Source: Pseudomonas delhiensis
GTDB lineage: Bacteria; Pseudomonadota; Gammaproteobacteria; Pseudomonadales; Pseudomonadaceae
DNA: 64,000 nt
Direction: 5' to 3'
NCBI RefSeq assembly: GCF_900187975.1
Contig: NZ_FZPC01000003.1
Location: 1 to 64,000 of the forward strand
Part shown: piece after piece, positions 1 through 64,000 of the stretch
Layout: each line of letters opens with the position of its first letter
Position numbering within the stretch: position 1 is the first letter of the stretch
Made by a program: the position numbers and the translations under genes
Notes under the pieces: model-generated
Database searches by the model: none
What the model was told of the DNA's origin: nothing
What the model saw: the letters and a program-made list of their open reading frames with translations, nothing else

Positions 1-1
1 G

Positions 2-3000
2 ATCGCCGTCGAAGGCGCCGGGCTCAACGCCAGCAACCTCGACCGCTTCGAGCTGATCACCCGCAGCGCCAGGCTCAACGCCGACCTGTACGCCAAGCAA
101 CTGACCGTGGTGGCCGGGCGCAACCAGGTGGATGCCGAGACCCTGGCCGCCAGCGCCAAGGCCGACGACGGCCGCGCCAAGCCGCAACTGGCCATCGATA
201 GCGCGGCCCTGGGCGGCATGTACGCCAACACCATCCGCCTGGTGGGCACCGAGCAGGGCGTGGGCGTGAAGCTGGCCGGCAACATGGCGGCCAGCGCCGG
301 CGACATCCGCATCGACGCCAACGGCAAGCTGGAACTGGCCCAGGCCGCGGCCAGCGGCGACCTGGCCCTGAAGGGCCAGGACGTGGCCCTGAACGGCCCG
401 GCCTATGCCGGCGGTAGCGCGAGCGTGCAGGCTGGTGGGGCGTTGAGCAATGCGCAGAGCCTGGCCGCCAGGCAGGGCGTGCAACTGCGGGCCGGCGCCC
501 TGAACAACGATGGACAGATCGTCGCCGGCATCGATGGGGAACAGCGTATCCCCGGGCAGGGCCTGGATATCGTCGCCGAAAGCGTCGGCAACCGTGGCCG
601 GCTGGACGCCACCGGCAACCTCAGCGTGGCCGCCGGCACGCTGGACAATACGGGGCAGGCCTATGCCGACCGCATCGGCGTCGACGCCCGCCAGCAACTG
701 GATAACCGCGGAACACTGCAGGGGCGCGAAGTCTCGCTGCGCACCCGCCAGTTCAACAACCTTGGCGCCAGCGCGCAGCTGATCGGCGAGCAGAGCCTGC
801 TACTCGACGCGCCCGCCATCGTCAACCTGGGCGGGTTGGTCCGCTTCGGCGATGGCCAGGCTGCCGGCCTGAACTTCACCAGCCTGGACAACCGCACCGG
901 TCGCCTGGAAGTGAACGGCGGCAGCCTGACGCTCGCCGGCGGCACGCTGGATAACCGGCAGGGCCGCATCGTCGCTGGCAGCGCCCGTATCGATGCGCAG
1001 CGCATCGATAACGCCGATGGTCTGATCGGTACCAGCAGCGGCGACCTGGTCCTGAACAGCCAGGGCGCGCTGAACAACGCCAGCGGCAAACTCCAGGCCG
1101 CGCAAGACTTGCGGGCGACAGCCGGGGCCGTGGACAACCGGGCGGGAACCCTGGTCGGCGACTCCATCGAACTCGCCGGCAGCAGCCTGGACAACCGCCA
1201 GGGTGGCGTGCTCAGCGCGGAGCAGGGTGACCTCGACCTGCGCCTGAGTGGCGCGTTCGACAACGGAACAGGCCTGGGACAGGCCAGCGGCACCCTGCTG
1301 CTGGATGTCGGCAGCGTCGCCAACGCCGCCGGCAAGCTGCTGGCGCAGACGCTTGAACTGACCGCCCGAGGGGCTGTGGACAACAACGGCGGCAGCCTGG
1401 CCGCCGAGCGCCTGAGCCTGAATGCCCAGGCCTTGGCCAACCGCAATGGGCGGGTGCAGGCCGACTCGGCCCTGGTCCTCGCCGCTGGCGATCTCGACAA
1501 CGCCAACGGCCTGCTGCTGGGTGGCACATTGCAGGCCGACCTCGCCAGCATCAGCAGCAACGCCGGCGGCACGCTGAGCGCCGACGGCTTGCTGAAGCTG
1601 ACCGTGGCGCAGGCATTGAACAACGCACTGGGGCGCCTGCAATCGGTGCAGGGCAACCTGGATGTCACGGCAGGCAGCCTGGACAATCGCCAGGGAGCCC
1701 TGGCCGGCGCCCAGTTGCTGCTGCGCGCCGGCGGGACGCTGGACAACCGCGGCGGCCGTATCGTGGGCGACGGTGTCCAGGCGAATGCCGCCAGCATCGA
1801 CAACAGCGACCAGGGGTTGCTGGTGGCGGGCGCGGAAGGCCTGGTGCTCACGGCGCAGCAGCGCCTGTCCAACGACCAGGGCCGTATCCAGAGCGATGCG
1901 GGCCTGCGGCTCGTAGCGCCGCAGCTGGAAAACCGTGGCGGCGTAGTGCTTGGCCAGCGCGTCGAGCTTGAGGGCGGCAACCTGGACAACAGCCAGGGCG
2001 GTGCCGTGGTTGGCAATGGCGACCAGGTACGCCTCAGCCTCGATGGCGTCCTGGACAATTCCACCGGGCTGATCGATGCAGGCGACCAGGCCCTGCTGTT
2101 CACCCAGGCCGTCGACCAGTTGGACAACCGTGGCGGCACCCTGCGTGGCGAGCGGCTCGAGGTGCTTGCCGGCAGCGTCGACAACTCCGCGTCCGGCCGC
2201 TTGCTGGCGGGCGCCGCGGGCCTTTCCCTGACGGCCGCTTCGCTGAACAACCAAAGGGGCCTGGTCCATGCCCAGGGCGGCGACGTAACCGTCGAGCTGG
2301 GGGCGGGCAGCCTGCAGAACCAGGCAGGGACCGTGCAGGGCGACAGCGTCGCCATCACAGCCGCGAACCTGGACAACAGCCAGGTCAATGGCGAGGCCGG
2401 CATCATCGCCAGCCTGCTCGGCAAGCTCGAACTGGTGGTTGGCAACCTCGTCAACCGGGGCGGCCAACTGTTCGGCGAAGGCGACCTCAGCGTCACCGGC
2501 AACACGCTGGACAACGGCGGTGGCCAGCTCAGCGGCAGCCGTGTCGTGCTCGCCAGCAGCGGTACGCTGAACAACCAGGGCGGCCTGATCGAATCGGCCA
2601 CCACCCTCGAGCTGGACAGCGGGGCCCTGGACAACAGCCAGGGCGGGCGCCTGCGCGCGCTCGGCGGCGACAGCAGCCATATCCGCAGCACCGGCCAGCT
2701 GAACAACCAGGGCGGGAACATCGGCATCGCCAGCCAGGCCTTCGAACTGAACAGCGGCACCACCCTGCTCAATGGCCAGGGGCAGATCCAGCATGCCGGT
2801 ACCGGCCTGTTCCGCCTGGGGGCGGGCAGCCTGGTCGGTGCGGGTTCGCTCACCGGCCTGGGCAACGGGCAATGGCAGCTCGGCAGCCTCTCTGGCGTTG
2901 GCCAGATGCGCCTGAACGGCGCCCTCGACCTGCACGTGGACCAGGGGCTGGACCTCGCCGCCGGCGAGCGCATCGCCAGCGCCGGCGGCCTGACCCTGAC

Positions 3001-6000
3001 GGCCGCCTACCTGAACAACCAGGGCGAACTGCTCAGCGATGGCGACCTCGGCCTGACCCTCAGCGGCGACGCCTACAACGCCGGCCTGCTTTCCGCCCAG
3101 CGCAACCTCACCCTGAACGCCGGCAACTTCACCCAGCTGGGCGGTCGCCTGGCCAGCGGCCTGGATACCCGGCTCAGCCTCGCCGGCAACCTGAACAACC
3201 AGGGCTGGCTGATCGCCAACCAGGCCCTGCGCGCCAGCGCCGCGCAAGTGAACAACAATGGCACCCTCGGCGCCCTGGGGACGCTGGAACTCACCAGCCA
3301 GGGCATCGCCAACGGCGCCGACAGCCTGCTGTTCAGCGGCGGCGACATGACCCTGCGCGCGGCCAGCCTGAGCAACCGCTACGGCGACCTCTACAGCCAG
3401 GGCAACCTCAGCTTCGCCGGCCAGGACGGCGGGCGGGCGCAGAGCCTGAGCAACCGCTCCGGCACCATCGAGGCGCAAGGCGACATTCATCTCGACGTGG
3501 CGAGCCTGGAAAACACCCGCGACGTCTTCGCCTTCGAACAGACCACCAGCTTCGGCGAATTCGACGTGCAGTGCGGCCAGCACTGCGGCGGCCACGACTC
3601 CTTCAAGCGCGGCAAGATCGACGTCAGCGAAACCATCGAGGAACGCATCACCCAGAACAGCCCCGCCGCCTGGCTGACCGCCGGGGGCAACCTGACCATC
3701 GATGCCGATGCGGTGGAAAACCGCAACAGCACCATTGCCGCCAACGGCGACCTGACCATCAACGCCAACTCGCTGCTCAACCAGGGCAACACCTCGCGCA
3801 CCGGCAACAAGGTGGTGGTCATCAACGTGGTCCCGGGCGACTACGGCAAGATCCCCACCGGCCAGTGGGATGCCATGGAAAACCTGGCCCGCGCCTTCAA
3901 CAACAAGATGGCCGCGGGCACCTTCGACCAGGACCTGTACGACCAGCTCTGGGCCATCTACAACGGCGACCGCTGGGCGATCGGCACCCCGGTCGTCAGC
4001 TGGAGCGAAGACGGCGCCCAGTCCGCGCCGGCCACGCTGCAGGCCGGCAACCGCGTTACCCTGAACGTGGCGCACAACCTGCAGAACGGCACCGTCAGCG
4101 AATACAGCCAGGCCCAGCTCACCGGCCAACTGGCTGGCAGCCTGCTGGGCGGGCAGCTCGGCACGGTCAACCTGACTCTCAACAAGCAGTCCAGCGACGC
4201 CCAGGCGCGCGGGCCGCAAACCGTGCAAAGCGTGACGCACACGGCCGCCGACGGCAGCCAGCAGGTCAGCTTCATCCCGGTCGACTACACCGGCGTGCCC
4301 TTCGCCGCCGTGGACCCGACGGCGGCCGACACCTTCCGCCTGCCCCAGGGGCAGTACGGGATGTTCATCCGCAGCCCGGACCCGCAGAGCCACTACCTCA
4401 TCGAAACCAATCCGGCGCTCACCGACCTGGGGCGCTTCCTCAACTCCGACTACCTGCTCGGCAAGCTCGGCTTCGACCCGGACCAGGCCTGGAAGCGCCT
4501 GGGCGACGGCGCCTACGAGACCCGCCTGATCCGCGAAGCCATCCAGGCCCAGACCGGCCAGCGCTTCCTCGACGGCCTGACCAGCGACTACGACCAGTTC
4601 CAATACCTGATGGACAACGCCCTGGCCGCCAAGGACGCGCTGCAGCTGAGCGTCGGCGTGGGCCTCTCCGCCGAACAGGTGGCGGCGCTGACCCACGACA
4701 TCGTCTGGATGGAAACCCGCGTCGTCGACGGCCAGCAGGTGCTGGTCCCGGTGGTCTACCTGGCCCAGACCGACGCGCGCAACCTGCGCGGCGGCAGCCT
4801 GATCCAGGGCCGCGACCTCAACCTCATGGCCGGCGGCGACCTGACCAACGTCGGCACCCTGCGCGCCAGCGAGGACCTCACGGCGACGGCGGGCGGCAGC
4901 ATCCTCCAGGGCGGCCTGGTGGATGCCGGTCAACGCGTCAGCCTGCTGGCCGGCGACAGCATCCGCAATGCCCTGGCCGGGCAGATCCGCGGCGACCAGG
5001 TCGACCTCACCGCGCTCAAGGGCGACATCGTCAACGATCGCACCGCCGTTACCGCCGGCATCGGCGGCGACGAGTACCGCAGCTTCCTGGACGCCGGCGC
5101 GAGCATCAGCGCCCGCAGCGAACTCAGCCTGGACGCCGGCCGTGACATCACCAACCGCGGCAGCCTCGCCAGCGGCGGCGACAGCTACCTCGGCGCCGGC
5201 CGCGACATCAGCCTGCAAGCCGTGACCGACGCCAGCCGCCTGCGCGATGTGCAGCAGGGCGGGCACCACGTCACCACCACCACGGTCGCGCAGAACCACG
5301 GCTCCAGCCTGATGGCCGGAGGCGACCTGATACTGGATGCGGGGCGTGACCTGAACGTCGTGGGCAGCCAGGCGAGCGCGAAGGGCGACCTGACCGCCGC
5401 CGCCGGCCGCGACATCAACCTCCGCGCTGTCGAAGACGCCGCCAGCGTCGAAGTCCGCAGCAAGACCAGCAGCACCCGCACCGTCGAGCAGACCGGACAG
5501 ACCCGCCAGCTCGGCGCGCAACTGACGGCGGGCGGCGACCTGGTGGCCAGCGCCGGGCAGGACCTGAACCTGACCGCCAGCACCATCAGCGCCAGCAACG
5601 AGGCCTACCTTTACGCCACCCGTGACGTGAACCTGCAGGCGGCGGCGGAAACCGACAGCCATGCGCTGAGCAAGACCAAGCGCAGCCATGGGCTGCTCTC
5701 CAGCTCGGAGAAAAAGACCGAGGACACTTCCCTCTACACCACCCAGCAAGGCTCGCTGGTCAGCGCCGACAAGGTGGCCATCCGCGCCGGCCAGGACATC
5801 GGCGTCAGCGGCAGCGACGTGGCTTCCACCAATGGCACCAGCCTGCTGGCCGGGCGCAACGTGCTGATCGACGGCGCCACCGAAACCAGCGAGACCAGCC
5901 ACGCCGAGTCGAAGAAGAAATCCGGCGTGATGAGCAGCGGCGGGCTCGGCTTCACCCTCGGTTCGGCCAGCACCCAGGCCACCCAGACCAACCACAACGA

Positions 6001-9000
6001 ACAGACCCGTGGCAGCACCATCGGCAGCGTGCTCGGCAACGTCGACATCCAGGCCGGCAAGGACCTGACCATCCGCGGTTCCGACGTGGTCGCTGGCAAG
6101 GACATCAACCTCATCGGGCAGAACGTCGACATCCTCGCCGCGCAGAACGAGAACCGCAGCGAGCAGACCTACAAGAGCAAGACCAGCGGCCTCACCCTGG
6201 CGCTCTCCGGCAGTGTCGGCAGCGCCATGGATTCGGGCTACCAGACCGCCAAGCAGGCCAAACACGAGGACGACAGCCGGCTCTCCGCGCTGCAAGGCAT
6301 CAAGGCCGGGCTGACCGGCGTGCAGGCCTGGCAGGCGGCGCAGCAGGGCACTGAAGGGGGCGGCGTCAGCCAGTTCTTCGGCATCAGCGCCTCGCTTGGC
6401 TCGCAGAAGTCCAGCTCGAAGCAGACCCAGGAGCAGAGCGTCAGCCAGGGCAGCAGCCTGACCGCGGGGAACAACCTCAACATCCTCGCCACCGGCGCGG
6501 GCAAGGTGGGCCAGGACGGCGACATCCGCATCCAGGGCAGCCAGCTCAAGGCCGGCAACGACGTGCTGCTGGCGGCCAACCGCGACATTATCCTGGAAGC
6601 GGCGGCCAACACCCAGAAGCTCGACGGCAAGAACAAGAGCAGCGGCGGCGCGGTTGGCGTGAGCGTGGGGTACTCCGCGGACAACGGGGTGGGCCTGAGC
6701 ATCTTCGCCAACGCCAACCAGGGCTCGGGCAAGGAAGTCGGCACCGGCACCACCTGGACGGAAACCACCCTGGACGCCGGCAACCAGGTCAAGCTGGTCA
6801 GCGGCCGCGACACCACGCTCAAGGGCGCCCAGGTCAACGGCGAGCAGATCATCGCCAACGTCGGCCGCGACCTGACGCTGCAGAGCCTGCAGGACAGCGA
6901 CTACTACGACGCCAGGCAGAAGAACGTCTCCGCCGAGGCGAGCGTGGCGATCATCGGCTCCGGCGGCAGCGCCAGCGTCAGTGCCAGCCAGAGCAAGATC
7001 GACTCCAACTACAAGAGCGTGCAGGAACAGACCGGCCTCTACGCCGGCAAGGGCGGCTTCCAGATCGACGTGGGCAACCACACGCAACTGGACGGCAGCG
7101 TCATCGCCAGCACCGCCGAAGCCGACAAGAACCACCTGAGCACCGGCACCCTGGGCTGGAGCAGCATCGACAACAAGGCCGACTACAAGAGCCAGCAACA
7201 GAGCGTCAGCCTCAGCAGCGGCAGCGATGGCAGCGGCAAGTTCATCAGCAACATGCCCAGCGGCATGCTGGTGGCCTACAACCACGGCGACAGCGCCAGC
7301 GGCACCACCGGCTCGGCCATCTCCAACGGCAGCATAGAAATCCGCGACCAGGCCAACCAGCAGCAGGACGTAGCGAGCCTGAGCCGCGACGTCGAGCACG
7401 CCAACGGCAGCATCAGCCCGATCTTCGACAAGGAGAAGGAACAGAACCGGCTGAAGCAGGTGCAGTTGATCGCCGAGATCGGTACCCAGGCGATGGATAT
7501 CGTGCGGACGCAGGGGGAGATCAAGGCCAGTGATGCGGCGAAAGAAGAGCTAGCCAAGAGTGGGATCCATAACCCGACCCGGGAGCAGATCCAGAACAGT
7601 GCTGCCTACAAGGCAGCAATGCAGGACTTCGGCACTGGCGGCAAGTACCAGCAGGTGGCTCAGGCAGTCACGGCGGCGCTGCAAGGGTTGGCTGGCGGCG
7701 ATATCGGTTCCGCACTGGCCGGAGCCTCAGCGCCATACCTGGCTACCGTGATCAAGGAGCAGACCGCAGGCAACGACGCCGCGAGGATCATGGCCCAGGC
7801 GGTATTGGGTGCTGTCGTTGCCCAGGCGCAGGGAAATTCTGCCTCGGCTGGTGCTGCTGGTGCTGCAACCGGCGAGTTAATTGCCGCCCAGCTGTATCCA
7901 GGCAAAAAAACCGAGCAATTGACAGAAAGCGAAAAGCAGACGGTCTCGGCGCTTTCTTCCCTCGCCGCCGGATTAATTGGCGGGGCTCTGACAGGTGATA
8001 GTGCTGGCGCGATAGCGGGAGCTCAGGCTGGCAAGAATGCAGTGGAGAACAATCACCTTTCCACTGACGAGAAAATCAGCCTGAACCTGAAGGAGGTGCA
8101 GTACCAGCGCGATTGCCAGGGAGGTGCGTCTAACAGTGGCCTTTGCCAGCAACTGCGCAAGGACATCCAGGCCCTGCGGGAAAAAGGTCGTAGTGTGTTG
8201 GAGACTGAGCTACTCGCTCCCGCGTCAGATATGGGGCCAGAGAATACGGTCAAGACCACGCCTGGGAATATCATTCGTTGCGTGGGTTCGTCGAATGGCT
8301 TCTGCCAGGTAACAGACCAAGTGCTGACTACCGATCAGGGCAAGGAGTGGCAACTGGTCCCGGCTTCGGACGAACAGGCTCAGATAGAGGCAGCACGCCA
8401 GCAGAGTGTTAGTGCTCAAGCAGATGCTTCTCTTAAGCAATGGACTGCGGATGCATTCGATGTTGGCTGCGGTGGTTTTGGCGTAGCAGCGGTAGCTTGT
8501 CAGATTTACCGTGCAGCGGGGGGAGCGAATCCTATATCCGGTGCGGTGCCTAGCACTGGTGAGCAGGTGTTGTGGGGAGCTACGGCTATCCTCAACGGGT
8601 TGGGGATTTATGGGACGGTAGCTGATGGTGTCGTAGTAAGCTCGGGGCGACCAAAGACTGAGAAGTATTTCAGGGTTGAAGGTGGTGGTTCGGGAGTGGC
8701 CTCAAGTCAGAATCGTATTACAGTTAATGCTGATGGTAGTATAAGAATCAATCCTGGGTGTTCCGGGCAGCTTTGTGTAAGTGTCGGGAACTCTGATCAT
8801 GCTACCTATTTTTTAAGTAACAAACGTCCGGACGGAACAGTGGTGGTGTTTGAAGTAGATGCCGAGCTTCATAATCAAATAATGTCCAGCGCGATACCTC
8901 AACGACCTGTCCCGGGGATCCCGCGAGACCCATCGGCTCCTAAAATTGTGGATCCAAATCAACCGGGCGTTGCATTAGAGCTCCCCAAGGTATGGGAAGC

Positions 9001-9073
9001 AGTTCTTGAAAAACACTCAAGTAATGCACGTGTGTACTCTCATGATGAATTCTTGCGGGAGTTTGGCAATTGA
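2..9073 (+). CDS. cdiA: CdiA-type contact-dependent growth inhibition exoprotein (5' end outside window)
   Basis: The frame is open from base 2, so about 3,023 residues are visible and the start lies upstream. The first 40 or so residues look like the end of a TPS (two-partner secretion) domain. Long runs of degenerate filamentous-haemagglutinin repeats follow (motifs such as LDNRGG and LNNQGG), then an unrelated stretch at about 3500-4800 containing Cys-rich and acidic segments, which in this family holds the receptor-binding part. From about 4800 to 7300 come haemagglutinin-type repeats (AGRDI, AGKDL). A pre-toxin region with the VENN motif (8042-8053) precedes a variable C-terminus. By family knowledge the protein is exported by an outer-membrane CdiB partner, not in the window, and delivers its tip into neighbouring cells. 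The stop overlaps the next start (TGATG). Family assignment is firm; the toxin activity is not identified. Confidence 0.95.
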   Translation: MAVEGAGLNASNLDRFELITRSARLNADLYAKQLTVVAGRNQVDAETLAASAKADDGRAKPQLAIDSAALGGMYANTIRLVGTEQGVGVKLAGNMAASAGDIRIDANGKLELAQAAASGDLALKGQDVALNGPAYAGGSASVQAGGALSNAQSLAARQGVQLRAGALNNDGQIVAGIDGEQRIPGQGLDIVAESVGNRGRLDATGNLSVAAGTLDNTGQAYADRIGVDARQQLDNRGTLQGREVSLRTRQFNNLGASAQLIGEQSLLLDAPAIVNLGGLVRFGDGQAAGLNFTSLDNRTGRLEVNGGSLTLAGGTLDNRQGRIVAGSARIDAQRIDNADGLIGTSSGDLVLNSQGALNNASGKLQAAQDLRATAGAVDNRAGTLVGDSIELAGSSLDNRQGGVLSAEQGDLDLRLSGAFDNGTGLGQASGTLLLDVGSVANAAGKLLAQTLELTARGAVDNNGGSLAAERLSLNAQALANRNGRVQADSALVLAAGDLDNANGLLLGGTLQADLASISSNAGGTLSADGLLKLTVAQALNNALGRLQSVQGNLDVTAGSLDNRQGALAGAQLLLRAGGTLDNRGGRIVGDGVQANAASIDNSDQGLLVAGAEGLVLTAQQRLSNDQGRIQSDAGLRLVAPQLENRGGVVLGQRVELEGGNLDNSQGGAVVGNGDQVRLSLDGVLDNSTGLIDAGDQALLFTQAVDQLDNRGGTLRGERLEVLAGSVDNSASGRLLAGAAGLSLTAASLNNQRGLVHAQGGDVTVELGAGSLQNQAGTVQGDSVAITAANLDNSQVNGEAGIIASLLGKLELVVGNLVNRGGQLFGEGDLSVTGNTLDNGGGQLSGSRVVLASSGTLNNQGGLIESATTLELDSGALDNSQGGRLRALGGDSSHIRSTGQLNNQGGNIGIASQAFELNSGTTLLNGQGQIQHAGTGLFRLGAGSLVGAGSLTGLGNGQWQLGSLSGVGQMRLNGALDLHVDQGLDLAAGERIASAGGLTLTAAYLNNQGELLSDGDLGLTLSGDAYNAGLLSAQRNLTLNAGNFTQLGGRLASGLDTRLSLAGNLNNQGWLIANQALRASAAQVNNNGTLGALGTLELTSQGIANGADSLLFSGGDMTLRAASLSNRYGDLYSQGNLSFAGQDGGRAQSLSNRSGTIEAQGDIHLDVASLENTRDVFAFEQTTSFGEFDVQCGQHCGGHDSFKRGKIDVSETIEERITQNSPAAWLTAGGNLTIDADAVENRNSTIAANGDLTINANSLLNQGNTSRTGNKVVVINVVPGDYGKIPTGQWDAMENLARAFNNKMAAGTFDQDLYDQLWAIYNGDRWAIGTPVVSWSEDGAQSAPATLQAGNRVTLNVAHNLQNGTVSEYSQAQLTGQLAGSLLGGQLGTVNLTLNKQSSDAQARGPQTVQSVTHTAADGSQQVSFIPVDYTGVPFAAVDPTAADTFRLPQGQYGMFIRSPDPQSHYLIETNPALTDLGRFLNSDYLLGKLGFDPDQAWKRLGDGAYETRLIREAIQAQTGQRFLDGLTSDYDQFQYLMDNALAAKDALQLSVGVGLSAEQVAALTHDIVWMETRVVDGQQVLVPVVYLAQTDARNLRGGSLIQGRDLNLMAGGDLTNVGTLRASEDLTATAGGSILQGGLVDAGQRVSLLAGDSIRNALAGQIRGDQVDLTALKGDIVNDRTAVTAGIGGDEYRSFLDAGASISARSELSLDAGRDITNRGSLASGGDSYLGAGRDISLQAVTDASRLRDVQQGGHHVTTTTVAQNHGSSLMAGGDLILDAGRDLNVVGSQASAKGDLTAAAGRDINLRAVEDAASVEVRSKTSSTRTVEQTGQTRQLGAQLTAGGDLVASAGQDLNLTASTISASNEAYLYATRDVNLQAAAETDSHALSKTKRSHGLLSSSEKKTEDTSLYTTQQGSLVSADKVAIRAGQDIGVSGSDVASTNGTSLLAGRNVLIDGATETSETSHAESKKKSGVMSSGGLGFTLGSASTQATQTNHNEQTRGSTIGSVLGNVDIQAGKDLTIRGSDVVAGKDINLIGQNVDILAAQNENRSEQTYKSKTSGLTLALSGSVGSAMDSGYQTAKQAKHEDDSRLSALQGIKAGLTGVQAWQAAQQGTEGGGVSQFFGISASLGSQKSSSKQTQEQSVSQGSSLTAGNNLNILATGAGKVGQDGDIRIQGSQLKAGNDVLLAANRDIILEAAANTQKLDGKNKSSGGAVGVSVGYSADNGVGLSIFANANQGSGKEVGTGTTWTETTLDAGNQVKLVSGRDTTLKGAQVNGEQIIANVGRDLTLQSLQDSDYYDARQKNVSAEASVAIIGSGGSASVSASQSKIDSNYKSVQEQTGLYAGKGGFQIDVGNHTQLDGSVIASTAEADKNHLSTGTLGWSSIDNKADYKSQQQSVSLSSGSDGSGKFISNMPSGMLVAYNHGDSASGTTGSAISNGSIEIRDQANQQQDVASLSRDVEHANGSISPIFDKEKEQNRLKQVQLIAEIGTQAMDIVRTQGEIKASDAAKEELAKSGIHNPTREQIQNSAAYKAAMQDFGTGGKYQQVAQAVTAALQGLAGGDIGSALAGASAPYLATVIKEQTAGNDAARIMAQAVLGAVVAQAQGNSASAGAAGAATGELIAAQLYPGKKTEQLTESEKQTVSALSSLAAGLIGGALTGDSAGAIAGAQAGKNAVENNHLSTDEKISLNLKEVQYQRDCQGGASNSGLCQQLRKDIQALREKGRSVLETELLAPASDMGPENTVKTTPGNIIRCVGSSNGFCQVTDQVLTTDQGKEWQLVPASDEQAQIEAARQQSVSAQADASLKQWTADAFDVGCGGFGVAAVACQIYRAAGGANPISGAVPSTGEQVLWGATAILNGLGIYGTVADGVVVSSGRPKTEKYFRVEGGGSGVASSQNRITVNADGSIRINPGCSGQLCVSVGNSDHATYFLSNKRPDGTVVVFEVDAELHNQIMSSAIPQRPVPGIPRDPSAPKIVDPNQPGVALELPKVWEAVLEKHSSNARVYSHDEFLREFGN
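8042..9073 (+). other. CdiA C-terminal variable region: VENN motif, entry segment and toxin tip
   Basis: The VENN motif marks the usual border after which CdiA proteins differ between strains. The next part, to about 8640, has paired cysteines (QRDCQ, GLCQQ) and a hydrophobic Gly/Ala-rich segment near 8450-8640, as expected for a cytoplasm-entry domain. The last 140 residues or so (from about 8650, starting near KYFRVEGGG) form the likely toxin and include CSGQLC, NKRPDG and FEVDAELHNQ. I cannot match these to a known nuclease, deaminase or pore family. Base composition falls clearly in this stretch, with ATA and AGT codons rare in the body of cdiA, in line with exchange of the module. Confidence 0.75.
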
Positions 9074-9666
9074 TGAATTGGAAAAAGTTACATGAGGAGT
9101 TGTGGAATGGGGAAAAAAGCATTTGCTTTTTTGTTCATTCAGGTAAGTGTTTCTGGGTCGTTGATGAGAAGTTTAATTTTAGCTTGGATGCTGAGAAAGA
9201 GTATCGTGCGTATCTAGAAAAGGGTTATATAACTAATGAGCAGTATTCTGAGGCATGTGTGAATTTTAGAGGGGGAATTCTTAAGCTTACTGCTGATAAT
9301 TTTCTGAGTTACCTGATGGGAAAGGATCGACAGGTGTTATCCTTGGAGGATATTGGGAACTTGTTTCTTCAAAGCGGGTTGAGTAAAGATCTGCATAGAA
9401 GGGTTGAGGGCTATCTCTTGTCTGGTGTTGAATTAAGTCAAAAAGATTTTTCTAGTGTGAACTCTGTTGCAGTCGCCCTTCCGAGTTTCTATGTGAATTT
9501 TGATAGAGAGATATTTTTCCATATGGATTATGGTAGAGTTCATGAGGACTTGGCTCATTCTGGTTGGAGTGCGAAGTATATAGATTTTTGCTATTTGATC
9601 CCTGATGGCGAGAGGTACTGGATGGTTGATGGGAGTGATTACTGGAAGTTTCGCTTCATGCAATAG
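9073..9666 (+). CDS. cdiI: CdiI-type immunity protein
   Basis: A 197-residue protein rich in aromatic and acidic residues, with no signal peptide or membrane segment, so cytoplasmic. Its ATG overlaps the cdiA stop as TGATG; a TTG one codon earlier is also in frame but less likely. Position directly after the toxin code, translational coupling and AT-rich composition unlike the cdiA body are the marks of the cognate immunity gene, which would bind and block the toxin tip. No family is recognised from the sequence itself, so the call rests on context. A copy of the intergenic repeat starts 25 bases after its stop. Confidence 0.8.
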   Translation: MNWKKLHEELWNGEKSICFFVHSGKCFWVVDEKFNFSLDAEKEYRAYLEKGYITNEQYSEACVNFRGGILKLTADNFLSYLMGKDRQVLSLEDIGNLFLQSGLSKDLHRRVEGYLLSGVELSQKDFSSVNSVAVALPSFYVNFDREIFFHMDYGRVHEDLAHSGWSAKYIDFCYLIPDGERYWMVDGSDYWKFRFMQ

Positions 9667-9690
9667 TTTCTTGGTCAAAACGAAAATTGC

Positions 9691-9708
9691 CGAAAAGAGG
9701 CAGATTTG
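9691..9708. repeat. Left arm of cassette repeat, copy A (truncated)
   Basis: CGAAAAGAGGCAGATTTG matches the first arm of the repeat seen in full at 10678-10776, 11315-11400 and 11967-12066; it is closest to the last (GCGAAAAGAGGATAGATTT). It sits 25 bases after the cdiI stop, as the other copies sit just after their immunity genes. The rest of the copy is missing because the IS4-like remnant begins at 9709. Confidence 0.6.
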
Positions 9709-10046
9709 AATGGCGCTTACTTAGCCCGCCTTGGGTGACCGCTTCGCCTGATTTTGGCGCGCTCAGATTGGCGTGTATGGGTCAGCAATGGATAAGGTTT
9801 CGACCTTCGCTTGAGAGCTCGTGGCTCAACCCGCCCAGGCCGCCTGCCAACGCGCTGCTGGGCGATTAAAATGAGTAACCTCTGAAGGCTTTCGTCCATA
9901 TCCGGACCATCGAACTGTCGCCATGCCAGCCATAGCTGCAGGCTGTGCTTGAAGCTCAGTTCACGCGGCAAATAGTCCGCCATTAATGCCGATTGCACCA
10001 TGAGTAGCCGGATCAGGTTGTGTGCCAGCAGGTAAACCCAGATTTT
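9709..10046 (-). pseudogene. IS4-family transposase C-terminal remnant
   Basis: On the minus strand the reading frame from about 10046 down to 9717 gives a sequence containing YLLAHNLIRLLM, DYLPRELSFKHSLQLW and LLILIAQQRVGRRPGR, followed by a basic tail. This is typical of the last 110 residues of IS4-family DDE transposases, after the catalytic Glu region. The rest of the gene is absent, so it is a broken element. The left boundary, AATGGCGCTTACTTAG (9709-9724), resembles an IS end. A near-identical 16-base sequence in the same orientation lies at 10047. Confidence 0.75.
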
Positions 10047-10263
10047 AATGGTGCTTACTTAAGCATTAATTGATTGATCCTGAAGAAGAAAAGCTGCTCT
10101 TAGTCTACTGTGATAGTTGAAAGAACATACCGAGCCCAAGTAGGAAAGCTGTAGGAGCTGAATGCAACAGGGGGCATCGAGTTGAGCTTTCAAATAGGCA
10201 CTGCTCTTTAAAAACAACTCAGAGATAAAGACAAAGCCAACTGACTGATCCAGGGCCGTGATG
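10047..10263. other. Intergenic remnant with a second IS-end-like sequence
   Basis: Begins with AATGGTGCTTACTTAAG, a direct repeat of the left boundary of the IS4-like remnant at 9709, which suggests remains of two nested or tandem elements. The rest is AT-rich, shows no coding sequence I can support and no recognised RNA gene. It joins the cdiA fragment at about 10264. Confidence 0.4.
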
Positions 10264-10451
10264 TCAGCCTCACCCTGGCGCTCTTCGGTAGTTCGGGCTA
10301 CCAGACCGCCAAGCAGGCCAAGCACGAGGACGACAACCGGCTCTCCGCGCTGCAAGGCATCAAGGCCGGCAACGACATGCTACTGGCCGCCAACCGCGAC
10401 ATCACCCTGGAAGTGGCGGCCAACACCCAGAAGCTCGACGGCAAGAACAAG
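10264..10451 (+). pseudogene. Internally deleted fragment of cdiA
   Basis: This stretch repeats two parts of the upstream cdiA: 6191-6309 and 6546-6640. It covers SGYQTAKQAKHEDD, then LAANRDI and NTQKLDGKNK. The 246 bases between them are missing, with the join inside TCAAGGCCGG, present at both ends of the missing segment (6300-6309 and 6546-6555). A second gap of 18 bases lies near 10292. Both gaps keep the frame. Differences of a few bases show it is an old or foreign copy. The fragment is cut on the right by the IS66 end. There is no start codon or complete domain, so it is not a gene now, but it could serve as homology for recombination with cdiA. Confidence 0.85.
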
Positions 10452-10677
10452 GTAAGCGCTCCACAAACCCCACCTTCATTTGAACTGTCCGCTTGCGGAT
10501 GCTGGGCTCCCATTTTCCCAGTGAAGCTCCGTCATGATGCGTCCGGACGCCAAGGTCAAAGCTGTCTATCTCTATCCGAAGCCAGTGGACCTCCGTAAGT
10601 CCATTGATGGTCTGGCGGCCCTGGTGGAGTTGGATATCAAGGTGGCCGTGTTTGACCCGGTGTTGTTCGTCTTCCTG
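10452..10677 (+). mobile_element. Left end of an IS66-family element with truncated tnpB
   Basis: Starts with GTAAGCG, the usual IS66 terminus, inserted directly after AAGAACAAG of the cdiA fragment. An open frame from 10534 or 10537 encodes the beginning of the IS66 Orf2/TnpB protein: RPDAKVKAVYLYPKPVDLRK, then SIDGLAALVE and VFDPVLFVFL. Homology stops at about 10677, where cassette repeat copy B begins, so some 70% of tnpB, all of tnpC and the right end are lost. No transposition function remains. Confidence 0.85.
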
Positions 10678-10776
10678 GAAAGGGGGCCGCTTTATTTTTC
10701 CTACTCTAAAGCTGATCACTCAGGCAGGATTAGAGTGCTTAAATAAATCTGTCCCCTTTTCTCGTCCCCTTTTCTC
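10678..10776. repeat. Cassette repeat, copy B
   Basis: An imperfect inverted repeat of about 100 bases. The outer arms are GAAAGGGGGCCGCTTTATTT and AAATAAATCTGTCCCCTTTT; the inner arms are ACTCTAA and TTAGAGT around a 20-base loop. The right arm is followed by CTCGTCCCCTTTTCTC and leads into the coding end of a toxin remnant. Related copies lie at 11315-11400 and 11967-12066. The arms resemble repeats I associate with IS200-like (RAYT) transposases, an impression I cannot test here. Confidence 0.75.
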
Positions 10777-10778
10777 TG

Positions 10779-10835
10779 GTGGGTGACTTAGAGAAGGTGC
10801 TAACTGGTAAAGCCGTTATTGTGAAGGGTAAATAA
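10779..10835 (+). pseudogene. C-terminal stub of a lost toxin module
   Basis: Eighteen open codons ending in TAA encode VGDLEKVLTGKAVIVKGK. There is no start codon and the frame runs straight out of cassette repeat B. The stop is four bases before the next gene's ATG, the layout of a CdiA toxin end followed by its immunity gene. It is too short to name a toxin family, and the coding reading is inferred from the parallel case at 11403-11495. Confidence 0.5.
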
Positions 10836-10839
10836 CTCC

Positions 10840-11307
10840 ATGGTTTCTGAAATTTGTGACTTGTATGTTGGACCAGTAGTCGGATCAAAGACTATGTCGC
10901 TTGTTAAGCTATTTGACAGGGAATTCATTTTTGACTCTCAGAAATGCTACTCTGGTTACTTGGGGGTGAATGTTGAGAGATTTAGATTGGTGCGAGTGGT
11001 TGTTGATCTGCGCAATGAGGGGGTTCGAGTGCTTAGTGTCCCTGTACGATACCGAGATAGCTTGAATATTGATAGGAGGGAGGCATTGGTTTTGGCTAAG
11101 GAGTATGCAGAGGCTAAGGGCTTTAAGGTGGCGGGGAATGACTTGAGAGTAGGTAATTTCACTCCGTTGTATTGGAGTTTTTCTATCTCGGATCCTACAG
11201 GGGAGAGGGCCGGGGGAAAAATTAGGGTGGATAGAGTGGACGGCCATGTTTGGAGTATGGACGAGTACGACAAGTATATGTATGACTATAATTGTATTTT
11301 TGCGTGA
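10840..11307 (+). CDS. Orphan immunity-like protein
   Basis: A 155-residue soluble protein with no recognised family. It contains SGYLGVNVERFRLVRVVVDL, ALVLAKEYAEAKG and a C-terminal PLYWSFSISDPTGERAGGK segment. The code is AT-rich, like the true cdiI, and unlike the flanking genome. It lies 4 bases after the toxin stub and 7 bases before repeat copy C, so it has the position of an immunity gene whose toxin was lost. It would protect against siblings that still carry that toxin. An AAGGG about 12 bases upstream is a weak ribosome site. Confidence 0.65.
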   Translation: MVSEICDLYVGPVVGSKTMSLVKLFDREFIFDSQKCYSGYLGVNVERFRLVRVVVDLRNEGVRVLSVPVRYRDSLNIDRREALVLAKEYAEAKGFKVAGNDLRVGNFTPLYWSFSISDPTGERAGGKIRVDRVDGHVWSMDEYDKYMYDYNCIFA

Positions 11308-11314
11308 GTATGAG

Positions 11315-11400
11315 CGGAAAGAGGGCGGGTTTATTTTCCATGCTCTAAAGTCAACTGGTTGGGCTGGATTAGAGTGTGAAAAATAAATCTGTCCCATTTT
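11315..11400. repeat. Cassette repeat, copy C
   Basis: Arms GGAAAGAGGGCGGGTTTATT and AAAATAAATCTGTCCCATTT enclose GCTCTAAAGTC...GGATTAGAG. It starts 7 bases after the stop of the orphan immunity gene and its right arm ends where the next toxin stub begins. The loop differs from copies B and D, but the arms are conserved. Confidence 0.75.
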
Positions 11401-11402
11401 AA

Positions 11403-11495
11403 AATATTATTGAGCGTGGCTATGACCCTGGACAGGTTGAAGAGGCAATAAAGAAGATCATTGATAGGAGCCGTCAGGCTGGAGTTGTAAAGTGA
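11403..11495 (+). pseudogene. C-terminal stub of a second lost toxin module
   Basis: Thirty codons ending in TGA encode a hydrophilic helix-like end with GYDPGQVEEAIKKIIDRSRQ. An in-frame TAA lies directly before it, at the edge of repeat copy C, and no start codon is present. The TGA overlaps the next gene's GTG start (GTGA), exactly the coupling expected between a toxin and its immunity gene. This makes it the best evidence that the array consists of decayed toxin/immunity cassettes. Confidence 0.7.
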
Positions 11496-11953
11496 TAAGT
11501 GTATGGGATAAATCTATAGCTGCTATTGGTAAGGTTGAGAGATCATCCGATTTTTTAGAGTTGGAGAAAGTTATTGGGGAGGTTCCATGTATTTCGTCTG
11601 ATCCTGATGAGTATAATGACCCGATAGGGGCGACAAAGTACTATAAATTTACTCGCTCGGGAGTTGAGGTGGGTTTCAGAAGGAAATTACTAAATCATAT
11701 AAATTTTTATGTTGAGGCTAGTGATGGATACTCTGCCTTCAATGGAGAGTTGTATGGGGGGTTGAATGGTCTATCTACTTGTCAGAGTGTTTTGAGTTTT
11801 CTTGGCCAGCCTGCAATGGCAGGTGGTGGAAAAAAAGATTTATTAATTGGCTATGTAGGGAAGTGGCTAAGGTATCAGAAGTGGGGGGTTGTGGTTAATT
11901 TTCAGTTTAATGAGAGTGATCTTTTGTGCCGGGTTACAGTCGCTCAGGGGTAA
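11492..11953 (+). CDS. Orphan immunity-like protein, GTG start
   Basis: A 153-residue cytoplasmic protein with acidic N-terminus (SSDPDEYNDPIG) and a central FNGELYGGLNGLSTCQSVL segment. No family is recognised. The GTG overlaps the stop of the toxin stub and has GGAG (11481-11484) seven bases upstream, so this start is well supported. AT-rich code and position between repeat copies C and D mark it as the immunity half of a second orphan cassette. Confidence 0.7.
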   Translation: MISVWDKSIAAIGKVERSSDFLELEKVIGEVPCISSDPDEYNDPIGATKYYKFTRSGVEVGFRRKLLNHINFYVEASDGYSAFNGELYGGLNGLSTCQSVLSFLGQPAMAGGGKKDLLIGYVGKWLRYQKWGVVVNFQFNESDLLCRVTVAQG

Positions 11954-11966
11954 GTGGAGAAGGATA

Positions 11967-12066
11967 GCGAAAAGAGGATAGATTTATTTCTTCTACTCTA
12001 AAACTGATCGGTCAGGCAGAATTAGAGCGCTTAAATAATTTTCTCCTTTTCTCGTCCCCTTCTCTC
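11967..12066. repeat. Cassette repeat, copy D
   Basis: Arms GCGAAAAGAGGATAGATTTA and TTAAATAATTTTCTCCTTTT enclose CTACTCTAAAACTGATCGGT...GAATTAGAGCG. Starts 13 bases after the second orphan immunity gene and closes the array. Its loop and CTCGTCCCCTTCTCTC tail match copy B more closely than copy C does. Confidence 0.75.
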
Positions 12067-12120
12067 CCGAAAGGCACCGTGATATAAGGCATACGCCGTT
12101 TTTGCATTCCCATAAGCTTC

Positions 12121-12137
12121 ATGGCATAAAACGCCAT
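12121..12137. promoter_or_regulatory. Dyad upstream of parDE, probable autoregulatory operator
   Basis: ATGGC-ATAAAACG-GCCAT-type symmetry (ATGGC at 12121-12125, GCCAT at 12133-12137) lies 24 bases before parD. ParD proteins repress their own promoter through such inverted repeats. The site is inferred from symmetry and position. Confidence 0.45.
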
Positions 12138-12160
12138 AGTCGCTTTCCTTGGAGAGTGTC

Positions 12161-12442
12161 ATGGCCACACACAACGTCGTTCTGCCTCAGTCCATGGAGA
12201 AATCCATTGATGACCTCGTGAGCGAAGGCCGTTACCAGAATTTCAGTGAGGTCGTGCGTGCCGGCCTACGTCTGCTCCTCGAGCGCGAAGCCGAAGAGTC
12301 CGCCAAGCTCGTCGCTCTCCGTAACGCAACATCAAGCGGCATCATGCAGCTCGAGACAGGTCGGTTCGTCGAGATTGCCTCCGAAGCACAGCTCGAGGAA
12401 TACCTGGAAGAGTTGGGCCAGTTGGCGAACTCCAGGCAGTGA
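12161..12442 (+). CDS. parD: ParD-family antitoxin
   Basis: A 93-residue protein with an N-terminal ribbon-helix-helix DNA-binding fold (NVVLPQSMEKSIDDLV, then GRYQNFSEVVRAGLRLLLE) and an acidic C-terminal tail that in this family wraps the toxin. ATG 12161 is chosen because GGAG lies six bases upstream; an in-frame TTG at 12149 overlaps that site. The 3' end overlaps parE by four bases (GTGA), so the pair is co-translated. Expected to neutralise ParE and repress the operon. Confidence 0.9.
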   Translation: MATHNVVLPQSMEKSIDDLVSEGRYQNFSEVVRAGLRLLLEREAEESAKLVALRNATSSGIMQLETGRFVEIASEAQLEEYLEELGQLANSRQ

Positions 12443-12804
12443 GCGCCACCAGATTCCGCCTGCCTCTGGATGCGCAGACTGACCTCATCGATATCCTTCG
12501 CTTCACCCAGGTGAAGTTTGGCGAGGACGTGCGCCGTCGTTACCAGGGGCTTCTACGGGCGGCATTCGTGTCGCTGTCGGCAGAGTCCGAGAGGGCCGGG
12601 AGTATCGCTCGGGAGCAGTTGGAGACCGGGCTGCGCAGCCTGCACCTGCTCTACTGCCGCTCCGAGGCTCCAAACGGCCGCGTAGACCGTCCCCGCCACG
12701 TCGTTTTCTACAGGCTGGGCAACGACCAGGTCATCGAGATCGTTCGTATCCTTCACGATGCCATGGAGGTCGAAAGGCACCTGCAGAAAGTCCCCGCAGG
12801 CTGA
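12439..12804 (+). CDS. parE: ParE-family toxin
   Basis: A 121-residue protein of the RelE/ParE superfamily: N-terminal RFRLPLDAQTDLIDILRFTQ helix, a central basic part, and the closing strands HVVFYRLGNDQVIEIVRILH with DAMEVERHL. ParE members typically poison DNA gyrase, though RelE-like mRNA cleavage by divergent members exists. The GTG start overlaps the parD stop. The pair ends the accessory region. Confidence 0.9.
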   Translation: MSATRFRLPLDAQTDLIDILRFTQVKFGEDVRRRYQGLLRAAFVSLSAESERAGSIAREQLETGLRSLHLLYCRSEAPNGRVDRPRHVVFYRLGNDQVIEIVRILHDAMEVERHLQKVPAG

Positions 12805-13404
12805 ATGGCCAAATGGCAAATGGGTTGAATGGTTCTCAAGGATAAAGAGAGCCGCAGACGCCGGCCCGCTATCGGCTGATCACGCCCGGAAGTGCTCGGT
12901 CCGGCTCTGCCCCGGCTGTGGATAACGGGTGCTACCGAACTGCATTCGCTTGTGCGGCTGGGGATGGCCAGACACTCCTGCCGGTACCGGCCCTTCCTCG
13001 GCAGGTTCTCGCCAGCTCCCTTCGAAGGCCGCTATCACCCGCCTTGTCCCGGGCATACCGGGAATTTCTTGAGACACTTCTGATTTCAGGCACCTGGCAT
13101 GGATGATGGCGTAATGATTGTGCTCTAATCGCCCACCTCAGGTAACACGATGTTTTCGAAGGATCGACGGGATACGGTTCGTTCCCACAGGCTGGATGCC
13201 AGGTCTTGTTTCGCCGCTTCCCGCCCCTCCTGCCGCTACGCCCTGTAACGGCGCCGTTTTCCATCCTCGAGCTTTCCCTTCCTGCGTGTCTTTCGAGCGC
13301 GGCTGTGCCGTGCGCAGGAGCTTCGAATCCGTCGTGGCCTTTGACTGGAGGGCGCCGGTGTTTGCCGGCGGCCCGGTTTGGTGGATTTGCGAGGGGAGTG
13401 CAAC
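12805..13404. other. 600-base intergenic stretch
   Basis: No gene is supported here; reading frames present are short, Arg/Pro-rich and lack ribosome sites. GC content returns to the genome level, so it marks the right edge of the AT-richer module array. It must contain the promoter of the lipoprotein operon, but no clear -35/-10 pair stands out. Confidence 0.5.
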
Positions 13405-14088
13405 GTGAAGATGAAGATGTCCCAGGGGTTGTTGCTGGGTGTGGCGTCCGCCGCCCTGCTGATGGTCGGCGGTTGTGCCACGGAGAGTTCCAGGGCGCTG
13501 CCGGTGCAGCAGGTGGAGAGCGTTGGCAAGCCCTATTCGGGTGTGCGTTCGCCCATTGCGGTGGGCAAGTTCGACAACCGTTCCAGCTACATGCGCGGCA
13601 TTTTCTCCGATGGCGTCGATCGCCTTGGCGGCCAGGCCAAGACCATCCTGATCACCCATCTGCAGCAGACCAACCGCTTCAACGTGCTGGACCGCGACAA
13701 CATGAGCGAGATCCAGCAGGAGGCCGCCATCAAGGGGCAGGCCCAGCGGCTCAAGGGGGCGGACTACGTGGTGACCGGCGACGTCACCGAGTTCGGCCGC
13801 AAGGAAGTCGGCGACCGCCAGCTGTTCGGCATCCTCGGCCGCGGCAAGACCCAGGTGGCCTATGCCAAGGTGGCGCTGAACATCGTCAACATCAGCACCT
13901 CCGAGGTCGTCTATTCCACCCAGGGGGCGGGCGAGTACGAGTTGTCGAACCGGGAGATCATCGGCTTCGGCGGCACCGCCAGCTACGACTCCACGCTCAA
14001 CGGCAAGGTCCTGGACCTGGCCATGCGCGAGGCGGTGAACAAGCTGGTGAATGCGGTGGACAGCGGCAGCTGGAACCCCGCGCATTAA
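13405..14088 (+). CDS. CsgG/HfaB-family lipoprotein
   Basis: A 227-residue lipoprotein: signal peptide with lipobox LMVGGC (Cys near residue 22), then a CsgG-type domain with IAVGKFDNRS, DNMSEIQQE and ADYVVTGDVTEFGR. In curli systems CsgG forms the outer-membrane pore, but here no curli subunit genes are near. Instead it heads a three-gene operon with DUF4810 and DUF799 lipoproteins, a set seen in many proteobacteria whose role is not settled. GTG 13405 is taken as start because GAGGGGAG lies six bases upstream; ATG 13411 is an alternative. Confidence 0.85.
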   Translation: MKMKMSQGLLLGVASAALLMVGGCATESSRALPVQQVESVGKPYSGVRSPIAVGKFDNRSSYMRGIFSDGVDRLGGQAKTILITHLQQTNRFNVLDRDNMSEIQQEAAIKGQAQRLKGADYVVTGDVTEFGRKEVGDRQLFGILGRGKTQVAYAKVALNIVNISTSEVVYSTQGAGEYELSNREIIGFGGTASYDSTLNGKVLDLAMREAVNKLVNAVDSGSWNPAH

Positions 14089-14112
14089 CCCGAGACAGAA
14101 CAGGGAGTGATG

Positions 14113-14490
14113 ATGTTCATGGGTAGGACCTTTGTTTCCAGGGGCTGCCTCGCGGCCCTGACTTGTGCCGGCCTGGCGCTGCTTTCCGGGTGTTCCTCGC
14201 CGAAGACCCTGTACCAGTGGGAAAGCTACCAGTCGCAGGTGCACGACTATTTCACCAGCGATGCCAAGCAAGCGCAGGCCGAGGCGCTGGAGCGCGACCT
14301 GCAGAAGATCGCATCCACCGACGGCAAGGTGCCGCCGGGCTACCACGCGCAACTGGGCCTGCTGTATTCGAGCCTGGGCAAGGACGACCAGATGGTCCAG
14401 CAGTTCAACACCGAGAAGACATTGTTCCCGGAGTCCGCGGCCTACATGGATTTTCTGCTGAAGAACGCCCGGCAGGGAGGTAGCCAGTGA
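14113..14490 (+). CDS. DUF4810-type lipoprotein
   Basis: A 125-residue lipoprotein with lipobox LLSGC and a mature part opening SSPKTLYQWESYQSQVHDYF, the signature of this family. The remainder is helical, with YHAQLGLLYSSLGKDDQMVQ recalling a TPR helix pair. Start 14113 has AGGGAG five bases before it; in-frame GTG 14107 and ATG 14110 are too close to that site. The stop overlaps the next ATG by one base. Function is unknown; periplasmic side of an envelope membrane is expected. Confidence 0.85.
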   Translation: MFMGRTFVSRGCLAALTCAGLALLSGCSSPKTLYQWESYQSQVHDYFTSDAKQAQAEALERDLQKIASTDGKVPPGYHAQLGLLYSSLGKDDQMVQQFNTEKTLFPESAAYMDFLLKNARQGGSQ

Positions 14491-15149
14491 TGTCGAACCC
14501 GTTCAAGGCCTTGCTGGCCCTGTTTGCCCTGGTGCTGCTGGCCGGCTGCGCGCCGCAGAAGACCATCGACTATTCCGCGTACAAGCAGGCCCGGCCGCGC
14601 TCGATCCTGGTGCTGCCGCCGCTGAACGATTCGCCGGACGTGAAGGCGACCTACAGCATGCTCTCGCAGGTTACCTTCCCGCTCGCCGAGGCCGGCTACT
14701 ACGTGCTGCCGGTGGCGCTGGTGGCCGAGACCTTCCGCCAGAACGGCCTGGGCACGCCGGCGGACATCCATGCGGTGTCGCCGGCGAAGCTGCAGGAGAT
14801 CTTCGGCGCGGATGCGGCCCTGTACATCACCGTGACCCAGTACGGCACCAGCTACATGGTGCTGAGCAGCGCCACCGTGGTGACCGCCGGGGCCAAGCTG
14901 GTGGACCTGAAGACCGGCGCCACCCTGTGGACGGGCAGCGCCAGCGCCTCCAGCGAAGAGGGCAGCAGCAACAACAACGGCGGCCTGCTGGGCATGCTGA
15001 TCACGGCGGCGGTCAAGCAGATCATCAGCAGCGCCCAGGAGGATGCGGGCTACCCCATCGCCGGCGTCACCAGCCAGCGCCTGCTCTCCGCCGGGCGGCC
15101 GGGCGCGCTGCTGTACGGCCCGCGTTCGCCGAAGTACGGCACCGACTGA
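14490..15149 (+). CDS. DUF799 (GNA1162-like) lipoprotein
   Basis: A 219-residue lipoprotein with lipobox LLAGC. The mature part begins APQKTIDYSAYKQARPRSIL and continues with VLPPLNDSPDV, then a domain related to the TolB/CsgG-like alpha-beta fold reported for GNA1162. Third gene of the operon, starting by one-base overlap (TGATG) with GGGAGG nine bases upstream. The three proteins probably form one outer-membrane assembly, as inferred from conserved linkage and the shared fold of members one and three. Confidence 0.85.
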   Translation: MSNPFKALLALFALVLLAGCAPQKTIDYSAYKQARPRSILVLPPLNDSPDVKATYSMLSQVTFPLAEAGYYVLPVALVAETFRQNGLGTPADIHAVSPAKLQEIFGADAALYITVTQYGTSYMVLSSATVVTAGAKLVDLKTGATLWTGSASASSEEGSSNNNGGLLGMLITAAVKQIISSAQEDAGYPIAGVTSQRLLSAGRPGALLYGPRSPKYGTD

Positions 15150-15154
15150 GTGAT

Positions 15155-15182
15155 TGCGGGCGTGGTGGCCGCCGCGCCCGCA
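15155..15182 (+). terminator. Possible terminator hairpin after lipoprotein operon
   Basis: TGCGGGCG and CGCCCGCA form a perfect 8-bp stem five bases after the stop of the third lipoprotein gene. There is no following T-run, so it may only be a 3' stabilising hairpin. The next 225 bases show nothing recognisable. Confidence 0.4.
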
Positions 15183-15408
15183 TGACCTGTCGGGGCCTCG
15201 CGGTGCCTGGAATACAGGGCCTTGTGGCTTCGCTGCGGTGGGTAAGGACCGGTCCGGCGTCCCTGCCATGGCCGATCCGCTCTCAGCAAGAGCCTGCCCA
15301 CTTTCGGCCGGGTGGGCTCGTTGGGCAATCAGACGTTTCCGAAGCGCTGCGAAATGGTTGCACGGCCTCTGCGGCAGCTCCGACTGAAGGGCTTGCCGCC
15401 CATTCCTC

Positions 15409-16926
15409 TCATGGGCCCGCTTCGATCCCCAGGGCCAGCCGTCTCAAGCCGAAACAGGGCGCCTCCGCGCCGTTGCCCGTGCTTGCGCCGAGCAGGGCGA
15501 GGTAGCGGTCCGCCCCGTCTTCCACCCGCAACTTCTTGCCGCTGGCCAGCGGCAGGCTGGGGCAGAGGATGCGTGTCGTGCCGGCGTCATCCAGCAGCAG
15601 GGCGTTGTGGGTGGCGCTTTCCTGCAGCTTGCCGAGCAGGGTGATGCGGCAGGCGCGGGGCTGTTTCGATAGCCAGGCGAGGCTCAGCGTGGCTTGTCCG
15701 TTACCCGCCGGGGCCACCTGTTCGACGCGGGCCAGGCGCCAGCCCGCCATGGGCGCGGTGCGGATGCCGAGCAGGTCGCCGGCCGCGGGCCGGGAGGCCG
15801 CCTCGCCGCTCCATGTCGCGCAAACGCCCCGGGGACTCTTCGTCATCCCGCTCAGCAGGCCGGGCGGCGGCAGCTCGGGAGTGGTTGGCGTCGATGGGGT
15901 GAATTCGATGAGGTCCTCGTGGGGCACCATTTCGTCGAGATCGGCCCGCGTGTTGCCATGGATTGCCCAGACGTCCTGGGGCATGGCCTGGCGGGCGAAG
16001 TGGCGGGCATCCAGGGCGGCTTCTTCGCGGGGGGCGCCCAGCTGCGCCAGGATGGCGGCGAAGCCGTGGCAGGCCTCCCAGGTGGGGCCGGGTGCCTCTT
16101 CGCTCCAGCAGCGCTGCAGGTGGGCCTTGAGGTCGAAGCCCTGGCCGGCGCCGCCGAAACCCTCGAAATGGCCTATCGCCTCGAGCGCTTCGTCCAGCCG
16201 CAGCGCCAGGCGGCCCTCGGGGTTGGCGGGGATGTCGAGGAACGGGCGATCCTGGTCGCTGGCGATGATCCAGCGGTCCGTGCCGCGGGCGCCCGCCAGG
16301 CGCGCCGCCGTGGCCAGGGCATCCAGGGATTCGATCAGCCGCCGCAGGCTTTCCCGCGGCATCTCCAGCGGGCCCGAGCCGGCCAGCAGCAGCGCCGCCA
16401 GGTAGCCGCGGGCGAGGCTCTGGCTTCGCGCGCCCGGGGCTTGCGGGTCGTCCACCTCGATGGCCTGCAGCGACAACTGGCGGGCCCTGGCGTGCAGGCG
16501 GTGGAACAGGCGCCAGAGGCCGGCGGGCGCCTGCTGGCCGTCGAGCAGGGCGCAGCAGTGGATTTCCTGGGCGCTGCGCAGCGCCCGTTGCAGCAGCAAT
16601 GCGCGCACCTGCGGCTTGGCCCGCTCGGCCTGGGCCAGGCCACAGTAGCCCTGGATCAAGCGGCGGTGCAGGGCGGTGATCAGTTTCGCCGCCTTGTCCG
16701 CCCGGCGTTGCTCGCCGACGCCCTGGCGGTGCTGGAGCAAGCCGGCGAGGCCGCGGCCCAGTTCGAAGACTTCCGGCCGCGCGCGCTCCAGCTGCTTCAG
16801 GCGCGCGGCTGCCGGAACGGGCGCGGTACACAGGTCGACCAGGTGCTGGTAGAGGGCGCGGGTCCGGTCGGCCAGGTGCTGCCCGTTGAGGGGCGCGGGG
16901 TGTCGTTCGGCTGCGTTTTCGTCCAT
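15409..16926 (-). CDS. Conserved-looking protein of unknown function
   Basis: A 505-residue protein without signal peptide or membrane segment. The first 350 residues are Ala/Leu/Arg-rich helices; the last 130 (from about GDLLGIRTAPMAGWRLARVE) look like a beta-rich domain vaguely like PilZ, but the key RxxxR motif is not evident. ATG 16926 is chosen because AAGGG lies six bases upstream; an ATG 19 codons earlier has no ribosome site. It is a single gene, ending next to no partner on its strand. I do not recognise the family. Confidence 0.7.
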   Translation of the reverse strand: MDENAAERHPAPLNGQHLADRTRALYQHLVDLCTAPVPAAARLKQLERARPEVFELGRGLAGLLQHRQGVGEQRRADKAAKLITALHRRLIQGYCGLAQAERAKPQVRALLLQRALRSAQEIHCCALLDGQQAPAGLWRLFHRLHARARQLSLQAIEVDDPQAPGARSQSLARGYLAALLLAGSGPLEMPRESLRRLIESLDALATAARLAGARGTDRWIIASDQDRPFLDIPANPEGRLALRLDEALEAIGHFEGFGGAGQGFDLKAHLQRCWSEEAPGPTWEACHGFAAILAQLGAPREEAALDARHFARQAMPQDVWAIHGNTRADLDEMVPHEDLIEFTPSTPTTPELPPPGLLSGMTKSPRGVCATWSGEAASRPAAGDLLGIRTAPMAGWRLARVEQVAPAGNGQATLSLAWLSKQPRACRITLLGKLQESATHNALLLDDAGTTRILCPSLPLASGKKLRVEDGADRYLALLGASTGNGAEAPCFGLRRLALGIEAGP

Positions 16927-17064
16927 GCGAAGCCCTTGGAATGCGGTTCTCCAGATGCCTTTGGAGACTGCTCGCTTCGCCATGGGCTGGGGTTAGGACG
17001 AGTCCGAAAAACGACTGGGAAAGACTCCTTTGTGCTGTGCGTCACGGAACCGGCGGCCGAAAGC

Positions 17065-17087
17065 GCCACGAGCCCTGGGCTCGTGGC
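17065..17087 (-). terminator. Terminator hairpin after chemoreceptor gene
   Basis: CCACGAGCC and GGCTCGTGG form a near-perfect stem with a two-base loop, 14 bases beyond the stop of the minus-strand chemoreceptor. On that strand it is followed by GCTTTC, a weak T tract. Confidence 0.6.
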
Positions 17088-17101
17088 TTCCCTGGCCGGC
17101 C

Positions 17102-19021
17102 TTACACGCGGAAGTGGCTGACCAGCGTCTGCAGCTGCCCGCCCAGGCGCGCCAGCTCCACGCTGGAGGCGGCGACTTCCTCGCTGGCGGCGGCGGTCTG
17201 CTCGGAGACGTCGCGCACGCTCGCCACGCTGCGGCTGATTTCCTCGGCCACGGCGCTCTGCTGTTCGGCCGCGGTGGCGATCTGCTGGTTCATCGCCTGG
17301 ATGTTGGACACGGTGCGGGTGATGCTGCCCAGCGACTCGCCGGCCTGGCGGCTCAGGGCCACGCTGCTGGCGGTCAGCTCGCGGCTGCCGAGCATGGCGC
17401 TGGAGACCTGGCGGGTGCCGCTCTGCAGGCCGGCGACCAGGGCCTCGATCTCCTCGGTGGACTGCTGGGTGCGCTGGGCCAGGGCGCGCACCTCGTCGGC
17501 CACCACGGCGAAGCCGCGGCCGGCTTCCCCGGCGCGGGCCGCCTCGATGGCGGCGTTGAGGGCCAGCAGGTTGGTCTGTTCGGCCACCGACTTGATCACG
17601 TCCATGACCTTGCCGATCTTCTCGCTTTCCTGTTCCAGGCGCTGCATGGCGTCGGCGGAGCGTTCCACTTCCCCGGCCAGGCGCTCGATCTGTTCCACTG
17701 CCTGGTTCACCACGCGGTCGCCGTCGTGGGCCTGGCGGTCGGCGGCGGACGCGGCCTGGGAGGCCAGCTCGGCGTTGCGCGCCACTTCCTGCACGGTGGC
17801 GGACATCTCGTGCATGGCGGTGGCCACCTGGTCGGTTTCCACCTTCTGGCTGTTGGCGCCGGCGCTGGTCTGCTCGGTGACCGCCGAAAGCTCTTCGGCG
17901 GCGCTGGCGATCTGCGTCACGCCATCGCGGATGCCGCCGATCAGCTCGCGCAGGCTGCGGCTCATGCGCTGCATGCTCTGCTGCAGGCGGCCCAGTTCGT
18001 CGCGGCGCTCGACCTGGATGTCGCGGGACAGGTCGCCGGCGGCGATGCGGTCGACCACTTCCATGGTGGCGTGCAGCGGGCGGGTGATCTGCCGGGTGAT
18101 GACCACCGCGGCCAGGCCGCCCAGCGCCAGGGCCAGCAGGGTGAAGAGGACCTGCAGGTTGCGCGCGCGGGCGCTTTCGATGTCGCGGCGGTCCAGTTGC
18201 AGCTGGTAGAGGGATTCGCTGAGCTTGACGATGTCCTGGCCCTGGGTGGTCATTTCCTTGCGCGCCTGGACGATGGCGGCCATGTTCGCCCGCAGGGCCT
18301 GCACGCCTTCGCGGTAGCCGCGCAGCGCGGTGCCCAATTGCTGCACGCGGGCGGCCTGGTCGGGGCCGAGGGCGCTTTCCAGCGCCGGCAGGCTGGCGAG
18401 GCTTTCGTCCAGGTGGCGGGTGACGCCGTCGCCGTCGCGGAGCAGGGCCATGGCCAGGTAGTCGCGCACGTCGTAGCGGGCCTGCAGCAGGTCCTCGCGG
18501 GTGCGGCTGATGGCCTGGTAGCGGGCGGCGCGTTCTTCGTCGGCGGGGGCCTTGAGCACGTCTTCCTGGAGCTGCGCGGTCAGCTCGGCGGCGCGGGCGG
18601 CGTCGGCCTCCAGGGCGCGGCGGGTGGCGTTGGTGTTCTGGTAGCCGCTGCGCATGGCGGCCAGGGATTTCTCGTAGCCGGCGATGACGCCGCCCAGCTG
18701 GTCGAGCATGCGCACGTTCTCGGGGCTGACGAAGTAGCCGCGCAGCTTCTGCTGGTGCGTCTTGAATTTGCCCAGGGCGCCCATGACGGCGCCGGCTTCC
18801 TGCTCGCCGCCGTCGGCGATCATGTATTGCAGGCGGGTGATGCGCAGCTTGGTGAGCCGGGAATTGAGCTCGGTGATGTCGCTCATCCAGTTGCTGCGGT
18901 CGATCAGCGAGCCCAGGCCGACCCAGCTGACCACGGCGAGGATGGCGGTAAACGCCAGGACCACGCCGAAGCCGAGGGCCAACTTGAGGTTCACGCTCAG
19001 GTTGGATATCCAGCTATGCAT
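17102..19021 (-). CDS. Methyl-accepting chemotaxis protein with long helical periplasmic sensor
   Basis: A 639-residue chemoreceptor. TM1 spans about residues 12-36, a helical periplasmic domain of roughly 250 residues follows, then TM2 at about 289-311, a HAMP domain with [19 protein letters not shown], and a cytoplasmic signalling hairpin whose tip contains [19 protein letters not shown]. Sensor length and all-helical character suit the helical bimodular (HBM) class, which binds organic acids or partner proteins. It would control CheA activity at cell-pole arrays. The ligand cannot be read from sequence. It has its own terminator and is not in an operon. Confidence 0.92.
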
Positions 19022-19149
19022 TGACGATCTCCAGGAAGGGTTCGGAAAAATCAGGCCATTCGGAGATTGTTCTTGTTGAGGCCATGGCGGGGCGGACCAC
19101 GCCGGTGGCTTATCGGCAGGGCTTGGCGAAACCGTAGGAAGAAGCGAGA

Positions 19150-19200
19150 AAAATCTGGCGCCAGAAACGAGGCGCCCTTCCGGGGGCGTTCAGCCCCCGG
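19150..19200 (-). terminator. Double hairpin terminator after DUF6868 gene
   Basis: CCGGGGGC and GCCCCCGG (19180-19200) form a perfect stem that overlaps the stop codon of the minus-strand gene. A second stem GGCGCC...GGCGCC further on is followed on the minus strand by AGATTTTTCTC. Together they should end transcription before the chemoreceptor gene. Confidence 0.7.
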
Positions 19201-19435
19201 TTATCCACAGCGCCAGCAGCGGCACCAGGTTGAACAGCAGGATGCCGATCTTGTAGACGGCCATGCCGCCGTAGTGCAGGACGTCGAAGGCTTCCCGGCC
19301 CAGGTCGAACCAGTGCCTGTGCAGGCGGTACAGGCCCTCGTGGGCCAGGCTGAAGGCGCCGAACCAGAGCAGCAGCACGGCATAGTTGAGCAGCGTGCAC
19401 CAGAGCAGGAATTCCTGCGGATCTTTCACGTTCAT
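19190..19435 (-). CDS. Small two-helix membrane protein, DUF6868-like
   Basis: An 81-residue protein with two hydrophobic segments, around residues 8-28 (FLLWCTLLNYAVLLLW) and 58-78 (GILLFNLVPLLALWI), separated by an aromatic, His-rich amphipathic link. The pattern WCTLLN and FNLVP matches the small inner-membrane family annotated DUF6868. ATG 19435 has GGGAGA five bases upstream; an earlier in-frame ATG at 19459 lacks a ribosome site. Function unknown. Confidence 0.75.
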   Translation of the reverse strand: MNVKDPQEFLLWCTLLNYAVLLLWFGAFSLAHEGLYRLHRHWFDLGREAFDVLHYGGMAVYKIGILLFNLVPLLALWITGG

Positions 19436-19686
19436 GGCGATCTCCCGGTGTTTTTCCATTCGAGCGCGTCTGCGCCGGACGGTTCCGGGCTGCCGGGCGT
19501 CGCGGCCAATGGCGGCGGGCGATGCCGGCGTGGATAATGCGCGGCTTCTGCGCCGGGCTTTCCGGCGTGGCGCCGGCCGGGGTTCGCGCGGTGGTGGTCG
19601 CCCTGGTGCGCCCGCGGATGCCGGCCGCCATGAATGACCATTCCCCTTGTCCGCCGTGGCGCCATGACGCCCGGCGAGGTAGCCCC

Positions 19687-20988
19687 ATGTTCAGCCCGCT
19701 CGTCACCTTCCCCGCGCTCTACACCGCCACCCTCCTGATGCTGGCCGGCTCCGGCCTGTTCACCACCTACATGGGCCTGCGCCTGACTTCCGAGGGCGCC
19801 GGCGACCTGTGGGTCGGCGGCCTGATGGCGGCCTACTACTTCGGCCTGGTCTGCGGCGGCAAGTTCGGCCACAAGCTGATCGCCGGCTTCGGCCACATCC
19901 GTTCCTACGTGGCCTGCGCGGGCCTGGCCACGGTGATCGTGCTGCTGCACGCGCTGGTGGACACCCTGGCGGTCTGGGTGGCGCTGCGCTTCGTGATGGG
20001 CGCGGTGATGATGAACCAGTACATGGTGATCGAGAGCTGGCTCAACGAGCAGGCCGAGGGCCACCAGCGCGGCAAGGTGTTCGCCGGCTACATGGTCGCG
20101 GTGGACCTCGGCCTGGTGCTGGGCCAGGGCCTGCTGGCGGCGAGCCCGGCGCTGGACTACAAGCCGTTGCTGCTGGTGGCCATCTGCTTCTCCGCCTGCC
20201 TGATCCCGCTGGCGCTGACGCGCCGGGTGCACCCGGCCAAGCTGGTGGCGGCGCCGCTGGAGATCGGCTTCTTCTGGAAGCGCGTGCCGCAGTCGCTGGG
20301 CACCATCTTCGTCGCCGGCCTGATGGTCGGCGCCTTCTACGGCCTGGCGCCGGTGTACGCCAACCGCAACGGGCTGGACACCTCGCAGTCGAGCCTGTTC
20401 GTCGGCATGTGCATCGTCGCCGGCTTCTGCGCCCAGTGGCCGCTGGGCTGGCTGTCGGACCGCGTCAACCGCAGCTGGCTGATCCGCGGCAACGCGCTGC
20501 TGCTGTGCGTGGCCGCCGCGCCGATGTGGGGGCTGGTCCAGCTGCCCTACTGGGCGCTGCTGGCCAACGGCTTCGTCACCGGCATGCTGCTGTTCACCCT
20601 CTACCCGCTGGCGGTGGCCCTGGCCAACGACCACGTCGAGCAGCCGCGGCGCGTGGCGCTCTCGGCCATGCTGCTGACCACCTACGGGGTGGGCGCGTGC
20701 ATCGGCCCGCTGTTCGCCGGGGCGATGATGAGCCACTTCGGCCCGGGCATGTTCTACATGCTGGTGTCGGCCTATGCGCTGGTGCTGATCTTCTGGGTGC
20801 AGCCGCGGCGCGTCACCGGCATCCACCGCGTCGACGAGGCGCCGCTGCACCACGTGGCCATGCCCGACACCGTCAGCCCCATGGCCGCCACCCTCGACCC
20901 GCGGGTGGAAGAGGTGCCGGAAGAGCTGGTGGTGGAAGCCCCGCCGAGCATCGGCCGCTCCGACGGCTCGCCCGACCAGGCGAGCTGA
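19687..20988 (+). CDS. MFS transporter
   Basis: A 433-residue inner-membrane protein with about 12 hydrophobic segments, of the YcaD-like branch of the major facilitator superfamily (opening with LVTFPALYTATLLMLAGSG and a short MGLRL motif after TM1). Conserved WLSDRVNR follows TM8. The last 50 residues are hydrophilic and cytoplasmic. ATG 19687 is preceded by GAGGT at good spacing. Substrate cannot be predicted. A strong terminator follows. Confidence 0.88.
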   Translation: MFSPLVTFPALYTATLLMLAGSGLFTTYMGLRLTSEGAGDLWVGGLMAAYYFGLVCGGKFGHKLIAGFGHIRSYVACAGLATVIVLLHALVDTLAVWVALRFVMGAVMMNQYMVIESWLNEQAEGHQRGKVFAGYMVAVDLGLVLGQGLLAASPALDYKPLLLVAICFSACLIPLALTRRVHPAKLVAAPLEIGFFWKRVPQSLGTIFVAGLMVGAFYGLAPVYANRNGLDTSQSSLFVGMCIVAGFCAQWPLGWLSDRVNRSWLIRGNALLLCVAAAPMWGLVQLPYWALLANGFVTGMLLFTLYPLAVALANDHVEQPRRVALSAMLLTTYGVGACIGPLFAGAMMSHFGPGMFYMLVSAYALVLIFWVQPRRVTGIHRVDEAPLHHVAMPDTVSPMAATLDPRVEEVPEELVVEAPPSIGRSDGSPDQAS

Positions 20989-21002
20989 CCTGCGAGAATG
21001 AG

Positions 21003-21027
21003 AAAGCCCGGCGGGTGCCGGGCTTTT
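21003..21027 (+). terminator. Rho-independent terminator after MFS gene
   Basis: AAAGCCCGGC and GCCGGGCTTT form a perfect stem with a 4-base loop, followed by TTCTTT. The A-rich 5' side means it could also work for the convergent minus-strand repeat-protein gene. Confidence 0.9.
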
Positions 21028-21057
21028 CTTTCACCTTGCGGTGTACTGCGCGTTGCT

Positions 21058-21657
21058 TCAGACCTGACGGAGGTGGGCGTTGAAGACGGTGTCGCCACCG
21101 GATTCGGCAACGCTCATGGCGCCGTGCAGGCGGTCGATGGTGTGGCTGCTGCCGTTCTCGGCTACGCGGGCTTCCTCGCTACCCATCTGCTTGTGCAGGC
21201 GGTCGATGGTGTTGGAGCTGCCATTCTCGGCTACGCGGGCCTCTTCGCCCATCTGCTGGTGCAGGCGGTCGATGGTGCGGCTGCTGCCGTTCTCGGCGAC
21301 GCGGGCTTCTTCACCCATCTGCTGGTGCAGGCGGTCGATGGTGCGGCTGCTGCCGTTCTCGGCGACGCGGGCTCCTTCACCCATCTGCTGGTGCAGGCGA
21401 TCGATGGTCTGGCTGCTGCCGTTCTCCGAAACGCGGACCTGCTCGCTCAGCTGCTTGTGCAGGCGTTCGATGGTCTGGCCGCTGCCGTTCTCGGCGACGC
21501 GGGCCTGCATTTGCTGGTGCAGACGATCGACGCTGTAGGAAGAGCCGCTCTCGGCCACTTGCGCCGGAGCCTGGGCGGAAACGCTGGCCGGGGCGGCGAA
21601 AGCGAGGTTGGCGGCGATCAGGGAAAGGGCGAAACCGAAGGTGAGGGTGCGTTTCAT
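21058..21657 (-). CDS. Secreted protein built of 22-23-residue tandem repeats
   Basis: A 199-residue protein: Sec signal peptide (about residues 1-21, ending AFA), a short linker, then seven full repeats and one partial one from about residue 34 to the end. The unit is close to AENGSSRTIDRLHQQMGEEA; the invariant core is ENGS plus RLH. Each unit alternates a short polar turn with an amphipathic helix. There are no cysteines and no membrane anchor, so it is probably periplasmic or released. ATG 21657 has AGGAG eight bases upstream. No known family comes to mind; similar low-complexity exported proteins of Pseudomonas have no assigned role. Confidence 0.8.
   Translation of the reverse strand: MKRTLTFGFALSLIAANLAFAAPASVSAQAPAQVAESGSSYSVDRLHQQMQARVAENGSGQTIERLHKQLSEQVRVSENGSSQTIDRLHQQMGEGARVAENGSSRTIDRLHQQMGEEARVAENGSSRTIDRLHQQMGEEARVAENGSSNTIDRLHKQMGSEEARVAENGSSHTIDRLHGAMSVAESGGDTVFNAHLRQV
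21095..21550 (-). repeat. In-frame minisatellite of about 66-69 bases
   Basis: Seven to eight head-to-tail copies of a unit reading (plus strand) roughly CAGGCGGTCGATGGTG...CTGCCGTTCTCGGC within the coding sequence. Neighbouring central units (21244-21375) are almost identical, so copy number may vary by slippage or recombination. Confidence 0.9.
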
Positions 21658-21957
21658 GATGTCTGGCTCCTGGAGGAAAGGGGTGTTGTTCTGGACACGG
21701 AGCCAGTATCCAATCTGGATTATCGATTTGAAAACGAAGCCGGGTGATGGTCGCTATCGATGCCGATGATGTTTAATTTATACCTTTAAAAACAATAAGT
21801 TGATTTAGAATATTGACTTCTATCAATGGCCTCGATGGGGTGTATCGATGTGGTTGTTCATATCTGTCGATTAGATAAATCCATCGACGGGAAAGGCCGC
21901 AGCTATCGCCGCAGGCGGCCCGGCGCCTCGCCGAGCCGCGTGCCAGAGCGCTTGCGG
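21658..21957. promoter_or_regulatory. AT-rich promoter region with two dyads
   Basis: A 300-base gap upstream of the repeat-protein gene. Bases 21770-21830 are very AT-rich for this genome and contain the dyad ATTGACTTCTATCAAT (21812-21827). A second dyad, GTCGAT...ATCGAC, lies at about 21866-21888. A minus-strand promoter with TATAAATT is plausible. No gene is seen in the gap. Confidence 0.45.
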
Positions 21958-22491
21958 CTATTTCAGGTCGGCGAGAATGTCGGCCATGTCGTCGGCGTGC
22001 TCCTCCTCCTGGGCGAGGATTTCCTCGAACAGGCGGCGGGTGGTGGGATCGGCCTCGCCGAGGTAGGCGACGATCTCGCGGTAGCTGTCGATGGCGATGC
22101 GCTCGGCCACCAGGTTCTCGATCACCATTTCCTTCAGGCTGCTGCCGGCGACGTACTCGGCATGGGAGCGCTGGGTGAGGTGCTGCGGGTCGAAGTCCGG
22201 TTCGCCGCCCAGTTGCATGATGCGTTCGGCGAGCAGGTCGGAGTGCTGCAGTTCCTGCTGCGCGTGCTCGAGGAACTCGCCGGCGGCGATGCTCGCCTTG
22301 AGCCCGGTGGCCACATGGTAGTGGCGCTTGTAGCGCAGGTAGCAGACCAGCTCGGTGGCCAGCGCCTCGTTGAGCAGGCGCAGCACGGTGGGGCGGTCGG
22401 CGTGGTAGCCTTCGGTCACGGCGCCCTGGTCGATGTTCTGGCGGGCGCGCTGGCGCAGGGTCTGGATGTCGGTCAGCGGGGCTTCTCTCAT
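21958..22491 (-). CDS. Ferritin-like (bacterioferritin-related) protein
   Basis: A 177-residue four-helix-bundle protein. Diiron-type ligands are visible in order: E in NEALATELVCYLRY, EFLEHAQQELQHSD, IENLVAERIAID, and EEILAQEEEHADD. The haem-binding Met of true bacterioferritin is not obvious, so this is a related ferritin-like or DPS-like branch. Length fits the family (about 155-180). It would store iron or protect against peroxide in the cytoplasm. Similar to the gene annotated as probable bacterioferritin near osmE in P. aeruginosa. Single gene. Confidence 0.85.
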   Translation of the reverse strand: MREAPLTDIQTLRQRARQNIDQGAVTEGYHADRPTVLRLLNEALATELVCYLRYKRHYHVATGLKASIAAGEFLEHAQQELQHSDLLAERIMQLGGEPDFDPQHLTQRSHAEYVAGSSLKEMVIENLVAERIAIDSYREIVAYLGEADPTTRRLFEEILAQEEEHADDMADILADLK

Positions 22492-22700
22492 CGGTGTTCC
22501 TCCTGGTCAGGCTGTCCTCGGCGCGAATGACGCCGGCGGGCGGCTTCGCGCATCCTTGGGGTGGAGTGCCGCGGCGGCGGAAAAGTTTGATTTTTCCGCC
22601 CCGGCGATTTCTCTGGCATTTCGCCGGCGCCCTGCGGTCCAACCCGGTAGCAGCGCCTGCCTGGGCGCTCCCCAACCGACGCGGCGACAAGGAGTTCTGC

Positions 22701-24773
22701 ATGACGCGCGGCGCGAAAATCTGCCTGTTCGGCCTTGCCGGCCTGCTCACCCTGGTGGTGGCGGCGCTGGCGTTCATCGCCACCTTCGACTGGAACCGCG
22801 TGCGGCCGTTGATCAACGACAAGGTCTCCGCCGCCATCGGCCGCCCCTTCGCCATCAACGGCGAACTGCAGGTGCTCTGGCAGCGCGAGCCGGAGGAGGG
22901 CGGCTGGCGCGCCTGGGTGCCCTGGCCGCACTTCGCCGCCAGCGACATCACCCTGGGCAACCCCGACTGGGCGGTGGGCAAGACCCGCGCGGCCGAGTTC
23001 GCCAGCCTCAGGTACGTGGAGTTCCGCCTTTCGCCGCTGCCGCTGCTGTGGCACCAGGTGGTGATCCCGCAGGTGCGCCTGACGCAGCCCAGCGCCGACC
23101 TGCTGCGCCTGGCCGACGGCCGCGCCAACTGGACCTTCACCCTGCCGGCCAAGGAAGAGGGCGAGGCCGGGCAGCCCACGCCCTGGTCGCTGGCCATCGG
23201 CGAGATCGGCTTCGACAAGGGCCGCGTGGGCTTCGACGACCAGACCCTGAAGACGCGCCTGGAGGTGCTGGTGGACAGCCTCGGCAAGCCGGTGCCCTTC
23301 GCCCAGTTGGCCGGCAAGGCGCTGGGCGGCGAGCAGGCGGCGGCCACCCAGGACTACGTGTTCGGCTGGAAGGTGCGCGGCACCTACAAGGGCCTGCCGC
23401 TGGCCGGCGAGGGCAAGGTCGGCGGCGTGCTGGCCCTGGAGGACGCCAGCCGGCCCTTCCCGCTGCAGGCCGAGGTGAAGGTGGGCGACACCCGCGCGGC
23501 GGTAGTCGGCACCCTCACCGACCCGCTGCACCTGGGCGCCCTGGACCTGCGCCTGAAGCTGGCCGGCAACAGCATGGCCAACCTCTACCCGCTGACCGGC
23601 GTGACCCTCCCCGACACCCCGGCCTACGCCACCGACGGCCGCCTGCGGGCGCAGCTGCACGACCCCGCCGGGGCGCGCTTCGAATACCAGAACTTCAACG
23701 GCAAGGTCGGCGAAAGCGACCTGCACGGCAGCCTGACCTTCGTCAACGGCCAGCCGCGGCCGAAACTCAGCGGCAAGCTGACCTCCGAGCAACTGCGCAT
23801 GGTCGACCTGGGCCCGCTGATCGGCGCCGACACCAACGCGCAGAAGCAGGCGCGCGGCCAGAGCACCCGCCAGCCGGCGGACAAGGTGCTGCCGGTGGAG
23901 GAGTTCCGCACCGAGCGCTGGCGCGCCATGGACGCCGACGTGGCGTTCGCCGGCAAGCGCATCGTCCACAGCGACAAGCTGCCCATCAGCGACCTGCAGA
24001 CCCACCTGCGCCTGGAAGACGGCCTGCTGCGCCTGGACCCGCTGCGCTTCGGCGTGGCCGGCGGCAGCCTGACCGCGCAGATCCGCCTGGACGGCGGCAA
24101 GACGCCGCTGCAGAGCCGGGTGCAGCTGCAGGCCCGCGGCTTCAAGCTCAAGCAGCTGTTCCCCAGCTTCGCGCCGATGCAGACCAGTTTCGGCGAACTC
24201 AACGGCGACGCCGCCCTGAGCGGCACCGGCAACTCGGTGGCGGCCATCCTCGGCGGCGCCGACGGCGAGATCAAACTGCTGGTCAACGACGGGCGGATCA
24301 GCAAGGGGCTGATGGAGATCGCCGGGCTCAACGTCGGCAACTACCTGGTGACCAGGCTGTTCGGCGACGACGACGTGAAGATCAACTGCGCGGCGGCCGA
24401 CGTCGGCATCGCCAAGGGCCTGGCCCAGCCGCGGATCTTCGCCTTCGACACCGAGAACGCCATCATCAACGTCGAGGGCACCAGCAACTTCGCCACCGAG
24501 CAGCTGGACCTGGACATCATCCCCCACAGCAAGGGCGTGCGGCTGTTCTCGCTGCGCTCGCCGCTCTACGTGCAGGGCACCTTCAAGAACCCGAAGGCTG
24601 GGGTGCACGCCGGCCCGCTGATCGCCCGCGGCGCCGGCATGGTGGCCCTGGGCGTGGCGGCGGGGCCGGCGGCCGGGCTGCTGGCGCTGATCGCGCCGAG
24701 CAAGAACGACGACAACCAGTGCGCCGCCCTGCTGGCGCAGATGAAGCAGCCGGCCCGGGCGCCGAAGCGCTGA
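22701..24773 (+). CDS. AsmA-family protein
   Basis: A 690-residue protein with an N-terminal membrane anchor (LFGLAGLLTLVVAALAFIATF), an AsmA N-domain (DWNRVRPLINDKVSAAIGRP) and a long periplasmic beta-rich body ending in the AsmA C-domain (LNGDAALSGTGNS, GADGEIKLLVNDGRISKGLM). AsmA-like proteins are bridge-type lipid transfer proteins that move phospholipids to the outer membrane; this role is taken from the family. A second hydrophobic stretch lies near residues 645-665. AAGGAG sits 6-12 bases before ATG 22701. It meets the next gene tail to tail with one base between the stops. Confidence 0.88.
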   Translation: MTRGAKICLFGLAGLLTLVVAALAFIATFDWNRVRPLINDKVSAAIGRPFAINGELQVLWQREPEEGGWRAWVPWPHFAASDITLGNPDWAVGKTRAAEFASLRYVEFRLSPLPLLWHQVVIPQVRLTQPSADLLRLADGRANWTFTLPAKEEGEAGQPTPWSLAIGEIGFDKGRVGFDDQTLKTRLEVLVDSLGKPVPFAQLAGKALGGEQAAATQDYVFGWKVRGTYKGLPLAGEGKVGGVLALEDASRPFPLQAEVKVGDTRAAVVGTLTDPLHLGALDLRLKLAGNSMANLYPLTGVTLPDTPAYATDGRLRAQLHDPAGARFEYQNFNGKVGESDLHGSLTFVNGQPRPKLSGKLTSEQLRMVDLGPLIGADTNAQKQARGQSTRQPADKVLPVEEFRTERWRAMDADVAFAGKRIVHSDKLPISDLQTHLRLEDGLLRLDPLRFGVAGGSLTAQIRLDGGKTPLQSRVQLQARGFKLKQLFPSFAPMQTSFGELNGDAALSGTGNSVAAILGGADGEIKLLVNDGRISKGLMEIAGLNVGNYLVTRLFGDDDVKINCAAADVGIAKGLAQPRIFAFDTENAIINVEGTSNFATEQLDLDIIPHSKGVRLFSLRSPLYVQGTFKNPKAGVHAGPLIARGAGMVALGVAAGPAAGLLALIAPSKNDDNQCAALLAQMKQPARAPKR

Positions 24774-24774
24774 G

Positions 24775-25230
24775 TCAGTAGACCGGGATGTACAGGTCGG
24801 TTTCCGAGGCGGCGTCGTCCGGCCCGTGGAAGCGCTCGGTGTAGCGCTCGAAGGCCGGCGCCTGGCGCGGCTCCAGCCCGCGCTGGGGCAGCAGCTCGGC
24901 GTGGATGCGCTGGAAGCTGTCGGCGATGCCTTCCACCGGCCCGACGTGGGTGAACACCGCGTACTTCTGCGCCGGCACCTCGAACCTCACCATGCCCTCG
25001 GGCACCGCGGCGCCTGGCGCCACCGGCAGCCCGGCGATGTAGTGGAAGACGCCGCCGGCGGCCTGGGCGCAGATGCCATAGGCGCTGCGGTCGTCGGCCC
25101 GCGCGGCGACCTCGCCCTCGCGCGGCAGGAAGCGCTGCCAGAGCTGGCCGATGCCGCCCTCCTGGCCGTCGCCGCGGTATTCCAGGCCCACCACGCTGAA
25201 GGCGGGCAATTCGACGATGTGGTGTTTCAT
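24775..25230 (-). CDS. GyrI-like effector-binding domain protein
   Basis: A 151-residue stand-alone effector-binding domain (GyrI/AraC-C-terminal type): opens with VELPAFSVVGLEYRG, and ends with LEPRQAPAFERYTERF and SETDLYIPVY, the typical closing motif. No DNA-binding domain is attached, so it is not a regulator by itself; such proteins bind small aromatic molecules or act like SbmC. ATG 25230 is used because the domain begins there; longer in-frame starts read through promoter DNA. Confidence 0.85.
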   Translation of the reverse strand: MKHHIVELPAFSVVGLEYRGDGQEGGIGQLWQRFLPREGEVAARADDRSAYGICAQAAGGVFHYIAGLPVAPGAAVPEGMVRFEVPAQKYAVFTHVGPVEGIADSFQRIHAELLPQRGLEPRQAPAFERYTERFHGPDDAASETDLYIPVY

Positions 25231-25343
25231 GAGGTCCTCTCCTGTTTTTCCTGCTCGCATGATAGACGGCATCGATATCGCCTGAATATTTTCCGCGGCG
25301 CCTGGTCCATTGCTCTGTTCCCCTCTCGCAGAAGGAGATTGCC

Positions 25344-25598
25344 ATGCCGCGCAACGGTACGCAGGGCCACTCGGCACGCCACGAGAAGCAGCGGGCGCAC
25401 GTTCAGGCGCATTACGGGAAGCTGGGCCTCAGCCCGGAAGAGGTGGACGCCCTGGCCAGGCTCGCCCGGCGCAGCAAGCCGGCCACCGCCAAGCTGCTGG
25501 GCATGACGCGCAAGGAACTGCTGGCGCGCGCGGCCCGCGCGGGTGTGCGCGGGCGCTGGCGGATGACCAAGGCCGAACTGGTGGCGGCGCTCAGCTGA
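25344..25598 (+). CDS. Small basic protein with helix-pair repeats
   Basis: An 84-residue, strongly basic soluble protein. Two similar parts are seen: LGLSPEEVDALARLARRSKPATAKLLGMTRKELLARAARAG and a C-terminal MTKAELVAALS, which recall SAP/Rho-N-like helix-extended-helix nucleic-acid binding motifs. GAAGGAG precedes ATG 25344. Nucleic-acid binding is an inference from charge and pattern only. Confidence 0.65.
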   Translation: MPRNGTQGHSARHEKQRAHVQAHYGKLGLSPEEVDALARLARRSKPATAKLLGMTRKELLARAARAGVRGRWRMTKAELVAALS

Positions 25599-25615
25599 GC
25601 GCCGCCGGCCGGGCC

Positions 25616-25966
25616 TCAGGGGTGCGCGTCGCGGTCGTGGCGGTCGCGCTCGGAGCAGCTCAGGAAGCCCGTCCCGTCGACCCTGCCCTGGTCGTCGAAG
25701 GTCACGTAGTAGGGCTGCTCGCGGCCTTCCCGGTTGAGGATGTAGCTGTTGCAGCTACCGGCCTTGTACGCCCGCGCCTGGGTGCTGGAAGGCGGGCCGC
25801 CGACGCGCAGTACCTCGTCCTTGCTCATGCCGTCGTGCACGTCGCGCACCAGCGGCTCGTCGCGGTAGGTCACCAGGTTGACCGGGTTCTGCACCCGGGT
25901 GGATTCATGGGAACAGCCCGCGAGCAGGGCCAGGGCGGTGGCGGTCAGCAGGGCTTGCCGGTACAT
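25616..25966 (-). CDS. osmE: Osmotically inducible lipoprotein OsmE
   Basis: A 116-residue lipoprotein of the SmpA/OmlA fold: lipobox LLAGC, then NPVNLVTYRDEPLVRDVHDGMSKDEVLRVGGPPSS, YIL...YYVTFDDQGRV and a Cys near the C-terminus. The GMSKDEVL segment is the family hallmark. AAGGAGG lies just before ATG 25966, so the upstream extension of the reading frame is not used. Outer-membrane location is expected. Induction by osmotic stress is known for the E. coli protein and not visible here. Confidence 0.85.
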   Translation of the reverse strand: MYRQALLTATALALLAGCSHESTRVQNPVNLVTYRDEPLVRDVHDGMSKDEVLRVGGPPSSTQARAYKAGSCNSYILNREGREQPYYVTFDDQGRVDGTGFLSCSERDRHDRDAHP

Positions 25967-26099
25967 GGGGCCTCCTTGTCGGCTCGGACCTGTGGGTGGT
26001 CCAGTTTCGAGTCGGGGCCTGGGGCGGGAGTTCGAAAAATTGGCGGGGGTGGGGGGGAGGCGCGGGCTTGCGTTCACAGGGGGCACAGGCGCGCAGGAT

Positions 26100-26410
26100 C
26101 AACTCCGCTCCCTCTCCCTAACCCTCTCCCTGAAGGGAGAGGGGACCGTTCGGCGTGTTCGGGTGTTCTTGAGTCAGTCGGCTAGCGTAGGGCCTGCCGG
26201 CTGAAACTTGCCTTTTCTCGGCACGGACAAGCCCCCTCTCCCTTCAGGGAGAGGGCTGGGGAGAGGGTACGGAGGTAGGTTCAACGCCAGTACATCCGGG
26301 AGGCACCCTTCGCGAGCAAGCTCGCTCCTACGAAAAGCAGCAGCCGACTGCCCCCGGCCGATGGCTAAACGGCGGATAACCGCGAACGGTTATCCGCCCT
26401 ACGGTTGAGG
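26100..26410. repeat. Cluster of three REP-type palindrome classes
   Basis: A 300-base gap filled by repeats: CCCTCTCCCTGAAGGGAGAG at 26107-26146 and its inverted partner at 26231-26269; GCGAGCAAGCTCGC at 26311-26331, the common Pseudomonas REP core with TCCTACG tail; and a 33-base palindrome at 26371-26403 (GGCGGATAACCG / CGGTTATCCGCC, then CTACG). They likely end or stabilise transcripts of the flanking genes, which both read leftwards. Confidence 0.85.
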
Positions 26411-26424
26411 GCGTGCGTAGGAGC

Positions 26425-27690
26425 TCAGCCGTAACGCTTCTTCGCCTCGATGGCCAGGCCGCTGCCGATGCCGCCGAAGCGGTCGCCGTCGACGTGGCGG
26501 GCGTTGGGCAGCATGGCCGCCACGCTCTGGCGCAGGGCCGGCACGCCGCTGGAGCCGCCGGTGAAGAACACGGTGTCGACCCGCGCCGGGTCGAGGTCGG
26601 CGTCGCCCAGCAGGCGGGTGATGCCGGCGCGCACGCGTTCCAGCTGCGGCTCGATGGCGCCCTCGAACAGCCCGCGGGTCAGCTCGGCCACCAGGCCCGG
26701 CTCGATGCGCGCCAGGTCGATGTCGCGGCGCTGGCTGTCGCTCAGCTCGATCTTGCTGGCCTCCACCTGCATCGCCAGCCAGTGCCCGGCGCGCTGCTCG
26801 ATGAGGCGGAACAGGCGGTCGATGCCGGTGCCGTCGACGATGTCGTAGCGCATGTTCTTCAGCGCCAGCTGCGACTTCTGCGCGTACACCGCGTTGATGG
26901 TGTGCCAGGTGGCCAGGTTCAGGTGGTAGCTGGTGGGCATCAGCGCGTCGGACTTCATCCGGCTGCCGTAGCCGAACAGCGGCATCACGCCCTGCAGGCT
27001 GAGCTGCTTGTCGAAGTCGGTGCCGCCGATGTGCACGCCGCCGGTGGCCAGGATGTCGGCCTGGCGCTCGGCCTGCTCGCGGCGCTCCGGGGCCAGGCGC
27101 ACCAGGGAGAAGTCCGAGGTGCCGCCGCCGATGTCGACGATCAGCACCAGCTCCTCGCGCGCGATGCCGCGCTCGTAGTCGAAGGCCGCGGCCAGGGGCT
27201 CGTACTGGAAGGAAATGTCCTTGAAGCCGAGCTTGCGCGCCACTGCCACCAGGGTGTCCTGGGCCTCGCGGTCGGCCTCGGCGTCGTCGTCGACGAAGAA
27301 CACCGGGCGGCCCAGCACCACGGCCTCGAACTCGCGGCCGGCGACGGCCTCGGCGCGCCGCTTCAGCTCGCCGATGAACAGCCCGAGCAGGTCCTTGAAC
27401 GGCAGGGCGCTGCCCAGCACCGTGGTCTCGCTCTTGAGCAGGGGCGAGCCGAGCAGGCTCTTCAGCGAGCGCATCAGGCGCCCCTCGTAGCCTTCCAGGT
27501 ATTCGGCCAGGGCCAGGCGGCCGTAGACCGGGCGGCGCTCCTCGGTGTTGAAGAAGACCACCGAGGGCAGGGTGATCTTGCCGTCTTCCAGTGCGATCAG
27601 CGGTTCCGTCCCCGGGCGCCACCAGCCGACGGTGGAGTTGGAGGTGCCGAAGTCGATGCCCAGGGCGCGGGCGTCAGTGGAGTGCAGCAT
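26425..27690 (-). CDS. Hsp70 family protein (YegD-like)
   Basis: A 421-residue actin-ATPase-fold protein equal to the nucleotide-binding domain of DnaK plus a short tail; the peptide-binding domain is missing, as in YegD. Motifs: phosphate 1 GIDFGTSNSTVG at the N-terminus, phosphate 2 VDIGGGTSDFS, and adenosine motif FFTGGSSGVPALR. ATG 27690 is chosen because it puts the first motif near residue 10; no clear ribosome site is present at either candidate start. Cytoplasmic; substrate unknown. Confidence 0.88.
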   Translation of the reverse strand: MLHSTDARALGIDFGTSNSTVGWWRPGTEPLIALEDGKITLPSVVFFNTEERRPVYGRLALAEYLEGYEGRLMRSLKSLLGSPLLKSETTVLGSALPFKDLLGLFIGELKRRAEAVAGREFEAVVLGRPVFFVDDDAEADREAQDTLVAVARKLGFKDISFQYEPLAAAFDYERGIAREELVLIVDIGGGTSDFSLVRLAPERREQAERQADILATGGVHIGGTDFDKQLSLQGVMPLFGYGSRMKSDALMPTSYHLNLATWHTINAVYAQKSQLALKNMRYDIVDGTGIDRLFRLIEQRAGHWLAMQVEASKIELSDSQRRDIDLARIEPGLVAELTRGLFEGAIEPQLERVRAGITRLLGDADLDPARVDTVFFTGGSSGVPALRQSVAAMLPNARHVDGDRFGGIGSGLAIEAKKRYG

Positions 27691-27808
27691 GGCGGAAAGG
27701 TCCGGCGAAAAAACGGCCGCGCAGTTTACGCGAGTGCGCATGGCGCTGCTCGACTATCGGCTCATGTGCCGCTGGACGGTGAAGGCGATAGAGTGCTTGG
27801 GAAGGCTT

Positions 27809-27848
27809 TGTAGTTTTGCTACATTTGCCATCCTGTAGTTTTGCTACA
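27809..27848. promoter_or_regulatory. Twin TGTAG-N5-CTACA palindromes
   Basis: TGTAGTTTTGCTACA occurs at 27809-27823 and again at 27834-27848, exactly 25 bases apart, between the divergent Hsp70-like and oxaloacetate-decarboxylase genes. A third, TGTAGCTTCGCTACA, lies inside the latter gene at 28056-28070. The arrangement suggests operator sites for a dimeric regulator, or a small repeat family. Confidence 0.5.
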
Positions 27849-27906
27849 TGAGTTTACTGATTCCGCAGAGCCCCTTCCCACCTCCAGGTCGCAGTTGGAT
27901 CCCACC

Positions 27907-28770
27907 ATGCACAGAGCCTCCCACCACGAGCTACGCCAGAGTTTCCGGGCGTTGCTGAACTCTTCCTCCTGCTACCACACGGCATCGGTGTTCGACCCGA
28001 TGTCGGCGCGCATCGCCGGCGACCTCGGCTTCGAGGTCGGCATCCTGGGTGGTTCTGTAGCTTCGCTACAAGTGCTCGCGGCGCCCGACTTCGCCCTCAT
28101 CACCCTCAGCGAGTTCGTCGAGCAGGCCACCCGCATCGGCCGCGTCGCGCGCCTGCCGGTGATCGCCGACGCCGACCACGGCTACGGCAACGCGCTGAAC
28201 GTGATGCGCACCATCGTCGAGCTGGAGCGTGCCGGCGTCGCCGCGCTGACCATCGAGGACACCCTGCTGCCGGCGCAGTTCGGCCGCAAGTCCACCGACC
28301 TGATCCCGGTGGAGGAGGGCGTGGGCAAGATCCGCGCGGCGCTGGAGGCGCGGGTGGACCAGGAGATGGCGATCATCGCCCGGACCAACGCCGAGGTAAT
28401 CGAGGTGGACGACGTGATCCGCCGCACCCTGGCCTACCAGGCCGCCGGCGCCGACGGCATCTGCATGGTCGGCATCCGCGACTTCGAGCACCTGGAGGCC
28501 ATCGCCCGCCACCTGAGCGTGCCGCTGATGCTGGTGTCCTACGGCAACCCGAAGCTGCACGACGACAAGCGCCTGGCCAGGCTCGGCGTGCGCATCGTGG
28601 TGGACGGCCATGCCGCCTACTTCGCCGCCATCAAGGCCACCTACGACTGCCTGCGCGAGCAGCGCGGCGTCGATGCCTCCGACCTGACCGCCTCGGAGCT
28701 GGCGAAGAAGTACACCCTGCCGGAGGAGTACCAGATCTTCGCTCGGGAATACATGGAAGTGAAGGAATAG
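27907..28770 (+). CDS. Oxaloacetate decarboxylase, PEP mutase/isocitrate lyase superfamily
   Basis: A 287-residue TIM-barrel enzyme. Superfamily marks: ADADHGYGN (metal-binding Asp pair), [20 protein letters not shown] and LVSYGNPKL. Length and residues agree with P. aeruginosa PA4872, shown to decarboxylate oxaloacetate with Mg2+; the His in VVDGHAAYF corresponds to the residue I recall as characteristic of that subgroup. ATG 27907 starts the conserved sequence; a longer frame would run through the twin palindromes. Cytoplasmic. Its physiological role is not settled. Confidence 0.88.
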
Positions 28771-28773
28771 GGC

Positions 28774-29427
28774 CTAGCCTTCCCGGCCCTCTTCGAGCTT
28801 GTGCAGCAGGTACTCGACCTGGGCGTTGAACGGGTAGAGCAGGGTGCCGGCCGGCCGCTCGGTCAGCTGCAGGTAGCGCCAGCGGGCGCGCATGGCCTCG
28901 CCCTCGGGGGTTTCCGGCAGGCTGGCGAACTGGGCCGCGATGGCTTCGCGCAGGCCGGCGACCTGCTCGTCCAGGCTCCCGTCGTCCGCCCCCAGCAGCT
29001 TGTGGTTGGCGCGCTTGGCCTTGAGCAGCGCCAGGCGCTGCAGGTTGGCCGCCAGGCTCGCTTCGCCCGGCGGCGGCAGCTGCACGCGGAACTCCTGTAG
29101 CAGCGCCGAGACCTCCAGGGCCTGGGCGAGGGCCTCGCGCAGCGCCGGGCCGCTCTGCTCGTAGCCGCTTTCCACGCGTTCCACCGTTTCGCCGTAGAGC
29201 GACCAGATGTCCTGGAGCGTCTCGCCGTTGCGCTGTTCGGCGACCTGGGCGTGGAAGATCTCGTCGAGCCGTTGCAGGCGCTTGAGGAAACGTTCGTCGC
29301 CGGTGGCGCTGTAGAGCAGCAGGTAGCGCTGCGCGGCCTGCAGGGTGGCGTCGAGGTCGTCGGCCCGGGCCATGCCGGGCAGGGTGACGAGCAGGCTCAG
29401 CAGCAGGGAAAGGACGAGGCGGTGCAT
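28774..29427 (-). CDS. Exported helical protein, paralogue 1
   Basis: A 217-residue protein with a Sec signal peptide (about 1-22, cleaved after ARA) and an all-helical mature part. Conserved with its neighbour at 29540-30211: RYLLLYSATGDERFLKRL near the N-terminus and WRYLQLTERPAGTLLYPFN near the end. AGGAG lies before ATG 29427. Probably periplasmic; the family is not recognised beyond conserved hypothetical. Tail-to-tail with the oxaloacetate decarboxylase gene, three bases apart. Confidence 0.8.
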   Translation of the reverse strand: MHRLVLSLLLSLLVTLPGMARADDLDATLQAAQRYLLLYSATGDERFLKRLQRLDEIFHAQVAEQRNGETLQDIWSLYGETVERVESGYEQSGPALREALAQALEVSALLQEFRVQLPPPGEASLAANLQRLALLKAKRANHKLLGADDGSLDEQVAGLREAIAAQFASLPETPEGEAMRARWRYLQLTERPAGTLLYPFNAQVEYLLHKLEEGREG

Positions 29428-29539
29428 GGGGCGGCTCCTGGCGATGGGGCCGCCATTCTTGGGTGGCCCATCCGGTGCCGCCTATCGGACGATTCCGAGT
29501 CTGCGGTAGACCGACTCCGGCCGGGACGGCCGGCCCCGG

Positions 29540-30211
29540 TCAGGCGCCGGCCAGCTTGCCGAGCATGGCCTCGATCTGCGCGTTGAAGGGGTAGAGCAGT
29601 TGCTGGCCATTGCGCTGGCTGACCTGCAGGTAGCGCCAGCGCCTGTCCAGTTCGTCGTGCAGGGCGGGGTTGCTCTGCGCCAGGGCGTCGATGCGCTGCT
29701 GGATGCGTTCGTCCAGGGCCTTGACGTTCGCCGCCTCGGCCTCGGCGCGCGGGCCGTCGACCTTCTGCAGGTTGGCCAGGCGGGCGGTGAGCAGGGCGCG
29801 GCTGCGCAGGTCGTCGGCCAGGCCCGGCGCGGCCAGCGGGTGGGCCTGCAGGTAGGCGTCCAGGGGCTCGGCCAGCTTCAGGCTGCGGGCCATCTCGCCA
29901 TTCTGGTCGAGCTTGCGGGCGGCGTGCTCGGCCAGCATCTGTTGCCGGCCCTGCTCGTAGCTGGCCCAGAGCGCGCGCAGCGCCGCGGCGTCCTGGCGCT
30001 GCCCGAGGGCGGCCTGCAGGTGCTTGCCGGTGGCGTCCAGGCGTTCGAGGAAGCGTTCGTCGGCGGTTGCGCTGTAGAGCAGCAGGTAGCGGTTGGCGTC
30101 GACCAGGTCGGCTTCGACGCTGGTGGCCCCGGAGGCCTGGGCCTGGGCGCCGAGCAGGGCGCAGAGCGCCAGCGGCAGGCCGTGGCGGAGACGGGACGGG
30201 AGGATTCGCAT
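29540..30211 (-). CDS. Exported helical protein, paralogue 2
   Basis: A 223-residue protein with signal peptide (about 1-27, AQA cleavage) and the same fold pattern as paralogue 1: NRYLLLYSATADERFLERLD, then helices, then WRYLQVSQRNGQQLLYPFN. The pair arose by tandem duplication and has since diverged widely in the middle. A 112-base gap lies between them, so each may have its own promoter. Function unknown. ATG 30211 is the first that gives a signal peptide. Confidence 0.8.
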   Translation of the reverse strand: MRILPSRLRHGLPLALCALLGAQAQASGATSVEADLVDANRYLLLYSATADERFLERLDATGKHLQAALGQRQDAAALRALWASYEQGRQQMLAEHAARKLDQNGEMARSLKLAEPLDAYLQAHPLAAPGLADDLRSRALLTARLANLQKVDGPRAEAEAANVKALDERIQQRIDALAQSNPALHDELDRRWRYLQVSQRNGQQLLYPFNAQIEAMLGKLAGA

Positions 30212-30378
30212 CGGGGAACATCCATGACGGGAAAGCGCGCTATTGTTCTCGTTGCGCGGCGCCCGGGGAAGGGGCTTTTCAGCGCACCCCGCCACCTTTT
30301 CGCGCAGCCGTTGCCCTTGCAATCGGCCGCCGGGGCGTCCATATCTGCAATCTGTACAAAGTTTGATCGGAGGTTGCC

Positions 30379-30645
30379 ATGGCCAGTGGTTGGGCGAACG
30401 ACGGCGCCGTGCAGGAACAGATCGACAGCACCATCGAGGACGCCGTCGCCCGGGCGCGCAGCCAGTTGCCCCGCGGCGAGAGCCTGACGCATTGCGAGGA
30501 GTGCGATGCGCCCATCCCCGAGGCGCGGCGCAAGGCCGTGCCCGGCGTGCGCCTGTGCGTGAACTGCCAGGCCGCCCACGACCGGGAGCAGGCGGCCTTC
30601 GCCGGCTACAACCGGCGCGGCAGCAAGGACAGCCAGCTGCGCTGA
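30379..30645 (+). CDS. DksA/TraR-family C4 zinc-finger protein (YbiI-like)
   Basis: An 88-residue protein with a DksA-type zinc finger: CEECDAPIPEARRKAVPGVRLC, closing with CVNC. The N-terminal part is a short helix, not the long coiled coil with the acidic tip of DksA, so it is of the small YbiI/TraR-like class. GGAGG lies eight bases before ATG 30379. It could bind the RNA polymerase secondary channel; this is a family possibility, not shown. Confidence 0.85.
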   Translation: MASGWANDGAVQEQIDSTIEDAVARARSQLPRGESLTHCEECDAPIPEARRKAVPGVRLCVNCQAAHDREQAAFAGYNRRGSKDSQLR

Positions 30646-30654
30646 GCGCGCCCT

Positions 30655-31908
30655 TCACATCAGTTGCAGCGGCTTGCCGGCGGCGCGCCGTTCGGCCTGC
30701 CATTCCTCCAGGCTGGGGGCGGCCTGGTCGCCGTCGAGCTGGTGGACGATCTCGAAGTAGTCCTGGCGCAAGCGGTCCTTCAGTACCTCGCTGCGGGGCT
30801 TCACCCGTACCGCATAGATGCGCTGCACGTTCTGGTGGTCGAAGGCGCGCCAGTACTGCTCGCCCTTGAGCAGGCTGTAGCGGTGGCCCTCCAGGGCCCT
30901 GATCAGCGCCTCGCTGTCCAGGCTGTTGGCGCGCCGCGCGGCGTCCGCCCACTGGTAGACGATGCTGTAGGCCGAGGCGGCGGAGCTGGACGGGTACTTC
31001 TGGTAGCGCTCGGCGTAGCTGGCGACGAAGGCCTTGCCACGGGCGCTGTTCTCCCGCTCCGGCACGCGCCAGGTCCAGGGCTCGGTGCCGACCACGCCTT
31101 CCATGATGCTCGGCCCGGCCTGCTCGACCACGTTCATCGTCAGGTTCGGCGCCACCACCTGCATGCGCCGCGTCAGGCCCAGGTCGTGGGCCACCTGCAT
31201 GGCGCGCACCAGGTCGCGGCCGAACAGCACCAGGACCAGCACCTGGGCGTCGCTGGCGGCGGCCTGGGCCAGGCTGTCCTGGTAGTGCGACAGGCCGATG
31301 GCCGGGAAGGGGATGCGCCGCCCGGGGTGGCGGGCGGGGTCGCGGGTGTCGGTGGTCTGGCGCAGCGAGGCCTCGGTGGTGTGGCCCCAGGTGTAGTCGG
31401 AGGTGACGTAGAAGTAGCGGCTGCCCGGGTGCTTCTGCGCCAGGTACTGGCCCAGTACCCGCGCGCTCATCCAGGCGCTGATGCCCTCGCGGAACATGTA
31501 GCGGTGGCCGTCCTTGCCGGTGGTGTCGTTGGAGTAGGTGACGGCGCCGAAGTACAGCAGCCCGCGCTCGGCGGCGCGCTTGCCGGCGGCGATGGCCACG
31601 GCGCTGGAGGCGCCGCCGAAGAGCATGGCGGCGCCCTCGTCGGCCAGCTTGTCGACGTTGGCCACGGCCTTCTTCGAGCGCGAGGCGCTGTCGTGGCTGG
31701 ACAGCCGCAGCGAGCGGCCGAGCACGCCGCCGTTGGCGTTGATCTCGTCGATGGCCAGCAGGGCGCCGCGCATCTGGTCGCGCCCTTCGTTCTGGTAGCT
31801 GCCGGTGCGGGGGTAGTTGAGGCCCAGGGTGATGGGCGCGGGGGCGGCGGCCTGGGCGCAGGCGCAAAGGCCCAGTGCCAGGGCCAGGGCGGCGGTCAGT
31901 CGTTTCAT
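30655..31908 (-). CDS. Periplasmic ligand-binding protein, branched-chain amino acid/amide type
   Basis: A 417-residue Peripla_BP_6 protein: signal peptide (1-20, with AQA cleavage), then ITLGLNYPRTGSYQNEGRDQ, AIDEINANGGVLG, and FYVTSDYTWGHTTE. It resembles UrtA and LivK families but has no permease or ATPase beside it, and the aligned region begins with PRTG instead of the usual LSG. AAGGA precedes ATG 31908. It may serve a distant ABC transporter or a sensor. The nearest genes in the same direction are unrelated or across REP DNA. Confidence 0.85.
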   Translation of the reverse strand: MKRLTAALALALGLCACAQAAAPAPITLGLNYPRTGSYQNEGRDQMRGALLAIDEINANGGVLGRSLRLSSHDSASRSKKAVANVDKLADEGAAMLFGGASSAVAIAAGKRAAERGLLYFGAVTYSNDTTGKDGHRYMFREGISAWMSARVLGQYLAQKHPGSRYFYVTSDYTWGHTTEASLRQTTDTRDPARHPGRRIPFPAIGLSHYQDSLAQAAASDAQVLVLVLFGRDLVRAMQVAHDLGLTRRMQVVAPNLTMNVVEQAGPSIMEGVVGTEPWTWRVPERENSARGKAFVASYAERYQKYPSSSAASAYSIVYQWADAARRANSLDSEALIRALEGHRYSLLKGEQYWRAFDHQNVQRIYAVRVKPRSEVLKDRLRQDYFEIVHQLDGDQAAPSLEEWQAERRAAGKPLQLM

Positions 31909-31969
31909 CGGGAGTCCTTGTTGTTCTAGCGGGCACAGAGGCCCTGCCAGCGTAGGGGCTGGACTCCCG

Positions 31970-32170
31970 GGGGAAATGCGAAGCGCGTCCGGCGGGGGCG
32001 GTCTTCTGAATTTTCCCGGTGGATTTCAGCCACCTGTAGGAGCGGGCCCTGCCCGCGAATCGCGCGCAGGGCGCGCTCCTACAGGGGAATGGCGTGGGCG
32101 GTGAGGCGTAGGATTGCAGGCTACGCCGTGGCGATGGGTATCGCTTCGCTCAACACCATCCTACGAGGGT
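31970..32170. repeat. REP palindromes between binding protein and ureC
   Basis: CTGTAGGAGCGGGCCC...GCGCGCTCCTACAG at 32034-32095 is an inverted REP pair. GTAGGATTG...ATCCTAC at about 32108-32163 is another class, with GATGGGTATCGCTTCGCTCA inside. Both classes recur in the window. The gap shows no gene. Confidence 0.8.
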
Positions 32171-32186
32171 GTTCCTGGGCGGGTGC

Positions 32187-33887
<1,701 letters not shown>

Positions 33888-33889
33888 CG

Positions 33890-34150
33890 GTACCGATCCT
33901 GTCCGTAGGATGGGTTAGCCGCGCAGCGGCGTAACCCATCGTTGCGAGTTGATGGGTTTCGCTGTGCTCAACCCATCCTACGAGTCTTTTCCTGAGCCTT
34001 TCGCTTGGGGCTCAACCTTTGCCCTCTCCCCCCGCCCTCTCCCTGAAGGGAGAGGGAGCTGTCCGTGCCGGCTGACGTCAAGGTTTCATCCTGCACCGGA
34101 CGGTCCCCTCTCCCTTCAGGGAGAGGGTTAGGGAGAGGGTGTTCTTGTTG
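33890..34150. repeat. REP palindromes between ureC and ureB
   Basis: GTAGGATGGGTTAGCCGCG...CATCCTACGAG occupies 33904-33983. CCCTCTCCCTGAAGGGAGAG and its inverted partner CTCCCTTCAGGGAGAGGG lie at 34021-34141. These stable hairpins inside a urease operon could lower ureC transcript levels or set differential stability. Confidence 0.8.
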
Positions 34151-34161
34151 CTGGCACGGAT

Positions 34162-34467
34162 TTACAGCGCGCCCATCACTCGCCCAGCGAAGCCGTAAAC
34201 CTTTCTCTCGCCAGCCAGCTCCACCAACTCCACCTCGCGGCTCTGCCCCGGTTCGAAGCGCACCGCGGTGCCGGCCGGGATGTTCAGGCGCATGCCGCGG
34301 GCCGCTTCGCGGTCGAAGCGCAGGGCGTCGTTGGTCTCGTAGAAGTGGTAGTGCGAGCCGACCTGGATCGGCCGGTCGCCGCTGTTGGCCACCGTCAGGG
34401 CCAGCGTGCGGCGGCCGGCGTTGAGTTCGATCTCGCCGGGCTGGACGTCGTATTCGCCAGGGATCAT
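34162..34467 (-). CDS. ureB: Urease subunit beta
   Basis: A 101-residue structural subunit, separate from gamma and alpha. Typical opening [18 protein letters not shown] and the conserved [15 protein letters not shown], followed by [18 protein letters not shown]. The start overlaps the acetyltransferase stop by four bases, so the two are translationally coupled. Forms the (alpha-beta-gamma)3 enzyme with UreA and UreC. Confidence 0.96.
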
Positions 34468-34970
34468 GGGGCGCTCCTTGGGTCGAGGGTCAGTTGCATG
34501 AAGGTCAGGTCGAGCCAGCGGCCGAACTTCTGGCCCACCTGCGGCATCTGCCCGGTGACGGCGAAGCCCAGGCGTTCGTGCAGGCGGATGGAGGCGGCGT
34601 TGCCGCTCTCGATGGCCGCCACCATCACGTGCAGGCCCTGGGCCCGGGCGCGGTCGATCAGCGCCTGCATCAGCTGCGGGCCCACGCCCTTGCCGCGCTG
34701 GTCGGCGCGCACGTAGACCGAGTGCTCGACGGTTTCGCGGAAGCCGTCGAAGGCGCGCCAGGGGCCGTAGCTGGCGTAGCCGAGCACTTGGCCGGCGTCC
34801 TCGGCCACCAGCACCGGGAAGCCCTGCTGGGCGCGCAGTTCCAGCCAGGCGCGGCGGTTGTCGAGGTCGATGGCGACCTCGTTCCAGATCGCGGTGGTGT
34901 TGAGCACGGCGTCGTTGTAGATGTCGCGCAGGGCTTCGAGGTCGGCGGGCTGGGCATCGCGGATGTGCAT
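34464..34970 (-). CDS. GNAT N-acetyltransferase (phosphinothricin/methionine sulfoximine type)
   Basis: A 168-residue GNAT enzyme: [20 protein letters not shown], the acetyl-CoA loop in [13 protein letters not shown], and a C-terminal [20 protein letters not shown]. The sequence type and location match P. aeruginosa PA4866, reported to acetylate methionine sulfoximine and sulfone. It sits inside the urease operon, with a four-base overlap onto ureB. Its link to urease may be protection of glutamine synthetase, which uses the released ammonia; that is inference. Confidence 0.88.
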
Positions 34971-35020
34971 GGGGGTTCCTTGGGCAGGTTCAGTCGAAGG
35001 TCGCCGGTCTGCGCCGGCTG

Positions 35021-35323
<303 letters not shown>

Positions 35324-35324
35324 C

Positions 35325-36158
35325 TCAGGTGCTCCAGATTCTCGGGGGAACGGCCTCGCGGCCGAGCAGCGCGGGCCGCAGCCGGCGCCAGAGTTCGATG
35401 AGCCAGGCGCGGGCGTGCAGCGCCTCGGCGGCCAGGCAGCGGGCGACCAGCAGGCCGGGCAACTGGGTGAGGTTGCCGCGCCCGCCGCAGGGTAGCGCGC
35501 GGCAGGCTTCCAGCAGCTCGGCGTCGATCTGCCCGCTGGCGATCAGGGTGGCCATCACCGGCTGCCCGGCCAGGCCGATGGGCGAGTCCAGCAGGCGGTC
35601 GCCGCCGTCGATGCGCTGGCGTTCGTGCCACAGGCGCTGGCCGTCGCGGCGGATGTCCAGCCGCGCGGCGAAGCGGCCCTGGTCGAAGCGCTCGCCGGCG
35701 GCGGGGCGGCCGAGGGCGACCAGGTCCCAGTAGAACAGGCGGGCGTCGCCGAGCAACTCGATGTCGCTGCGCAGCTCGGCCCGGGCGCCGGAGAACACGA
35801 TGGTTTCCTGGGGCAGCCATTCCAGGGTGGCGCCGGGCTCGACGCGGATGCGCAGGCGCTGGCTGGCCGGCGTGGCGGCGCGGTACCACTTGGCCGCGCC
35901 GGGGCTGGTGAGCTGCGCCCAGGCGCCGGGGCCGGCATGGATGTCCAGGGCCAGGGTATCGCCCCCGGCGATGCCACCGGGCGGGTGCACCACGATGTGC
36001 TGGCAGACCTGCGGGCCCTCGGCGTAGAGGTGCTTCTGCACCCGCAATGGCCCCAGGTGGCGCCGCTTCACCGGCCGCGTGCCGTCGCCGACGCGGGCGT
36101 AGGCCAGCTCCAGCTCGGCGTGCCAGGCGGGGTGGAAGAGGGCGGCGGGTGCGTTCAT
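35325..36158 (-). CDS. ureD: Urease accessory protein UreD
   Basis: A 277-residue chaperone that binds apo-urease with UreF and UreG during nickel insertion. Marks: [37 protein letters not shown] and [17 protein letters not shown] 36158 begins the conserved part; the upstream in-frame extension runs into promoter DNA. First gene of the urease operon. No good ribosome site is seen. Confidence 0.94.
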
Positions 36159-36330
36159 GGGGCTCGGGTTCGGCTGCGGTTGCCCTGGATAGAGCAATTG
36201 GCGTGCCTTCTGCGCCAGGATAGTGCGTGGGCGTGGAAAGCCTGGCCCGCGACGGGGGACGGGGTTGTCCGGGTGGTCAGGTATGGGCGCGATTGCGGTG
36301 CATCGGCGGGCGCCGTGCACCATCATGGAG

Positions 36331-36479
36331 CGTAGGGCGTATAACCGTTCGCGGTTATACGCCGATACACCAATCTCCCCGGCCGCTCCGAAGTCGGCCT
36401 CGGTGATGTCCAGGTCGACACCGAGCGGCCTGGGGCCAAGGTCAGGCGGCGTATAACGCGGAGCGTTATACGCCCTACG
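36331..36479. repeat. Paired TACG-type palindromes between ureD and urtE
   Basis: CGTAGGGCGTATAACCG...CGGTTATACGCC at 36331-36362 and, in the opposite orientation, GGCGTATAACGCGG...CCGCGTTATACGCCCTACG-like sequence at 36445-36479. The second touches the urtE stop. Such facing pairs recur at 43338-43429 and 58317-58402. Confidence 0.85.
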
Positions 36480-37178
36480 TCAGATGGCGACCAGGCCGCG
36501 CACCCCTTGGCTTTCCATGTCCGCGCCACGGCCCTGCTGGACGATCTCGCCGCGGGCCATCACCAGGTACTGGTCGGCCAGCTCGGCGGCGAAGTCGTAG
36601 AACTGCTCCACCAGCAGGATGGCCATGTCGCCGCGCTCGGCGAGCTTGCGGATCACCGCGCCGATCTCCTTGATCACCGAGGGCTGGATGCCTTCGGTGG
36701 GCTCGTCGAGGATCAGCAGGCGCGGGCGGCTGGCCAGGGCGCGGCCGATGGCCAGCTGTTGCTGCTGGCCGCCGGAGAGGTCGCCGCCGCGGCGCTGCTT
36801 CATCTCGCGCAGCACCGGGAACAGCTCGTAGATGAACTCGGGAACCGCCTTGGCCTCTTTCGCGCCGAAGCGCGAAAGCCCCATCAGCAGGTTCTCCTCC
36901 ACGCTCAGCCGCGGGAAGATCTCGCGCCCCTGGGGCACGTAGGCGATGCCGGCATGCACCCGCTGATGCGGCTTGAAAGCCGTGATGGCCTTGCCCTCCC
37001 AGCTGACGCTGCCTTCGCGCGCCGGCACCAGCCCCATCAGGCAGCGCAGCAGGGTGGTCTTGCCCACGCCATTGCGCCCGAGCAGGCAGGTGACTTCGCC
37101 GATCTTCACGTCGAACGACAGGCCGCGGAGGATGTGGCTGCCGCCGTAGTATTGGTGCAGCTGTTGGACTTGGAGCAC
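36480..37178 (-). CDS. urtE: Urea ABC transporter ATP-binding protein UrtE
   Basis: A 232-residue ATPase of the LivF type. Walker A GRNGVGKTT, Q-loop region YVPQGREIFP, signature LSGGQQQQLAIGRAL, Walker B LLILDEPTEG. GTG 37178 is taken as start because AGGA lies eight bases upstream and the domain begins at once (LQVQQLHQYYGGSH). Works with UrtD as the ATPase pair of the urea importer. Last gene of urtABCDE. Confidence 0.93.
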   Translation of the reverse strand: MLQVQQLHQYYGGSHILRGLSFDVKIGEVTCLLGRNGVGKTTLLRCLMGLVPAREGSVSWEGKAITAFKPHQRVHAGIAYVPQGREIFPRLSVEENLLMGLSRFGAKEAKAVPEFIYELFPVLREMKQRRGGDLSGGQQQQLAIGRALASRPRLLILDEPTEGIQPSVIKEIGAVIRKLAERGDMAILLVEQFYDFAAELADQYLVMARGEIVQQGRGADMESQGVRGLVAI

Positions 37179-37194
37179 GGTTGGATTCCTCGAT

Positions 37195-37295
37195 TGCTGC
37201 AGCTTCAAGCCCCAAGCTTCAAGCCACAAGAAAGAGCGGTCAGCCTCGTTTTGCAGCTTGCAGCTTGCAGCTTGCAGCTTGCAGCTTGCAGCTGG
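37195..37295. repeat. Heptamer tandem repeat TTGCAGC between urtD and urtE
   Basis: Six perfect TTGCAGC units at 37251-37292, after looser AAGCTTCAAGC-type copies at 37200-37230. Similar tracts occur at 47698-47775, 49404-49480, 53530-53555 and 53611-53650, each at a gene end. Confidence 0.85.
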
Positions 37296-37299
37296 CGCG

Positions 37300-38145
37300 T
37301 CAGCGCCCCAGATAGACTTCGATCACCTGTTCGTTGGCCTGCACTTCTTCCAGCGAACCCTCGGCCAGCACGTGGCCCTGGTGCAGCACGCTGACGTGGT
37401 CGGCGATGCTGCCGACGAAGCCCATGTCGTGCTCCACCACCATCAGCGAGTGCTGGCCGGCGAGGGACTTGAAGAGTTCGGCGGTGAACTCGGTCTCGGC
37501 GTCGGTCATGCCCGCCACCGGTTCGTCGAGCAGCAGCAGTTGCGGTTCCTGCACCAGCAGCATGCCGATCTCCAGGAACTGCTTCTGGCCGTGGGACAGC
37601 AGCCCCGCCGGGCGCCGCCGCGACTCGCCGAGGCGGATGGTGGCCAGCACTTCCTCGATGCGGTCCTTCTGCTCGCCGGACAGCTTCGCCCGCAGGCTGG
37701 CCCACACCGACTTGTCGGCCTTCTGCGCCAGTTCCAGGTTCTCGAACACCGAGAGCGCCTCGAACACCGTGGGCTTCTGGAACTTGCGGCCGATGCCGGC
37801 CTGGGCGATCTGCACCTCGCTCATGCGCTGCAGGTCGTAGGTTTCGCCGAAGTAGGCCTTGCCGCTGTCGGGGCGGGTCTTGCCGGTGATCACGTCCATC
37901 AGCGTGGTCTTGCCCGCGCCGTTGGGGCCGATGATGCAGCGCAGCTCGCCGACGCCGATGTACAGGGTCAGGTCGCGCAGGGCGCGGAAGCCGTCGAAGC
38001 TGACGTTGATGTCTTCCAGGGTGAGGATGGTGCCGTGGCGCACGTCCAGGCCTTCGCGCGCGCTGGCGCCCAGGCCGACGGCGTCGCGGCTGGTGCCGCT
38101 GGGGTCGAAGGCCGGTTCCAGCATCAGGTGGGGCACGGCTCTCAT
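37300..38145 (-). CDS. urtD: Urea ABC transporter ATP-binding protein UrtD
   Basis: A 281-residue ATPase of the LivG type with a 40-residue N-terminal extension normal for UrtD. Walker A GPNGAGKTT, signature here LSHGQKQFLEIGM (UrtD/LivG variation), Walker B LLLLDEPVAG, switch His in VVEHDM. The ATG overlaps the urtC stop (ATGA). Energises urea uptake with UrtE. Confidence 0.94.
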   Translation of the reverse strand: MRAVPHLMLEPAFDPSGTSRDAVGLGASAREGLDVRHGTILTLEDINVSFDGFRALRDLTLYIGVGELRCIIGPNGAGKTTLMDVITGKTRPDSGKAYFGETYDLQRMSEVQIAQAGIGRKFQKPTVFEALSVFENLELAQKADKSVWASLRAKLSGEQKDRIEEVLATIRLGESRRRPAGLLSHGQKQFLEIGMLLVQEPQLLLLDEPVAGMTDAETEFTAELFKSLAGQHSLMVVEHDMGFVGSIADHVSVLHQGHVLAEGSLEEVQANEQVIEVYLGR

Positions 38146-39221
38146 TGCGCTTTCTCCCGCTTGATCAGCCCGAGGATGCCCCGGGGCAGGTACAGGGTGA
38201 CGACGATGAACAGGGCGCCGAGGAAGAACAGCCAGTACTCCGGGAAGGCCACGGTGAACCAGCTCTTGGCGCCGTTCACCACGCCGGCGCCGAGCAGCGG
38301 GCCGATGAGCGTGCCGCGCCCGCCCAGGGCCACCCACACCGCGGCCTCGATGGAGTTGGTCGGCGACATCTCGCTGGGGTTGATGATGCCCACCAGCGGC
38401 ACGAACAGCGCGCCGGCCAGGCCGCAGATCACCGCGCTCAGCGTCCAGACGAACAGCTTGTAGCCGCGCGGGTCGTAGCCGCAGAACATCAGGCGGTTCT
38501 CGGCGTCGCGCAGGGCGGTGAGCACCCGGCCGAACTTGCTCCGCGCCAGGGCGAAGCCCAGCGCCAGGCTCGCCGCCAGCAGCAGGACGATGGCCAGGAA
38601 CAGCGCGGCGCGGGTGCCCGGCGCGGTGATCGGGAAGCCGAGGATGCTGCGGAAGCTGGTGAAGCCGTTGTTGCCGCCGAAGCCGGTCTCGTTGCGGAAG
38701 AACAGCAGCATGCCGGCAAAGGTCAGGGCCTGGGTCATGATCGAGAAGTACACGCCCTTGATCCGCGAGCGGAAGGCGAAGAAGCCGAACACCAGGGCCA
38801 GCAGCCCCGGCGCCAGCACCACCAGGCACAGCGCCCAGAGGAAGTGCTGGGTGCCGGCCCAGTACCAGGGCAGCTCGTTCCACGACAGGAAGGTCATGAA
38901 CGCCGGCAGGTCGCTGCCTGCGGCCTCGCGCATCAGGTACATACCCATGGCGTAGCCGCCCAGGGCGAAGAACAGGCCGTGGCCCAGGGACAGCAGCCCG
39001 GCATAGCCCCAGACCAGGTCCAGGGCCAGGGCGACTATGGCGTAGCAGAGGATCTTGCCGGTCAGCGTCAGGCCGTAGGCCGACAGGTGCAGGGCATTGT
39101 CCTCGGGCAGCAGGTGCAGCAGCGGCAGGATCAGCAGCGCGATGAGCGCGGCGCCGACGATGCCGGCGGTGAGTTTCGGGCCGGCCTTCTGCGCGGCCGT
39201 CACGGTGAGTGGCTGGTTCAT
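38142..39221 (-). CDS. urtC: Urea ABC transporter permease UrtC
   Basis: A 359-residue LivM-type inner-membrane permease with 9-10 hydrophobic segments. Motifs include DLVWGYAGLLSLGHGLFFALGGYAMGMYL and VWVALGGRGTLIGPLLGAGVVN. Overlaps urtD by four bases; separated from urtB by a 120-base gap carrying a REP pair. Confidence 0.95.
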   Translation of the reverse strand: MNQPLTVTAAQKAGPKLTAGIVGAALIALLILPLLHLLPEDNALHLSAYGLTLTGKILCYAIVALALDLVWGYAGLLSLGHGLFFALGGYAMGMYLMREAAGSDLPAFMTFLSWNELPWYWAGTQHFLWALCLVVLAPGLLALVFGFFAFRSRIKGVYFSIMTQALTFAGMLLFFRNETGFGGNNGFTSFRSILGFPITAPGTRAALFLAIVLLLAASLALGFALARSKFGRVLTALRDAENRLMFCGYDPRGYKLFVWTLSAVICGLAGALFVPLVGIINPSEMSPTNSIEAAVWVALGGRGTLIGPLLGAGVVNGAKSWFTVAFPEYWLFFLGALFIVVTLYLPRGILGLIKREKAQ

Positions 39222-39242
39222 GGACGAGCCTCCACGGCTTCC

Positions 39243-39312
39243 TGTAGGAGCGAGCTTGCTCGCGAACGGATTCGCTGCGGGGGCTGTTCGCGAGCAAGCT
39301 CGCTCCTACGAA
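39243..39312. repeat. Inverted REP pair between urtB and urtC
   Basis: TGTAGGAGCGAGCTTGCTCG and its reverse complement CGAGCAAGCTCGCTCCTACG face each other across about 28 bases. It would form a long hairpin inside the urt transcript. Confidence 0.9.
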
Positions 39313-39342
39313 AAGCGGCCGTAGCGAGGGTTGGAAGCTGGT

Positions 39343-40929
39343 TCAATCGATGACCCTCCCTTTCAGAGCGAAGAGCCCCTGCGGTCGTTTCTGGATGAAC
39401 AGGATGATCAGCGCCAGGATCAGGATCTTGCCCAGCACCGCGCCGATCTGCGGTTCGAGGATCTTGTTCGCCACGCCCAGGCCGAAGGCCGCGCAGACGC
39501 TGCCGGCGAGCTGGCCGACGCCGCCCAGCACCACCACCAGGAAGGAGTCGATGATGTAGCTCTGGCCCAGGTCCGGGCCGACGTTGCCGACCTGCGACAG
39601 GGCCACTCCGCCGAGCCCGGCGATGCCCGAGCCGAGGCCGAAGGCGAGCATGTCCACGCGCCCGGTGGGCACGCCGCAGCAGGCCGCCATGTTGCGGTTC
39701 TGCGTCACCGCGCGGACGTTCAGGCCCAGCCGCGTGCGGTTGAGCAGCAGCCAGGTGAGCGCCAGCACGAACAGGGCGAAGCCGATGATGACGATGCGGT
39801 TCCACGGCAGCACCAGGTTCGGCAGCACCTGGATGCCGCCGGACAGCCAGGCCGGGTTGGCCACCTCGACGTTCTGCGCGCCGAACAGCACGCGCACCAG
39901 CTGGATCAGCACCAGGCTGATGCCCCAGGTGGCCAGCAGGGTCTCCAGCGGGCGGCCGTAGAGGTGGCGGATCACCGTGCGCTCCAGGGCCATGCCGATG
40001 GCCGCGGTGACGCCGAAGGCCACCGGCAGCGCCAGCAGCGGGTAGTACTCCAGTAGGCCTGGGGCGAAGCGCTGCAGCAGCGACTGCACCACGTAGGTGG
40101 AGTAGGCGCCGAGCATCAGCATCTCGCCGTGGGCCATGTTGATGACGCCCAGCAGGCCGTAGGTGATGGCCAGGCCCAGGGCCGCCAGCAGCAGGATGGA
40201 GCCCAGCGACAGGCCGCTGAAGGCCTGGCCGAGCAGGTCGCCGACCAGCAGCCGGCGCTTGACCTGGGCCAGGCTGGTGGCGGCGGCGGTGCGTACCTGC
40301 TCGTCGGCTTCCACGGCCGGGTCGAGCAGGTTCTGCAGGCGCGTCAGGGCCAGCGGGTCGCCGGATTCGCCGAGCAGGCGCACGGCGGAGAGGCGCACCT
40401 GCGGGTCGGCGTCGGCCAGTTGCAGGTTGGCCAGGGCCAGTTGCAGGGCGGCCTTCACCTTGTCGTCGGTCTCGGCTTCGCTGCGCTGGGCGAGCAGGTC
40501 GCGTTGCGCGGGCTTGGCCGTCTTCTGCAGCTGGCGCGCGGCTTCCAGGCGCAGCGTCGGGTCCTTCGTCACCAGTTGGTGGCTGGCTAGCGCGGTATTC
40601 AGCAGGCCGCGCAGGCGGTTGTTCAGGCGCAGCTTGTCGGGCTCGCCGGCGGGGGCGGCGTCGCCTTCGGCGGGGCGGTACTGCTTGTCGTCGCCGAGGA
40701 GGAAGGCGTGGTTCTGCGCGTCGACGGCGAAGCGGCCGGCCTGGATGGTCTCGAGCAGCGGCAGGCGCTCGGCCTCGGGGGCGGCGGCCCAGCTTTCGAG
40801 CAGGGAGGCGCGGCCGGCATTGTCGGCGGCGGCGAAGTCCTGCGCGGGGCCGGCGAGGGCGGGCAGGGCGAGCAGGGTGGCCAGCGCGAGGGCGCAGGTC
40901 TGGAGCAGGCGGTATAGGGCAGTCGGCAT
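39343..40929 (-). CDS. urtB: Urea ABC transporter permease UrtB
   Basis: A 528-residue protein: signal peptide, a periplasmic helical domain of about 200 residues (repeated Ala/Leu/Arg helices, typical of UrtB), then a LivH-type permease with GLAITYGLLGVINMAHGEMLMLGAY and GSGIAGLGGVALSQVGNVGPDLGQ. ATG 40929 gives a good signal peptide and has AGGA upstream; the frame continues upstream only through repeat DNA. Confidence 0.94.
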   Translation of the reverse strand: MPTALYRLLQTCALALATLLALPALAGPAQDFAAADNAGRASLLESWAAAPEAERLPLLETIQAGRFAVDAQNHAFLLGDDKQYRPAEGDAAPAGEPDKLRLNNRLRGLLNTALASHQLVTKDPTLRLEAARQLQKTAKPAQRDLLAQRSEAETDDKVKAALQLALANLQLADADPQVRLSAVRLLGESGDPLALTRLQNLLDPAVEADEQVRTAAATSLAQVKRRLLVGDLLGQAFSGLSLGSILLLAALGLAITYGLLGVINMAHGEMLMLGAYSTYVVQSLLQRFAPGLLEYYPLLALPVAFGVTAAIGMALERTVIRHLYGRPLETLLATWGISLVLIQLVRVLFGAQNVEVANPAWLSGGIQVLPNLVLPWNRIVIIGFALFVLALTWLLLNRTRLGLNVRAVTQNRNMAACCGVPTGRVDMLAFGLGSGIAGLGGVALSQVGNVGPDLGQSYIIDSFLVVVLGGVGQLAGSVCAAFGLGVANKILEPQIGAVLGKILILALIILFIQKRPQGLFALKGRVID

Positions 40930-40964
40930 GGTGTGGTTCCTGAGAGGCTGGCGCTTGGGCCAGA

Positions 40965-41095
40965 GCACCCTCTCCCCAGCCCTCTCCCTGAAGGGAGAGG
41001 GGGCCGTACGGCACGCGACCGGGAGCATGGAGCTCACTGTCGCGCGTGAGGTTGGCGTGGCGTCCCCTCTCCTGGAGAGAGGGGCTCTGGCGAGC
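40965..41095. repeat. CCCTCTCC palindromes between urtA and urtB
   Basis: CCCTCTCCCTGAAGGGAGAG at 40966-41001 and a smaller CCCTCTCCTGGAGAGAGGGG at about 41066-41085. Both are hairpins downstream of urtA. In many ABC operons such structures keep the binding-protein message more abundant than the rest; here that is inference. Confidence 0.8.
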
Positions 41096-41101
41096 GCCGG
41101 C

Positions 41102-42370
41102 TCAGTTGCTCTTCACCGCGTAGTCCGGCTTCTTGTCGTTGCCCGGGATGAACGGGCTCCACGGCTGGGCGCGGATCGGCTCGGGGGTCTTCCAGACCAC
41201 GTTGAACTGCCCGTCGTCCTGGATCTCGCCGATCATCACCGGCTTGTGCAGGTGGTGGTTGGTCTTGTCCATGGTCAGGGTGAAGCCCGAGGGCGCCTTG
41301 AAGGTCTGCCCGCCCATGGCCTCGCGGACCTTGTCGACGTTGGTGCTGCCGGCCTTCTCCACCGCCTGGGCCCACATGTGGATGCCGACGTAGGTGGCCT
41401 CCATCGGGTCGTTGGTCACGGCGGTGGCGTAGTTCGGCAGGTTCTTCGCCTTGGCGTAGGCCTTCCAGTCGGCGACGAACTTCTCGTTCTGCGGGTTCTT
41501 CACCGACTCGAAGTAGTTCCACGCGGCCAGGTTGCCCACCAGCGGCTTGGTGTCGATGCCGCGCAGCTCTTCCTCGCCCACCGAGAAGGCCACCACCGGC
41601 ACTTCGGTGGCTTCCAGGCCCTGGTTGGCCAGCTCCTTGTAGAAGGGCACGTTGGAGTCGCCGTTGACGGTGGAGATCACCGCGGTCTTGCCGCCGGCGG
41701 AGAACTTCTTGATGTCGGCGACTATGGTCTGGTAGTCGCTGTGGCCGAAGGGCGTGTAGACCTCCTGGATGTCCTTGTCGGCCACGCCCTTGCTGTGCAG
41801 GAAGGCGCGCAGGATCTTGTTGGTGGTGCGCGGGTAGACGTAGTCGGTGCCGAGCAGGAAGAAGCGCTTGGCCGCGCCGCCGTCCTCGCTCATCAGGTAT
41901 TCCACCGCCGGGATGGCCTGCTGGTTCGGCGCGGCGCCGGTGTAGAAGACGTTGGGCGACATTTCCTCGCCCTCGTACTGCACCGGGTAGAACAGCAGGC
42001 CGTTGAGTTCCTCGAACACCGGCAGCACGGATTTGCGCGACACGCTGGTCCAGCAGCCGAAGACCACCGCGACCTTGTCCTGGGTCAGCAACTGGCGCGC
42101 CTTCTCGGCGAACAGCGGCCAGTTCGACGCCGGGTCGACCACCACCGGCTCCAGCTTCTTGCCGTTCACCCCGCCCTTGGCGTTGATCTCGTCGATGGTC
42201 ATCAGCGCCATGTCCTTGAGCGAGGTCTCGGAGATGGCCATGGTGCCGGACAGCGAATGCAGGACGCCGACCTTGATGGTCTCGGCGGCCTGGGAGCTGA
42301 AGGGGAACAGGCCGGTGAGCAGCAGCGCGCTCACCGCCAGGGTGCTTTTCAACAGGGGACGACGTTTCAT
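41102..42370 (-). CDS. urtA: Urea ABC transporter substrate-binding protein UrtA
   Basis: A 422-residue periplasmic binding protein. The signal peptide MKRRPLLKSTLAVSALLL has an Arg pair, so Tat export is possible. Mature motifs: IKVGVLHSLSGTMAISE, MTIDEINAKGGVNGKK, FGCWTSVSRKSVLPV and YPVQYEGEE, all characteristic of UrtA and FmdD. AAGGAGG precedes ATG 42370. First gene of the urt operon. Confidence 0.96.
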   Translation of the reverse strand: MKRRPLLKSTLAVSALLLTGLFPFSSQAAETIKVGVLHSLSGTMAISETSLKDMALMTIDEINAKGGVNGKKLEPVVVDPASNWPLFAEKARQLLTQDKVAVVFGCWTSVSRKSVLPVFEELNGLLFYPVQYEGEEMSPNVFYTGAAPNQQAIPAVEYLMSEDGGAAKRFFLLGTDYVYPRTTNKILRAFLHSKGVADKDIQEVYTPFGHSDYQTIVADIKKFSAGGKTAVISTVNGDSNVPFYKELANQGLEATEVPVVAFSVGEEELRGIDTKPLVGNLAAWNYFESVKNPQNEKFVADWKAYAKAKNLPNYATAVTNDPMEATYVGIHMWAQAVEKAGSTNVDKVREAMGGQTFKAPSGFTLTMDKTNHHLHKPVMIGEIQDDGQFNVVWKTPEPIRAQPWSPFIPGNDKKPDYAVKSN

Positions 42371-42630
42371 CGCGGCAGCCTCCTTGGCTTCCTGGACCGG
42401 GGAGGGTGCCGCGCGGATTCTGGGCCGTCGCCTGTGCAGCCTCCCGAAGTGGGTAGGGGACCCCTGCGGGTCGGGAGGGCTATCGCAGCATCCGTGCCAA
42501 ACAGAGCAAAGCCCTGTGGCAGAAGGCTTGCGCGGGGTTTTTTGCCGCTTCGGCCAGGGTTTTCGGGGCGCCATCTTGGTGCGCCGGCGGGCTTCGTGGA
42601 CGAATCGCCCCCAAATGGGGCGCGCCGCGC

Positions 42631-43227
42631 TCAGCCGGCGGGGAGGAAGTAGCCGCGCACCCCGGTCATGATGATCTGCGCGGCCAGGGCGCAGACGAAC
42701 AGGCCCATCAGCCGGCTGACGATCTGCAGGCCCTGCTCGCCGAGCATCCGCTCGATGCGGTCGGACAGGTAGAGGGTGGCGCCGAGGGTGAGGCAGGCGA
42801 GGAAGATCGCCAGCAGCGCCAGCAGCCTGTCCTCCCAGTGCTGGCCGACGCCCATCACCAGCAGCGCGCCGATGGTGCCGGGGCCGACGGTGATGGGGAT
42901 GGTCAGCGGGACGATGGTGACGTCCTGCTGCACGTTGTCGCTCTGCACCGCCGAGCGGCCCTGGGCCATGCCCAGAGCGGAGATGAACAGCACGCTGCCG
43001 GCGCCGATGCGGAAGGCGTCGGCGGTGATGCCGAAGAGGGTGAAGATGTAGCGCCCGAACAGGTACAGCAGCACGCTGGCGACCAGCGCCGCCAGGGCCA
43101 CGCGCCAGGCCATGCGCTTGCGGTCGCGCGGGGCGAAGCCGCGGCTCAGGCTGATGAAGCAGGAAAGCACGAAGAAGGGGCTGTAGAGCACCAGCATCTT
43201 CAGGTACACGCTGAACAGCACATGCAT
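42631..43227 (-). CDS. MarC family inner-membrane protein
   Basis: A 198-residue protein with six hydrophobic segments, of the MarC/UPF0056 family (PFFVLSCFISLSRGFAPRDRK, VVPLTIPITVGPGTIGALLV). Despite the name, no role in antibiotic resistance is established. Single gene between urtA and retS. Confidence 0.9.
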   Translation of the reverse strand: MHVLFSVYLKMLVLYSPFFVLSCFISLSRGFAPRDRKRMAWRVALAALVASVLLYLFGRYIFTLFGITADAFRIGAGSVLFISALGMAQGRSAVQSDNVQQDVTIVPLTIPITVGPGTIGALLVMGVGQHWEDRLLALLAIFLACLTLGATLYLSDRIERMLGEQGLQIVSRLMGLFVCALAAQIIMTGVRGYFLPAG

Positions 43228-43319
43228 GGGGAATCTCGTCCGGCTGAGAGGCCTCTGTTTGGGGCTGAAGCATAGCGGGCGCGGCGGGGGCGGTCATTGC
43301 GCGGCGGCAATCGTCCGGG

Positions 43320-43435
43320 GCGGGTGGTGCCCGGAGCCGTAGGGCGAATAACCGTTCGCGGTTATCCGCCGATGGGCCGGGTACGGGAGGTCGATGGCGG
43401 ATAACGCCGTAGGCGTTATGCGCCCTACGGGGTAT
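43320..43435. repeat. Facing TACG-type palindrome pair
   Basis: CGTAGGGCGAATAACCG...CGGTTATCCGCC at 43338-43372 and GGCGGATAACGCCG...GCGTTATGCGCCCTACG at 43396-43429. The second ends 13 bases from the retS stop. Confidence 0.85.
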
Positions 43436-43442
43436 TCCGGTG

Positions 43443-46247
43443 TCAGGACGGCAGCGCCGCGTCGCTCTGCTGGCGCAGGCGGCGTTCGCGTTCGGCTACC
43501 CAGTAGGCCACCAGCTCGCGCAGCTGCGACAGTTCCACCGGCTTGGCCATGTGCCCGTCCATGCCCACCAGGCGGGCGCGTTCCTTGTGTTCGCTGAGGA
43601 TGTGCGCGGTGAGCGCCACCACCGGGGTGTGCGGGCGGTGTTCGCTGGCTTCCCAGGCGCGCAGGCGCTCGGTGGCGGAGAAGCCGTCGAGCACCGGCAT
43701 CTCGCAGTCCATCAGCACCAGGTCGTACTGGGTGGCCTTCATCGCGGCCAGGGCTTCCTCGCCGTTGCTGGCGGTGTCCGGGTGCAGGTCGAGCTTGCCG
43801 AGCATGCCGCGGATGACCTTGGTGGAGATGCTGTTGTCCTCGGCCACCAGCACGCGGAAGTCGCTGGGCGGGCTCAGCGGCGCGGGTTCGCTGGCTGCCG
43901 GCAGGTAGTTGGTCACGCCGCTGGGGCCGCGCTGGGCCAGTTCGTCGGCGAGGGTGGCCTTGAGCGTGTAGCCGGCCACCGGCTTGGCCAGGATGCGCTT
44001 GATCCCGGCGTTGCGGGCGATGATCTTGCTCGGCGCGTTGCTGATGCCGGTGAGCATGATCAGCAGGATGTCGTGGTTGAGGTTGGGGTCTTCCTGGATC
44101 TTGGTCGCCAGCTGCATGCCGGTCATGCCGGGCATGTCCTGGTCCAGCAGGACCACGTCGAAGTACTCGCGCAGGTGCGCCTTGGTGCGCAGCAGGGCCA
44201 GGGCCTCCTTGCCGGACGCGACCGCGCTGACGTTCATGCCCCAGGCGCTGCACTGCTGCACCACCACCTTGCGGCAGGTCTGGTTGTCGTCCACCACCAG
44301 CAGGCGCGCGCCCTGCAGCGGGCTGTCGAGGTCGGCGGTGGGGTGTTCGAGCATCTGCTGGTCCAGCGGCAGGCTCAGCCACAGGGTGTTGCCGCTGTCG
44401 CCGCCGCTGTCCAGGCCGCTCTCGATGCCCAACTGGCCGGACATCAGCTGGATCAGCTGGCGCGCGATCACCAGGCCCAGGCGGCTGCTCAGGCGGGTGG
44501 CGGAGAGGAAGTCGCGGCTGTGCAGCTCGGCGGTGAGCAGCGCCTGGCGGTCGTTCGGGTCCAGCGGGCGGCCGCTGTCCTGCACGGCGATGCGCAGGCG
44601 CGTCTTGCCCGGCGGGCCGTCGAGGGCCACCACCAGGAGGATCTCGCCTTCCTCGGTCTGCTTGAAGGCGTTGTCCAGCAGGCTCAGCAGCACCTGGCGC
44701 AGGCGCGTGGGGTCGCCGCTGATGACCCGCGGCACCTGCGGCTGGGTGAAGCTGATCAGTTCGATCTTCTGCTGCTCGGCGCGCACCCGGAAGATCGCCA
44801 GGCAGTCCTCGATCAGCGCGCCGAGGTCGAACTGCACCTCGTCCAGCTCGATCTGCCCGGACTCCAGCTTGGAGATGTCGAGGATCTCGTTGATCAGCGC
44901 CAGCAGCTCGTTGCCGGCGCTGTGGATGGTCTGCACGTAGTCGCGCTGCTTGGCCGACAGCGGGGTGCCGAGCAGCAGCTCGGTCATGCCCAGCACGCCG
45001 TTCATGGGGGTGCGGATCTCGTGGCTGATCTTGGCCAGGAACTCGCCCTTGGCCTTGAGTTCGGCGCTGCTGGCGGCGCGCTTGCGGCTGGCGTCGAAGC
45101 TTTCCTGCTGCAACTGGCGCTGGCGCTCGGCCAGGGCCAGGCTGAGCAGGAAGCCCACCGCCGCGGTCAGCCCGAGCAGGCCGCTGCCCAGCCAGTCGCT
45201 GTGCGTCGGCACGTAGCCGAGCAGCGCCGGCAGGCTCAGCAGCCAGGCGCTGACGAACACGCCCATGGCGATGACGAACAGGCGGGCCGGGCGGTAGCCG
45301 TGGCGCATGTAGTAGGCGGCGACGAGGAACATGCCCAGGCTGGTGATCGCCACCAGGCCGTAGAGCAGGTCGCTGGTGGGAATCTCCAAGGCCAGGTGCA
45401 GCAGCGCGCCGAAGCCCAGCAGGCCGAGGCTGCCCAGCGCCAGCAGGCGGCCCAGCGGCCGACGCGGCGGCTGGCCGTGGAAGAAGCTGGCGGTGTAGCC
45501 CAGGGCGCAGGACAGCACCAGCAGCAGGGCCAGCTGGGCGGTCAGCGGCTGCCAGGTCTGGTGCGTGCCGTACCAGGGGCTGAGCAGGCCGAACAGCGTC
45601 AGGCAGGCCAGCAGCAGCCCGGCGTGCACGCCGGCCAGCCACAGGCCGCTGCGCACGCGGTTGTAGGCGAAGCGCACCAGGTTGTAGAGCAGCAGCATGC
45701 CCAGGCAGCCGAGCAGGATGCCGAACTGCAGAGGGCGCTGCTGGCCGGCGGGGTATTCGGCGCTTTCCAGGCTGATGGTGGGGCGCAGGCTCTGGCTGGA
45801 GCTCAGGCGCAGGTAGAGGTCGAGGACTTCCGGGCTGCTGCGCAGCGGCAGCAGGATGTCGCTGTTGAGCAGCGGGCGCTGGCCGGGGTAGAGGTTGCCG
45901 GCCTGGCGCTCTTCCAGCAGCTGCGAGCCGTGCAGCAGGTAGAGCTGCAGGCTGTCCAGGCTCGGCGAGAACAGGCGCAGCTGGCGCGGCGCGTCGCTGG
46001 CCGGCAGGCGGTAGTGCAGCCAGATGGCGCCGGGGCCGGCGGGGGCGTGCAGGTCTTCGATGTCGAGGGGGCTGAACAGCGGGCGCAGGCGTGCGGAGAG
46101 GACGTCCTGCAACTGCAGGCGGCCTTCGCCGTCGTGCAGCTGCGACCAGCCGCCGGCATCCTGCGCCTGGGCGAGGCCGGGGCCTGCGAGCAGGGCGGTC
46201 AGCAGCAGGCAGACTAGGAGTCCTGTGGCGTTCCAGAGCCGGCGCAC
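43443..46247 (-). CDS. retS: Hybrid sensor kinase RetS
   Basis: A 934-residue hybrid sensor. Order: signal peptide, periplasmic 7TMR-DISMED2 domain (to about 165), seven membrane segments (about 170-385), HisKA with [19 protein letters not shown], a degenerate ATPase domain, and two receiver domains ([14 protein letters not shown] and [14 protein letters not shown]) with acceptor region [12 protein letters not shown] and [13 protein letters not shown]. In P. aeruginosa RetS binds GacS and switches between acute and biofilm life styles. GTG 46247 has AAGGGA eight bases upstream and gives the expected length (942 in PAO1). Confidence 0.95.
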
Positions 46248-46394
46248 GGCGAATTCCCTTCGGTGGAGAGTGGCCGGATTATAGCCAAGTGCCGACGGGC
46301 CCGGAATCCACCCGGGCCCGCGCATGGCCGCCTGCCGACCGCAGGTCGGAAAAGCGGGCGCAAAGGCAGCTCAGGCCCCGCGCCCGCCGGCCGC

Positions 46395-47684
46395 TCAGCC
46401 TTCGCCGCGTTCGCGGGCAATGGCGCGGTAGCCGATGTCCTTGCGGTAGAAGCAGCCGTTCCAGCGGATCTGCTCCGCCAGGCGGTAGGCCTGCTGCTGC
46501 GCCGAGGACACGCTCGGGCCGATGGCGGTGGCGCAGAGCACGCGGCCGCCGGCGGTGACCACCTGGCCGTCCTTCAGCGCGGTGCCGGCGTGGAACACCT
46601 TGCCGTCGAGCCTGGCGGCTTCGGCCAGGCCCTCGATGACGTCACCCTTGGCGTAGTCGCCCGGGTAGCCGCCGGCGGCCAGCACCACGCCCACGGTGGG
46701 GCGCGGGTCCCAGGTGGCTTCGACCTTGTCCAGCGCCCTGGCCAGGGCGGCCTCGACCAGCAGGACCAGGGAGCTTTCCAGGCGCACCATGATCGGCTGC
46801 GTCTCGGGGTCGCCGAAGCGGCAGTTGAACTCGATGACCTTGGGCGCGCCGCTCTTGTCGATCATCAGGCCGGCGTAGAGGAAGCCGGTGTAGACGTTGC
46901 CTTCCTCGGCCATGCCGCGCACGGTCGGGTAGATCACTTCGTCCATCACCCGCTGGTGCACCTCGGGGGTGACCACCGGGGCCGGGGAGTAGGCGCCCAT
47001 GCCGCCGGTGTTGGGGCCGCTGTCGCCGTCGCCGACGCGCTTGTGGTCCTGGCTGGTGGCCATGGGCAGCACGTTGTGGCCGTCGACCATGACGATGAAG
47101 CTGGCTTCCTCGCCGTCGAGGAACTCCTCGATCACCACGCGCGAACCGGCGTCGCCGAAGGCGTTGCCGGCGAGCATGTCGCGCACGGCTTCCTCGGCCT
47201 CGGCCAGGGTCATGGCGACGATCACGCCCTTGCCCGCGGCCAGGCCGTCGGCCTTGATGACGATGGGCGCACCCTGCTCGCGCAGGTAGGCCAGGGCCGG
47301 CTCGACTTCGGTGAAGTTGCGGTAGGCGGCGGTGGGGATCCTGTGGCGGGCCAGGAAGTCCTTGGTGAAGGCCTTGGAGCCTTCCAGCTGCGCCGCGCCG
47401 GCGGTCGGGCCGAAGATGTCCAGGCCGCGGGAGCGGAACAGGTCGACCACCCCTTTGACCAGCGGCGCCTCGGGGCCGACGATGGTCAGCTGCACGTTCT
47501 TCGCGGCGAAGTCGGCCAGTTGCTCCAGGGCCAGCACGTCGATGGCGACGTTCTCGCACTTGGGCTCGGTGGCGGTACCGGCATTGCCCGGCGCGACGAA
47601 GACCTTCTCCACCCGCGGGTCCTGGGCGACCTTCCAGGCCAGGGCGTGTTCACGGCCGCCGCTGCCGATGATCAAAACATTCAT
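46395..47684 (-). CDS. purD: Phosphoribosylamine-glycine ligase
   Basis: A 429-residue ATP-grasp enzyme, second step of purine synthesis. Marks: [56 protein letters not shown] 47684 has AAGGAGAG upstream. Downstream of purH on the same strand; a tandem-repeat gap of about 100 bases lies between. Confidence 0.97.
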
Positions 47685-47697
47685 CAATCTCTCCTTC

Positions 47698-47780
47698 GGA
47701 GAGAGCTGCAAGCTACAAGCTACAAGCCGCAAGCAGAGCGGGGCGCCCTGGCTTGCGGCTTGCGGCTTGCGGCTTGTAGC
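47698..47780. repeat. AAGC-type tandem repeats between purH and purD
   Basis: GCTGCAAGCTACAAGCTACAAGC and its inverted form GGCTTGCGGCTTGCGGCTTG (from about 47751) flank CAGAGCGGGGCGCCCTGG. The whole could fold into a long hairpin between the two pur genes. Confidence 0.8.
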
Positions 47781-47785
47781 TCGCT

Positions 47786-49393
47786 TCAGTGTCTGAAATG
47801 GCGCATGCCGGTGAACACCATGGCGATGCCCGCTTCATCAGCGGCGGCGATCACCTCGTTGTCACGCATCGAGCCGCCCGGCTGGATCACCGCGGTGATG
47901 CCGGCCTTGGCCGCGTTGTCGATGCCGTCGCGGAACGGGAAGAAGGCGTCCGAGGCCATGACCGCGCCTTTGACTTCCAGGCCGGCGTGCTCGGCCTTGA
48001 TCGCGGCGATGCGCGCGGAGTTGACGCGGCTCATCTGGCCGGCGCCGACGCCCACGGTCTGGCGGTGCTTGGCGTAGACGATGGCGTTGGACTTGACGAA
48101 CTTGGCCACTTTCCAGGCGAAGATCAGGTCGTGGATTTCCTGCTCGGTCGGCGCGCGCTGGGTGACGATCTTCAGGTCCGCCTCGGTGATCATGCCGATG
48201 TCGCGGCTCTGCACCAGCAGGCCGCCGTTGACGCGCTTGAAGTCCCAGCCCGGGGCGCGCTCGGCCGGCCACTCGCCGCATTCCAGCAGGCGCACGTTGG
48301 CCTTGGCGGCGACCACCGCGCGGGCGGCGGCGGAGACTTTCGGGGCGATGATGACTTCGACGAACTGGCGCTCGACGATGGCCTGGGCGGTGTCGCCGTC
48401 CAGCTCGCGGTTGAAGGCGATGATGCCGCCGAAGGCCGACTCGGTGTCGGTGGCGTAGGCCAGGTCGTAGGCCTTGCGGATGCCGCCCTCGTCCTCGGGG
48501 ACCACGGCCACGCCGCACGGGTTGGCGTGCTTGACGATGACGCAGGCCGGCTTGACGAAGCTCTTCACGCATTCCAGCGCGGCGTCGGTGTCGGCCACGT
48601 TGTTAAACGACAGTTCCTTGCCCTGCAGCTGCACGGCGGTGGAAACGCTGGCCTCGCCCTTCTTCGCCTCGACGTAGAAGGCCGCGCTCTGGTGCGGGTT
48701 CTCGCCGTAGCGCATCTCCTGGGCCTTGATGAACTGGCTGTTGAAGGTGCGCGGGAAGGCGCCGCGGCCTTCGGTGGTGAGGGTGTCGCGGGCCTGGTCG
48801 ATGGTGCCCAGGTAGTTGGCGATCATGCCGTCGTAGGCGGCGGTGTGCTCGAAGGCCTTCAGGGCCAGGTCGAAGCGCTGGGCGTAGGTCAGGCCGCCGG
48901 CTTTCAGGGCCTCGACCACGCCGGCGTAGTCACCGGCGTTGACCACGATGGCGACGTCCTTGTGGTTCTTCGCCGCGCTGCGGACCATGGTCGGGCCGCC
49001 GATGTCGATGTTCTCGATGGCGGTCGGCAGGTCGCAGTCGGGCCTGGCCACGGTGGCCTCGAAGGGGTACAGGTTGACCGCCACCAGGTCGATCGGCTTG
49101 ATGCCGTGCTCGGCCATCACCGCGCCGTCGATGTCGCGACGGCCGAGGATGCCGCCGTGCACCTTCGGGTGCAGGGTCTTGACGCGGCCGTCCATCATTT
49201 CCGGGAAGCCGGTGTAGTCGGCCACTTCCACGGCGGCGATGGCGTTGTCCTTGAGCAGCTTGTAGGTGCCGCCGGTGGAGAGGATCTCCACGCCGAGGGC
49301 GACCAGCTCGCGGGCGAAATCGACGACGCCGGTCTTGTCGGAGACGCTGATCAGCGCGCGGCGGATGGGCAGGCGGGTGGTTTGGTCGGTCAT
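47786..49393 (-). CDS. purH: Bifunctional AICAR formyltransferase/IMP cyclohydrolase
   Basis: A 535-residue enzyme for the last two steps to IMP. The N-terminal IMP cyclohydrolase domain shows [16 protein letters not shown] and STGGTYKLL; the C-terminal formyltransferase domain shows [36 protein letters not shown] and [12 protein letters not shown]. Full length. Lies 88 bases after fis on the same strand. Confidence 0.97.
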
Positions 49394-49403
49394 TACAGGT
49401 TCC

Positions 49404-49480
49404 TAGGGCTGCAGGCTGCAAGCTGCAGGCTTCAGGTCCGGGCGGCTTGCCTGCCGCCGGCGGCCTGTAGCCTGCCGCCG
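49404..49480. repeat. Degenerate GCAGGCTGCAAGC repeats between fis and purH
   Basis: CTGCAGGCTGCAAGCTGCAG and GCCTGCCGCCGGCGGCCTGT form overlapping inverted repeats. Same family as the tracts near 37251 and 53611. Confidence 0.65.
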
Positions 49481-49481
49481 C

Positions 49482-49802
49482 TTAAAGGAGGTCGTACTGC
49501 TTGAGTTTCTTGCGCAGGGTGCCGCGGTTCAGGCCGAGCAGCTCGGAGGCCTTGGTCTGGTTACCCTTCACGTGGTCCATCACGGTTTCCAGCAGCGGTG
49601 CTTCCACTTCGCAGAGCACCATGTTGTACACGTCCGTGACCGGCTGCCCATCGAGGTGGGCGAAATAGTTGCGCAGTGCCTTCTCGACGCTGTCGCGCAG
49701 GGTATGGCCTTCCTGCGTCGGCGTGTTCAGGTGCTGTTTGAGGTTCGCGTTGTCGCTCACGGGTGTCATTCCACTCACTAAAGTCTCGGTCATCGTTGTC
49801 AT
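49482..49802 (-). CDS. fis: Nucleoid protein Fis
   Basis: A 106-residue DNA-bending protein. The C-terminal helix-turn-helix is intact ([20 protein letters not shown], then KKLKQYDLL). ATG 49802 overlaps the dusB stop (ATGA) and gives [11 protein letters not shown] as in other pseudomonads. The dusB-fis order is conserved in gammaproteobacteria, and Fis synthesis follows growth phase. Confidence 0.96.
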
Positions 49803-50797
49803 GCGGCCACCCCTTTTCCGTTGTCGTGGCGCTCGGCGAAGAACTGCCTGACGCTGGCGCTCTGTGCATCCGTGTTCTGCAAACGATTGAACTGGGCGCG
49901 GAACTCCGCCGCCCCCGGTAACGTCGCCAGGTACCAGCCCACGTGCTTGCGGGCGATGCGGACACCCAGCTCTTCCCCATAGAAGGCATGCAAGGCGGCG
50001 AGGTGCTCCAGCAGGATGCTTTCGACCTCGGCCAGGGACGGCGCCGGCAAGGTCTCGCCGGTGCTCAGGTAGTGCTCGATCTCACGGAATATCCACGGCC
50101 GGCCCTGGGCGGCGCGGCCGATCAGCAAGGCGTCGGCGCCGGTGTGCCGGAGCACCTGGCGGGCCTTCTGCGGCGAGGTGATGTCGCCGTTGGCGAACAC
50201 CGGGATGGACACCGCCTGCTTGATCGCGGCGATGGTTTCGTACTCGGCCTCGCCGGTGTACAGGTCGGCGCGGGTGCGGCCGTGCACCGCCAGGGCCTGG
50301 ATGCCCGACTGCTCGGCGATGCGCGCGACGTTCAGGCCGTTGCGGTTGTCGCGGTCCCAGCCGGTGCGGATCTTCAGCGTCACCGGCACCTCGACGGCGG
50401 CCACCACGGCCTCGAGGATCTCGGCCACCAGCTTCTCGTCGCGCAGCAGCGCGGAGCCGGCGGCCTTGTTGCAGACCTTCTTGGCCGGGCAGCCCATGTT
50501 GATGTCGATGATCTGCGCGCCCAGCTCGACGTTGGCGCGGGCGGCCTCGGCGAGCATCTGCGGGTCGCCGCCGGCTATCTGCACCGAACGCGGCTGATCC
50601 TCGCCGTCGTGCACCAGGCGCAGGCGCGACTTGCGGCTGTTCCACAGGCGCACGTCGCTGGTGACCATCTCCGAGACCGCCATGCCGGCGCCGAGGCGGC
50701 GGCACAGCTGGCGGAACGGGCGATCGGTGACGCCGGCCATGGGAGCCAGGATCAGTCTGTTGGGCAGTGTGTAAGAGCCGATGCGAACCACCGACAT
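49799..50797 (-). CDS. dusB: tRNA-dihydrouridine synthase B
   Basis: A 332-residue FMN enzyme that reduces uridine in the tRNA D loop. Marks: [39 protein letters not shown] with the catalytic Cys, AVHGRTR, and [14 protein letters not shown] 50797 begins the conserved sequence and has AGGGAA upstream; the longer frame is promoter DNA. First gene of the dusB-fis operon. Confidence 0.95.
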
Positions 50798-51024
50798 CGC
50801 TTCCCTGTTATGGGGCGTAATCGCTGAACGCTCCCGCGGGTCGAGGACTCGGGGAGGGTCGGCGAGAGGCCACCGGTGCTTGCAAAAAAGGGAGGGCATG
50901 ATACCCGCTCTCGATGACCGGATAAAGGCGATTTTGGATAAATTCTGAACAGCCGCCGGCTTATTGCCTGGGGTTGGAAGACGAGCGGAACTGGCGTCGC
51001 GCGGGGTTCTGCGCTACGCGGGGG

Positions 51025-52557
51025 TCACTCCGGGGAATGGAAGCTGAGGCTGTAGTTGACCGCCTTGGGGCCCGGGTCGAGGATGTCCAGCGACACGTGG
51101 ATGGGCGTCTGCGGCGGCATCTCGCTCTGCCCGGCCAGCTCGCCGCCCAGGTACTCGCTGGGCTTGAAGCTGCGGCTGGCGATCAGCTGGCCGCCCAGGT
51201 CGGCGAAGCGCAGCTCCAGCAGCGGGAAGGGCTGCGAGAAGCTGGCGCGGTTGTAGATGATCGCGTCCACCACCAGGGCGCCGCTGAAGTCCGGGTGGCT
51301 GCGCACCACCAGGTTGCTGCTGCGGATCTGCTCGACGTCGACCTTCGAGGGCAGGGTGCAGCCCAGTTGCGGGCAGAGTTCGGCGAACCAGGGGCGGTAG
51401 GCGTCCTCGCGGGCCAGTTCGTCGAAGTGGTAGGCCACGTACTGCCCGCCCAGGCCGGCCAGGGCCAGGAGGATCAGCAGCAGCCAGAGCAGGCGGCGGC
51501 CCCAGCGGCCCTTGGGCTTCTGCCAGTCCAGTTGCAGGGGTTCGTCGCTGAGGTCGTGCAGGGCGGCCTCGCCCAGGCCCGGGTCGGGACGGCGCAGCTC
51601 CCTGTCGTCCTCTTCCTCGTCCAGCGGCGCGCCCAGGCGGGGCGTCTCGCGCTGCGCCAGCGGGGGCTCGGCCTCGGGCGCTTGGTCCTGCCCGGCGGCT
51701 TCTGCCTCCAGTTCTTCCAGCGGCTCTTCGTCGCGGCGGGCGCTGAAGCTCGGCAGGTCGTCGTCTTCCTCTTCGGCCGCGGCGGCCACGGCTGGCTCGT
51801 CGGCCGGCGCCGGCTGCGCCTGGGGCGGCGCGACGGGCGGTTGTTCGGGTTCTGCCTCGATGCGGCCCAGGCTCGGTTCCTGGCGGCCGCCTTCGCCGGC
51901 CTGGCGTTCCTCGTCCCGCAGCAGGGCCTCGGCCCAGCGTTCGTCATGCGGGTCGCGCACCACCGGGCGGTTGCCCAGCAGGGCCTCGGCCGGCTTGGGC
52001 GCGGACTGCAGCTCGCGGAATTCCTGGGACAGCTCGAATTCGTCGAGCTTGGCCAGCTCTTCGTCGAGATTGAGGCTGTCCAGGTCGAGATCGTCGTGGA
52101 TCCACAGGGTATCGTCGGCGGGCTTGGCCGCGGCGGGGGCTTCTTCCGCCGGCCTGGCCGCTGCCGGGGCGGGCGGCGCTGCCTGGATGGGGGTGGGCGC
52201 AGGGGTTGCGGCCGGGGCCGCCGTGCTGTCGGCGGACGGCCGCGCGCTGTGCGGCGCCAGCGGCCAGCCGAGGGTGGCGACGCCGGGCGCCGGGACGGGG
52301 CGCGGGGGCTCGCTCGGCACGGTGGGTGCGACAGGTGCGGCGGGGGCTGCGACCGGTGCCGCAGGCGGCGCCGGCGGCTGCGGCCGGGCGGGCTCGCCCG
52401 CGGGCTGCGCGGTGCCGCCCAGCATGTGTTGCGGGGCGTTGAACACCTTGAGGCAGGCGCCGCAGCGCACAGCGCCATTGGCCGCACCCAGCTGCGCCTG
52501 GTTGACGCGGAAACTGGTGAGGCAATGCGGGCACTGTGTGATGAAACTGTCGCTCAT
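51025..52557 (-). CDS. Zinc-ribbon, DUF3426 membrane protein
   Basis: A 510-residue protein. The N-terminus is a zinc ribbon (CPHCLTSFRVNQAQL, then CGACLKVF), followed by about 300 residues rich in Pro, Ala, Asp and Glu, one membrane segment (LLWLLLILLALAGLGGQYVA) and a C-terminal beta-rich DUF3426 domain ending YSLSFHSPE. Cytoplasmic zinc ribbon and periplasmic DUF3426 are predicted. Located next to prmA as in other pseudomonads. Function unknown. Confidence 0.9.
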   Translation of the reverse strand: MSDSFITQCPHCLTSFRVNQAQLGAANGAVRCGACLKVFNAPQHMLGGTAQPAGEPARPQPPAPPAAPVAAPAAPVAPTVPSEPPRPVPAPGVATLGWPLAPHSARPSADSTAAPAATPAPTPIQAAPPAPAAARPAEEAPAAAKPADDTLWIHDDLDLDSLNLDEELAKLDEFELSQEFRELQSAPKPAEALLGNRPVVRDPHDERWAEALLRDEERQAGEGGRQEPSLGRIEAEPEQPPVAPPQAQPAPADEPAVAAAAEEEDDDLPSFSARRDEEPLEELEAEAAGQDQAPEAEPPLAQRETPRLGAPLDEEEDDRELRRPDPGLGEAALHDLSDEPLQLDWQKPKGRWGRRLLWLLLILLALAGLGGQYVAYHFDELAREDAYRPWFAELCPQLGCTLPSKVDVEQIRSSNLVVRSHPDFSGALVVDAIIYNRASFSQPFPLLELRFADLGGQLIASRSFKPSEYLGGELAGQSEMPPQTPIHVSLDILDPGPKAVNYSLSFHSPE

Positions 52558-52632
52558 GCGGCGGTCCGGCGATAAACGGTCGCTTAGTCTAACTCAAGCC
52601 TCGGCGTGCGGGCAGTTGGCCGCCACCGCGGT

Positions 52633-53511
52633 TCAGCGGCGGCGGCCGCTGATGCGTACCCAGCCCTCGCGCTCGGCGGTGGGCTCCAGCTCGAAGGCGT
52701 CGGCGTAGGCGGCGCGGACTTCCTCGGCCTGTTCGGCGAGGATGCCCGACAGGGCCAGGCGGCCGCCCGGCTTGACCAGGGAAGTCAGCTGGCCTGCCAG
52801 TGAGACCAGGGGACCGGCGAGAATGTTCGCCACCACCACGTCGGCCTGCCCGGCGGGCAGGTCGGCCGGCAGGTAGACGGGGAACAGCGCCGGGTCGATG
52901 CCGTTGCGCGTGGCGTTGTCGCGCGAGGCCTCCAGGGCCTGCGGGTCGATGTCGGTGCCCAGCGCCTGCCTGGCGCCCAGCAGCAGCGCGGCGATGGCGA
53001 GGATGCCCGAGCCGCAGCCGAAGTCCAGCACGGTGTCGCCGGCCAGCTCCTGGCCGTCCAGCCATTCCAGGCACAGCGCGGTGGTCGGGTGGGTGCCGGT
53101 GCCGAAGGCCAGGCCCGGGTCGAGCAGCAGGTTCACCGCGTCCGGCTCCGGGGCCTCGTGCCAGCTGGGCACGATCCACAGGCGGCGGCCGAAGCGCATC
53201 GGCTTGAAGTTGTCCATCCAGCTGCGTTCCCAGTCCTGGTCCTCGACCACTTCGACCTGGTGCCGGGGCAGCTCGCCGCCGGTCAGCAGTTGCAGGTGCG
53301 CCAGCAGCGCGGCCTCGTCGGTGCCGTCCTCGAACAGGGCGAGCAGGTGGGTGTGGGTCCACAGCGGGGTGGTGCCCAGGTCCGGCTCGAAGATCGGCTG
53401 GTCCTCGGCGTCCATGAAGGTCACCGAGACGGCGCCGACTTCCAGCAGCGCGTCCTCGTAGGTGGGCGCCTGCTCCGGGGTGATGGCGAGGCGGACTTGA
53501 ACCCAGGGCAT
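52633..53511 (-). CDS. prmA: Ribosomal protein L11 methyltransferase
   Basis: A 292-residue SAM enzyme trimethylating L11. Marks: N-terminal substrate domain ([15 protein letters not shown]), [35 protein letters not shown] and [10 protein letters not shown]. Full length. It follows accC on the same strand but a terminator lies between. Confidence 0.96.
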
Positions 53512-53559
53512 AGGTTTTCCTTCGGAAAAGGCTTCAAGCTACAAGCTTCAAGCAGCAAG

Positions 53560-53592
53560 AAAAAACAAGGGAGCGGCCAGGCCGCTCCCTCG
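53560..53592 (-). terminator. Rho-independent terminator after accC
   Basis: GGGAGCGGC and GCCGCTCCC form a perfect stem with a 2-3 base loop. On the minus strand it is followed by TTGTTTTTTCTT. It ends the aroQ-accB-accC transcript before prmA. Confidence 0.9.
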
Positions 53593-53610
53593 GGTTCGCA
53601 CATGATAGCG

Positions 53611-53650
53611 CTTGCAGCTTGCAGCTTGCAGCTTGCAGCTTGCAGCTTGC
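53611..53650. repeat. Heptamer tandem repeat CTTGCAG at the accC stop
   Basis: Five CTTGCAG units and a sixth partial one end exactly at the accC stop codon. Looser AAGCTTCAAGC copies at 53530-53555 flank the terminator on the other side, so the two tracts are inverted and may pair. Confidence 0.85.
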
Positions 53651-55000
53651 TTAGTGCTTATCCATACCCAGCTTCTTCTCCAGGTAATGGATGTTCACGC
53701 CGCCCTTGCAGAATTCCTTGTCGCGGACCAGGTCCTTGTGCAGGTCGATGTTGGTCTTGATGCCGTCGACGATCAGCTCGTCCAGGGCATTGCGCATGCG
53801 CGCCATGGCCTCGTCGCGGTCCTTGCCGTAGGTGATCAGCTTGCCGACCAGCGAATCGTAGTTCGGCGGTACGGTGTAGCCGCTGTACAGGTGCGAATCG
53901 ACGCGCACGCCGTTGCCGCCGGGGGCGTGGAAGTGCTTCACCTTGCCGGGGCTGGGCATGAAGTTGCGCGGGTCCTCGGCGTTGATCCGGCATTCCAGGG
54001 CGTGGCCACGGATCACCACGTCCTCCTGGCGTACCGAAAGCTTCTGGCCGGAGGCGATGCGCAGCATCTCCTTGACGATGTCGATGCCGGTGACCATCTC
54101 CGACACCGGGTGCTCCACCTGCACGCGGGTGTTCATCTCGATGAAGTAGAAGCGGCCGTTCTCGTAGAGGAACTCGAAGGTGCCGGCGCCGCGGTAGCCG
54201 ATCTCGATGCAGGCTTGCACGCAGCGGGCCAGGACTTCCTCGCGGGCCTTCTCGTCGATGCCCGGGGCGGGGGCTTCTTCCAGCACCTTCTGGTGGCGGC
54301 GCTGCAAGGAGCAGTCGCGGTCGCCCAGGTGGATGGCGTTGCCCTGGCCGTCGGAGAGCACCTGGACTTCCACGTGGCGCGGGTTGGTCAGGAACTTCTC
54401 CAGGTAGACCATGGAGTTGCCGAAGGCGGCGCCGGCCTCGGTGCGGGTCAGCTTGGCCGACTTGATCAGCTCTTCCTCGTGGTGCACCACGCGCATGCCG
54501 CGCCCGCCACCGCCACCGGCGGCCTTGATGATCACCGGGTAGCCCACTTCGCGGGCGATGGCCAGGGCGGTTTCCTCGTCCTCCGGCAGCGGGCCGTCGG
54601 AGCCGGGCACGGTGGGTACGCCGGCCTTCTTCATGGCGTCCTTGGCCGAGACCTTGTCGCCCATCAGGCGGATCACCTCGGCGCTGGGGCCGATGAAGGT
54701 GAAGCCGGAGCGTTCGACCTGCTCGGCGAAGTCGGCGTTCTCGGCGAGGAAGCCGTAGCCCGGGTGGATGCCGTTGGCACCGGTGACTTCGGCGGCGGCG
54801 ATGATCGCCGGGATGTGCAGGTAGGACTGGCCGGCCGGGGCCGGGCCGATGCACACGGCCTCGTCGGCCAGCGACAGGTGCATCAGCTCGCGGTCGGCGG
54901 TGGAGTGCACCGCCACCGTCCTGATGCCCAGCTCCTTGCAGGCGCGCAGGATGCGCAGGGCGATTTCGCCGCGGTTGGCGATCAGTACTTTTTCCAACAT
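53651..55000 (-). CDS. accC: Acetyl-CoA carboxylase, biotin carboxylase subunit
   Basis: A 449-residue ATP-grasp enzyme that carboxylates biotin on AccB, first step of fatty acid synthesis. Marks: [53 protein letters not shown] and [16 protein letters not shown]. Full length. It follows accB after 17 bases. Confidence 0.97.
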
Positions 55001-55017
55001 CGCAGGTTCCCCGCGGC

Positions 55018-55488
55018 TTAGACGATGGTGAACAGCGGCTGGTCGAACTCGACCGGCTGGCCGTTCTCGACCAGGATCTGGCCGATGGTGCCGCTGGCTT
55101 CCGCCTCGATGTGGTTCATCATCTTCATGGCTTCGACGATGCAGAGGATGTCGCCTTTCTTCACGGCCTGGCCGACTTCGACGAAGGAGGCGGCGGTGGG
55201 CGACGGCGAGCGGTAGAAGGTGCCGACCATCGGCGAGCGGACCACGTGGCCGTTCAGCTGGGCGGCGGCCGGCGCGGCTTCGGCGGCCGGGGCGGCGGCA
55301 GCGGCGACCGGTGCGGGCGCTGCGGCCGGGGCCGGGGCGTAGGCCGGGGCGGCGGCATAGATCGGCTGGGCGGCGGTCTTGCTGTGGCGGCTGATGCGTA
55401 CCGATTCTTCGCCTTCGCGGATTTCCAGCTCGTCGATGCCGGATTCTTCGAGCAGTTCGATCAGTTTCTTGACTTTACGGATGTCCAT
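55018..55488 (-). CDS. accB: Acetyl-CoA carboxylase, biotin carboxyl carrier protein
   Basis: A 156-residue protein: N-terminal helix ([20 protein letters not shown]), an Ala/Pro linker and the biotinyl domain with [12 protein letters not shown], whose central Lys takes biotin. ATG 55488 gives the usual length; 25 bases separate it from the aroQ stop. Confidence 0.97.
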
Positions 55489-55513
55489 TGGCGTTCGCAC
55501 TCCCAGGTGATGG

Positions 55514-55957
55514 TCACGGGCGTTCAAGTTGTTCGAGGGCGGACTCCAGGGCCAGGCGATAGCCTGTGGCGCCCAGGCCGCAGATCACCCCTACCGCCAC
55601 GTCGGAGAAGTAGGAGTGATGCCGGAAAGGTTCACGTTTGTGCACGTTGGACAGGTGCACTTCGATGAATGGGATGCTCACCGCGAGCAACGCGTCACGT
55701 AGAGCGACACTCGTATGCGTGAAAGCCGCCGGATTGATGAGGATGAAGTCCACGCCTTCGCCGCGGGCGGCATGGATGCGCTCGATCAGTTCGTACTCGG
55801 CGTTGCTCTGCAGGTACATCAGGTGATGGCCGGCCTCGCGGGCGCGGCGCTCCAGGTCCTGGTTGATCTGCTCGAGGGTGACCGAGCCGTAGACGCCGGG
55901 TTCGCGGGTGCCGAGCAGGTTCAGGTTGGGCCCGTGCAGGACCAGTAGGGTGGCCAT
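55514..55957 (-). CDS. aroQ: Type II 3-dehydroquinate dehydratase
   Basis: A 147-residue shikimate pathway enzyme. Marks: [20 protein letters not shown] with the catalytic Tyr, [17 protein letters not shown], and [20 protein letters not shown]. Start 55957 begins the conserved part. First gene of aroQ-accB-accC, a linkage common in proteobacteria. Confidence 0.96.
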
Positions 55958-56010
55958 CGGCTTGTTGTTCTCTCGTCGCGCGGATTGGAAATTGGCCGGG
56001 ACTATGCCGG

Positions 56011-56044
56011 AAACCGGTCGTGACTGTCCAGTCATGCCGGTTTT
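56011..56044. promoter_or_regulatory. Long dyad upstream of aroQ
   Basis: AAACCGG-TCG-TGACTG-TC-CAGTCA-TG-CCGGTTT: nested perfect arms TGACTG/CAGTCA and AAACCGG/CCGGTTT. It lies 54 bases before the aroQ start and 55 bases after the dsbD stop. It may be the dsbD terminator, but a T-run follows only on the plus strand, so an operator for aroQ-accBC is also possible. Confidence 0.5.
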
Positions 56045-56098
56045 GCAGTAGATGTCGGCATGTTGCCTGATGATTGCTGCAGAAATGTGAGGCGCGCT

Positions 56099-57955
56099 CT
56101 AGCGCGCGCCCGCCTGCCGCAGGTGGGCGGCCAGGGTAGCCGCGTTGGTCTCGCCGACGATGCGCAGGTCGCTGTGTTCCTGGCCGTTCGCGGCGAACAG
56201 CAGCAGCGCCGGCGGGCCGAACAGGTTGTAGCGGTCGAGCAGGGCGCGCTGCTCGGCGGTGCTCTCGGTCATGTCGAAGCGCAGCAGCCGGTAGCCGGCC
56301 AGTTGCGCCTGGACGTCGGCGTCCGGCAGCACCTGGCGCTCGATGATCTTGCAGCTGATGCACCAGTCGGCGTACCAGTCCAGCAGCACCGGGCGGCCGC
56401 TGGCGCTGGCCTCGGCCAGGGCGGCGTCGAGCTGCGCCGGGGTGGTCAGGTTCTGCCACTGGCCGGGCGTCGAGCTGGGCGGCCCGGCGTGGCTGGAGGG
56501 TTCGGAGCGGCCCAGCGGGTGCAGCGGGTCGGATTCGCCGCGCAGGGCGCCGGCCCAGGCGGCCAGGGCGTAGACCAGGAACATCAGGCCCAGCAGCTGG
56601 GCGCCGCGTTGCAGCGGCGTCTTGCGCACCAGCTCCAGGGTGCCCAGGGCGATGGCCACGCCGCCGGCCAGGGCGCCCCACAGGGCCAGGCTCACCGGGC
56701 CGGAGAGCACCCGTTCCAGCAGCCAGATGGCCACCGCCAGCAGCAGCACGCCGAAGAAGTTGCGCACGCCGGTCATCCAGGCCCCGGATTTCGGCAGCAC
56801 CGCGCCGCCGCCGGCGCCGAAGATCACCAGCGGGGTGCCCATGCCCAGGCCCAGGGCGAACAGCAGCAGGCCGCCGCCCAGGGCGTCGCCGGTGCTGCCG
56901 ATGTACAGCAGCAGGCCGGCCAGGGGCGCCGAGACGCAGGGCGAGACCAGCAGGCTGGAAAGCACGCCCAGGGTGGCCGCGCCGGCGATGGAACCGCCGC
57001 GGGTGTCGGCCGCCATGCGGTCCAGGCGCTCGCGCAGGAAGCCCGGCAGGCGCAGTTCGAAGATGCCGAACATGGCGATGGCGAAGGCCACGAAGAAGGC
57101 CGCGAAGGGCACCAGCACCCAGGGCGATTGCAGCATCGCCTGCAGGTTGAGCTTGGCGCCGAACAGCCCCATGAGCGCGCCGAGCACGGCGTAGCACACC
57201 GCCATCGGCAGCACGTAGGCCAGCGACAGGGTGAAGCCGCGCATGCCGCCCGGGCGCCCGCGCAGCACCACCCCGGAGAGGATCGGCAGCATCGGCAGCA
57301 CGCAGGGGGTGAAGGTCAGCGTCAGGCCGGCGAGGAAGGCGATCAGCAGGCCGCGGTCGAGCTTCTTGATCTTGCCGCTGCCTTCGCCCTTGAGCAGCGC
57401 CAGCAGGTCGTCGACCACCGCCGGCTCGCCGGAATCCACGGCGGCCCCGGCCGCGGCGGCGGGCTTGGCGCCGAGGCTGGCCTCGCCGCTGGCGGAGACC
57501 TGCACCTGGACGGTCTCCGGGGCGTAGCACAGGCCCTTGTCGGCGCAGCCCTGGTAGGTGACGGTGAGGCGGTAGGGCAGCTTCCGCGGGTTGTCCACCG
57601 GCACCTTGATGTCGGTGATGGCGTAGTAGACCTGGGAGTCGCCGAAGTAGTCGTCGTGGTGGGCCTTGCCCGGCGGCAGCTGCACCTCGCCGAGGCCGAC
57701 CTCGGCCGGCTCGACCTGGAACTTCATGCGGTGGCGGTAGAGGTAGTAGCCCTCGGCGTTGACGAAGCGCAGCAGCACCTGCTGGGCGTCGCTGTCCTCG
57801 ATGCTCAGGCGGAAGGCCTCGGCCACCGGGAGGAACTTGCCCTCGGCCGGCGCCGCGGTACTGAAACCGGGGGCGGCGGGGGCCGGTTTGTCGAACAGGC
57901 CGGCCGTGGCGGGCAGGGCGACCAGGAACAGGAGCAGGGTCAGCAGGCGGCGCAT
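56099..57955 (-). CDS. dsbD: Thiol:disulfide interchange protein DsbD
   Basis: A 618-residue inner-membrane reductant carrier. Signal peptide, N-terminal domain with its Cys pair in YQGCADKGLCYAPE, eight membrane segments containing FTPCVLPMLPIL and VSPCVSAPLAG, and a C-terminal thioredoxin domain with DWYADWCISCKI. All six redox cysteines are present. Passes electrons from thioredoxin to DsbC and others. ATG 57955 opens the signal peptide (MRRLLTLLLFLVALPATA). Confidence 0.95.
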   Translation of the reverse strand: MRRLLTLLLFLVALPATAGLFDKPAPAAPGFSTAAPAEGKFLPVAEAFRLSIEDSDAQQVLLRFVNAEGYYLYRHRMKFQVEPAEVGLGEVQLPPGKAHHDDYFGDSQVYYAITDIKVPVDNPRKLPYRLTVTYQGCADKGLCYAPETVQVQVSASGEASLGAKPAAAAGAAVDSGEPAVVDDLLALLKGEGSGKIKKLDRGLLIAFLAGLTLTFTPCVLPMLPILSGVVLRGRPGGMRGFTLSLAYVLPMAVCYAVLGALMGLFGAKLNLQAMLQSPWVLVPFAAFFVAFAIAMFGIFELRLPGFLRERLDRMAADTRGGSIAGAATLGVLSSLLVSPCVSAPLAGLLLYIGSTGDALGGGLLLFALGLGMGTPLVIFGAGGGAVLPKSGAWMTGVRNFFGVLLLAVAIWLLERVLSGPVSLALWGALAGGVAIALGTLELVRKTPLQRGAQLLGLMFLVYALAAWAGALRGESDPLHPLGRSEPSSHAGPPSSTPGQWQNLTTPAQLDAALAEASASGRPVLLDWYADWCISCKIIERQVLPDADVQAQLAGYRLLRFDMTESTAEQRALLDRYNLFGPPALLLFAANGQEHSDLRIVGETNAATLAAHLRQAGAR

Positions 57956-58139
57956 GGAACTCTCGCGGGCTTTCTGGGTGGCGGCATGATAGCCGAATGC
58001 GCCCGGCCCCTGGCCACCCCGGCGGGGCCGGCTGTGACAAGACGTGAGCGACCGCACTGCGACCGGCGCGCGCCGCCGGGGTTCCCGGGCCTGCGGCAAT
58101 CGGGCGCGCAAGTGCTTGCCGGCTGCGTCGAAATGCTCT

Positions 58140-58405
58140 TCGTAGGAGCGAGCTTGCTCGCTCCTACTAAAAGCCGTGCGTGTGGGCCAGTGGGGGGCGG
58201 AGTCGCGATGGGTATCGCTTCGCTCAACCCATCCCACGGGGCGTCGTGGTTGAGTCTGGCGCGCTCTTCAAGGGCGCTTCGTGCCCATCACCGAGCGGGG
58301 CATGGCTAAGGTCAAGCGGCGGATAACCGCGAACGGTTATGCGCCCTACGCCGAGCCCACCCCCAGCGTAGGGCGGATAACGCCTACGGCGTTATCCGCC
58401 GATCC
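58140..58405. repeat. REP cluster between dsbD and gcbA
   Basis: Three classes side by side: CGTAGGAGCGAGCTTGCTCG at 58141-58168; GATGGGTATCGCTTCGCTCA near 58207; and a facing TACG-type pair at 58317-58350 and 58367-58402. The last ends nine bases before the gcbA stop. The 456-base gap shows no gene. Confidence 0.85.
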
Positions 58406-58411
58406 GCGGGA

Positions 58412-60025
58412 TCAGGCGAACACCTCGACGCGGTTGCGTCCGCCGTGCTTGGCGCGGTACAGCGCCTCGTCGGCGCGCCGGGCCAGGACGGTGACGTCCT
58501 CGTCCTGGCCCAGCTGGGCGATGCCGCAGCTGAAGGTGCAGGCCAGGTCGGCGGGCTTGGCCGGGTAGCGGATTTCGGCGAAGCGCTGGCGGATTTCCTC
58601 CAGCACCTTGTGCGCCGCCGTGCTGTCGGTGTCCGGCAGCACCACGGCGAATTCCTCGCCGCCGTAGCGGCCGATGTGGTCGGTCTTGCGCAGGCGCTGC
58701 TTGAGGAACAGCGCCAGGCTCTTGATCACCCGGTCGCCCATGGGGTGGCCGTAGCTGTCGTTGACCTTCTTGAAGTGGTCGATGTCGAGCATGGCGAAGG
58801 TCAGCGGGCGGCCCTCGCGGCGCGCGCGGTAGCTGGCGTCTTCCAGCAGCTGCAGGGTATGGGTGTGGTTGTACAGCCCGGTGAGGCTGTCGCGCACCAT
58901 GCGCGCCTTGAGGCTGCGCGCCCGCGCCGCGCGGTTGCGCACGGTGGCGATCAGGTGGCGCGGCTTGATCGGCTTGGTGAGGAAGTCGTCGCCGCCCTCG
59001 CTCATGGCGTCCAGCTGCTTGTCCAGGTCGTCCTCGGCCGACAGGTAGATGATCGGCACGCTGACGTGGCGCTCGTGCTGGCGGATCACCTTGGCCAGCT
59101 CGGTGCCCAGGCATTCGGGCATGTACATGTCGAGGATGATCAGGTCGGGCTGGAACTCGGCCAGCTCGGCCATCACCGACAGCGGCGCGGTGAGCGCGCG
59201 GGTGACGACGCCGGCGCCGTTGAGGACCATCTCGGTGTGCGCCGCCTGGGCCCGCGAGTCGTCGACGATGAGCACGCGGAAGGGGTCGTAGTGGGCGACG
59301 CGGGTGAGCAGCTCGATCTTCTCCAGCACCCCGGAGGCGTCCAGGGTGCCGCTGAAGAACTCCTGGCCGCCGGCGCGGGCCGCGGCCAGGCGCGTCGGGG
59401 TGTCGGTTTCCTCGTGGCTGAAGAACAGCACCGGCAGCTTGTGCGCCAGGCCCGCCTGCACCTCCTCGGCCAGGGCCAGGCCGTGGCCCGCGCCGGCGAA
59501 GTCGACCTCCATCAGCAGCGCCGCCGGATGGCGCTCGGCCATGGCCGCGCGGAAGGCCGCGGCGTTCTCGCACAGCTGCGCGTGGACGCCGAAGAACTCC
59601 AGCTGCTGGGCCAGGCGCTCGGCGCGCTCGGCGTCCTGCAGGGCCAGGTAGACCGGCTTGCGCAGCGGCGGTAGCTGGGTGTGCTCGAGCTGGTCGCCAT
59701 GCCGCAGGCCGGTGCGCGACAGGCGCAGCATCAGCTGGGCGAACTCGTTGATCAGCTCGCTGGACAGGCGCCCGCGGTTTTCCGCCACGGCGTCCAGCCC
59801 GGCGCCGATGGCGGCGGCCAGCTGGGCGTGCTCGGCCTGCTCGAAGCGTTCGGCGTAGCGCTGCAGGCGCAGGGCGGCCTCGCGCAGGTCGAGCATGCCG
59901 CTGGCGGTCCATTCCGAGCGGCTCAGCTGCTGCCAGATCTCCAGCACGTGCCGGGCCTGGTGGATCACCCGCTGGGCGAAATGGTGTTTCAAGCGATCAC
60001 GGGTCGGATCGTCGTGCTCGGTCAT
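58412..60025 (-). CDS. gcbA: Response-regulator diguanylate cyclase GcbA
   Basis: A 537-residue protein: helical N-terminus (Hpt-like, to about 120), a degenerate receiver (about 125-245), a true receiver (FRVLIVDDSRAQAAHTEMVL, phosphorylatable Asp in LIILDMYMPE) and a GGDEF domain with active GGEEF. The inhibitory site RKTD lies five residues before GGEEF, so product inhibition is expected. Makes cyclic di-GMP. Domain order and position suit P. aeruginosa GcbA (PA4843), a promoter of attachment and dispersal control. Confidence 0.9.
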   Translation of the reverse strand: MTEHDDPTRDRLKHHFAQRVIHQARHVLEIWQQLSRSEWTASGMLDLREAALRLQRYAERFEQAEHAQLAAAIGAGLDAVAENRGRLSSELINEFAQLMLRLSRTGLRHGDQLEHTQLPPLRKPVYLALQDAERAERLAQQLEFFGVHAQLCENAAAFRAAMAERHPAALLMEVDFAGAGHGLALAEEVQAGLAHKLPVLFFSHEETDTPTRLAAARAGGQEFFSGTLDASGVLEKIELLTRVAHYDPFRVLIVDDSRAQAAHTEMVLNGAGVVTRALTAPLSVMAELAEFQPDLIILDMYMPECLGTELAKVIRQHERHVSVPIIYLSAEDDLDKQLDAMSEGGDDFLTKPIKPRHLIATVRNRAARARSLKARMVRDSLTGLYNHTHTLQLLEDASYRARREGRPLTFAMLDIDHFKKVNDSYGHPMGDRVIKSLALFLKQRLRKTDHIGRYGGEEFAVVLPDTDSTAAHKVLEEIRQRFAEIRYPAKPADLACTFSCGIAQLGQDEDVTVLARRADEALYRAKHGGRNRVEVFA

Positions 60026-60274
60026 GGCGCGCTTCTTGTGGGGGCTGACGCGGTGGCGAGAGTCGCCGGAGCGGTGATGGCATCATGCTACCATTTGCCG
60101 CTGGCAATTCCAGTGATGCCAGTCAAGGATCGCCACGCGTGCCATGCAGAGGGTAGGCTGCCCTTAGGGCGCCGACTGCGGCATGCTAGTGCGCCTGGAT
60201 CGCGGCATCGTCCGGCACCTGTGGCGAGGCTGGCGGTCCAACCTCTTTCCGTTAGTCGAACCAAGGACTTTGCC

Positions 60275-61342
60275 ATGTGGAACTGGAAGAATCGCGGCGG
60301 CTCGGTGCGCGAGCGCGTCGACGACAGGGTTGACGATGTGCGCGCCTACTTCGGCGGGCCCTGGCTGGCGCGCGTGGTGGGCGGGCTGCTGGGCGCCTAC
60401 CTGGTGGTCGCCGGCCTGGTCGGCTGGTACTGGAGCCGCGAGCCGGACCTGTTCCCCGTGCAGCAACACGCCCAGCAGGCCGCCGAGCGCGCCGGGCGGC
60501 AGATGGTGGTGGGCTACACCACCGTGGAAACCCTCAAGGAAGTGGTCGGCACCGTGCTGAACAAGCCGGGCGGCTACCTGTCCAACGACATCTTCCCGCC
60601 GGGCCTGTGGCTGGACAACATGCCCAGCTGGGAATACGGCGTGCTGGTGCAGACCCGCGACCTGTCCCGCGCCCTGCGCAAGGACTTCGCCCGCTCGCAG
60701 TCGCAGTCCACCGAGGACGCCGACCTGGCCCGCGCCGAGCCGCGCTTCAACTTCGACAATAAAAGCTGGGCGCTGCCGTCCTCCGAGTCGGAGTACGCCG
60801 AGGGCATCAAGTCCCTGGACCGCTACCTGGCGCGGCTTTCCGCCGAGCAGCCGAGCGCGCAGTTCTACGCCCGCGCCGACAGCCTGAACAACTGGCTGGG
60901 CGACGTCTCCACCCGCCTGGGCTCGATGTCCCAGCGGCTCTCGGCCAGCGTCGGCCGGGTCAAGCTCAACACCAACATCAATGCCGCCGCGCCGCTGGCC
61001 CCCGGGCAGGCGCCGCAGGTCGACGAGGAACTGCAGGAAACCCCCTGGCTGCAGATCGACAACGTGTTCTACGAGGCCCGCGGCCAGGCCTGGGCGCTGT
61101 CGCACATCCTGCGCGCCATCGAGGTCGACTTCGCCGACGTGCTGGCGAAGAAGAACGCCACCGTCAGCGTGCGGCAGATCATCCGCGAGCTGGAGGCCAC
61201 CCAGGAACCGTTGTGGAGCCCGATGGTGCTCAACGGCGGCGGCTTCGGCGTGCTGGCCAACCACTCGCTGGTGATGGCCAACTACATCTCCCGGGCCAAC
61301 GCCGCGATCATCGATCTGCGGCAGCTGCTGGCGCAGGGCTGA
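60275..61342 (+). CDS. DUF2333 family membrane-anchored protein
   Basis: A 355-residue protein with an N-terminal cytoplasmic stretch, one membrane segment (VVGGLLGAYLVVAGLVGWYW, about 33-52) and a periplasmic helical domain. Conserved GGYLSNDIFPPGLWLDNMPS and DVLAKKNATVSVRQIIRELE. CAAGGAC precedes ATG 60275. Divergent from gcbA. Function unknown. Stop overlaps the next ATG. Confidence 0.9.
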   Translation: MWNWKNRGGSVRERVDDRVDDVRAYFGGPWLARVVGGLLGAYLVVAGLVGWYWSREPDLFPVQQHAQQAAERAGRQMVVGYTTVETLKEVVGTVLNKPGGYLSNDIFPPGLWLDNMPSWEYGVLVQTRDLSRALRKDFARSQSQSTEDADLARAEPRFNFDNKSWALPSSESEYAEGIKSLDRYLARLSAEQPSAQFYARADSLNNWLGDVSTRLGSMSQRLSASVGRVKLNTNINAAAPLAPGQAPQVDEELQETPWLQIDNVFYEARGQAWALSHILRAIEVDFADVLAKKNATVSVRQIIRELEATQEPLWSPMVLNGGGFGVLANHSLVMANYISRANAAIIDLRQLLAQG

Positions 61343-61878
61343 TGGACCTCGTCAGCGCCGCCGAGGCCGCCCACCGGCTGGCCTCGGACCGGGAACTGAT
61401 CGCCTGGGTGGACGAGCGCGACCAGTTGCTGGGCGAGCTGCCGCGCGCCCAGCTGCGCGAGCGCGGGCTGATCGGCCGCGGCACCTTCATCCTGCTGTTC
61501 GGCGGCGCCGGGCAGCTCTGCGTGCACCGCCGCAGCCTGAGCAAGGCGGTGTACCCGGGCTACTGGGACGCCGCCGCCGGCGGCATGGTCCAGGCCGGCG
61601 AGAGCTACGCCCTGTCGGCCCGCCGCGAGCTGGAGGAAGAGCTGGGCGTGGCCGGCGTGGAACTGCGCGAGCACGGCACCTTCTTCTTCGACGAGCCGGG
61701 CAACCGGTTGTGGTGCGCGGTGTTCTCCGCCACCTGGGACGGGCCGCTGAAGCTGCAGCCGGAAGAGGTGCTGGAGGCGCGGTTCGTCGAGCCGGGGGTG
61801 GCTTTGGAGGAGGCTGGCGCCGGGGCTTTGTACTGTCCGGACTCTTTGCAGGCTTTGAGGCTTTATTTGGCTTCTTGA
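61342..61878 (+). CDS. NUDIX hydrolase (YfcD-like)
   Basis: A 178-residue protein with a complete Nudix box, GGMVQAGESYALSARREL followed by EEELG, fitting GX5EX7REUXEEXGU. The N-terminal WVDERDQLLGELPRAQLRER segment is typical of the YfcD/isopentenyl-diphosphate isomerase-like branch. The ATG overlaps the DUF2333 stop (TGATG), so the pair is an operon. Substrate unknown. Confidence 0.9.
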   Translation: MDLVSAAEAAHRLASDRELIAWVDERDQLLGELPRAQLRERGLIGRGTFILLFGGAGQLCVHRRSLSKAVYPGYWDAAAGGMVQAGESYALSARRELEEELGVAGVELREHGTFFFDEPGNRLWCAVFSATWDGPLKLQPEEVLEARFVEPGVALEEAGAGALYCPDSLQALRLYLAS

Positions 61879-61904
61879 GCGGCAGGCGGAAAGCGGAAAG
61901 CTGA

Positions 61905-62090
61905 AGAGCCCCTCACCCTGACCCTCTCCCGCAAGCGGGAGAGGGGACTGTCTTGAGTGGGCGTGTGGTTTGTGCCTCTGCTTGCCGATGCCTGTGCATC
62001 CACTCCGTGATAGCCGTCGTGCTCGGTGTTTCCGGCGCGGACTCCCTCTCCCGCTTGCGGGAGAGGGCCGGGGAGAGGGTGCTTTTTGAG
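61905..62090. repeat. CCCTCTCCCGC palindromes
   Basis: CCCTCTCCCGCAAGCGGGAG at 61920-61946 and CCCTCTCCCGCTTGCGGGAG at 62043-62066, the second followed by GGAGAGGGTGCTTTTTG, which could act as a terminator for the upstream operon. No gene is seen up to 62299. Confidence 0.75.
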
Positions 62091-62299
62091 GGGGCCATGG
62101 GGGCATGTCGCCAATCCGCCGATCAATGACGCATTTCCACCCTTAGCATTTGCCTCCAATGCTGGTAAATTGCGCGACCTTTCCGCCCGGGTCCTCCGGC
62201 GGGAATGCGCAGCCCCTGCCTGAGTGGGGCGTCGCGGTCGGCGCCAGCCGATCATTCGTTGACCTGGCCCCTAGAGGCCAATCCTGGGGAAAACGCCCG

Positions 62300-62671
62300 G
62301 TGGTCAAGAAAGCATCCTCCCTGTCCGCCCTCGGCGGGCTCGTCTACTCCACCGATGCGGGCCGGCATTGCCCGGACTGCAAGCAGCCCATTGGCGCCTG
62401 CACCTGCAAGCAGTCCGTGGTCCCGGCCGGCGATGGCATCGCCCGCGTGCGCCGCGAGACCAAGGGCCGCGGCGGCAAGACCGTGACCACGGTCAGCGGC
62501 GTGCCCCTGGCCGAAGACGCCCTCAAGGAACTGGCCAGCGCGCTGAAGAAGCGTTGCGGCACCGGCGGCGCGCTGAAGGACGGCGTCATCGAGATCCAGG
62601 GCGACCACGTCGAGCTGCTCCTCGAAGAGTTGGCCAAGCGCGGCTTCAAGGCTAAGAAATCCGGCGGCTGA
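62300..62671 (+). CDS. SUI1-family translation initiation factor (YciH-like)
   Basis: A 123-residue protein: N-terminal zinc-binding-like cysteines ([14 protein letters not shown]) then an eIF1/SUI1 domain with [16 protein letters not shown] and [21 protein letters not shown] 62300 is the start, with GGGGA upstream; the frame is open further 5' but without family similarity. YciH-type proteins affect start-site fidelity under stress. Confidence 0.9.
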
Positions 62672-62688
62672 TTCGTCTCTCCCCTGCA

Positions 62689-62742
62689 GGGAACGGGTTA
62701 GGCAGCGGCGCAGTGCGCCGGCATGCCGGCCAGCCCGTTCCC
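62689..62742 (+). terminator. Hairpin between SUI1-like gene and speA
   Basis: GGGAACGGG (62689-62697) and CCCGTTCCC (62734-62742) form a perfect 9-bp stem, with a smaller GCCGGCATGCCGGC palindrome in the loop. Just after the stop of the SUI1-like gene. No T-run. Confidence 0.5.
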
Positions 62743-62903
62743 TAGATGGGAGATGCGCCGCGCTCGCGAGTTCGCCACGCTTTCCTAAACTACCGCCAGA
62801 GATGGCGGTCAACACGGCAACGTCATACCCGACGTATAGGCTTGTTGCGTCCGCGCGCTACCCGCGCCGGGCGCTCGACTTTCTTTTCAGGAGACACCCG
62901 CGC

Positions 62904-64000
<1,097 letters not shown>

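Follow-up and report, generated by a model that had tools for sequence, protein, structure and literature searches.

The PA4881 gene of Pseudomonas aeruginosa and its control by MexT are already known from the literature. PMC3557286, in its account of this gene, presents PA4881 as an uncharacterised tandem-repeat protein that is controlled by MexT, and reports that PA2206 too binds the PA4881 promoter. A PA4881 mutant was stated in the same account to be no more sensitive to peroxide in disk diffusion (data not shown there). PA4881 heads the list of genes lowered in a PAO1 mexT mutant given in PMC12607905, with a log2 fold change of -6.5, which is the steepest fall in the published table of MexT-dependent genes of P. 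aeruginosa; PA4623 has a log2 fold change of -5.8. The product of PA4880 is described as Dps-like (PMC11150526), and PMC8872213 presents PtrA as a protein for copper storage in the periplasm under the control of CopRS. The nod box recognized by MexT is given as ATYA(N7)YGAT (PMC11432991).

We analysed a 64,000-nucleotide stretch of Pseudomonas delhiensis DNA, referred to here as the window. The repeat gene is an open reading frame with bounds at exactly complement(21058..21657) and a product of 199 aa. Its N-terminus, MKRTLTFGFALSLIAANLAFA, was judged by eye to be signal-like (residues 1-21, cleavage AFA|AP; codons at 21595..21657, minus strand), and on this basis the product is very probably exported. 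Seven tandem units follow (residues 34-181; 21115..21558, minus strand), each consisting of a 17-residue core, VAENGSSxTIDRLHxxM, and 3-6 linker residues, and then a degenerate C-terminal unit, VAESGGDTVFNAHLRQV (21061..21111, minus strand). The cores start at residues 34, 54, 76, 98, 120, 142, and 165, giving spacings of 20, 22, 22, 22, 22, and 23. A ribosome binding site, AGGAG, was located by eye at 21667..21671 (minus strand), and its GGAG is kept in the promoter alignment. An earlier reading of the window, made from sequence only, had called this gene a secreted minisatellite protein composed of 22-23-residue units. That description and the ends given for the gene hold. TRF found an array of 66 bp x 5.8 copies with 87% matches and a score of 529, the highest of the 21 TRF rows for the window (the next was 86), and the mature protein matched itself at 80 positions at a lag of 22, whereas 5000 shuffles reached no more than 30 at any of the lags 5-59. 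The DNA of units 4 and 5 is the same across 51 bp, as expected from the claim that the central units are nearly identical in DNA. The count of seven units plus a degenerate last one also stands, but the first spacing of 20 falls outside the unit length that was given. At E <= 0.001 the protein matched only itself in its own genome, with no second repeat gene found, and it had no match among plasmids or phages.

TRF also reported three perfect heptamer arrays in the window: TTGCAGC x6.1 at 37251-37293, GGCTTGC x3.9 at 47750-47776, and GCTTGCA x5.9 at 53610-53650, the last of which follows a stem that looks terminator-like by eye.

The gene adjoining the repeat gene on the same strand (21958..22491, minus strand) encodes a Dps-like ferritin that is 81% identical to PDB chain 8w1d, a 'Dps-like protein' (E 2.2e-89). 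Combining this match with the description of the PA4880 product in PMC11150526, we read 8w1d as the PA4880 product and the neighbour as the PA4880 orthologue. A search of the genus with the 8w1d chain identified one genome at 100% identity, G012 (L023 641-1174). Directly downstream of PA4880 in G012, in the same orientation, is a gene whose 113-aa product has ADNGSERTVDRLH-type units, four in all and three of them of type NGSE(R/Q)T(I/V)DRLH. An AsmA-like gene and the PA4880 gene lie upstream of the repeat gene in both G012 and the window. The window protein has the signal-like N-terminus and the tandem NGS..T[IV]DRLH units, with 63% identity over query residues 95-182, and a MexT-type nod box with 0 mismatches lies upstream of its gene. 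Because of the PA4880 adjacency, the synteny, and the repeat type shared with G012, the window gene is almost certainly the orthologue of PA4881 under MexT control. The earlier statement that no characterised family of this type was known is not supported, as a MexT-controlled tandem-repeat protein had been published. On its other side, the window gene is tail to tail with an annotated MFS transporter (19687..20988, plus strand); an MFS neighbour is also tail to tail at a locus in another genus (L024; g6, where the boxes are degraded). A second paralogue in G012 has an MFS gene on one side and a TpsB-type gene, which we take to be cdrB, on the other; because of this position, we presume this paralogue to be PA4623.

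The best Pfam match of the window protein was DUF6356 (4.7e-08), which we treated as a chance match. The whole protein scored 33.5 bits, where the cut-off is 24.4, yet 0 stretches passed alone, and the best one spans the signal peptide and the first unit. PA4881 scored 19.4 bits.

A longer MexT consensus, the 24-mer ATCAN5RTCGATN4ACYAT, was reportedly described by Tian et al. in 2009. The site ATCATCGGCATCGATAGCGACCAT at 21747..21770 (minus strand), 113 bp before the start codon, matches it with 0 mismatches and fits the looser ATYA(N7)YGAT as well. A second, weaker MexT-like site with 2 mismatches is present at 21835..21858 (minus strand), and a promoter block, GTTTTCAAATCGATAATCCAGATTGGATA, at 21707..21735 (minus strand); the MexT-type box and this block are both conserved in an alignment of 27 promoters. 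Allowing up to 2 mismatches, 2 box matches were found in the window compared to 0.04 in shuffles (n = 100). The site at 21747-21770 is the sole perfect box in the 6.7-Mb genome, in which two others have 1 mismatch and the reversed-pattern control gave 0. One of the two 1-mismatch sites precedes an ArsR gene. Among the 1-mismatch MexT-type sites of this genome, one lies immediately ahead of a small lipoprotein gene but is oriented the opposite way (L042; C41:92469-92492). MexT in this genome is 87% identical and uninterrupted, with a divergent MexS-like gene beside it. The MexT dependence in print is that of PA4881; from the box and the intact regulator gene, we infer that MexT would regulate the window gene in this organism as well. 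We favour a promoter of the repeat gene's own, apart from that of the ferritin gene, because of the MexT-type box and the 300-bp gap. Within 20950-22000, neither a sigma-70-type promoter nor a minus-strand terminator was matched. The link of the repeat gene to the ferritin-like gene is one of neighbourhood, because the repeat gene has its own box.

A MexT-like protein (E <= 1e-80) is present in 25/25 genomes of the genus, and 23 of the 25 have a match to the window protein at E <= 1e-4; in one of the remaining two the match is weak and falls at the end of a contig. MexT is present in genome G004, and the repeat gene is absent there at E <= 0.001. With genes too close to a locus end excluded, there were 41 distinct homologous promoters, comprising 24 of first-gene type and 17 of extra-copy type. 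Twenty of the first-gene promoters have a box with 0 mismatches, one has 1, one has 2, and two have 3, and the perfect boxes are located at -110 to -113. The mismatches number 3-5 in each of the 17 extra-copy promoters. The extra repeat gene copy occurs in tandem in 16 genus genomes (L003, L005, L007-L020) with a different LysR-like box. These boxes are alike among themselves (such as ATCGACATCACTGATGCTCTGTAT) and lie 110-114 bp before the extra genes. Two or three MexT-like proteins (E <= 1e-80) were found in 14/16 genomes with the extra copy versus 1/9 others, counts that ignore kinship.

Ten sites in G012 have no more than 1 mismatch. Four of them stand before genes that appear in the published MexT table, which from context we take to be PA2759, PA4354, PA2813, and PA4881, whereas 6/10 are not followed by any clear MexT target. 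In the mexE promoter of this genome there was no match to the 24-mer even when 4 mismatches were allowed; by eye, it has only the looser ATYA(N7)YGAT.

We extended the box search to a sample of 148 genomes of the family. Perfect sites numbered 99, with 35 in the 25 genus genomes and 64 in the non-genus part of the sample, and 93 were distinct once five without a locus and one of an identical pair were set aside. Perfect boxes were present in 51/148 genomes and 8/19 genera, a wider reach than that of the protein search, in which the window protein as query matched 59/298 family genomes at E <= 1e-4, in 4/19 genera. In this family-wide sample, perfect MexT-type boxes most often precede a gene for a secreted repeat protein (60/93, with 75-90 bp from the site to the start codon). 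A PA4354-type ArsR gene follows 26/93 boxes at 57-75 bp. The other 7/93 precede two LLM-type oxidoreductase genes, one lipoprotein gene, presumably PA2759 from its context, and four places without a convincing gene. The LLM-class oxidoreductase gene stands behind perfect boxes at two loci of one genus (L152 and L175; g35), and in G012 there is a gene for a similar protein near mexT. Genus g6 has repeat proteins, but its boxes are degraded to 3-4 mismatches and no perfect site was found.

The number of units had been expected to vary between strains, and it does vary between relatives. The window protein has 7 units, three proteins from two records labelled P. citronellolis have 8, 6, and 5, and the range is 3-15 units per protein over 42 distinct homologues. 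The unit itself has a constant part and a changing part. Across 461 units from 57 distinct proteins (those with masked letters, shorter than 70 aa, or without ATG were excluded), a nine-residue core, VAExGSxRT, recurs at modal unit spacings of 12 to 28, and unit length overall ranges from 12 to 25 aa. The composition of the core is V (87%), A, E (95%), [GND], G, S (74%), [DSE], R (73%), and T (74%). The free evidence for the motif comes from V, R, and T, because the search pattern fixed A and G and put limits on what could stand at E, x, and S. In 55/57 proteins the modal spacing of units is 12, 13, 14, 18, 22, or 23, and the two at 28 are probably cases of skipped 14-aa units; in g6 the spacing is 25 or 22. 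The residues past the core differ between spacing groups. As read from these alignments, related genera keep the switch and the short motif while the rest of the unit is rewritten. The constant part, the nine-residue motif, can now be separated from the variable part, the spacer and the unit number. No account of the motif or of its rewriting across genera was found among the papers that the literature searches listed, subscription papers lying outside their coverage.

We propose that the repeat gene encodes a MexT-switched, exported, multivalent, motif-bearing envelope protein, an explanation that we consider moderately probable as a whole. Under electrophile, nitrosative, or disulfide stress, the LysR-type regulator MexT would switch the gene on through the nod box about 110 bp before the start codon, in the same response that drives the MexEF-OprN pump and detoxifying enzymes (xenB, glutathione S-transferase). 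The exported product would then work as a flexible, multivalent string of VAExGSxRT motifs parted by spacers. With many copies of the motif, it could bind an envelope or extracellular partner with avidity, in which case unit number and spacing may drift while the motif is kept. This part of the proposal, that the protein acts by multivalent binding through the motif, is tentative. Nevertheless, we favour it over four other explanations, because the export signal, the repetition, the motif, and the switch are what these proteins share.

The alternative that survives best is that of a hydrophilin- or LEA-like envelope protectant, a Gly-rich polyampholyte free of Cys and Trp and unfolded in solution that would form an amphipathic helix on membranes or on drying, and for which bulk composition counts rather than a specific motif. 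The mature window protein has 9.0% Gly, a mean hydropathy of -0.84, and 18 basic and 24 acidic residues; Cys and Trp are absent from the mature part of all 42 homologues, and Cys is absent from 57/57 proteins. At 98 degrees, the hendecad angle, the 22-aa window repeats have a hydrophobic moment of 1.17, and an idealised 18-aa repeat has one of 0.96 at 100 degrees. AlphaFold, given six repeats as a single sequence, returned one long helix (pLDDT 82, pTM 0.35), which we treat as weak evidence because no alignment supports it. However, the full protein with a four-sequence alignment reached a pLDDT of only 51, and idealised 12-13-aa units from other genera, whose moments peak at 85, 90, or 110 degrees, reach just 0.04-0.11 at 98-100 degrees. 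The suggestion that the units might form amphipathic helices thus suits the 22-aa and 18-aa units, and the window units could form such a helix; a helix common to all unit types is unlikely because the 12- and 13-aa units do not fit. AlphaFold gave no reliable fold in our hands, and a search of solved structures with the window protein returned only ten weak matches, mostly helical (best E 0.018). There was no LEA or hydrophilin family among the Pfam matches of the window protein up to E = 1. Composition alone also does not explain a recurring nine-residue motif, and we regard this alternative as somewhat unlikely.

A second alternative is a periplasmic metal (copper) buffer, in which a near-invariant His and a frequent Met in each unit would chelate metal, as has been proposed for PtrA, which itself has one such motif. 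Of 269 units counted in the genus, 258 carry H, at a position where the search pattern admitted H, I, or R, and 202 carry M. The NCBIfam model of the PtrA N-terminal domain, NF041599 (cut-off 31 bits), places two of ten relatives above its cut-off, at 74 and 76.1 bits, with the other eight below it or unmatched. However, those two scores are sums over repeats with no single stretch passing, and both the window protein (20 bits) and PA4881 (23.5 bits) fall below the cut-off, so a relation of the repeat proteins to PtrA is suggestive only. In other genera, behind the same promoter box, His is found in 32/258 units and Met in 0/258 units at 13-aa spacing, and none of 9 units at 12-aa spacing has His. 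Counted jointly over 56 proteins, His and Met occur in 17/19 units at 22-aa spacing, 41/83 at 18, and 0/258 at 13. Ion binding by His and Met is hardly the shared function given these counts, and we dropped it as a family-wide one. MexT is not known as a metal regulator. The metal buffer is improbable as an explanation.

It is slightly less probable still that the array is a selfish minisatellite, with repeats that persist by slippage and recombination and serve no function under selection other than a strong promoter. Within a gene the units are homogenised, with up to 15 per protein and many identical, and pN/pS between the window gene units is approximately 0.6, so that constraint on them appears moderate. 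Nevertheless, the motif, the signal peptide, and the MexT-type box recur across genera, and nearly all genomes of the genus match the window protein. A tandem peptide precursor, from which proteases would cut short signal or anti-competitor peptides between units, is very unlikely: near-identical short units stand behind a signal peptide and basic residues are found at unit borders in some genera, but the residues after the core vary between spacing groups and the annotated neighbours suggest no processing protease or receptor.

The multivalent, motif-bearing envelope protein could be part of something larger, a stress module found throughout the Pseudomonadaceae. In this module, exported 'bead-string' proteins made from a conserved MexT promoter, with a unit that changes from 12 to 25 residues between genera around a constant nine-residue motif, would form a new class of multivalent periplasmic ligands. 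We regard this extension as a long shot. Such a ligand would possibly have the MexEF-OprN pump, or some other machine of the envelope, as its target.

The known systems resemble the window gene to different degrees. LEA group 3 proteins and hydrophilins are hydrophilic, Gly-containing proteins with an 11-residue-type helical periodicity. They share the hydrophilicity and Gly with the repeat proteins and the 11-residue-type periodicity with the 22-aa subfamily, but this periodicity is absent from the 12-13-aa units. PtrA (PA2808), like the repeat proteins, is a short Pseudomonas protein, and in the copy in the genome of the window the signal peptide is followed by a single LAESGGDRTF motif; it differs in having no tandem repeat and in its control by CopRS. 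PA4623 has the same repeat type (AENGSEQTVDRLH) and a strong MexT dependence in print, but it is a protein of 129 aa encoded at another locus, beside a TpsB gene, and its box has 2 mismatches. The closest system is PA4881, which shares with the window gene the PA4880 adjacency, the signal-like N-terminus, the repeat core, and the MexT-type box (at -107 in PA4881). The two differ in that PA4881 has 113 aa, four units, and a box with 1 mismatch, whereas the window gene encodes 199 aa and seven units behind a box with 0 mismatches.
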